From positions 1 through 36,785 of the forward strand of contig CALYOL010000003.1 of the NCBI GenBank assembly GCA_945231345.1: 36,785 nucleotides of DNA, read 5' to 3'. The DNA is from an uncultured Porphyromonadaceae bacterium. GTDB taxonomy: Bacteria; Bacteroidota; Bacteroidia; Bacteroidales; Muribaculaceae. Below are positions 1 through 36,785 of the stretch, piece by piece. Position 1 is the first letter of the stretch. The number at the start of each line of letters is the position of its first letter. Both the position numbers and the translations under genes were made by a program. The notes under the pieces were generated by a model. That model did no database searches. It had not been told where the DNA came from and worked only from the letters and a program-made list of their open reading frames with translations.

Positions 1-84
1 AACATTGTAGTCTTTTACAGCGACAACAGTTTTGAAGCATTCTCTCCGTCACAAGTCTGACAATATTACAACTGACACAAAACA

Positions 85-119
85 AAGCGGCAGAGTTTCT
101 CATTAAATCTCTGCCGCTT
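85..119 (-). terminator. Rho-independent-like terminator of the B12 locus
   Basis: Perfect 11-bp inverted repeat AAGCGGCAGAG...CTCTGCCGCTT. On the minus strand it is followed by TGTTTTG, just downstream of the last minus-strand ORF (stop at 146). Confidence 0.75.
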
Positions 120-145
120 GATATTTTATAGGTAATAGCTAATAA

Positions 146-1849
146 CTAATTGACAATCACTTTAGCCCTGTCATTTCCTACGACAACAATATATGCTCCA
201 GGCAATAGTTGGGGTGCAACAATTTCTTCATTTGAGTATATTAATACTTTATATACAACATCTCCACAAAGACTATATATCCTACACTCTTCACTTGCGT
301 GCCCTATTACATTAATTACTCCATGCCCCACAGAAATATGCTTGTTCCGACTCATTTCCATACTTTCCGATGAAGCATCTTCAAATGCCAACTTAATAGT
401 TGCGTCTACCACATGACCATTTGAATTTACACTCAAATAAACTTCTCGGTCTCCTACTACAGATTCAATGGGAGCAACTACAAGATTTCCATTTACTATT
501 TCCGCCGTAAAATCGTCAGAAGAAACGCCGATGACGCTTTTTATGATTGCCGAGTCAAGATTGTCCTTATCTGTAGCCCAACCATGTAATAATATTTCCG
601 ACTCCGAACTTCCGCTAACTCTCTGTACACCCAAGTCTGAAACCTCTGGATATTCATTATCAGGAAAGACAGGTACTGACGGGAACCAGTAATTAGTAAT
701 CATGTCATATTCTGCAAGTATTTTGCCGTCTTTATCATATCGACGAAGTATATATGTAGGTGTCTGAAAATTATGAAACAGAGAAACAAACATTTCACCT
801 GTAACAGGATGCGGACGCATTGAACAACCATATATTTGCCATTTAGAATTATCATCAACTCCCTGTTCTTCCGCTTCATCATCTAAATCTATGATTTTAC
901 TGAACTCACCATTGTCTAGATTGTATTTGAAAATCATAGAGCCAGAAAACCAAGAATTATACCCTCCATTCCAGTACAGCGCATTTTCTACTGTTGATGA
1001 ACAAAATCCGTCAGGTGTCCACGCATACCAAGAATTTGCAGGAGGATAATAACCATCTGGCACATCAATCACTCTCACTGAAAGATTTGCCGGATTAACT
1101 TTTAGTAGATACGGCAGTGTAGCACCTGTGCCATTTACATCTGCAGACACACTTACATACACATATCCATCACCTCCAAGGACTACCGAGCCGACCCCTG
1201 CATCGTCGTTTATTATACTCATGGATAATATTTCAGTCACCTCATCATTATCCGGGTCTATTACCAATACACCGGCAGACTGGTGAGCAACGAAAACGCG
1301 ATTATTCACTCTAACCATTGAGCCACATTGCCCTAAGTACAATGAACCGCTACTGTTTCCGCTGCCTTTCACCTGTCCGATTACCTGATATTTGTCCGTA
1401 TCAAACACCCATACACCATTACTTGAAGATATATAGCCTTTATGCTCATTAATTCCGAGATAGCCTCTACCATCACACGAAGCTCCTGACGGATCTATGA
1501 GAGGGGATTGAAATAATACTTTCATAGTCTTTGCATCAGCAACAGTAATGCGCCCTCCCTCAATACTTGCTCCAGGGTCTTTTTCTTGCTTGGCTATAAG
1601 ATAAAACCTGTCACCATATATTTGACCATATTGATTGGTGCAACCCAGTTCCACTCCGGGATTAACAGTTTGGATAACTCGGTACAACCATTGCTCACCT
1701 TCATCATTTTGATAATCTAAATAGTTTATTGTAGAATTTTGGTGACCATACCAATCCTCATTAACAATAAACACGCCTCTGCTGAAATCCAAGTTTCCGG
1801 CAGAAATATACAATGAAGTAATAAAAAGAAGTGTAAAATATTTTCTCAT
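146..1849 (-). CDS. Secreted BtuG-like beta-propeller protein with T9SS-type C-terminal sorting domain
   Basis: 567-aa ORF; signal peptide without lipobox; propeller motif RGVFIVNEDWYGHQNSTINYLDY resembles the BtuG-like ORF at 6093-7250; C-terminus IYSLCGDVV...LLPGAYIVVVGNDRAKVIVN is T9SS type-A-like. Confidence 0.75.
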   Translation of the reverse strand: MRKYFTLLFITSLYISAGNLDFSRGVFIVNEDWYGHQNSTINYLDYQNDEGEQWLYRVIQTVNPGVELGCTNQYGQIYGDRFYLIAKQEKDPGASIEGGRITVADAKTMKVLFQSPLIDPSGASCDGRGYLGINEHKGYISSSNGVWVFDTDKYQVIGQVKGSGNSSGSLYLGQCGSMVRVNNRVFVAHQSAGVLVIDPDNDEVTEILSMSIINDDAGVGSVVLGGDGYVYVSVSADVNGTGATLPYLLKVNPANLSVRVIDVPDGYYPPANSWYAWTPDGFCSSTVENALYWNGGYNSWFSGSMIFKYNLDNGEFSKIIDLDDEAEEQGVDDNSKWQIYGCSMRPHPVTGEMFVSLFHNFQTPTYILRRYDKDGKILAEYDMITNYWFPSVPVFPDNEYPEVSDLGVQRVSGSSESEILLHGWATDKDNLDSAIIKSVIGVSSDDFTAEIVNGNLVVAPIESVVGDREVYLSVNSNGHVVDATIKLAFEDASSESMEMSRNKHISVGHGVINVIGHASEECRIYSLCGDVVYKVLIYSNEEIVAPQLLPGAYIVVVGNDRAKVIVN

Positions 1850-1862
1850 TTTTTTAATCTAT

Positions 1863-3067
1863 TTAGTCAGGTAATTTTGTTTCTGGAATATGCAGGTCTC
1901 TTGCCCCGGAAATCTCCGTAGAGGTTTCACCAATCCACCCACAATACTGATTAATTCCTGTCATAACCCTTACATAATCAATAGCTGGAAGATTTACATA
2001 ATTTCCGTCTTCATCTACAGCCCATGAAATGTCAAACGAATTTAACTCTTCGTATTCATTAGGATGGTTGTCTACATATCCCCAGTCATATGAATACAGT
2101 ACATAGTAGCGTCCTATGCCACTTGTGTCTTCTGCATTTTGAGCGAGACAGGTGCCACAAAAAGACACACTTTCGCCCGAATACCATTTAGGATAATAAT
2201 CCTGCGTGTGAAAACTATTTTTTGCCACATATCCTGTTTTACCCAAACTATCTATCCATGGGATATAGGTAGCGTCTGTAAGGAATCCATCAGGTGACGG
2301 TTTTTTGTCAATGTCCGGACGGTAATATGTAATGGAATAGCCATGTAGCGTCTCCGGCTTATAATATTCACTACCGGCAAGTTCATACCATTTATCATCG
2401 GCAATACCATTGCAATTTTCGTCATACGAAACAAAGACAATCCCTGGCTCTGCTGAGCCTCCTTTCTTTTCCGGATTATTCAGTTCATAAAAGGCATTCC
2501 CGGTAATTAAAAAATCATATCCCGGCAAATTCATCACAGTATGGTCAAATCTGAACGTAACATAACCACCATATGCACCAAGTGAAATCATCACATTATT
2601 CTGTCCACCGATACATTCTTGAGCTTTCCTCACCATGTCGGCATTAGTGTCACCATCCTCATATTGCGGCATTTCATTTATAAATTGCCCCGGAGCAGGA
2701 TTATACTCTATCACTTCTGAAATGTAAGGACTATATTCCACTTCCTCATGCATTACCGTCACCCTGAAATCATGATGATATGGAGTGAAATCATCTATAA
2801 TGTCAAATGAAATGTCATAAGTTCCCTCCTCCGCAGCTATAAATAACAGCCTATCAGACGTAGACATCAACGAATCTATTTCATTTTTGCAATGTAAAGT
2901 CCAGCGATATTCACATCCTGTAAAAGAAGACTTAAGTTCAAGTTTTGTCATACGAGATAGATAGTATTCGCTCTCAATTCCGAGATTTACCATCTGTATA
3001 TCTTCACAACATGACGTAAAACCTAACACCGTCAAAACTATAACAAACAGTATTAAAGAATATTTCA
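1863..3067 (-). CDS. Surface lipoprotein with PKD-like N-terminal domain, B12-locus associated
   Basis: ORF 1863..3092. The internal Met at 3067 gives a clean lipoprotein signal peptide MKYSLILFVIVLTVLGFTSC-CED. Acidic residues follow the lipobox Cys. The upstream Met lies inside a strong hairpin. Confidence 0.7.
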
Positions 3068-3075
3068 TAATAAAA

Positions 3076-3117
3076 GAAATCGTCGGGAGCATGACTAAGC
3101 ATTCTCCTGACGATTTT
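3076..3117 (-). terminator. Intercistronic hairpin followed by T-rich tract (attenuator or mRNA-stability element)
   Basis: Near-perfect inverted repeat GAAATCGTCGGGAGCAT...ATTCTCCTGACGATTTTC. On the minus strand it is followed by TTTCTTTTATT directly before the ATG at 3067. Confidence 0.6.
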
Positions 3118-3132
3118 CTGTTTTTACAATGA

Positions 3133-6051
3133 TTAGAGAATTATTTTTTTAATTATGTTTGATGTCTTAACAAGATAAACACCTTTTGGAAGATTTAAGC
3201 AAGTAGAGAATCTTTCCGAAGTGATTGCCACTGTATCAACATTGCGCCCTGTCATGTCATATACATAGACAATATCTCCAAAAAGTCCTTCTGCCTTAAG
3301 TATGTTACCTTCAACGTAGATTTTTGCGACAGACGTTACACCATCTATTGCATTAGCTTTATCTATCACTACATTGACTGTATGCTCTACCACCACACCT
3401 CGTGATTCCGCATAGATAGTAATATTTGCACTACTTTCAATATCTTTAGATGTCACTATGAGATTCTTGCCATCAATCCTCACATCCGCAATAGCAGACG
3501 CATTTTTAGCATCCACTGAATATTTGATATTGTAGTTAACATCATCCTTATCATTTACAAAATCACTGAGGTCGTAAGTATTCGTTTCACTTGGTTTCAC
3601 ATAGACACAATCAAATCCAGTAAACTCCGGTTCAAATCTATCTACCATAACCGGCATAGCTGGGAAGAAATATCCAGGACGGAGTTTTGTAGTATAATTT
3701 AATTCGCCTGTAGTTCCGTCAATGAAATAATACCATACATTTCGATAATTTGAAGACGATCCACTTGTACATGACACAAGTATCTGATTTGTCGCCACAT
3801 CATAACCGATTGAGCCATAACCACTTGTTGATGCTCCTTCTAATTTTCCTTCCAGTCCTTCTATTGTAAAAAATGGTTCTGTAGGCATCTCATCATCAAC
3901 ATTCCACTTATACACATTACTGAAAGAACCCCATGATGCTCCATTAAAGAAGATTACATTTTCTTTCTTTGAGCCTACAAAGTTTGCTGAGCGCCATGAC
4001 CCCCATCCTGCATCAACACTTACTGGAGCAACTATAGGTTCACTCACTTCTAGTGTTTCAGCATCAATACAATAAATATTATTACCTGCAGCAAACCACA
4101 CTCTACCATCTGCTGTCTGAGTGACTCCTGCTGACTTTGTATCTGAAATGGTTGTTACTAACTCATCGGTTTCACCATCTACTATATGCAGACCGGTAGA
4201 TTGTTGACAAATGAACACATATTTTCCTGCACATACCATATCACCAATCTGACCGCTATATGCGTTCTTGCCAGCAATACCTTCAATGTTTGTTTCTGAG
4301 AGAACAAACTCATCACCCTCAACCGTAAGCACACGCACACCTGTTGCACTTCCGATGTAGTACTTATTAGGATTGACACCAACACAAGAGCGACCATCCG
4401 CACCAATTTCATCAAATGAAGCAAGACGTTTCAGCGTTTTGGCATCTGCTATCACAAGTCTGCCACCACCATCACGCAGGTCACCACCGTCTTTTGCCTG
4501 CTTAGACATTACCACAAGGCGATTTCCATAAACTGCAGCATACTGTGAAGTAGCACCAAAGCTCTGCCATGGATTTTCGCGCTCGTATGCCTTATATGTG
4601 ATATTGTACTCATCATCAACAAAATTAATAGAGCCATTATTATGACCAAACCATTCCTCGTTGAGCCAGAATTGTCCCTTAGTGTAGTCTATTTCCGCAT
4701 TGCGTTCACGGTCTTCCACTACAACTTTGAATCTTGCAGTTTTCCCGCTACCGTCTTTAGATTTATATGTAACGTATGTTTCACCCACATTGAAGGTGGT
4801 AAGTTCATAGAAGTTTCGAGTAGGATTAAATGCTTTCGCTGCATAGATAGTGAACAGTGTCGGGTCTTCAATTTCAATATCAAGAGTTTGCAACGATGCG
4901 TCTTCCGGTTCTACCGTATAGTTTACGGAAATCATTTCTTGATAGCCAATGTGGAGTTCACCGTTTTCATCAAGATTTTCAACTGTAATATTCTTGATAG
5001 GTGTTTCCACAGAAGTGTTTATAGTGAGAGAACAAGTTATAGTAGGGTCACTGTCGCTGACCGCTGTCAGAACTGTAGTACCAACGCCTGTAATAGAGAG
5101 TTTTCCGGTGCGTGAAGCATAAGAAGCAACAGAACCGTCGGAATTTGTGATAGTGAATGTGCCATAGTCTGCATCTTCCGGATATGTGACAATGCTTACT
5201 ATTGCAGTGTCCTTGTACTTCATATCTTTTACGTCGCCTAACACTTCCACATCGTCAAAAGCAAAGCGAATACCTGTGTAAGAAAGTGCACTATGTTCAT
5301 AGTCAAGCTCTCCCCATTTTATTGAAGAGCCCCACGGAGCATTGATATCCATATATCCCCAGCCATTCACGTCTCCATTTTTCAGTTTTACGGAACTCAT
5401 ACCAAGTCCTGAATATGAAAGAGCTGTCAAATCGCTGTCACCCACCCAATAGCTCCAGTAACCGAGGTACCAACCGGACTGCCAGAGAGAAGTGTAAGAA
5501 AGACTGTTGCATTTCCAGTGGTCGTAGTCGTAAGCAGGATAGCCGTATGCGTTCTTATCTATTGGGTGGTCTATCACATGCGACGTTTTGGCTTCATTGA
5601 TAGCATTTTCGCACAGCGTGGGCGTATCACCTGCCGGTGCAGACGTTTGCCCCATAAAAGAATTTACGGAAAAATAGTCAAAACTGATTTTTGGGTCATT
5701 TTGAGCGGTATCAAAGTCAAAATATACTCCGTCTATCATTTTTGAAGACTTGTCACAACCAATTCCGCAAAGAGTATTGCCCATAGAACCTGTATATTGC
5801 GTGAGAATATACAAATCGCCACAATCTTTTGCTACTGCACGAATCATATCCTCGCCTGTAGCTTCACCGCTCCAACGGTATCCCCAAACATAAGTCACGT
5901 CCTTGCCCATATTGTTAAAATGAACAAGTAGTGCGGCAATATTTTCACCACCAGCGTCTCCCGCCCAATACATAATGTCTCTAAACGACACTTCCTGTGC
6001 CTTTAGCAGTGAGGGCATCAAACAAATCAATAACAGTAATTTTTTGAACAT
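3133..6051 (-). CDS. Large secreted multidomain protein: N-terminal surface domain, Ig-like (Big_2-like) domains, BtuG-like propeller, T9SS-type CTD
   Basis: 972-aa ORF; signal peptide MFKKLLLLICLMPSLLKAQ; propeller motif KGQFWLNEEWFGHNNGSINFVDD; C-terminus VYDMTGRNVD...LPKGVYLVKTSNIIKKIIL. Confidence 0.75.
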   Translation of the reverse strand: MFKKLLLLICLMPSLLKAQEVSFRDIMYWAGDAGGENIAALLVHFNNMGKDVTYVWGYRWSGEATGEDMIRAVAKDCGDLYILTQYTGSMGNTLCGIGCDKSSKMIDGVYFDFDTAQNDPKISFDYFSVNSFMGQTSAPAGDTPTLCENAINEAKTSHVIDHPIDKNAYGYPAYDYDHWKCNSLSYTSLWQSGWYLGYWSYWVGDSDLTALSYSGLGMSSVKLKNGDVNGWGYMDINAPWGSSIKWGELDYEHSALSYTGIRFAFDDVEVLGDVKDMKYKDTAIVSIVTYPEDADYGTFTITNSDGSVASYASRTGKLSITGVGTTVLTAVSDSDPTITCSLTINTSVETPIKNITVENLDENGELHIGYQEMISVNYTVEPEDASLQTLDIEIEDPTLFTIYAAKAFNPTRNFYELTTFNVGETYVTYKSKDGSGKTARFKVVVEDRERNAEIDYTKGQFWLNEEWFGHNNGSINFVDDEYNITYKAYERENPWQSFGATSQYAAVYGNRLVVMSKQAKDGGDLRDGGGRLVIADAKTLKRLASFDEIGADGRSCVGVNPNKYYIGSATGVRVLTVEGDEFVLSETNIEGIAGKNAYSGQIGDMVCAGKYVFICQQSTGLHIVDGETDELVTTISDTKSAGVTQTADGRVWFAAGNNIYCIDAETLEVSEPIVAPVSVDAGWGSWRSANFVGSKKENVIFFNGASWGSFSNVYKWNVDDEMPTEPFFTIEGLEGKLEGASTSGYGSIGYDVATNQILVSCTSGSSSNYRNVWYYFIDGTTGELNYTTKLRPGYFFPAMPVMVDRFEPEFTGFDCVYVKPSETNTYDLSDFVNDKDDVNYNIKYSVDAKNASAIADVRIDGKNLIVTSKDIESSANITIYAESRGVVVEHTVNVVIDKANAIDGVTSVAKIYVEGNILKAEGLFGDIVYVYDMTGRNVDTVAITSERFSTCLNLPKGVYLVKTSNIIKKIIL

Positions 6052-6092
6052 AATAAAAATAAATTTTGTGGTTGATAAATATGAGAATTAAT

Positions 6093-7250
6093 TCAATTTC
6101 TAATTGGTAAAAACACTATGTGTGCCGGGATATCTCCTGTTCGCACACTCCATTTCTTTTTTCCTGACTTGTCAAAACAGTAAAGTGTCCCGCTGGAAAC
6201 GTAGTTTTTTGCATCAGTCACAAAAATATCGCCTGTTTCCGGATGGATGGCTATGCCGTATGGAATCGTGATGTCTTTTTCAGTTCCGTCTGTGATGAAA
6301 TTTTGAGACACAACTTCTTTTGTTGTTACATCAATAATTCCGTAAGTGATAGTGTTGGAAGACGTATAGTTGTTCCACTCCGTGGCGTAATAATACAGCG
6401 AATCACCATAAAATGCCATATTGGAACAAGCCACGGGAATGGTATCGGTAACAGTCATCTGATTGTACCCTCTTTTTTTCTCCATCACATATAGCCGTGA
6501 CGGAATATTCTCGTAATTGCCTCGCGATGTCACCCACAGCTTGCCATATTTGTCTTTTTTCAAGCGATGAAGGTTTATACCAACCGGTATTTGCCGAACC
6601 TGCTTGAAATCTACCATCTGAATCACTGAAACAGTATTATCATAGTTCGGTGCACGATAGCCGCCGGAGTTGGCAACATACATATAGTCGCCAATGATTT
6701 CCATTTCCTCCGGCTGATACCCTACTGATACTTTTCCTGTTATTTCAAGAGAAAGTGTATCCACACGATATACTGCCCCCTTTGGAGCATCAGGGTCTAT
6801 GCGGACTGGTCCTACGTATGAACTCACGTATGCTGAGCCACGATAGAAACGAACATAACGGCAATTGGGAATATCGACCTGCCCTAACCTAATTCCTGTT
6901 TTAGCATCCATAACCTCAACCTTATGACTACAGTTAACAACCACATACATTTTACTTCCATATATACCAATGTCATTACCCACGTCACCTAATTCCTTGA
7001 CCACGTTAGGATTTCGTTCTGCATATATGTTCCTCGCATATAGTCCCGTAAAATAGTCAAGATAGTCAATAGTGCATTTATTAGACCCCATATTGCCCTC
7101 GTTCACAAGATAGAAACCACGGATATTTGTGTTCTCTCCAGGAAAATCCGAAATAATATCATACTCTGTAGGCACCACAAGTTCGTCTTCTCGACAACCT
7201 GTGATGCTAAAGAGTATTGACAGAAATAGAAAGTAATATGTATTTTTCAT
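6093..7250 (-). CDS. btuG: BtuG-like surface-exposed beta-propeller lipoprotein (cobalamin capture)
   Basis: 385-aa ORF; lipobox FSITGC followed by REDE; YncE/DUF5074-like propeller (RGFYLVNEGNMGSNKCTIDYLDY); 4 bp downstream of the BtuB-like receptor, under a cobalamin riboswitch. Confidence 0.8.
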   Translation of the reverse strand: MKNTYYFLFLSILFSITGCREDELVVPTEYDIISDFPGENTNIRGFYLVNEGNMGSNKCTIDYLDYFTGLYARNIYAERNPNVVKELGDVGNDIGIYGSKMYVVVNCSHKVEVMDAKTGIRLGQVDIPNCRYVRFYRGSAYVSSYVGPVRIDPDAPKGAVYRVDTLSLEITGKVSVGYQPEEMEIIGDYMYVANSGGYRAPNYDNTVSVIQMVDFKQVRQIPVGINLHRLKKDKYGKLWVTSRGNYENIPSRLYVMEKKRGYNQMTVTDTIPVACSNMAFYGDSLYYYATEWNNYTSSNTITYGIIDVTTKEVVSQNFITDGTEKDITIPYGIAIHPETGDIFVTDAKNYVSSGTLYCFDKSGKKKWSVRTGDIPAHIVFLPIRN

Positions 7251-7254
7251 ATCG

Positions 7255-9255
7255 TTATATGTCTAACTGTAAGGTAAAACGATAATTTCTCTTAGGCATT
7301 GGATAATTTATTATCACATCATAATCCTGTGAAAATAGATTATTTATCTCCACACGAGCTTTGATTTTAAGGTTAGAGACAATAAATTCATGACACAATG
7401 CTATATCACTCGTATACCATGGCTGAGTATAATTGTAACGGATATTCTCCTGCTGATTATAGCGTTCACCCACATACATAAATGAATAATCCACAAACCA
7501 ATGCTTCCACCTCGCATTAAAAATTGCAGAGCCCGAATGGTGTGGAATATATGGAATCTGGTCTCGATAATAATTATCTGCCGGATTTGTAATATCTATT
7601 GCTCGCTGATATGTGTACTGTCCCCTGACAGTTAGGTCTATATCTGATGTAGGCGACATTGTTGCCTGCATGGTAGCATCTATGCCACGAATATCCACTA
7701 CTCCAAGATTCAGCATAGTCCATCTAAATTGTTGTCCTTTTGGATAAGCAACAATTTTGTCTTTAACCTTGTTATAGTACACATCAAGCATAAAACTAAA
7801 CCTTGAAAGCAACCTGCGACGGTTTCTGTCAAACGCAACCCCCATGTTATACTGCGTTACCCGCTCAGGATTTAACTTGGCGTTTCCCATATCTGCATAA
7901 TACAGGTCGTTAAACGTAGGCATTCTGAATGAACGTTTTGTGAATGCTCGGACTGTAAAATCTTTTGTATTAAATGGGTAGGTACCTACATATATAGCCG
8001 GTGTAAAACTACTTTTATCTGCGGGAGACTCCTTGCCTTTTACTTTATCATTCACAATTGTAGCGACAATAGAACCTCTCACTTTGACCCTGGCTAAATT
8101 GAGCGCTCCCGCTACAGATGTATAGTGGGTGAATCTTATAGGCTCTGCAAAGTCATACATATCTGCCTTAAGCCCATTCCACTGCAAATCATAACCCACA
8201 GAAGCCGAGAAACATCTTGTAACAGGCATCATTATTGCTATTGAACCATAAGCCTCTCTCTGCCTATACATATTGTCCACCTTTACAAGTTTGTCATCAT
8301 TGTTTATGTAATGAGTTCGATAAAAAGCATATTTTAAGTTTGTCAAAAGCGAAAACTTATTCAACTGTCTTTCTAACCGTACTTGTACAAAACTGTTTGT
8401 ATCCCAAATTCTTTCACCTCTACGCCACACATTATTTACAATAGCACCAGGGACTCCACGCTCTGAATTATAATTATAGCCCTTTATGCTCCACAGTCCA
8501 TGGGATATTTCACCATTTAGGTTAAATTCAAGTCTTGTTGCATTTATGTCTCCGTTTTGGCGTACTGCCGTTGTATCATAGGCAAGTTCTCCCGCAGGAT
8601 TTACTCTTCTATACCTGAATTTATATTTGCCTGATGAGTTCAACCATTCAACACTCATCTGTGCACTCACTTTTTCAGATAATTTCAGTTCTACCATTGC
8701 AGAAGGATTGAGTAAGTCAAAAGACCCTGTCTTAAATGTCGCTTTGGCATGATATGTTTCTCCATAGTTAAATTCCGGAACTCGTGTTTTAATATATACA
8801 GCCGCTGCACTGCCATAGTCACGTGCCGGCTGCAATATATCTGCCTTATTTCCATTGTATAACGATATAACTTCTACATTATCCAATGAAAACTGTCCTA
8901 AGTCTATCTGACCATTTTGGGCGTTCCCAAGCATGACACCATCGTAACTTACTGCTGTATGGTTTGTTCCCATAGAACGAACATTGATGGTCTTAATGCC
9001 TCCAACACCTCCATAATCTTTTACCTGTACACCGGAAAAGTATCTCATCGCATCAGCCACAGACAGGCTGTTCATGCGACGTAAGTCCTCACCCACAAGA
9101 CGTTGAACGGTGACGACCTCCTCAATGGGTCGCCTCCTTCCTATTACGTTTATTTCAGACAGAAACACGCTGTCTTTCATTTCCTGACCATAGCTTGGCA
9201 CAACGTAAAGCGCCGCAATTGCCATGGCGCAAAAGCGATTTCTAAAACTCATCAA
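7255..9255 (-). CDS. btuB: TonB-dependent cobalamin receptor, BtuB-like
   Basis: 666-aa ORF; TonB-box-like EINVIG; plug-domain features (VADAMRYFSGVQVKDYGGVGGIKTINVRSMGTNHTAVSYDGV); downstream of a cobalamin riboswitch; adjacent BtuG-like ORF. Confidence 0.88.
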   Translation of the reverse strand: MMSFRNRFCAMAIAALYVVPSYGQEMKDSVFLSEINVIGRRRPIEEVVTVQRLVGEDLRRMNSLSVADAMRYFSGVQVKDYGGVGGIKTINVRSMGTNHTAVSYDGVMLGNAQNGQIDLGQFSLDNVEVISLYNGNKADILQPARDYGSAAAVYIKTRVPEFNYGETYHAKATFKTGSFDLLNPSAMVELKLSEKVSAQMSVEWLNSSGKYKFRYRRVNPAGELAYDTTAVRQNGDINATRLEFNLNGEISHGLWSIKGYNYNSERGVPGAIVNNVWRRGERIWDTNSFVQVRLERQLNKFSLLTNLKYAFYRTHYINNDDKLVKVDNMYRQREAYGSIAIMMPVTRCFSASVGYDLQWNGLKADMYDFAEPIRFTHYTSVAGALNLARVKVRGSIVATIVNDKVKGKESPADKSSFTPAIYVGTYPFNTKDFTVRAFTKRSFRMPTFNDLYYADMGNAKLNPERVTQYNMGVAFDRNRRRLLSRFSFMLDVYYNKVKDKIVAYPKGQQFRWTMLNLGVVDIRGIDATMQATMSPTSDIDLTVRGQYTYQRAIDITNPADNYYRDQIPYIPHHSGSAIFNARWKHWFVDYSFMYVGERYNQQENIRYNYTQPWYTSDIALCHEFIVSNLKIKARVEINNLFSQDYDVIINYPMPKRNYRFTLQLDI

Positions 9256-9387
9256 TTATCACTCGTTTGACAGTTAATATTTAAATATATTCTGCCAAAC
9301 TGCGATTATTGATGCGATTAATTATCATGGGATACACAAGAAATACACGCACAAGCTCTCATATTCCATGAGCTAATAATGCGTACC

Positions 9388-9404
9388 GGTGAGATACTCT
9401 CACC
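9388..9404 (-). other. Short perfect hairpin in the btuB leader
   Basis: GGTGAGA-tac-TCTCACC, 7-bp perfect arms, between the riboswitch and the btuB start. Confidence 0.45.
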
Positions 9405-9455
9405 TTTGTAAAAATCATGCTACTCGTCCTCGCAAGTTTCTGACAGAAAATATTA

Positions 9456-9639
9456 AAAATGGCAGGTCTTCTGACTTGTCCTCCTCTTTGGCGTCTTCCC
9501 AAACACCTTGCCGGTATTCAGTGACATTATGCCAAAAAGAACTATTTGGACTTACAGCAGCGGGACTGTTCAGGACTCTCACCTGATTCCCTATTAAGCA
9601 GCATCCCCTCTATTGGGTAGCCCTGGTAAGCACCATTTT
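9456..9639 (-). ncRNA. Cobalamin (AdoCbl-type) riboswitch
   Basis: Minus strand contains AGGGAATCAGGTGAGAGTCCTGAACAGTCCCGCTGCTGTAAG, a B12-box-like TGTCACTGAATACCGGCAAGGTGTTTGGGAAG, and terminal AAGTCAGAAGACCTGCC. P1 pairing AAAATGG/CCATTTT closes the element. Confidence 0.95.
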
Positions 9640-9644
9640 CGACG

Positions 9645-9652
9645 CAAATTTA
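9645..9652 (-). promoter_or_regulatory. Putative -7 element (TAAATTTG) for the B12 locus transcript
   Basis: Matches Bacteroidetes TAnnTTTG immediately upstream of the riboswitch 5' end; no convincing -33 TTTG. Confidence 0.5.
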
Positions 9653-9715
9653 CGCATTTATTTTCAATTAATCTACATGTTGCTTAAAAAATCTACAAAA
9701 AATCTCAAAATTTTT

Positions 9716-10861
9716 CTATATAACAACTCTTGAAAGCCATTTTCTCAATGGCACATCAAGTACTTTAAAACATAACGTTGCCATTACTACAGATGACATT
9801 ATAACAAGCAATGCCATCCACCATGAGTCTGAAATATGCATTTTTCCGGTCTTTATCATCCATTGATAAAACGCATACATGATTGGATAATGGACTATAT
9901 ACAATGGATATGACATATTTCCAAGCATTTTACATACCGATACTCCGTTTCTTCCAATCTTTGCGCAAGGTGCATATCGTATTATCATGGGAAAAACAAA
10001 CAAAATAACGAATATTTCAAAAACGCCATTATACGGAGAAACCATATACGGCACAGCAAGAACCAATACCAACAACAAGGCAAACAAATAAAGTGGCACT
10101 TGAATCTTTAATCTGTCTTTATGTGTACGCCATAAAAGCAAACCAATCGTGAAAGGAAGAGACATCCTTAATAATCCGCCAAATAAGTTTGTTGCATCAA
10201 GAGTCCACCCTACACCTATCATACCATATCCTGAAATATCCAAAATAGAGAATGCTGCCATTGCAATGGCCAACATGGACACAACTGTGGCAAGTGCCCT
10301 CACACTTAACTTTCTTATCGCAATGCCATAAAGGAAATTACCTATATATTCAAAAAACAACGACCAGGATGGACCATTGAGTGGAAACATCTCACCATTA
10401 CCGCGTACATCTCGAAATGAACCCTGAGTAGCAGGCAAAAGCAACATTCCACATACAGTAGCCGCTATGATTGGAAATATAGTCATATGTTCTCCATTCC
10501 ACTTGACAGCCCCACACACCATATATGAAACAAGCCCAATAATAGTACCCACAACAAGCATTGGATGAAGTCTCACAAGCCTCCGTTTGAAAAAAGACCA
10601 TATTGACATTCCTCCTGAAAGTCTGTCATCATAAGCATAGCCTATCACAAAGCCCGAAAGCATAAAAAAGAAATCTACCGCAAGGTAGCCATGATTCATG
10701 AACTCAATGTATGGCTTGTCACCTACAAACTGGTACCCTTCAAACACATGATAAATGACCACTACAATAGCAGCTACACCTCTCAATCCATCGAGAGAGT
10801 GAAAATGAACTTTCTCTTTTACAGAATTTTCCACATTACTTTTGTATGCAGTTAACAACAA
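9716..10861 (-). CDS. Acyltransferase 3 family (OafA/YrhL-like) membrane protein
   Basis: 381 aa; N-terminal FHSLDGLRGVAAIVVVIYHVFEG and AVDFFFMLSGFVIGYAYDDR are hallmarks of acyltransferase family 3; multiple TM helices. Confidence 0.9.
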   Translation of the reverse strand: MLLTAYKSNVENSVKEKVHFHSLDGLRGVAAIVVVIYHVFEGYQFVGDKPYIEFMNHGYLAVDFFFMLSGFVIGYAYDDRLSGGMSIWSFFKRRLVRLHPMLVVGTIIGLVSYMVCGAVKWNGEHMTIFPIIAATVCGMLLLPATQGSFRDVRGNGEMFPLNGPSWSLFFEYIGNFLYGIAIRKLSVRALATVVSMLAIAMAAFSILDISGYGMIGVGWTLDATNLFGGLLRMSLPFTIGLLLWRTHKDRLKIQVPLYLFALLLVLVLAVPYMVSPYNGVFEIFVILFVFPMIIRYAPCAKIGRNGVSVCKMLGNMSYPLYIVHYPIMYAFYQWMIKTGKMHISDSWWMALLVIMSSVVMATLCFKVLDVPLRKWLSRVVI

Positions 10862-10869
10862 ACGCTTGT

Positions 10870-13392
10870 TTAACCCTGAAGAGTATCTTTATTCGGACGT
10901 TCATAAACAGGAAGAAGGTCACATATTCTGTCTACCATCTTAGCGATGACGTTCACATCAGGTATTGTGTTTTCATCACCAAGCATAGCTATCCCTTCGT
11001 CAACAAGACGCTTCGCAAGCGAAGCATCTGTCCAGGAATGTTCATTAAATTGTTTTTTCCAAGAATACAGCCATGCTGTGTAATAATTTAATCGTGCAAG
11101 TTTAAAATCGAGAAGCCAAATCTGGTCATATAACATTCGTGCATGAGCTACATTCTTCACACTTATAACCTTCTCATAAGACTCCTTGACCTGACGGAAA
11201 GTCGCTTTATCAGACTCATTACCATATCTCAACACGTCACTTTGGTAGGTATCAAAAATGCCTTTAACAAGCTCATGCGCACGTTGCCATTCGCCTTTTC
11301 GATAATAATCATCTACCTTCTCACTAAGTTCTACAAGGCGAGAAAATAATTTGTCATGAATTTCACGATTTCCCTCATTTAACTTATATTGCTTACCGAT
11401 AAACTTCAATTCATTTTCAATATCCTTCAATCCCGGAATATAACGGATTTTGGCAAGTGCTGATGATATTTCCTGATTTACGATAGACAAGGGCATTACG
11501 TGTTGCTTTGTCTCCGTAATCCTCTCTGTAACGTCAATTTCAAAATCAAGATATGGGATGTCAACTATAAAAGAGTCAATACGGCCAGACTTATCTGCGT
11601 GAAGACGCAAATTCACTTCACATCCTGCAGGTACATCAGATGGTACATCTTTACCATTAATCACCACATCATAAAGATGAGTACATAGGATTGAACGCGT
11701 CTTCATTGCATCATATTCTTCCTTCTGATATAGCGACATGCGTACCTGGTCGTTTGCATTACCTACACGAATATCACGACGCGTAAGCAAGCCTCGTAAT
11801 ACACCTGTAGCCGGCAGTTTTACACCTTTAAGAAAACCTTCAATAGGCTTGAATACTTCTTCATCATTTTCGCTATTCACACCAAGACCTAACGTAAGCG
11901 GCATAATCGCATCCCCTATTCCATCAATTCCTTGAAGAATCGTGATTGTTGACGGTTCGCATTTGTATGAGCGACCGAGTTCATCATAGCATTTAATATC
12001 AAAAATATTGGCAAAATCAGGCTTTAGCGGTAACTTCACAACCTCCCCGTCTTGGTCAATTTTTATGGCACCCGAAGAGCTGATGCCATCTTGCCTTACA
12101 AATTCCACAAGCACCCAATGCGCATCCACAAAATCGCATTTTGAGCGGAGCAACTTAACCGCTGCATACTCTTCAAGTTCAAGAGATGAACTTTTTACCT
12201 GAATGTCAAGTTGAATCCTGCTTCTATCCCTTGTCTTATCCAACACCTCCTGTGGAATAGACACAGTAGAACCATAAATAGCCGCACCCTGCGATACACA
12301 TGTCATCGGGTCAAGCGACGTGTTTACCGGTGCACCTAATTGTTCGGCAATCATTTTACGCAACGTAGGAGAATATGTAGGACCTCCCACAAGGATAATT
12401 GACGACAGTTGATTACCAGGAATATTATTACGCTCAAGCAGTCGCTTTGCCATTTCTATAGCCTTCTGAAATACCGGTTTCTGAAATGTATCCAGTTGGG
12501 CACGTGAAATTGGCAGCCTCAGTTCTATCTTTGAGCCATAGTCATCAACTCCATAGTCCTCTCCGAGGTCTGTCTCAATTATTATTTTCTCAATTTTTGA
12601 GAGCTTAATTTTAGCCTCCTCCACTTTTGCTTTCCACATAGAGCGGAACTGCTGTGGATTTTTCTTTAATATATTGTCAATTTTATATACCGATGCTAGA
12701 TATGGAATTATCAGCCCGTCAATTATTGCAGTATCAATATCTTTACCGCCGAGCGAATTGCACCCGGTGGTATCAAGCGGAATAAAAACACCATCTTTCT
12801 TTTGCATCAATGCTGCGTCAAAAGTACCGCCACCAAGGTCAAATACCATCCACTTGGCATCTTTAGGTGCGTTTATTCCATACGCAATTGATGCGGCTAC
12901 AGGCTCCTGAATTAGCTCTACGTAGTCGAAGCCGGCAAGTTTCGCCGCCCTCATTGTAGCATCTTTCTGATTATTGTCAAAGATAGCCGGTACGGTGATA
13001 ATTGCAGTTCTAACATCTTTCTTTGCCTCTGTTTGTCGCAGTGCCTTCAACACTTCAGCAGAAAGTTGCTCTGGTGTAAAAAACCTATTCACAATACTTG
13101 AATAATATTCCACATCCTTACCCATTTGACGCTTAAATTCAATAAATGAATTAAACGAATGTTGTGGATTATTATATGAGCGGATATAGTCCTTTTCAAG
13201 ATTTGCTCGAGCTTTATCTCCCACAAGGATATACCCATCATCAGAATATGCCACACACGAAGGTAGCGTCTGATTTAGGGTTTTACTAAGTAAAACGGTG
13301 GCACATCCTCCATCAAACCTCGAAATTGAAGAATTTGTTGTACCAAGGTCTATTCCGTATATGATTTTATTTTCCATAACATAATTATTCAT
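10870..13392 (-). CDS. Divergent Hsp70 family chaperone with inserted domain between NBD and SBD
   Basis: 840 aa; Hsp70 motifs IYGIDLGTTNSSIS, VFDLGGGTFDAAL, IILVGGPTYSPTLRKMI; SBD-like LPATGVLRGLLTRRD; non-canonical region ~380-490. Start may be the internal Met (MENKIIYGIDLG, ATG at 13377). Confidence 0.9.
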   Translation of the reverse strand: MNNYVMENKIIYGIDLGTTNSSISRFDGGCATVLLSKTLNQTLPSCVAYSDDGYILVGDKARANLEKDYIRSYNNPQHSFNSFIEFKRQMGKDVEYYSSIVNRFFTPEQLSAEVLKALRQTEAKKDVRTAIITVPAIFDNNQKDATMRAAKLAGFDYVELIQEPVAASIAYGINAPKDAKWMVFDLGGGTFDAALMQKKDGVFIPLDTTGCNSLGGKDIDTAIIDGLIIPYLASVYKIDNILKKNPQQFRSMWKAKVEEAKIKLSKIEKIIIETDLGEDYGVDDYGSKIELRLPISRAQLDTFQKPVFQKAIEMAKRLLERNNIPGNQLSSIILVGGPTYSPTLRKMIAEQLGAPVNTSLDPMTCVSQGAAIYGSTVSIPQEVLDKTRDRSRIQLDIQVKSSSLELEEYAAVKLLRSKCDFVDAHWVLVEFVRQDGISSSGAIKIDQDGEVVKLPLKPDFANIFDIKCYDELGRSYKCEPSTITILQGIDGIGDAIMPLTLGLGVNSENDEEVFKPIEGFLKGVKLPATGVLRGLLTRRDIRVGNANDQVRMSLYQKEEYDAMKTRSILCTHLYDVVINGKDVPSDVPAGCEVNLRLHADKSGRIDSFIVDIPYLDFEIDVTERITETKQHVMPLSIVNQEISSALAKIRYIPGLKDIENELKFIGKQYKLNEGNREIHDKLFSRLVELSEKVDDYYRKGEWQRAHELVKGIFDTYQSDVLRYGNESDKATFRQVKESYEKVISVKNVAHARMLYDQIWLLDFKLARLNYYTAWLYSWKKQFNEHSWTDASLAKRLVDEGIAMLGDENTIPDVNVIAKMVDRICDLLPVYERPNKDTLQG

Positions 13393-13714
13393 TAAAAGCG
13401 ACTACAACCATTGCAGCCTGTATCATTTCTCCATTAAGACTAATTTCTGGACGAATAACCCTACGAATTATGTTTGCACCCTTGGGCAGATTTTCATCTC
13501 GCTCAAACGACACTTCCATATTGGCTGTCTGTATATACTCCTTGCCTAAGAGCTCTGGAATTTCATAGCCCCTGGATTCAAAAATGGCTCGCAAAGAGTC
13601 TGAACGACTTTTAAGGTTTGCCACACCTTTTACATCGTCATTTATAAAACGCAGATTTTGCTCTATTCTGACCAATTCATTTATCACATCTATTGCAAAG
13701 CCCTGTATTTCCAT
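13385..13714 (-). CDS. Small conserved-looking protein encoded between the J-like and Hsp70 genes
   Basis: 109-aa ORF in a tight operon; 10-bp gap upstream and 8-bp overlap with the Hsp70 ORF. Family not recognised. Confidence 0.65.
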   Translation of the reverse strand: MEIQGFAIDVINELVRIEQNLRFINDDVKGVANLKSRSDSLRAIFESRGYEIPELLGKEYIQTANMEVSFERDENLPKGANIIRRVIRPEISLNGEMIQAAMVVVAFNE

Positions 13715-13724
13715 ATCGCTATGA

Positions 13725-14660
13725 TTATAGATTATTTAATAACAAATCGTAATTATGCTTACACTGCAACTTTACAACACTACTTGCTGCAGTGTTTGTC
13801 GCAAATCGAAGTGAACTTATTGCATTTTTTGCCGGGATAAATCCGGCATTATATCCATTTACTGACAATTTCAGCACTGTTTGCGCAATAATATCGCGCA
13901 TATATCCAGTTTTATTGCTGTCAACCATTACATTTGAAGCCTTTTCCAATAGCGCCTTACTACGGTTTATAAATGGTAATAATACGTCACCGGATAATTG
14001 CGGAGAAACATTTCTTGCAATGCCTATTTCCTTATCCAGTTCTGTCTGTATTTTCCCATACTCATAATCTATCAGCACCGATAACACATTATTGCTTATA
14101 CTTTTTGCCGCACTATATGCAGGAGCAAGCATGTCAAAAGTATAATGTGAAGCAAGAACACTGGTCAATTTCATTGAAAGGTGTTCAGGAGATGTATTTA
14201 TATCTAAATCATAAACAGACGAGAGAAAATCTAACCTAAGGCTATTATCGTAAAACAATTTCACGTAATAATCTATGGCAACACCAATTTTCCCTTTTAT
14301 AAGACTCGACACAGCACTGTTCAATACCGATGAATAGCACGTCAAATCAGAGCAAATACGGCTTGTCCCTCTATTGAAATCATCAATAAATTTCACATCA
14401 CGCTCTGAAGTTATTGCAAACCATGTCATTGCCGCTTTCAGCCTTTCGTCAGGCGACTGCAACGCCGTTTCAGCACGGTTCACACTATTTACAGACCGAA
14501 TGGGTGGAGCAAGGACATTTTCAGCATCTGTAGAAAATCTTTTATATTTTTTTACGAATGTAAAAGCCTTAAGCATGCCAATATTTGCCAAAACCTCACG
14601 CCGGCTCGCATTTATAGGCAATCCGATTATTCGATAAGGGTTTGTCAATATGGCACGCAT
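13725..14660 (-). CDS. J-domain-like (HPD-lacking) helical protein, putative Hsp70 partner
   Basis: 311 aa; N-terminus NPYRIIGLPINASRREVLANIGMLKAF resembles helix I-II of a J-domain, with a downstream LQSPDERLKAAMTWF block; no HPD motif; encoded next to an Hsp70. Confidence 0.65.
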   Translation of the reverse strand: MRAILTNPYRIIGLPINASRREVLANIGMLKAFTFVKKYKRFSTDAENVLAPPIRSVNSVNRAETALQSPDERLKAAMTWFAITSERDVKFIDDFNRGTSRICSDLTCYSSVLNSAVSSLIKGKIGVAIDYYVKLFYDNSLRLDFLSSVYDLDINTSPEHLSMKLTSVLASHYTFDMLAPAYSAAKSISNNVLSVLIDYEYGKIQTELDKEIGIARNVSPQLSGDVLLPFINRSKALLEKASNVMVDSNKTGYMRDIIAQTVLKLSVNGYNAGFIPAKNAISSLRFATNTAASSVVKLQCKHNYDLLLNNL

Positions 14661-14696
14661 AGCTTTACATACTTAAAATAATATTTTATTATTTAG

Positions 14697-16883
14697 TTAA
14701 TTTGCCAATTCAGAAAGGAATTTTATGCGCACAAGACGTATTTCCTCCTCAGTGCAATCCATTCCGAGCTCTTCAATAGCGGCCTCAAGGTCATCACTTT
14801 CGCTTTCTTTGAAATAGTCGTATATATCGGCTTGCTTATCTTCATCAATCACCTCGTCTACGAAATAATTAATGTTTATCTTAGAGCCTGAATACACTAT
14901 AGCCTCTATCTGGTCAAGGAGTTCGTCAAATTCAAGCCCTTTAGACTCAGCCAGCTCGTCAAGCGCAATTCGCCTGTCAATAGCCTGGATGATGGCTATG
15001 CGCATCTTCTGTTTGCTCTTGCTTGGCACAGTTCTCACCCTTAAGTCTTCAGGGCGTTCAATCTCGTTTTCCTCAACATGCATTTTTATCACGTCAAGGA
15101 ATACTTTTCCATATCTCTTTGCCTTTCCTTGCCCTACTCCCGGGATTGTAGCCAATTCTTCCATCGTAATGGGATACGTTGTGGCCATAGCCTCAAGGGA
15201 TGGGTCTTGGAATATTACGTAAGGCGGGAGTCCAAGCTTTTTTGCCTCTTTTCTTCTCAAGTCCTTGAGTATGGAATACAATTCTGGGTCCACTGCGCAT
15301 GCAGCACCGGATTTCATTATCATCGGCTCTTCATCTTCTGTAAAATCATTGTCCTCCACTATCTTGAAAGACTCCGGTTTTTTGAGAAATTTCTGTCCTT
15401 TGGCCGTAATCTTTATCAGACCATAATTTTCAATATCTTTGTTTAGGTACCCGGCTATTATCGCCTGGCGAATGACTGCATTTAAGAATTTATCATCAGA
15501 TTTTTCTTCACAGCCAAACACATCAAGGTCCTCGTGATGATAAAACTTAACATCGGCTGTAGCTTTGCCAAGCATTACATCAATTATATGATTAGCCTTA
15601 AATTTTTCTTTAAGTGCGGTTACCGTTTCCATCACCGCGCAGAGTTCATCTTTTGCTTCCACTTGTTTCTTTGGGTTTAGACAGTTGTCACAGTTCCCAC
15701 AGTTATCTTCAGTGTATTCTTCTCCAAAATAATGTAACAGCGTTCGCCTGCGGCAAACTGAGGATTCTGCATAGCTTGCAGTTTCTATAAGCAACTGCTT
15801 TCCTATTTCCTGCTCTGCTATGGGCTTGCTCTGCATGAATTTTTCTAATTTTTGCAAATCCTTTGCCGAGTAATACGTTATACAAAGCCCTTCTCCTCCA
15901 TCACGCCCTGCACGACCCGTCTCTTGATAGTATCCTTCAAGCGACTTGGGAATATCATAGTGGATTACAAACCTAACATCCGGCTTATCGATACCCATAC
16001 CGAAAGCAATAGTAGCGACAATCACGTCAACCTTCTCCAACAGAAACGCATCCTGATTTTCAGTACGCGTCACGCCATCCATTCCGGCATGATACGGCAG
16101 TGCTTTAATGTTATTTATTTGGAGTAATTCTGCAAGTTCTTCTACCTTTTTTCTACTTAGACAGTAAATGATGCCTGATTTCCCTTCCTGGCTCTTCACG
16201 AAACGGATAATATCCTTATCCACATTCGCCGTCTTCGGACGCACCTCGTAATATAAGTTTGGTCTATTAAAAGAAGACTTATACACGCAGGCCTCCTGCA
16301 TACCGAGGTTTTTCTGTATATCATGCTGAACCTTAGGCGTAGCTGTAGCCGTCAGTGCAATTACAGGTCGAACACCTATTTCATTTATTATTGGACGGAT
16401 GCGCCTGTATTCCGGTCTGAAATCATGTCCCCATTCAGAGATACAGTGTGCTTCATCTACCGCGTAGAACGAAATTGGGACTGTTTTAAGAAATTCAATA
16501 TTTTCCTCCTTGGTGAGTGACTCCGGTGCCACATATAGCAATTTTGTCTTCCCGGATGCTATATCGCTTTTAACCTGGTCTATTGCAGACTTGCTAAGAC
16601 TTGAGTTCAGAAAGTGAGCCACAACATCGTCCTCTGAAAAATTGCGCATTGCATCTACCTGATTCTTCATCAGAGCAATAAGCGGAGATATGACGATTGC
16701 AGTGCCTTCCATCAAAAGTGCCGGCAACTGGTAACACAGCGATTTGCCCCCACCTGTGGGCATGAGTACAAAGGTGTCGTGACCTTCAAGCAGCGACATC
16801 ATAATTACTTCTTGATTGCCTTTGAACGTGTCAAATCCAAAGTGAAGTTTCAGTGCTTCTAATAAGTCTTTCTTTGTAATCAT
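14697..16883 (-). CDS. recQ: ATP-dependent DNA helicase RecQ
   Basis: 728 aa; MPTGGGKSLCYQLPA, DEAHCISEWGHDFRPEYRRI, QETGRAGRDG, RQC Cys residues (CGNCDNC), HRDC-like C-terminal regions. Confidence 0.95.
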   Translation of the reverse strand: MITKKDLLEALKLHFGFDTFKGNQEVIMMSLLEGHDTFVLMPTGGGKSLCYQLPALLMEGTAIVISPLIALMKNQVDAMRNFSEDDVVAHFLNSSLSKSAIDQVKSDIASGKTKLLYVAPESLTKEENIEFLKTVPISFYAVDEAHCISEWGHDFRPEYRRIRPIINEIGVRPVIALTATATPKVQHDIQKNLGMQEACVYKSSFNRPNLYYEVRPKTANVDKDIIRFVKSQEGKSGIIYCLSRKKVEELAELLQINNIKALPYHAGMDGVTRTENQDAFLLEKVDVIVATIAFGMGIDKPDVRFVIHYDIPKSLEGYYQETGRAGRDGGEGLCITYYSAKDLQKLEKFMQSKPIAEQEIGKQLLIETASYAESSVCRRRTLLHYFGEEYTEDNCGNCDNCLNPKKQVEAKDELCAVMETVTALKEKFKANHIIDVMLGKATADVKFYHHEDLDVFGCEEKSDDKFLNAVIRQAIIAGYLNKDIENYGLIKITAKGQKFLKKPESFKIVEDNDFTEDEEPMIMKSGAACAVDPELYSILKDLRRKEAKKLGLPPYVIFQDPSLEAMATTYPITMEELATIPGVGQGKAKRYGKVFLDVIKMHVEENEIERPEDLRVRTVPSKSKQKMRIAIIQAIDRRIALDELAESKGLEFDELLDQIEAIVYSGSKININYFVDEVIDEDKQADIYDYFKESESDDLEAAIEELGMDCTEEEIRLVRIKFLSELAN

Positions 16884-16918
16884 AGCGAGAGGGAGGAATT
16901 AATTTCTATAAAATGTTG

Positions 16919-18178
16919 TTAATCGTTATTTGCTGATATATTTTCAAAATTTGCTTTTTTTAGTTGACTCAACACATAATCCTTGTCAATTACGAGCTTC
17001 TTCAACTTAGACGATGGAGCATCATACATTGCATCTATCATCACAGTTTCTACTATTGAGCGTAGACCTCGCGCACCAAGTTTATATTCAATTGCTTTAT
17101 CCACAATCATATCAAGAGCATCATCAGTAAACTCAAGTGCAACTTTGTCCATCTTAAACAACTTAACATATTGACGCACAATGGCATTCTTAGGCTCCGT
17201 CAGGATTCTGCGTAGTGCATCTCTGTCAAGAGGATTAAGGTTTGTCAGAATAGGAAGACGTCCTATTATTTCTGGAATAAGACCAAACGCTCGTAGGTCT
17301 TGCGGTGCAACGTGATGAAGCAGATTTTCACGCTCCTGCTTTGTCATCTTATTTGCAGACGAATAGCCCACAGCGTGCGTATTAAGTCGTTGAGCAATAC
17401 GGCGTTCAATTCCTTCAAACGCTCCACCACATATAAACAATATGTTTTTGGTGTCAACCGGTATCATGTGCTGCTCAGGATGCTTTCGCCCGCCTTGAGG
17501 TGGTACATTCACGATAGAACCTTCAAGAAGCTTAAGAAGGCCCTGCTGCACACCCTCGCCGCTCACGTCTCGCGTAATTGACGGATTATCTCCTTTTCGG
17601 GCAATTTTGTCTATCTCATCAATAAATACAATACCGCGCTCAGCAGCTTTCACATCATAGTCAGCAGCCTGTAGAAGGCGTGTAAGAAGAGACTCTATAT
17701 CCTCGCCAACATATCCGGCTTGAGTGAGGACTGTGGCGTCTACTATCGTAAAAGGCACGTCAAGCAACTTTGCAATGCTCCTTGCAAGGAGAGTCTTTCC
17801 CGTTCCCGTAGGACCTACAAGAATAATATTGCTTTTTTCTATTTCAGTTCCATCTTCAGAATCAGCTTGTGAAAGCCTCTTATAGTGGTTATAGACCGCT
17901 ACAGAAAGATACTTCTTCGCCTCCTCCTGTCCAATTACATAATTATCCAGAAACGCACATATTTCCTTTGGCTTCGGTATTTTTTTTGACGCGGGCGCTT
18001 TTGGTTTTGCTTCATCAGCCTTCAGCTTCTCCCTATACTCGTCGAAAACGATTTGCACTTGCTTGGCACAGTCTGCACAAATATTTATCCCTTCAAATAT
18101 GGGGGAAGGAAGCAGTGGAAGGTCGCCGTGAGCAGAACTACCGCAAAAGCAACATATTTCACGTTCTTTTTTTGCCAT
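16919..18178 (-). CDS. clpX: ATP-dependent Clp protease ATP-binding subunit ClpX
   Basis: 419 aa; N-terminal Cys4 zinc-binding domain (CCFCGSS...CADC), Walker A GPTGTGKT, Walker [11 protein letters not shown], ClpX box GGRKHPEQ. Confidence 0.97.
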
Positions 18179-18183
18179 TACCC

Positions 18184-18882
18184 TTACTTAGCTTTGAGAA
18201 GAACGTTGTCAATCATACCATAATCCTTAGCCTCCTGAGCCGTCATCCAGTAATCACGGTCAGAATCACGGTAAACTTCCTCGTAGGGTTTGCCTGAGTG
18301 CTCGGAAATGATATCATAAAGTTCTTTTTTCAAAATCTGTATCTGCTTGGCTGTAATTTCAATATCACTCGCCTGCCCCTGAGCCCCGCCCATCGGCTGA
18401 TGAATCATCACTCGAGAATGCTTGAGAGCAAATCGCTTTCCCTTTTCGCCTGCTACGAGGAGAACAGCAGCCATTGACGCAGCCATACCGGTGCATATTG
18501 TCGCCACATCGCTTGAAATGTATTGCATAGTGTCGTATATTCCAAGTCCTGCATACACAGAGCCACCAGGTGAATTAATATATATTGAAACGTCCTTACC
18601 CGGGTCGCAAGAGTCAAGGTAAAGAAGTTGTGCTTGAATTACGTTAGCAGTGTAGTCATTGACGTCTGTGCCAAGGAAGATGATGCGATCCATCATAAGG
18701 CGAGAGAAGACATCCATTTGAGCTACGTTTAGTTGGCGTTCTTCGATAATAGTAGGATTAATGTAACTTGAGACTATACCAGAAGCTGATGCCTGAGAAT
18801 TAAGGGCAGCTGCGGCCTGGTCAAATGCTAAGCCATTGTTACCTAAATGCTTTACAGCGTAATTTCTAAAATCTTTATTCAT
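18184..18882 (-). CDS. clpP: ATP-dependent Clp protease proteolytic subunit ClpP
   Basis: ORF 18184..18966; catalytic Ser in GMAASMAAVLL, His in RVMIHQPMGG. Start likely MNKDFRN at 18882 because a -7-like element sits at 18969-18976. Confidence 0.95.
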   Translation of the reverse strand: MNKDFRNYAVKHLGNNGLAFDQAAAALNSQASASGIVSSYINPTIIEERQLNVAQMDVFSRLMMDRIIFLGTDVNDYTANVIQAQLLYLDSCDPGKDVSIYINSPGGSVYAGLGIYDTMQYISSDVATICTGMAASMAAVLLVAGEKGKRFALKHSRVMIHQPMGGAQGQASDIEITAKQIQILKKELYDIISEHSGKPYEEVYRDSDRDYWMTAQEAKDYGMIDNVLLKAK

Positions 18883-18968
18883 ACTTATTGTTTTGTTTTC
18901 GTTATGGTAATTCAAAGTTAATACTTTTTTTTGACATATCAAAGATTTTTTCAAATAATGATGCAAAA

Positions 18969-18976
18969 CAAATCTA
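18969..18976 (-). promoter_or_regulatory. Putative -7 element (TAGATTTG) upstream of clpP
   Basis: Minus-strand TAnnTTTG match; -33 box not obvious. Confidence 0.35.
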
Positions 18977-19214
18977 TTTTAATTCGCATAATCGTTTGAA
19001 TGGCTTGTTTGGGGAATTTATTACCAGACATTAAAACACAATTATTCAACGGATAGTCTCCGCATATACAACACTCGATTATGTAATCACACTATTCAAA
19101 ATAACAATCATCCAAAATTCGCCATAAAAATACCCTCATTTTGTAACAGAATTGGGATAAAACGGCACAAAGTTCGCAAATATGGCGAAACCGTGAAAAT
19201 ATTCCTGAAAATAT

Positions 19215-19245
19215 TTTGAAAATTAGAAAATATAAAATATCTTTG
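19215..19245 (+). promoter_or_regulatory. Bacteroidetes-type promoter: TTTG-N19-TATCTTTG
   Basis: TTTG at 19215-19218 and TATCTTTG at 19238-19245, 19-bp spacer; about 75-nt leader to the ATG at 19327. Confidence 0.75.
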
Positions 19246-19326
19246 CAAAAATGAATAAGTGTAGGGTTAAAATTTCAATAGGTTTTTGTTCTATACTTCA
19301 GTGTTAAACAACTAAATTAATGTATT

Positions 19327-20337
19327 ATGAAATCTTACAGAAAAGCTGCTTGTTTCTTTGTAGGCATGACACTCGCAATTTCAGCCGTTGCACAGTCATA
19401 CTATGATGACGACATCTACTACAATGCAGACAAAGCAAGAAAGGAAAAGGCTGACAATGCAAGACAAGAGTCTTTAGTTTCAAACCAAGGTGGTGTGAAA
19501 ACTTATGGTCAGCCCCTCCCGGGTTCTGATACATACACAGTTTACACAGACAACAACCGCGACGTTGATGAATATAATCGTCGATATTCTAACTCTCAGG
19601 CTGCAGACACTTCAAGCTACTCTTCACAAAACGAAGAATTTGCTAATACCCGAAACATTGAGCGTTTCTACAACGACCGCATCGTGTTAGACAGCGGAGA
19701 TGAAATTCTCATTGAGTATTACAGTGACGCACAGAGAAATCATGAGTCCTTTAGATTTGACATTAACGTAATTAATGCATTCGATATTTGGGCTCCATAT
19801 TACTGGCATGTTTATCGTCCTTATTGGGGATACACTCCATGGTATTATTCAGCATACGACCCATGGGTGCTCAGCCACTACTACGGATGTTACGTTTGGT
19901 GTTATCCATGGGCAGGAATGGCACATTGGCACTCTTATTTCCACTACAATCCTCGTCCATATTACTACCACTCATATTACTATGACCCCGTGTTTTACAG
20001 ACATGGCGCATATACACATGGTGGCGATTACCGACGCCAAGTTTCTAATAATGTAAACTTTAGAAACTCCGGCAGAAGTTATGGAAATTCATCAAGTAAT
20101 AGACGTGGATATTCTAATAGTGGCAATAGAACGATAAACAACCGCAACTCAGTACGCGGAAATTCCTATAATCGCGACAGCAGCTCAGGCTCCAACAGAG
20201 ACCGCAGCACATTTACCGGAAATTCTAACTCAGGAAGATCTTTTAACTCCGGCAGTTCATTCAGCGGAGGTTCTCGCAGTGGCTCACATAGCGGAGGTTC
20301 ACACAGCAGTGGGGGCGGTCGTGGCGGAAGACACTAA
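19327..20337 (+). CDS. Secreted aromatic-rich/low-complexity protein of unknown function
   Basis: 336 aa; signal peptide ...LAISAVAQ; Tyr/Trp/His-rich centre (YYWHVYRPYWGYTPWYYSAYDPW...), Ser/Gly/Asn/Arg-rich C-terminus. Confidence 0.8.
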   Translation: MKSYRKAACFFVGMTLAISAVAQSYYDDDIYYNADKARKEKADNARQESLVSNQGGVKTYGQPLPGSDTYTVYTDNNRDVDEYNRRYSNSQAADTSSYSSQNEEFANTRNIERFYNDRIVLDSGDEILIEYYSDAQRNHESFRFDINVINAFDIWAPYYWHVYRPYWGYTPWYYSAYDPWVLSHYYGCYVWCYPWAGMAHWHSYFHYNPRPYYYHSYYYDPVFYRHGAYTHGGDYRRQVSNNVNFRNSGRSYGNSSSNRRGYSNSGNRTINNRNSVRGNSYNRDSSSGSNRDRSTFTGNSNSGRSFNSGSSFSGGSRSGSHSGGSHSSGGGRGGRH

Positions 20338-20379
20338 GCTAACACTATACATCTGATATTCAAATAATTAATTAGACAC

Positions 20380-20410
20380 ATAAATCCCGGTGTATCACAT
20401 CGGGATTTAT
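20380..20410 (+). terminator. Hairpin terminator
   Basis: ATAAATCCCGGTGT-atc-ACATCGGGATTTAT, 14-bp stem with one G-U; AT-rich downstream. Confidence 0.7.
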
Positions 20411-20482
20411 ATTAAAAAGAATATCTACTAAACTTTTTCATTCATTTTGCGTCTTATAATTAAGAACTAATAAATCACACTC

Positions 20483-22072
20483 ATGAAGAAATTATACGTA
20501 ACAGCATTTGCACTGGCTTTGACTGCCACTTGCTCTGCAGAATCAGCAGTTGATGCATATCAACTGTCACAATCAGACCTAAGAGGCTCAGCAAGATTTG
20601 TATCTATGGGCGGAGCGTTCACTGCATTAGGCGGTGATATATCCACACTAAACCAAAATCCGGCAGGCATAGGTATATATAGAAAGAGCGAAATCGGATT
20701 TACACTTGACATTAATATGACAAGTTCAGACGTCAGCTCTAACGTAGGGCATTTCAAAGAAGACAAGACACACACGTTCTGTAACAACTTCGGCTATATA
20801 GGTTCTGTAAGCCTGGACAGTGACGTCATGAAGACTTTCAACTGGGGCGTTTCGTACTCAAGAGTCGCAAGTTTTAATCGTTCTTATCGCATGGGCGGTG
20901 GTGACCGATACCCTATTCTGAGCAATTCCATCACTAACTATATTGCATCATTCACAAACTGCGACGTGTCCGACCTGGAATTTGGTGGAGGCGACTATCC
21001 AGACTACAACCCATATTTTGGTGATGCAGATTGGCTAAGCGTACTCGCTCATCAGAGCTATCTCATTTCAAACGACGGCAAGAATAGCTATAATGGACTT
21101 TGGCAACAGGGCTCAACGTCTGGCGATATGCAAGCGTTGATTAAAGAGCGAGGATATGTTGATGAGTATTCTATTGATTTTGGTGGAAACATCTGCGATG
21201 TAGTTTACTGGGGATTAGGCTTCGGCATCACTGATATCAGTTATAATGAATTTACAATCTATGACGAAGAATTGCAGAACGCTTGCGTACCTAATACTAA
21301 TGCCGGTTGGAAAAATGGAAATGGCGGCTTTACGATGGAAAACCATAAACTAATCACAGGTTCCGGCTTCAACTTTAAGACAGGACTTATCTTTAAGCCT
21401 ATCAATGAGTTTCGTTTAGGTATAGCAGTTCATACCCCAACCTACTACAAACTAACACAGGACTTCAAAGCATATTCCGACTATTCTTTTGACGTAAACG
21501 GAGAGTCCGTAAAAGGAAGCGTTGAGACAGAACTTGGATATTTTGATTGGAAACTGCAGACGCCATGGAAGCTAATGTTTGGAGCTGCCGCAGTAATTGG
21601 CGGACGTGGTATAATCAGTATGGACTATGAGTATGCCGCATACGACAAAATGGACGTAAGCGACCGATATGATATATACGACTACAGCCTCATTAACGAG
21701 GATATATCTACATACTATAAGCCTCAGCATACAGTACGTATTGGTGGCGAATTTCGCGTAACTCCAGACTTTTCTCTCCGCGCAGGTTATAATTATCAGA
21801 AATCCGGTGTGGAAAAGGATGCACAGGATGGAAATATCGAAGTATATACCACCGGGACTAATCCGGCTTACAGCATGGACAAAAAGACGGAATATATCAC
21901 TTTCGGTTTAGGATACAAATATCAGGCTTTTTATGCAGACCTCGCGTATGTATATAAGCATCGCTCTTCATACTATTACACACACCGTATGTTCAACGGT
22001 TACAAGCCTTACAAACACATTCTTGACACCGAAGAAAACAATATTGTAATTTCACTCGGTTTTAAGTTCTAA
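20483..22072 (+). CDS. OmpP1/FadL-family-like outer membrane beta-barrel protein
   Basis: 529 aa; signal peptide; SDLRGSARFVSMGGAFTALGGDISTLNQNPAGIGIYRKSEIGFT is typical of FadL/PorV-like barrels; aromatic C-terminal residue (GFKF). Confidence 0.8.
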   Translation: MKKLYVTAFALALTATCSAESAVDAYQLSQSDLRGSARFVSMGGAFTALGGDISTLNQNPAGIGIYRKSEIGFTLDINMTSSDVSSNVGHFKEDKTHTFCNNFGYIGSVSLDSDVMKTFNWGVSYSRVASFNRSYRMGGGDRYPILSNSITNYIASFTNCDVSDLEFGGGDYPDYNPYFGDADWLSVLAHQSYLISNDGKNSYNGLWQQGSTSGDMQALIKERGYVDEYSIDFGGNICDVVYWGLGFGITDISYNEFTIYDEELQNACVPNTNAGWKNGNGGFTMENHKLITGSGFNFKTGLIFKPINEFRLGIAVHTPTYYKLTQDFKAYSDYSFDVNGESVKGSVETELGYFDWKLQTPWKLMFGAAAVIGGRGIISMDYEYAAYDKMDVSDRYDIYDYSLINEDISTYYKPQHTVRIGGEFRVTPDFSLRAGYNYQKSGVEKDAQDGNIEVYTTGTNPAYSMDKKTEYITFGLGYKYQAFYADLAYVYKHRSSYYYTHRMFNGYKPYKHILDTEENNIVISLGFKF

Positions 22073-22095
22073 AATCCTATATTTCAAATATATAA

Positions 22096-22129
22096 GTTCC
22101 CGCAAGTTGATACTTGTGGGAACTTTTTT
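22096..22129 (+). terminator. Rho-independent terminator
   Basis: GTTCCCGCAAGT-tgat-ACTTGTGGGAAC stem (one G-U) followed by TTTTTT. Confidence 0.9.
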
Positions 22130-22138
22130 AATTATTAT

Positions 22139-22169
22139 TTTGAGAACTCATCAAAAGTGAGTAACTTTG
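22139..22169 (+). promoter_or_regulatory. Bacteroidetes-type promoter TTTG-N19-TAACTTTG for rfbD-prfC-mutL
   Basis: TTTG at 22139-22142, TAACTTTG at 22162-22169, 19-bp spacer, upstream of the ATG at 22210. Confidence 0.75.
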
Positions 22170-22209
22170 TAGACATAAAAAGGTAACCAGAGATTATAAT
22201 CAATAGAAT

Positions 22210-23070
22210 ATGAGAATACTCGTAACCGGTGCTAACGGACAGCTGGGCAATGAATTGAGGATAGTACTCGCACAGGCTATCTCCGATGAAGTGTTTTATA
22301 CCGACAAGGAAGAATTAGACCTCACCAATGCTAAGGCCGTTGCTGATTTTGTGGTAAATAACGATATCACACATATCATCAACTGCGCAGCGTACACAAA
22401 TGTAGACCTCGCAGAGACCGAAAAGCTGGAATGCAACGCCATAAATGTGACTGCCGTAAAAAACATCGCTATGGCAGCAGACGGCAACGGTGCAAAAGTG
22501 ATACACATCTCCACAGACTATGTATTTGATGGCACTGCTCACCGTCCGTATCGTGAATCAGACAAAGTAAACCCTATCTCACAATACGGCACTACAAAAC
22601 GCTCCGGCGAAACTGCACTTATTGCTCTCGCTCCTGATAGTATTATCATCCGCACAGCATGGTTGTATTCTCCGTTTGGCAAAAATTTTGTCAAAACTAT
22701 TCTCCGCCTGAGTAAAGAACAAAATGAAATTGGTGTGGTTTGCGACCAGATTGGCACTCCCACTTACGCTCACGACCTTGCACTGGCAATCCTTGCTATC
22801 CTAAAATGCCACCAATGGGTAAGCGGAATTTATCATTTCACAGACGAGGGAGCTTGCTCTTGGTATGATTTTGCAAAGACAATTGTAAAACTTACCGAAA
22901 ACACCGACTGCAAAGTAAAGCCTATTCTTTCAGATGATTTTCCTCGCCCTGCAGCACGTCCATATTACAGCGTACTTGACCGCACCCGCATAAAAGCCAC
23001 TTACGGTGTTACTATTCCCCATTGGGAAGACAGCCTTGAAGATTGCCTAAAAAGATTAAAAGAATTATAA
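22210..23070 (+). CDS. rfbD: dTDP-4-dehydrorhamnose reductase
   Basis: 286 aa; [28 protein letters not shown]; RmlD-like SDR. Confidence 0.93.
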
Positions 23071-23093
23071 TAACAATTAGAAATACGATAAAC

Positions 23094-24674
23094 GTGTCAC
23101 AGCTCACAGACGAAATAAGCCGCAGGCGAACATTCGCCATTATCTCTCACCCTGACGCCGGTAAGACCACACTTACTGAGAAACTACTCCTTTTCGGAGG
23201 AGCTATACATATAGCCGGCGCAGTAAAATCAAACAAAATTAAGAAAACAGCCACATCAGACTGGATGGAAATTGAAAAGCAGCGCGGTATTTCCGTTGCC
23301 ACATCTGTAATGGGCTTTAATTATGGCGATTATAAAATAAACATTCTCGACACCCCAGGTCACCAAGACTTTGCCGAGGACACATACCGAACACTTACCG
23401 CTGTAGACAGTGTAATCATTGTAGTGGACGTGGCAAAAGGTGTAGAACAACAGACACGCAAACTAATGGAAGTGTGCCGAATGCGAAATACGCCTGTAAT
23501 AATCTTTGTAAACAAACTTGACCGCGAAGGACGTGACCCATTTGACATCCTTGACGAACTCGAATCTGAACTAAAAATAAATGTACGCCCCTTAAGCTGG
23601 CCTATAAACATAGGCGCAAAATTTAAGGGCGTGTACAACATTTATGAACATTCACTGGACCTTTTTACGCCAAACAAGCAAAAAGTGTCTGAACGCGTTG
23701 AAATAAGCGACATCAACGATGTACGCATTGATGAAAACGTAGGAGAAGCCGATGCTTCAAAACTACGTGAAGACCTTGAGCTGATAGAAGGTGTATACCC
23801 GGATTTCGATGTAAATCGATATCTTGAAGGGAAATTAGCCCCGGTATTTTTCGGTTCAGCTCTAAACACGTTTGGTGTAAAGGAACTCCTTGACTGTTTT
23901 GTACAAATAGCTCCTTCTCCACGACCCACAAAAGCAGAAGAACGTGAGATAAGACCTGAAGAAGAGTCTTTTACCGGTTTTGTATTCAAAATCCACGCCA
24001 ACATGGATCCAAACCACCGAAGTTGTATTGCTTTTGTCAAAGTGTGCTCCGGCAAATTTGAGCGAAACGCGAACTACAAACATATACGCACAGGCAAACA
24101 GATGCGCTTCGCTGCTCCAACTGCCTTTATGGCGCAAAAAAAGAGTATTGTAGACGAAGCATACCCAGGGGATATTGTAGGTATTCCGGACACAGGCAAC
24201 TTCAAAATAGGCGACACACTGACAGAAGGCGAAGAACTCCATTTCAAGGGAATACCGAGTTTCTCACCAGAAATGTTTAAGTATATTGAAAACAGTGACC
24301 CAATGAAAGCTAAGCAGTTGGACAAAGGGGTGCAACAACTTATGGACGAAGGTGTTGCACAGCTGTTTATCAACCAATTTAATGGACGTAAAATTATCGG
24401 AACAGTAGGACAGCTACAGTTTGAGGTAATACAATACCGCCTGCTGCACGAATATGGTGCACAATGTCGTTGGGAACCTATTTCACTATATAAAGCATGC
24501 TGGATAGAAAGCGACGACGCACAGGCTCTTGAAGCATTTAAGAAGCGTAAACACCAGTTTATGGCCGTTGACAGAGATGGGAGGGACGTATTCCTCGCCG
24601 ATTCAGGATATGTCTTGCAAATGGCGCAGACAGACTTCCCCAAAATAAAGTTCCATTTCACCAGCGAATTTTAA
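23094..24674 (+). CDS. prfC: Peptide chain release factor 3
   Basis: ORF 23043..24674; [53 protein letters not shown]. Likely GTG start at 23094 ([23 protein letters not shown]). Confidence 0.95.
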
Positions 24675-24680
24675 AACCTC

Positions 24681-26558
24681 ATGAGCGACGTAATTAAATT
24701 GCTGCCAGACTCTGTCGCAAACCAAATTGCGGCAGGAGAAGTGATACAGCGCCCAGCTTCAGTAATAAAGGAGCTGGTGGAAAATGCCGTTGATGCCGGT
24801 GGCACTAACATACAGATTATAATTAAAGATGCCGGGCGTACACTCATTCAGGTCATAGATAATGGTTGCGGAATGTCCGCCACTGACGCACGCCTTGCCT
24901 TTGAACGTCACTCTACATCTAAAATCACTGAGGCTGCAGACCTCTTTACGCTCCACACAATGGGCTTCCGCGGTGAGGCACTGGCTTCTATCTGCGCTGT
25001 CGCTCAGGTTGAGCTCGTCACTATGCGAAAAGGAGAATCTATAGGAACACGTATATGCATTTCAGGCTCAAAACTTGAAAGCCAAGAGGCATACGCCACT
25101 ATTCCGGGCTCTAATTTTAAGGTAAAGAACCTGTTTTTCAACGTTCCGGCACGCCGTAAATTCCTAAAAAAGGATTCTGTAGAACTTAGCAACATTGTAA
25201 GAGAATTTGAGAGGCTTGCACTTGTAAATCCGGGCATTGGACTGGAGCTAATCCATAATGACACTATGGTGCATCAGCTTCTCCCGGGCTCATTAAAGTA
25301 CCGAATAACATCGCTGTTTGGCAAAAGCCTCGACAAGCAGCTCATTTCAATTGATGTTGAAACACCTGTAGTAAAAATTGATGGTTTTGTCGGACTTCCG
25401 GCTAATGCCAGACGTCGTGGAGCATTGCAATATCTTTTTGTAAACGGTAGAAACATGCGTCACCCCTACTTTGCTAAAGCGGTGTTGACATGCTACGAAA
25501 AGCTTATTGCAAATGACGTACAGCCAAACTATTTCCTCAACTTTACAGTTGACCCATCAACCATTGACGTCAATATCCACCCTACGAAAAACGAGATAAA
25601 GTTTGAAAATGAGCAAGCCATCTGGCAAATACTCATGGCGGCAGTCAGAGAAGCGCTCGGAAAATCAAACGCTGTGCCATCAATAGACTTTGATGTAGAT
25701 GATAGCCCTGAAATTCCCGTTTTCAATCCTAATGCAAATGCAAAGGTTACAGAGGAGATTTCAGGTGGATACAATCCTTTTGACTCCGCTCCAAAATATA
25801 ATGGAGGCAATTCAAATTATACTTCACGTCCGAGTTCTATAAATAATGGATTGCGCCGTGCTACTGCAAACTGGGAAAGTCTTTACGACAATTTTAACAA
25901 TGCAACAACACCGTCCTCATTAAATACAGCCATTGACACTGCAGATACGGGCAGCCTACCACAAATGCACGTTGATGCTGAGGACAGCACTGCAGAAGAC
26001 AGCATTTTCCAACTAAAAAATAAATATATCATCTCGCCTGCAGCCTCCGGACTTATGATTATTGACCAGCACCGCGCACATATTCTGATACTATACAATA
26101 AGTATATGGAAGCGCAAAAACATGGCGGTTTTTCTACTCAACAAGTCATTTTCCCCGAAATAATCACGCTGTCTCCGTCACAAAACGTGATAATGGAAAG
26201 CATTGAGCCAAACCTTAAGGAAATTGGGTTTGACATTTCTTTTCTCGGGGACAATTCCTGGACTGTAAATGGATATCCATCAGTATTAGATGGCGTAAGT
26301 CCTAATGAGGTTTTATTGAAGATGATAGACAACGTGTCTGACGGAGGTGACGTGACAGACGAAGACATAAAAATGCAAACCGCCCTTGCTATGGCAAAGG
26401 CTGCCGCAATACCTTCCGGCAAAGCGATGTCTGTTCAAGAAATGAAGCACTTAATGACCGAACTTCTCACTCTCCCTTCACCTGGATTTACTCCCACAGG
26501 ACTACCAATAATTCAGATTATCTCCACCGACGAGATTTCAGACAGGTTTACTCGATAA
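24681..26558 (+). CDS. mutL: DNA mismatch repair protein MutL
   Basis: 625 aa; IAAGEVIQRPASVIKELVENAVDAG, GFRGEALASI, NVPARRKFLK; GHKL ATPase. Confidence 0.97.
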   Translation: MSDVIKLLPDSVANQIAAGEVIQRPASVIKELVENAVDAGGTNIQIIIKDAGRTLIQVIDNGCGMSATDARLAFERHSTSKITEAADLFTLHTMGFRGEALASICAVAQVELVTMRKGESIGTRICISGSKLESQEAYATIPGSNFKVKNLFFNVPARRKFLKKDSVELSNIVREFERLALVNPGIGLELIHNDTMVHQLLPGSLKYRITSLFGKSLDKQLISIDVETPVVKIDGFVGLPANARRRGALQYLFVNGRNMRHPYFAKAVLTCYEKLIANDVQPNYFLNFTVDPSTIDVNIHPTKNEIKFENEQAIWQILMAAVREALGKSNAVPSIDFDVDDSPEIPVFNPNANAKVTEEISGGYNPFDSAPKYNGGNSNYTSRPSSINNGLRRATANWESLYDNFNNATTPSSLNTAIDTADTGSLPQMHVDAEDSTAEDSIFQLKNKYIISPAASGLMIIDQHRAHILILYNKYMEAQKHGGFSTQQVIFPEIITLSPSQNVIMESIEPNLKEIGFDISFLGDNSWTVNGYPSVLDGVSPNEVLLKMIDNVSDGGDVTDEDIKMQTALAMAKAAAIPSGKAMSVQEMKHLMTELLTLPSPGFTPTGLPIIQIISTDEISDRFTR

Positions 26559-26562
26559 AACA

Positions 26563-26601
26563 CTATCCTGATAAAACCGTTTTTCGATTTTATCAGGATA
26601 G
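26563..26601. terminator. Bidirectional terminator between convergent mutL and cupin genes
   Basis: Perfect 14-bp inverted repeat CTATCCTGATAAAA / TTTTATCAGGATAG, 11-nt loop. Confidence 0.8.
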
Positions 26602-26660
26602 AATAATCAATTATAGATGGCTATAGTTTCTTAAAATGCGAATGGGCAAATAATTTTCTC

Positions 26661-27056
26661 CTATTCAAGAATTACACCATCCGTCATTGTGTATTGCTCC
26701 AAGGAGCCTGCTTTAGCCTGAATGCAAACGTAAGTAAGTGGTTCACTACCAGTATTTCTGTTTCCACGAGACACTTCCGGCTCAACACGAATAACATCTC
26801 CAGCCTTCACTGGATAATCATTGCCATCAAGGCTGAATATCCCCTCACCTCTGAGTATTATATAGACTTCCTCGTTTTGTTTATGCTTGTGGAGAAATGG
26901 CACAGCTTCCCCCTCTCCAAGTGTACCAAAAGATATTTCCATACCGGTAGTTCCCAATATGTCTTTTACAAATGCCTTACCTGCAAAATTCTGAAAATTT
27001 TCAACTGAGGCTATGCCAAAGCCATTTCCTTCGCTAATCAACTTTAATGAATTCAT
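26661..27056 (-). CDS. Cupin-domain protein
   Basis: 131 aa; PFLHKHKQNEEVYIILRGEGIFSLDG...VKAGDVIRVEP cupin motifs. Confidence 0.85.
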   Translation of the reverse strand: MNSLKLISEGNGFGIASVENFQNFAGKAFVKDILGTTGMEISFGTLGEGEAVPFLHKHKQNEEVYIILRGEGIFSLDGNDYPVKAGDVIRVEPEVSRGNRNTGSEPLTYVCIQAKAGSLEQYTMTDGVILE

Positions 27057-27244
27057 AATTAATTTCTGTTTTTTAGGTTATTAATTAAGTGCAAAATTAC
27101 ACTATTTCTTATGTATAAACAAGGACGCACAAAAATAGCACATAGTTACATTTTCGTTAGTAATATTGATATTCAGTACGTTACAAAAGTTTCATTTAAC
27201 TATGATTAACAATAACAGCCGCATTTTATTTAGTTCCATATTAT

Positions 27245-27275
27245 TTTGCTATCTTAACGAAATTTCATAACTTTG
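27245..27275 (+). promoter_or_regulatory. Bacteroidetes-type promoter TTTG-N19-TAACTTTG abutting the start codon of the helicase gene
   Basis: TTTG at 27245-27248, TAACTTTG at 27268-27275; ATG at 27280. Confidence 0.7.
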
Positions 27276-27279
27276 TGAT

Positions 27280-29274
27280 ATGGAAAAGATAGACCTGAAC
27301 AATCCGGAATTTCAGAATGCACTAAAAGTGATAAACTATACCAGCAACAGCCTTTTCCTCACTGGCAAGGCCGGAGCTGGCAAGTCCACTTTCCTAAAAT
27401 ATATCACTGAACACACAAAGAAAAAACACGTTGTGCTCGCCCCTACCGGTATTGCAGCAATCAATGCCGGCGGCGTCACTTTACACTCCTTTTTTAGAAT
27501 ACCACATCAGCCAATAATACCTGACGATGTCGACTTTTCATTTTCTCGGCTTAGAGAACGAATGAAATATCCAAAATCACATATCAAACTCATCAAAGAG
27601 CTTGAGCTGGTGATTATTGACGAAATCTCAATGGTAAGGTGCGATATCATTGACTTTATTGACAAGTTGCTTAGATTCTATTCCGGCAAGCGATATCTCC
27701 CTTTTGGAGGGAAACAGTTACTACTTGTAGGAGACATATTCCAATTAGAGCCCGTAGCAAAATCTGACGAAAAAGAGATACTCCGAAAATATTATAAATC
27801 AATGCATTTTTTCTCCGCAAACGTATTTAAGGAGTTCCCTATCGTATCCATTGAGCTGAAAAAAGTATATCGCCAAAAAGACATACGCTTTATATCCATT
27901 TTGGACCGAATACGCGCAGGAAAGCCCACTGTGGGCGATGTAAGCGAACTTAACAAACACGTCCAGGAAGGGAAAATAGCAGATAACAGCGACTTCACCA
28001 TCACCCTCACCTCGCTCCGCAGAATAGCAGACAACATAAACGATATACAATTAGACAAAATCCCATACCCGGAAATTACCTATATTGGTGAAATTGAAAA
28101 AGATTATCCTGTAGAGTCTTTGCCAACTGATATGGAACTAAAACTGAAAGTTGGAGCACAGGTGGTTTTTATCAAAAACGACAGAGACGGCAGGTGGGTA
28201 AACGGCACTATAGGTAAGGTCTATACAGCAACGGAAGATATTCTGGAAATTGAGCTTGAAAACGGCGACAGACACATCATAGAACCGGAAAGATGGCGTA
28301 ACATAAAATACGTTTTCGACGAAGAGACAAACCATATAGAGGAACAGGAACTTGGTGCCTTCATCCAATTTCCACTAAAACTTGCTTGGGCTATTACAAT
28401 ACATAAAAGCCAAGGTCTGACATTTAACAAAGTGATAATAGACTTAGGCGCCGGTGCGTTCAGTAGTGGACAGACATACGTTGCTCTCAGCCGTTGTACT
28501 ACTATCGATGGGGTTATACTACGCACACCCGTTAATATGAGAGATATCTTTGTCAATAATGATATTATAAGCTTCAGCCATAGCTACAACAATCCTCTCC
28601 TCCTGGCAAAAGCCCTTGAAAACGCTCGGGCAGATGACCTATACGCCGAGGCCGCTCGCCATTGGGATGACCTTGAAATCAATGAGAGTATAAAATGCTT
28701 TGCAGAGGCTGTTTCCTTGCGAAACGAGCTTGGCAATAAAAGAATAGTGAGACTCCTTTGCAGAAAGGCATCCATCGTAAACAAGCTTCTGAAAAAAAAT
28801 GCAGAACTATTCTTGGAGCTAAGAGAACGGAACGAAAAACTCGCCGGTATTGCAGACGAGTTTGTAACACTGGGCAACATGTGCGCCGAACGCGAAGACT
28901 CACAAGACTCAGCACTTGCCAATTATGATAAAGCGCTCACATTAGTCCCTTTTTATAACAAGGCTATTGTTGGCAAGGCTAAAATTCTTAAATCACGCAG
29001 ACAATATGAGGATGCCTTAAGTCTGCTCCGACAGCTTGTAATAAAGAATGAAGCTGACTGTGATGCGTTTACAATTATGGGAGACATCTATCTGCAAATT
29101 GGCGAGAATGAAGATGCATACGACTGCTATTTACATGCATCTCAACTTGACTCCAGCCAACCGGAGCCACTTGAAGGCATTGCCGCAATTCTGACAGATA
29201 TTGGAAAAGTTCACGCCGCACAAGACTACCTCAGAAAAGCAAATACACTGCGCAAGAAAAGAAAAAACAAGTAA
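27280..29274 (+). CDS. Pif1-like helicase with C-terminal TPR-like region
   Basis: 664 aa; LTGKAGAGKSTFL, APTGIAAINAGGVTLHSFF, IIDEISMVR, AWAITIHKSQGLTF; C-terminal ~200 aa TPR-like repeats. Confidence 0.9.
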   Translation: MEKIDLNNPEFQNALKVINYTSNSLFLTGKAGAGKSTFLKYITEHTKKKHVVLAPTGIAAINAGGVTLHSFFRIPHQPIIPDDVDFSFSRLRERMKYPKSHIKLIKELELVIIDEISMVRCDIIDFIDKLLRFYSGKRYLPFGGKQLLLVGDIFQLEPVAKSDEKEILRKYYKSMHFFSANVFKEFPIVSIELKKVYRQKDIRFISILDRIRAGKPTVGDVSELNKHVQEGKIADNSDFTITLTSLRRIADNINDIQLDKIPYPEITYIGEIEKDYPVESLPTDMELKLKVGAQVVFIKNDRDGRWVNGTIGKVYTATEDILEIELENGDRHIIEPERWRNIKYVFDEETNHIEEQELGAFIQFPLKLAWAITIHKSQGLTFNKVIIDLGAGAFSSGQTYVALSRCTTIDGVILRTPVNMRDIFVNNDIISFSHSYNNPLLLAKALENARADDLYAEAARHWDDLEINESIKCFAEAVSLRNELGNKRIVRLLCRKASIVNKLLKKNAELFLELRERNEKLAGIADEFVTLGNMCAEREDSQDSALANYDKALTLVPFYNKAIVGKAKILKSRRQYEDALSLLRQLVIKNEADCDAFTIMGDIYLQIGENEDAYDCYLHASQLDSSQPEPLEGIAAILTDIGKVHAAQDYLRKANTLRKKRKNK

Positions 29275-29377
29275 ATACACTTTTTCAACCACTTTCCACT
29301 CAAAATGTTAGATTATTTGTAAAAAAATAATTAACTTTGAACATTAAATTTATTCAACAAAATAAAATCAGGATATT

Positions 29378-31135
29378 ATGTCATTTTTTGAGAATATAAA
29401 GCGTGTTTTAGGGCTGAGCGATGAATATGAGGAAGAAGAGTTCGGCATTGATGCAACTGTGAAGCCTCTCAACGATAATAGCAGCACATCAGAAAATAAC
29501 GATAAGATTTCAGTCATTTCAGTGACTGAACAACCTATCGTAATTCAGCCTGTAGATTTTACCGAAAAAGTACCTATTGATGTGATTTTTAATCATGTCC
29601 TTGAAATTTTCAATAAAGCTCTGCCGGATTTTTTGTCATCCACAGTTGACCCGGAGGCACAGAAAAAATATCTATTTGACACGCTTGACGCTTCTGTAAA
29701 AGAATATATCACAAACCTCTCTAAATCCGTAGCCGAAGAAACTCGCAGGCAATGGAAGGCAGACCGAGAAAAAATACAAGCACAACTTCTTGAACTCACT
29801 GAGCTCGCAAAGAAAAGTGAAGAAAAAATTAACGAAGCAAAAAGCCTTCAGCTGAGCGCAGAGAGACAAAAACGCGCTTTTGCAGAACGTGTTCACGACC
29901 TGGAAAACCAAATTGGGAAACTTGAAGCAGACCGTGAACAACTCCAGCTTGAAAACCGCAGCTTAATAAACAAAGTCAAAGTAAACTCTGTTCAAGAGGG
30001 AGACATGGAATCTTTGCGAAACGAAATAGCAACTCTTCAACAGCAGCTCAGGCTTGTCAACGCAAAGGTGCAAAGCAACGATAACACTGACAGCAATTCA
30101 GCATTAGACGATGTCGAAAAAAGGATTGCAGAACTTCAGGCAGAAAATGATGCATTAAGAGCAAATAATGAGAAGCTACGTGCTGAGAATGAGGCATCAA
30201 AGGCTGATAATGACAAGTTAATAGCAGAAATTGATGCAATCAAGATGCAGGGCGAAGCTCTTGTCGCAGAGAATGAGACACTTAAGGCTCAAAATGCTAC
30301 ACTCGTTGCTGACAACGAAGCGCTCAAAGCTGAAATTGAGACACATACCGCAAATGCTTCTCAATACAATAACACTGATGAAATAACTATAAACTCTGAC
30401 AAAATTGAGGAGACAACGCAGCAACTCAAGCAAAAACAACAAGAATGTGAGGAACTCAAGGTGCAAATTGAAGTATTGACCACTAATACACAAGGTCAAG
30501 AACAAATCATCGCACAACACAACGCCACTATTCAAGATTTACAAACAAAACTTGATGTTGCTTCAGAACAAGCACAGGCAGCGCAAAAGAAACTTGACGA
30601 AGCTCAACAAAACCTTGCAATGCTCGATGAGATTCAGACAATGATTGAGCAATTTGAAGTCATTAAAGAGAAAAAAGACCGCAAAATTGCAGAGCTTACG
30701 GCTTTGAATGATGAATCGGCAGCAAAAATTGATTCACTTCAGCGAACTATTACGCAAAACCTCAGCACTGATGCAAATGAAAAAGATGCTCTGGTAAAGG
30801 AGAAAGAAGCTTTAGCAAAGGAAAAGAATGAATTGCTTTCAGAACTAAGCAATCTCAGAGCGGAATTAGAAAGAACTCAACAACAAGCCGCAGTGCAAGC
30901 GCAAGATGCTGTGGACAGTCAGGTTGCAAATAAAGACAGCGATACTCCACCAGATATTCCTGATAGCAATATAAACTCACTTATCGACACCGATTGGCTA
31001 TATTACCCATCCGGGCAAGGTGTGGAAGAAACACAGGAGAAATATGTACCGAAGCGCACCGGTGGAAGACTTAAGTCTAAGAAAAATAATCCTAAGGATG
31101 ATAACCGACAGTTGAGTTTTGAGGATTTTGGTTGA
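29378..31135 (+). CDS. Long coiled-coil protein of unknown function
   Basis: 585 aa; extended heptad-type AENxxLxAxN segments; short structured N-terminus and basic C-terminal tail ending QLSFEDFG. Confidence 0.8.
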   Translation: MSFFENIKRVLGLSDEYEEEEFGIDATVKPLNDNSSTSENNDKISVISVTEQPIVIQPVDFTEKVPIDVIFNHVLEIFNKALPDFLSSTVDPEAQKKYLFDTLDASVKEYITNLSKSVAEETRRQWKADREKIQAQLLELTELAKKSEEKINEAKSLQLSAERQKRAFAERVHDLENQIGKLEADREQLQLENRSLINKVKVNSVQEGDMESLRNEIATLQQQLRLVNAKVQSNDNTDSNSALDDVEKRIAELQAENDALRANNEKLRAENEASKADNDKLIAEIDAIKMQGEALVAENETLKAQNATLVADNEALKAEIETHTANASQYNNTDEITINSDKIEETTQQLKQKQQECEELKVQIEVLTTNTQGQEQIIAQHNATIQDLQTKLDVASEQAQAAQKKLDEAQQNLAMLDEIQTMIEQFEVIKEKKDRKIAELTALNDESAAKIDSLQRTITQNLSTDANEKDALVKEKEALAKEKNELLSELSNLRAELERTQQQAAVQAQDAVDSQVANKDSDTPPDIPDSNINSLIDTDWLYYPSGQGVEETQEKYVPKRTGGRLKSKKNNPKDDNRQLSFEDFG

Positions 31136-31136
31136 C

Positions 31137-31168
31137 AAATCATTAAAATCAACAAATTTTAATGATTT
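31137..31168 (+). terminator. AT-rich hairpin terminator
   Basis: Perfect 13-bp inverted repeat AAATCATTAAAAT-caacaa-ATTTTAATGATTT directly after the stop codon. Confidence 0.65.
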
Positions 31169-31291
31169 TAACTTATAGTAGTGAACAAATACCCCGGAAT
31201 TTACATTATATCGGAGTAGACGATTATCGATACATTTTTACGCACTCTTTTTCCAGTCAAAAGAGACGCCTCAAACAAATATTTTTTTGAA

Positions 31292-33493
31292 ATGAACCTG
31301 AACAAAATTCTTTTTTCAGCCGCCATTGCGGCAATTTCATTGACATCTTTTGCTGCAAAATCAGATAAAACCATAATACAAGCCATATCTCCCTATGTAC
31401 GCCCACAGAATTTCACTCATAATCCTGTGGATTACACTTATTTACCTGACGGAAAATCTTATCTTCAACTTGGCAAAGATTCAAAGACGATAAACAAATA
31501 CGACACAGCCACCGGAGAACTGATTGAGACTGTGTTTGACATAAACAAGACTCGCGAAACGAGAATTTCTGACATCTCCGGCTTTATTCTCAGCGACAAT
31601 GCAACACGAATACTCGTTTACAGAAATTCAGAACCGATTTATCGGCGCTCTTTTACAGCAGAATACTACGTTTACGAAATAAAACGTAATATTCTTTTGC
31701 CTCTTTCAACAGAGCACCCTCGCCAGCAATCACCCGTCATTTCGCCTGACGGACAGATGGTAGCTTTTGTGGCAGACAATAATATCTACCTGAAAAAACT
31801 CGTATACAACACAGAGGTTGCTGTGACTACTGATGGTGAAAAAAATAGAATCATAAACGGAGTTCCTGACTGGGTATATGAAGAAGAATTTTCAACAAGC
31901 TGCTCTATGGCATGGTCTCCAGACAATACCACACTGGCATATCTGAAATATGACGAGGGCAATGTAAAAACATACTCCCTGCCACTATATTCCGGTCATT
32001 GCAGCCCCATGGATGAGTATAAATATTATCCCGGAGCATTGAAATATAAATATCCCGTAGCCGGTGAACAAAACTCTATTGTCAGTCTTCACAGCTATGA
32101 CATTGATACTCGCAAAAACAAGACAATAGACCTCGGAGACAGCGACCTTGAATATATTCCTCGCATCAAATATGCTCCTGGGAGCAACCACCTTATCGTT
32201 TCAACACTAAACCGCGAGCAAAACCGTCTCACCATTTACAGTGTCAATCCAAAATCAACAGTGGTAAAAACAATCCTTAAGGAGGAAGATACGGCTTGGA
32301 TACCTGAGAACTCATATACAGGCATTTTTTATGGCAATGAGAGTTTTGTGATAAACTTGCCGCGCAACGGATATCATCACTTGTATAAATACTCATATGC
32401 CGGTGCTTTGATTGCACAGCTTACGTCAGGTGATTATAACGTAACGGACTATTATGGAGAAGACAGACTCGGAAATATATATTTCCAATCTACTGCAACA
32501 GGTTCAATAAACCGCGTGGTGAGCATGAAAGAGAAAAAGACAGGAAAAATCGTTCATATCAGTCCGGAAAATGGCACAAGTGCCGCAAAATTCAGTGCTG
32601 ATATGGACTTTTACCTGCTTTCGCACAGCAATGTCACTACGCCTCCATCTTTCACTTTGTATGCGACATCAAAAAACAAAAAGCTTAGAGTGATTGAAGA
32701 CAACAGCGACATCGCAGCAAAATATCGCGATATTCCTCAAATGGAATTTACCACAATCAAAGCAAATGGCTACGACCTTAATGCATACGTCGTAAAGCCA
32801 CAAGACTTTGACAAAAACAAGAAATATCCCGTAATAATGTATCAATATAGCGGACCTTCTTCACAGCAAGTGCTAAACAAATGGACTATTGATTGGCATA
32901 TATACGCAGCACAAGCCGGATACATCGTTGTGTGTGTAGATGGTCGTGGCACTGGAGGGCGCGAGCGTAGCTTTGAGACGTGTGTCTATAAGCAGTTAGG
33001 TAAATATGAGACTGAAGACCAGATTGCAGCCGCTAACTACATTGCAAGTCTGCCATATATAGATAGTGAACGAATTGGCATTACCGGTTGGAGTTATGGC
33101 GGATATGAAACACTTATGGCTATTTCTTCAAAAAACAGCCCTTACAAAGCTGCTGTAGCTATAGCACCGGTCACCGACTGGCGTCTGTATGATTCTGTTT
33201 ATGCCGAGCGTTTCATGTCTACCCCGCAGCAAAATGCAGAAGGATATGAAGCCTCAGCACCGCTTAATCTCACGAAAAACATAGACAATACCGAGCTTCT
33301 TATAATGTATGGTACAGCTGACGACAATGTTCACCCGGCAAACACCATAGAGTATCTATCTGCACTTCAAGCAGAAGACCAACTGTGCAGTGTTCTAATG
33401 TTTCCTAACATGAACCATTCTATATATGGGTGTAATTCTCGTGCTCAGGTTTATGCTGCAATGATGAAATTTTTTGACATGCACCTAAAATAG
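31292..33493 (+). CDS. S9 family peptidase, dipeptidyl peptidase IV-like
   Basis: 733 aa; signal peptide; DPP IV N-terminal propeller; catalytic GWSYGGYE, GTADDNVHPANT, MNHSIYG. Confidence 0.92.
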   Translation: MNLNKILFSAAIAAISLTSFAAKSDKTIIQAISPYVRPQNFTHNPVDYTYLPDGKSYLQLGKDSKTINKYDTATGELIETVFDINKTRETRISDISGFILSDNATRILVYRNSEPIYRRSFTAEYYVYEIKRNILLPLSTEHPRQQSPVISPDGQMVAFVADNNIYLKKLVYNTEVAVTTDGEKNRIINGVPDWVYEEEFSTSCSMAWSPDNTTLAYLKYDEGNVKTYSLPLYSGHCSPMDEYKYYPGALKYKYPVAGEQNSIVSLHSYDIDTRKNKTIDLGDSDLEYIPRIKYAPGSNHLIVSTLNREQNRLTIYSVNPKSTVVKTILKEEDTAWIPENSYTGIFYGNESFVINLPRNGYHHLYKYSYAGALIAQLTSGDYNVTDYYGEDRLGNIYFQSTATGSINRVVSMKEKKTGKIVHISPENGTSAAKFSADMDFYLLSHSNVTTPPSFTLYATSKNKKLRVIEDNSDIAAKYRDIPQMEFTTIKANGYDLNAYVVKPQDFDKNKKYPVIMYQYSGPSSQQVLNKWTIDWHIYAAQAGYIVVCVDGRGTGGRERSFETCVYKQLGKYETEDQIAAANYIASLPYIDSERIGITGWSYGGYETLMAISSKNSPYKAAVAIAPVTDWRLYDSVYAERFMSTPQQNAEGYEASAPLNLTKNIDNTELLIMYGTADDNVHPANTIEYLSALQAEDQLCSVLMFPNMNHSIYGCNSRAQVYAAMMKFFDMHLK

Positions 33494-33559
33494 AAGCTCA
33501 TTCAGGCTGTAAATACTGCAGCTTTCTATACTGACCATTAGCAAATACCCATCTTAATC

Positions 33560-34840
33560 ATGGCAAACGATACTCAACGAAACGCCCTAACTCGAGGTGC
33601 CTGGAGTCTATGGATAAACTGGGCATACCCATTTGCGTCTGCCATGATTGTGGTTATTACCGGACCAATAATCAGCAATGCAGCCACTTGCATCCTATCT
33701 TTAATATTGGTAGCCATTAGCCATGCCCTGATATTGACAAACCGCTATAGGGAAAATCCGTATTGTTTCCTCACTCCATACATCGTAAATATATCTCTAT
33801 TCTGGCAAACTGTAATCATTCTGATTTTTGACATATTAAGTGACAGTATCGTCACTGAAATCAGCGGTCAGCCATACAACAAGGAACAGATGATAATGCC
33901 CATAATGTTTTTTGCGCCAATTTCCGCAATAGTGACACTGTGGATAAAAAAGAGACAGTTGAAAAATTCTTTCTGCCTTGACTGTATAAGTCGCCTTGGA
34001 ACTACCGCAGAGCGAAGCCTTCTTGGTAAGGTTTATTCTCAGGAAGGGAAACTACAGGCGAATACAACTTTTTATATATCCGTAGTATTGACTGCCATTA
34101 CATGGGCTTATTATTTTACTGAATATATAAACACTGATTACAATAGTCAAGACTTGATAATTTTTATCTGGTTGCCAGTAGCTATTTATGGAATCTCGTT
34201 AATAGTATTTGGTTTTCGCTATTACTCAATGAAGAAATATCTATGCGAAAACATGAGCCAAACTACCACGAAAATACGCTTTCTGATTTTTTGTGGCGAA
34301 AAGATGTGTGTAGTCAATAAAGCAGACCTTGTTGACACCCCTACAACAATTGAAATACCTTTTAAAAGTAGTGTTTCCGAAATTGAATATTTGGATTTAT
34401 TCAGAAAAATCTCAGGAATTAATGTCACAAATATACGTTTCCTATATCAAAGCTCAGACCTCAGAAGAGTATCAAACGTTTTTCACTATGCCGTTTTCCT
34501 TACGGAAGAGAGCCTTGTGACCGAAAAGGGGCTTGGACAATGGATTGATATGGAACAATACCATATCTTATCAAACTGTGGCATGATTACAACGGCACTT
34601 TCTCTTGAAATCGGGAAAATATACACAATCGCAATGACCTGGAAAACATACGATGAAAAAGGTCTGAGAAAATATAAGATTAAATATTATCAGCCTACAT
34701 TTCGCCTTAGCGATATGCCAAATTGGGATGTTGACTACAACGACCCCATCTGGCTTTTCATCTCAAAAGTAAATCAAGACAAACCGTTTTATCGCATCCG
34801 TTCTCTATGGCACAAATATATTTCCGGGATAATGAAATAA
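33560..34840 (+). CDS. Multi-pass membrane protein of unknown function with soluble C-terminal region
   Basis: 426 aa; about six hydrophobic segments in the first ~220 aa, then a soluble ~200-aa region; no family recognised. Confidence 0.65.
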   Translation: MANDTQRNALTRGAWSLWINWAYPFASAMIVVITGPIISNAATCILSLILVAISHALILTNRYRENPYCFLTPYIVNISLFWQTVIILIFDILSDSIVTEISGQPYNKEQMIMPIMFFAPISAIVTLWIKKRQLKNSFCLDCISRLGTTAERSLLGKVYSQEGKLQANTTFYISVVLTAITWAYYFTEYINTDYNSQDLIIFIWLPVAIYGISLIVFGFRYYSMKKYLCENMSQTTTKIRFLIFCGEKMCVVNKADLVDTPTTIEIPFKSSVSEIEYLDLFRKISGINVTNIRFLYQSSDLRRVSNVFHYAVFLTEESLVTEKGLGQWIDMEQYHILSNCGMITTALSLEIGKIYTIAMTWKTYDEKGLRKYKIKYYQPTFRLSDMPNWDVDYNDPIWLFISKVNQDKPFYRIRSLWHKYISGIMK

Positions 34841-34855
34841 AATAATGATGGTAGG

Positions 34856-35296
34856 TTAGTCCTCGTCATCAAAATCATCTTCGTCAAAATCGAAGTCCCA
34901 ACCATAATCACTTACTTCCTCATTAAATTTGGCAAGTTCACGTCCCTCGCGCTTAGTGGGACGACCAAGCCCTTTGCGACGGTCAATAAAACCACTTATT
35001 TTGACAATTTCAAGAAGGTCGAGTTGAGATTGCGGGGTGATGTTTTCCATATATTCCGGCACGAGCTTAGCACCAAGGCGATTTTCTGTAAGAGCAAGCA
35101 CACGGAACGAATATGTCACAGGTGATTTGCGGACATTAATCACGTCACCAACTTTAATGGTCCTGGAAGGCTTAACAACAGTCCCATTCTCCATTGTTAC
35201 CCTCCCCTTCTTGCATGCTTCTGTGGCAATAGTACGAGTCTTGAAAACACGGACAGCCCATAGCCATTTGTCAATTCTTATTTCGCCTTTTGCCAT
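34856..35296 (-). CDS. S4-domain RNA-binding protein (Hsp15/HslR-like)
   Basis: 146 aa; IRIDKWLWAVRVFKTRTIATEACKKGRVTMENGTVVKPSRTIKVGDVI; acidic C-terminal tail. Confidence 0.9.
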   Translation of the reverse strand: MAKGEIRIDKWLWAVRVFKTRTIATEACKKGRVTMENGTVVKPSRTIKVGDVINVRKSPVTYSFRVLALTENRLGAKLVPEYMENITPQSQLDLLEIVKISGFIDRRKGLGRPTKREGRELAKFNEEVSDYGWDFDFDEDDFDDED

Positions 35297-35300
35297 TATT

Positions 35301-35864
35301 CTATTTGTTATTATAAGTATTCATTGCATTGTTTATACCTGCAAGGCAAAATTCCTTTATTGCGTCCACCGCGACACCAATGCGAGTAGGCAGACATTGA
35401 CGCTGGTCAAGAGTAAAATTGCCAAGAACATAGTCTATCTGACCGCCTCGCTGAAAATCATTGCCAATACCGAAACGCAGACGAGGGTAAGCGTCTGTCT
35501 TAAGCATTTCTGCAATGTTTTTCAATCCATTGTGTCCTGCATCGCTTCCGCGTGCCTTAATTCGTATAGCACCGAATGGCAGAGCAATATCATCAACTAT
35601 AATAAGGATATTTTCAAGCTCAATCCCCTCTTTATCTTTCCAATATCTAACAGCATTACCGGACAGGTTCATGTATGTAGAAGGCTTAAGGAGAAGGAGT
35701 TGCTGATTTTTAAGTCTGAGTCTTGCAATATCGCCGTAACGCTCTGTACTAAAAGCAGTATTGGACGCCTCAGCGAAGGCATCCAATACTTTAAAGCCTA
35801 TGTTGTGTCGAGTGTTACGGTATTCGTCTCCGATGTTACCCAGACCAACAATAAGAAATTTCAT
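35301..35864 (-). CDS. pth: Peptidyl-tRNA hydrolase
   Basis: 187 aa; [65 protein letters not shown]. Confidence 0.96.
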
Positions 35865-35888
35865 TGTTGTGGCTGAATGTGTTTTTTA

Positions 35889-36539
35889 TTACTTACCAGC
35901 AGTAGCCTGTGCACCACGAGCGGCACGAGTGAGCTGAACAGCGCAAACAACAGCGTTCTTAGCATTAACGAGTTCGAGACCCTCAAAGTGAAGTTCACCA
36001 ACCTGAAGTGATTTGCCAAGACCGAGATTATCAACATTGATAACAACACGCTCCGGAATGTTTGTATATATAGCTTTCACTTTGAGTTTCTTCATAGAGA
36101 GTGAAAGTTTACCACCGGCTTTAACACCTTCAGCGTGACCTTCGAGTTTTACAGGAACTTCTACAACCACCGGCTTGTCTTCGTAAACTTCAAGGAGGTC
36201 AATGTGAAGAATAGCGTCTGTAACAGGGTGGAATTGTATTTCACGGAGTACAGCCATTTTCTTTTGACCGTTGATGTTAAGTTCAATGGCGAATACGTCC
36301 GGGGTATAGATGAGTTTACGAACGTCTTCAACTGCTACTACAAGGTCAGTTGAGATAATGGCGCGTTTGTTTGCGATTGGCACAAGCTTTTCACCTGGAT
36401 TGAGCTGACCGTCGAATGGAAGGTCAACGATTTTGCCACCATTAAGAACTACTGGGATTTTACCCTCGCTGCGAAGAGCTTTTGTGGCTTTCTTGCCAAG
36501 GTCAACGCGTGCTTCTGCGTTAAGATTAAATGTCTTCAT
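35889..36539 (-). CDS. rplY: 50S ribosomal protein L25/Ctc
   Basis: 216 aa; LNAEARVDLGKKATKALRSEGKIPVVLNGG; L25 TL5 C-terminal domain; next to pth. Confidence 0.93.
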   Translation of the reverse strand: MKTFNLNAEARVDLGKKATKALRSEGKIPVVLNGGKIVDLPFDGQLNPGEKLVPIANKRAIISTDLVVAVEDVRKLIYTPDVFAIELNINGQKKMAVLREIQFHPVTDAILHIDLLEVYEDKPVVVEVPVKLEGHAEGVKAGGKLSLSMKKLKVKAIYTNIPERVVINVDNLGLGKSLQVGELHFEGLELVNAKNAVVCAVQLTRAARGAQATAGK

Positions 36540-36627
36540 TTGTTTTGTTTTTTGTGTTACTCAGAATTAAGTTAATTTTGCTCCTTAATTCCCCATCACA
36601 CGTAGCGTGGAGTGCTAAAAAGCGGCG

Positions 36628-36635
36628 CAAAGGTA
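36628..36635 (-). promoter_or_regulatory. Putative -7 element (TACCTTTG) for rplY-pth
   Basis: Minus-strand TAnnTTTG about 90 bp upstream of the rplY ATG; no clear -33 box. Confidence 0.45.
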
Positions 36636-36736
36636 CGAATTTTTCGTGTAATTTCCTAATTTTTCATCAACTATTTTTAAAGTATTTGAATTTTGCAGCC
36701 TTTTGCTGTCTAATATTCCGAAATTTACATAAAAAA

Positions 36737-36767
36737 TTGTAAATATAAAAAAATAGCATTATCTTTG
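36737..36767 (+). promoter_or_regulatory. Putative promoter (TTG-N20-TATCTTTG) of a gene beyond the window edge
   Basis: TTG at 36737-36739 and TATCTTTG at 36760-36767. Confidence 0.5.
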
Positions 36768-36785
36768 TAACAGAAAAACATATTA

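Follow-up and report, generated by a model that had tools for sequence, protein, structure and literature searches.

The locus described here raises the question of whether a J-like protein that lacks the HPD motif can be part of a dedicated Hsp70 machine. HPD is regarded as the single feature that J-domain action cannot do without, and its contact with R167 as the trigger of Hsp70 hydrolysis. The window, meaning the whole 36 785 bp stretch that was analysed (GenBank accession number CALYOL010000003.1, from an uncultured Porphyromonadaceae bacterium), contains three co-directional minus-strand ORFs encoding a J-like protein of 311 aa (13725..14660), a protein of 109 aa (13385..13714) and a divergent Hsp70 of 840 aa (10870..13392). 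The tight packing noted in the original prediction was confirmed, with a 10 bp gap followed by an 8 bp overlap. The upstream flank is fixed and consists of recQ (14697..16883, minus strand; context only). In four sister species recQ is followed directly by glnS, and the trio occupies that place in the window. A foreign base composition was ruled out, as the GC content of the trio (0.37–0.43) is like that of its surroundings.

The 311 aa protein had been predicted to start like a J-domain but to have no HPD, and the N-terminus reads as quoted there. Using hhalign, the N-terminus matched J-domain profiles over 61 columns (P=7.9e-5, score 27.2), compared with scores of 14.8 for the best of 93 decoys and 10.2 for the reversed control. 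In the AF model (pLDDT 93.9), helices at residues 8–11, 20–35, 57–68 and 70–78 (pLDDT 95–97) correspond to helices I–IV of the J fold, as judged by helix order only, without superposition. The profile match and the helix order in this model both argue against an N-terminus that does not fold like a J-domain, and the J-like domain was assigned to residues 7–80 (14421..14642, minus strand). However, Foldseek found no match to the J-like model in the PDB at E≤1e-3, the whole model giving weak TPR-like matches only, and Pfam DnaJ is missing among the families listed for 79 J-like members. TPR-like profile matches and the model indicate that the remainder of the protein is a TPR-like, all-helical array; the C-terminal TPR-type matches of the three-row J-like profile (query 320 onwards) were left out of the relatives. 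HPD is absent from all of the relatives (87/87), which usually have VGK at that place (consensus V-G-K/R). The window copy has V-K-K (codons 36–38, 14547..14555, minus strand), and K38 aligns with D35 or R36 of DnaJ, uncertain by one residue.

The Hsp70 had been predicted to have intact ATPase motifs, and this holds. The protein matches PF00012 over residues 12–379 (E=1.5e-64, 218.7 bits against a cut-off of 20.6), and the nucleotide-binding domain (NBD) was assigned to residues 10–378 (12259..13365, minus strand). Equivalents of the catalytic residues D8, E171, T199 and D201 are kept in at least 79 of 80 relatives, and the phosphate-loop residues are kept in the window protein. The equivalent of K70 is K87, taken from the phmmer alignment because this column was misaligned in the joint MAFFT alignment. 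In contrast to the catalytic residues, those that contact HPD are replaced, R167 by E (79/80), N170 by Q (80/80) and T173 by I or V (80/80). In the window, residues 159–165 (E-L-I-Q-E-P-V; 12898..12918, minus strand) are the equivalents of DnaK 167–173, with E159, Q162 and V165 at the three contact positions and the catalytic E171 kept as E163.

The Hsp70 model matched full-length DnaK using Foldseek (E=1.8e-39), with a TMt of 0.80 to the NBD and substrate-binding domain (SBD) of BiP. An SBD-beta (residues 495–620, 11533..11910) and a long helical lid-like region (residues 635–825, 10918..11490), both on the minus strand, are predicted from the AF model, the former being not significant by sequence alone. 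The conserved interdomain linker of DnaK, VLLLDVTPLSLGIE, is missing and in its place there is an extra beta domain (residues 393–487, 11932..12216, minus strand), which was recognized from the AF secondary structure and has no Pfam match. The protein does not reach the cut-off for the DnaK equivalog NCBIfam TIGR02350 (237 bits versus 822.55). Alteration of R167 uncouples DnaK from DnaJ (PMC7289447), and DnaJ D35N is suppressed by DnaK R167H (PMC5519331, PMC7289447). Since the Hsp70 studied here is changed at the residues that normally meet HPD, the HPD-less pseudo-J may not be a dead J but one half of a re-matched pair.

The 109 aa protein (minus strand) had been described as unrecognized and as a possible cofactor or substrate adaptor. 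The first description is true only at first look: no family scores above its curated cut-off, but there is a sub-threshold match to PF01025 (E=0.0097, 16.0 bits, gathering score 25.8) in which its residues map to positions 68–164 of the 165 in the model, namely the beta-wing in the GrpE register. PF01025 is also matched by 14 of 53 wings from relatives (best E=1.2e-5). We replace the adaptor reading with that of a putative GrpE-type nucleotide exchange factor wing, which is most probably the correct assignment. Local GrpEs were matched weakly by hhalign (score 18.9 versus 17.4 for the best decoy). Searches of the PDB with the full-length GrpE-like profile gave coiled-coil matches only, and with the wing profile nothing significant. 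The window copy has no signal, coiled coil, TM segment or long N-terminal dimerization helices. With the 109 aa protein read as a GrpE beta-wing, the trio resembles a complete set of J, GrpE and Hsp70.

A scan seeded with the GrpE-like protein alone recovered at least 163 loci, mostly from Bacteroidota. The J-like and Hsp70 genes flank the GrpE-like gene almost everywhere, and are usually followed by genes for a pseudokinase-AAA unfoldase and a TerB-like protein. Designating these genes J, G, K, S and T (J-like, GrpE-like, Hsp70, pseudokinase-AAA and TerB-like, respectively), the order J-G-K(-S-T) was found in nearly all of the 80 loci that were fetched by the GrpE-like protein alone, with median intergenic gaps of 3 bp (J-G), 12 bp (G-K) and 5 bp (S-T). 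As the same three genes recur in the same order in dozens of genomes, the layout is more than chance, and both the predicted synteny and the idea of a self-contained, specialized Hsp70 module are supported. The distribution is patchy (6/396 genomes). There were no matches in plasmids and phages using tblastn with the window J-like protein, or in viral contigs searched with the GrpE-like wing.

The GrpE-like proteins of the full systems are predicted to span the inner membrane, with the coiled coil in the periplasm and the wing in the cytoplasm, and 76/78 GrpE-like proteins are more basic after the TM segment (topology prediction). The AAA protein combines a pseudokinase with a fused AAA domain of the FtsH/Cdc48-like type; in 69/69, its Walker residues are invariant and its pore position is aromatic. 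No description of a five-gene, membrane-linked system of Bacteroidota was found in the literature. The pseudokinase-AAA is lacking in the window genome and in genome G003, and reduced forms without the pseudokinase-AAA and TerB-like genes are also found elsewhere (loci L112, L121 and L129). The window trio is a soluble, fast-evolving three-gene remnant of the five-gene system, sharing only 28 % (J-like), 46 % (GrpE-like) and 49 % (Hsp70) with the sister copy versus 82 % for RecQ. Genomes G003 and G026 have separate genes for canonical DnaK, DnaJ and GrpE, and the window genome also encodes canonical DnaJ and GrpE.

We consider it probable that the trio is a dedicated Hsp70 machine apart from DnaK/DnaJ/GrpE, with the J-Hsp70 contact re-wired on both sides. 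Gene order, the ATPase residues, the loss of HPD and R167 and the predicted topology are computational observations; complex formation, ATPase stimulation, nucleotide exchange and client handling are what we infer. The J-like protein would bind clients through its TPR-like helices and its HPD-less domain would dock on the neighbouring Hsp70, which would hydrolyse ATP and clamp the client until the GrpE-like wing frees ADP and resets the cycle. The re-wired contact would comprise V-G-K/R in place of HPD on one side and E/Q/I-V in place of R167/N170/T173 on the other, and because both have changed the two would be expected to form a co-adapted machine that is orthogonal to the canonical partners. 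For the ancestral form with five genes, we picture the exchange factor as the transmembrane protein and the pseudokinase-fused AAA unfoldase as taking the client onward, so that gating of the cycle by a membrane or envelope signal would be possible. Having lost the AAA and TerB-like genes and all membrane anchors, the window copy would act as a soluble hold-and-release trio.

The Hsp70 with an intact ATPase site, the J-like partner and the GrpE-type wing are shared by homology with the canonical DnaK-DnaJ-GrpE machine, from which the trio differs in the missing HPD, the three replaced contact residues and the extra beta domain that separates NBD from SBD; the canonical genes are present as well in relatives. 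Unlike canonical GrpE, the exchange factor is predicted to span the membrane in full systems, with the coil lying on the far side of the TM segment from the wing, and is wing-only in the window. The mitochondrial import motor protein Pam16 is also J-like, lacks HPD and works alongside an Hsp70 and a GrpE-type factor. However, Pam16 is understood to act through an HPD-bearing partner, Pam18, and no HPD-bearing J gene was recognized in this module. The Hsp70-ClpB (KJE-B) disaggregase, like the full five-gene form, sets an Hsp70 beside an AAA unfoldase, but the module AAA is of the FtsH/Cdc48-like type with a pseudokinase and is lacking in the window genome. In GAP1-N2 conflict systems, too, Hsp70 and GrpE are found in neighbourhoods together with a DnaJ-fused protein, but these systems are GTPase-centred and mostly from Actinobacteria and Firmicutes (PMC7159879); here, a pseudokinase-AAA is present instead, mainly in Bacteroidota, and no GTPase was seen among the recurring neighbour families. 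The Hsp70-like CnuD of CoCoNuT systems likewise occurs in restriction or defence neighbourhoods, but has degenerate nucleotide motifs and is tied to McrBC, with no mention of GrpE or DnaJ (PMC11090510), whereas the module Hsp70 has intact ATPase motifs.

The universal loss of HPD, the near-universal loss of R167 and the replacement of the NBD-SBD linker by a whole beta domain could also mean that the J-like protein is a helical scaffold only and does not stimulate hydrolysis, the exchange factor alone operating the Hsp70 as a nucleotide-dependent switch or holdase, as proposed for the non-canonical Hsp70s Ssz1 or CnuD. We consider this unlikely: all of the ATPase residues are kept, in contrast to CnuD, the J-like gene adjoins the other two in nearly every locus, and relaxed loss would not be expected to leave V-G-K/R and E/Q/I-V conserved, as they are. 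That the window copy is decaying and has little function left is less likely still. The missing pseudokinase-AAA and TerB-like genes, the shortening of the GrpE-like protein to 109 aa and the very rapid divergence of the trio from its sister copy fit this, but all three frames are intact in both species, ATPase residues, fold and tight packing are kept, and the existence of the other reduced forms suggests that the trio is a viable form. It is very improbable that the canonical DnaJ and GrpE of the window genome serve this Hsp70, leaving the two small genes as clients or regulators, as all three DnaJ-contact residues are changed and the gene for this Hsp70 is accompanied by those for the J-like and GrpE-like proteins.

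An anti-phage or conflict role, with the chaperone sensing or remodelling proteins of the phage or the host during infection, is compatible with the Hsp70-machine mechanism and is put forward tentatively. The full module lies within a type I BREX operon in genome G178 (BrxA-BrxB-BrxC-module-PglX...PglZ-BrxL) and beside BREX, McrBC-like and SIR2 genes on a plasmid of Haliscomenobacter hydrossis. It adjoins HsdM/HsdS in G326, and integrase and phage-like genes in G457. Neighbours include strong matches to type I methyltransferase, Mokosh, SoFic and DRT that are mostly missing from a random (not genome-matched) control. The patchy distribution and fast evolution fit such a role, GAP1-N2 systems with Hsp70, GrpE and DnaJ are a precedent (PMC7159879), and bNACHT25 needs DnaJ (PMC12169576). 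However, a defence association of all loci is unsupported, as most have no defence gene within 10 kb. PADLOC does not match the module itself, PADLOC and PHROGs gave nothing informative for the window trio, and a 2026 BREX survey does not mention the module in its main text. The window copy has no defence neighbour; BrxC, PglZ and BrxX/PglX are absent nearby and occur beside the module only where it is complete, in G178 and H. hydrossis.

A broader reading, which we regard as doubtful, is that the full system represents a new, membrane-gated class. A periplasmic coil would control the GrpE-type wing across the membrane, the wing would reset a dedicated Hsp70, an HPD-less J domain with rewired charges would drive this Hsp70, and clients would pass to the pseudokinase-AAA, the whole being an accessory of phage defence or of an envelope stress response, with the window trio as a soluble offshoot. 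A membrane-spanning exchange factor, if true, would be a new way of placing an Hsp70 under the control of outside signals. In a widespread family that retains its ATPase site, the two sides of the HPD-R167 contact have changed jointly, and this makes it testable whether J action needs HPD, or just a matched pair.

The original prediction of three co-directional genes was confirmed on the minus strand, namely a J-like gene (13725–14660, 311 aa), followed after a 10 bp gap by an ORF for a 109 aa protein (13385–13714), which overlaps by 8 bp the ORF for an 840 aa Hsp70 (10870–13392). The trio is flanked upstream by recQ, then clpX and clpP, and downstream by an acyltransferase gene, and its GC content (0.37–0.43) is ordinary for the window. 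Three clustered DUF5074 proteins (146–7250), adjoining a TonB-dependent receptor that resembles the B12 receptor, are also present.

The 311 aa protein had been predicted to be a pseudo-J protein, with a J-type N-terminus lacking HPD. It matched no Pfam family, and its whole-chain model matched no PDB entry at E≤1e-3 (Foldseek). When the N-terminal 85 residues (79 relatives) were compared with 30 canonical J domains using hhalign, the two were collinear over 61 columns (P=7.9e-5, score 27.2); the best of 93 decoy slices scored 14.8 and the reversed alignment 10.2. In the AlphaFold model (pLDDT 93.9), the helices (residues 8–11, 20–35, 57–68 and 70–78) follow the J order and are succeeded by an array of helices with TPR-like scores. 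HPD is missing from all 87 J-like proteins, the consensus in its place being V-G-K/R. Together, these findings support the pseudo-J reading. In five loci (L121, L129, L112, L054 and L101), two to four tandem J-like genes precede a single GrpE-like and a single Hsp70 gene, suggesting that the copies are interchangeable client receptors.

For the 109 aa protein, a cofactor or a substrate adaptor had been proposed. Residues 8–106 give a sub-threshold match to GrpE positions 68–164 of 165 (E=0.0097), and PF01025 matches 14 of 53 β-wing domains excised without their coiled coils (best E=1.2e-5). The wing consensus, GKPY...EG...GxQIITxIIKPQVNYxGxMIQ, is the GrpE wing pattern. Against local GrpEs, hhalign gives a weak match that nevertheless stays collinear up to the C-terminus, and the protein is therefore named GrpE-like rather than GrpE. 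The sub-cut-off match and wing motifs favour the cofactor, most likely the nucleotide exchange factor of the trio, over the adaptor. The relatives usually begin with a hydrophobic stretch (83/88), followed by a coiled coil, a transmembrane segment (78/88) and the wing. As the wing side of the membrane segment is the more basic in 76 of 78, the coil is predicted to be periplasmic and the wing cytoplasmic in the full system. Upstream of the window gene there is too little space to encode an anchor, and its product is therefore predicted to be soluble.

The Hsp70 nucleotide-binding domain (NBD) spans residues 12–379 (E=1.5e-64), and the protein falls far under the DnaK and HscA equivalog cut-offs. 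Its model (pLDDT 88.6) comprises the NBD, a β domain (393–487), a second β domain (about 500–620) and a long helical lid, and aligns as a whole to DnaK (Foldseek, E=1.8e-39). The match to the NBD+SBD form of BiP (518 residues, 660 alignment columns, TMt 0.80) exceeds that expected for the NBD alone, with >140 extra query columns. Residues 393–487 are therefore read from the model as an additional domain that takes the place of the expected interdomain linker, and 500–620 as SBD-β, for which sequence alone is no proof.

N170 and T173 of DnaK, like R167, face the HPD loop in the DnaK–DnaJ structure. The equivalents of R167, N170 and T173 (within residues 159–165 of the window Hsp70) are E in 79/80, Q in 80/80 and I or V in 80/80 of these Hsp70s; R, N and T are found in the canonical DnaKs of all 30 relatives. 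In Escherichia coli, DnaJ D35N is suppressed by DnaK R167H, and R167 changes uncouple DnaJ (PMC5519331, PMC7289447). That HPD is gone from one partner and R167 from the other, with distinct conserved residues in both places, fits a re-matched pair. A clean charge swap is only hypothetical, as the placement of K38 of the J-like protein, at DnaJ D35 or R36, is uncertain by one residue.

When genomes were scanned with only the GrpE-like protein as the query, 163 relatives were recovered, and 80 of these were kept. The predicted synteny is conserved, the J-like, GrpE-like, Hsp70 order recurring across the loci fetched, followed by pseudokinase-AAA and TerB-like genes. All five genes are present in 47 loci, and most remaining loci end at contig ends or lack the last two genes. 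Median gaps are 3 bp (J-like to GrpE-like), 12 bp (GrpE-like to Hsp70) and 5 bp (pseudokinase-AAA to TerB-like). The fourth protein combines kinase-like and AAA domains (PF00069, PF00004); the HRD aspartate and lysine positions of its kinase are mostly replaced (H-N-E/D ... T), and its AAA domain has invariant Walker A/B and arginine-finger residues, with an aromatic pore position in 69/69. The fifth matches TerB. A small membrane protein family, possibly a sixth component, occurs in 26 of 85 loci (L058 13066–14481 and 25 others), mostly downstream of the TerB-like gene, and about 15 loci (L065 13287–14441 and 14 others) include a repeat protein between the Hsp70 and pseudokinase-AAA genes.

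Within the genus, two of eight genomes contain the trio, namely the window genome and G003, a sister species. In G003 it lies exactly between recQ and glnS, which are directly adjacent in G001, G004, G006 and G007; recQ has a different neighbour in G005. Identities between the two copies are 49 % (Hsp70), 46 % (GrpE-like) and 28 % (J-like), versus 82 % for RecQ, indicating far faster evolution in the trio than in the flank. The pseudokinase-AAA is missing from both genomes (G003 is 98 % complete), where only FtsH-type matches remain, and similar reduced forms, lacking the pseudokinase-AAA and TerB-like genes, were found in L112, L121 and L129. Canonical DnaK, DnaJ and GrpE are encoded separately in G003 and G026, and canonical DnaJ and GrpE were seen in the window genome (85 % complete). 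This genome also encodes a second non-canonical set (L016, contig C70, 252–4339), comprising a 500 aa lidless Hsp70, a 282 aa protein matching the GrpE coiled coil (E=8.4e-10) and a 559 aa MORN-repeat protein; G002, G003 and G005 have similar Hsp70s, and G005 also has a similar GrpE match.

In a sample of 396 genomes from across the phylum, 6 encode the GrpE-like protein. Records labelled Clostridia, Dojkabacteria, Oceanicaulis and Nitrosomonadaceae (L066, L093, L117 and L125) also contain the module, but all are MAGs and mis-binning is possible. In G178 the full module is embedded in a type I BREX operon; elsewhere it adjoins HsdM/HsdS (G326) and BREX genes (plasmid pHALHY02 of Haliscomenobacter hydrossis). 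The genes of G178, G326 and G457 were named by reading their sequences rather than by family searches. In the G178 operon (contig C6, L049 and L051), PglZ and BrxL are also preceded by ZorA/ZorB-like, HNH and reverse-transcriptase-like genes. Among nearest neighbours of the module are strong matches to type I methyltransferase, Mokosh, SoFic and DRT, which are mostly missing from an equal-size random control. However, most loci include no defence gene, and the link to defence is suggestive but not established. The main text of a BREX survey (PMC12839542) does not mention Hsp70, GrpE, DnaJ or TerB. In NC_015512.1 (L237/L257), the RefSeq product names are 'septum formation initiator' for the GrpE-like protein and 'CFI-box-CTERM domain-containing protein' for the J-like protein, and the system is thus hidden in annotation. 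The trio is the visible end of a larger Hsp70 system that is apparently undescribed.
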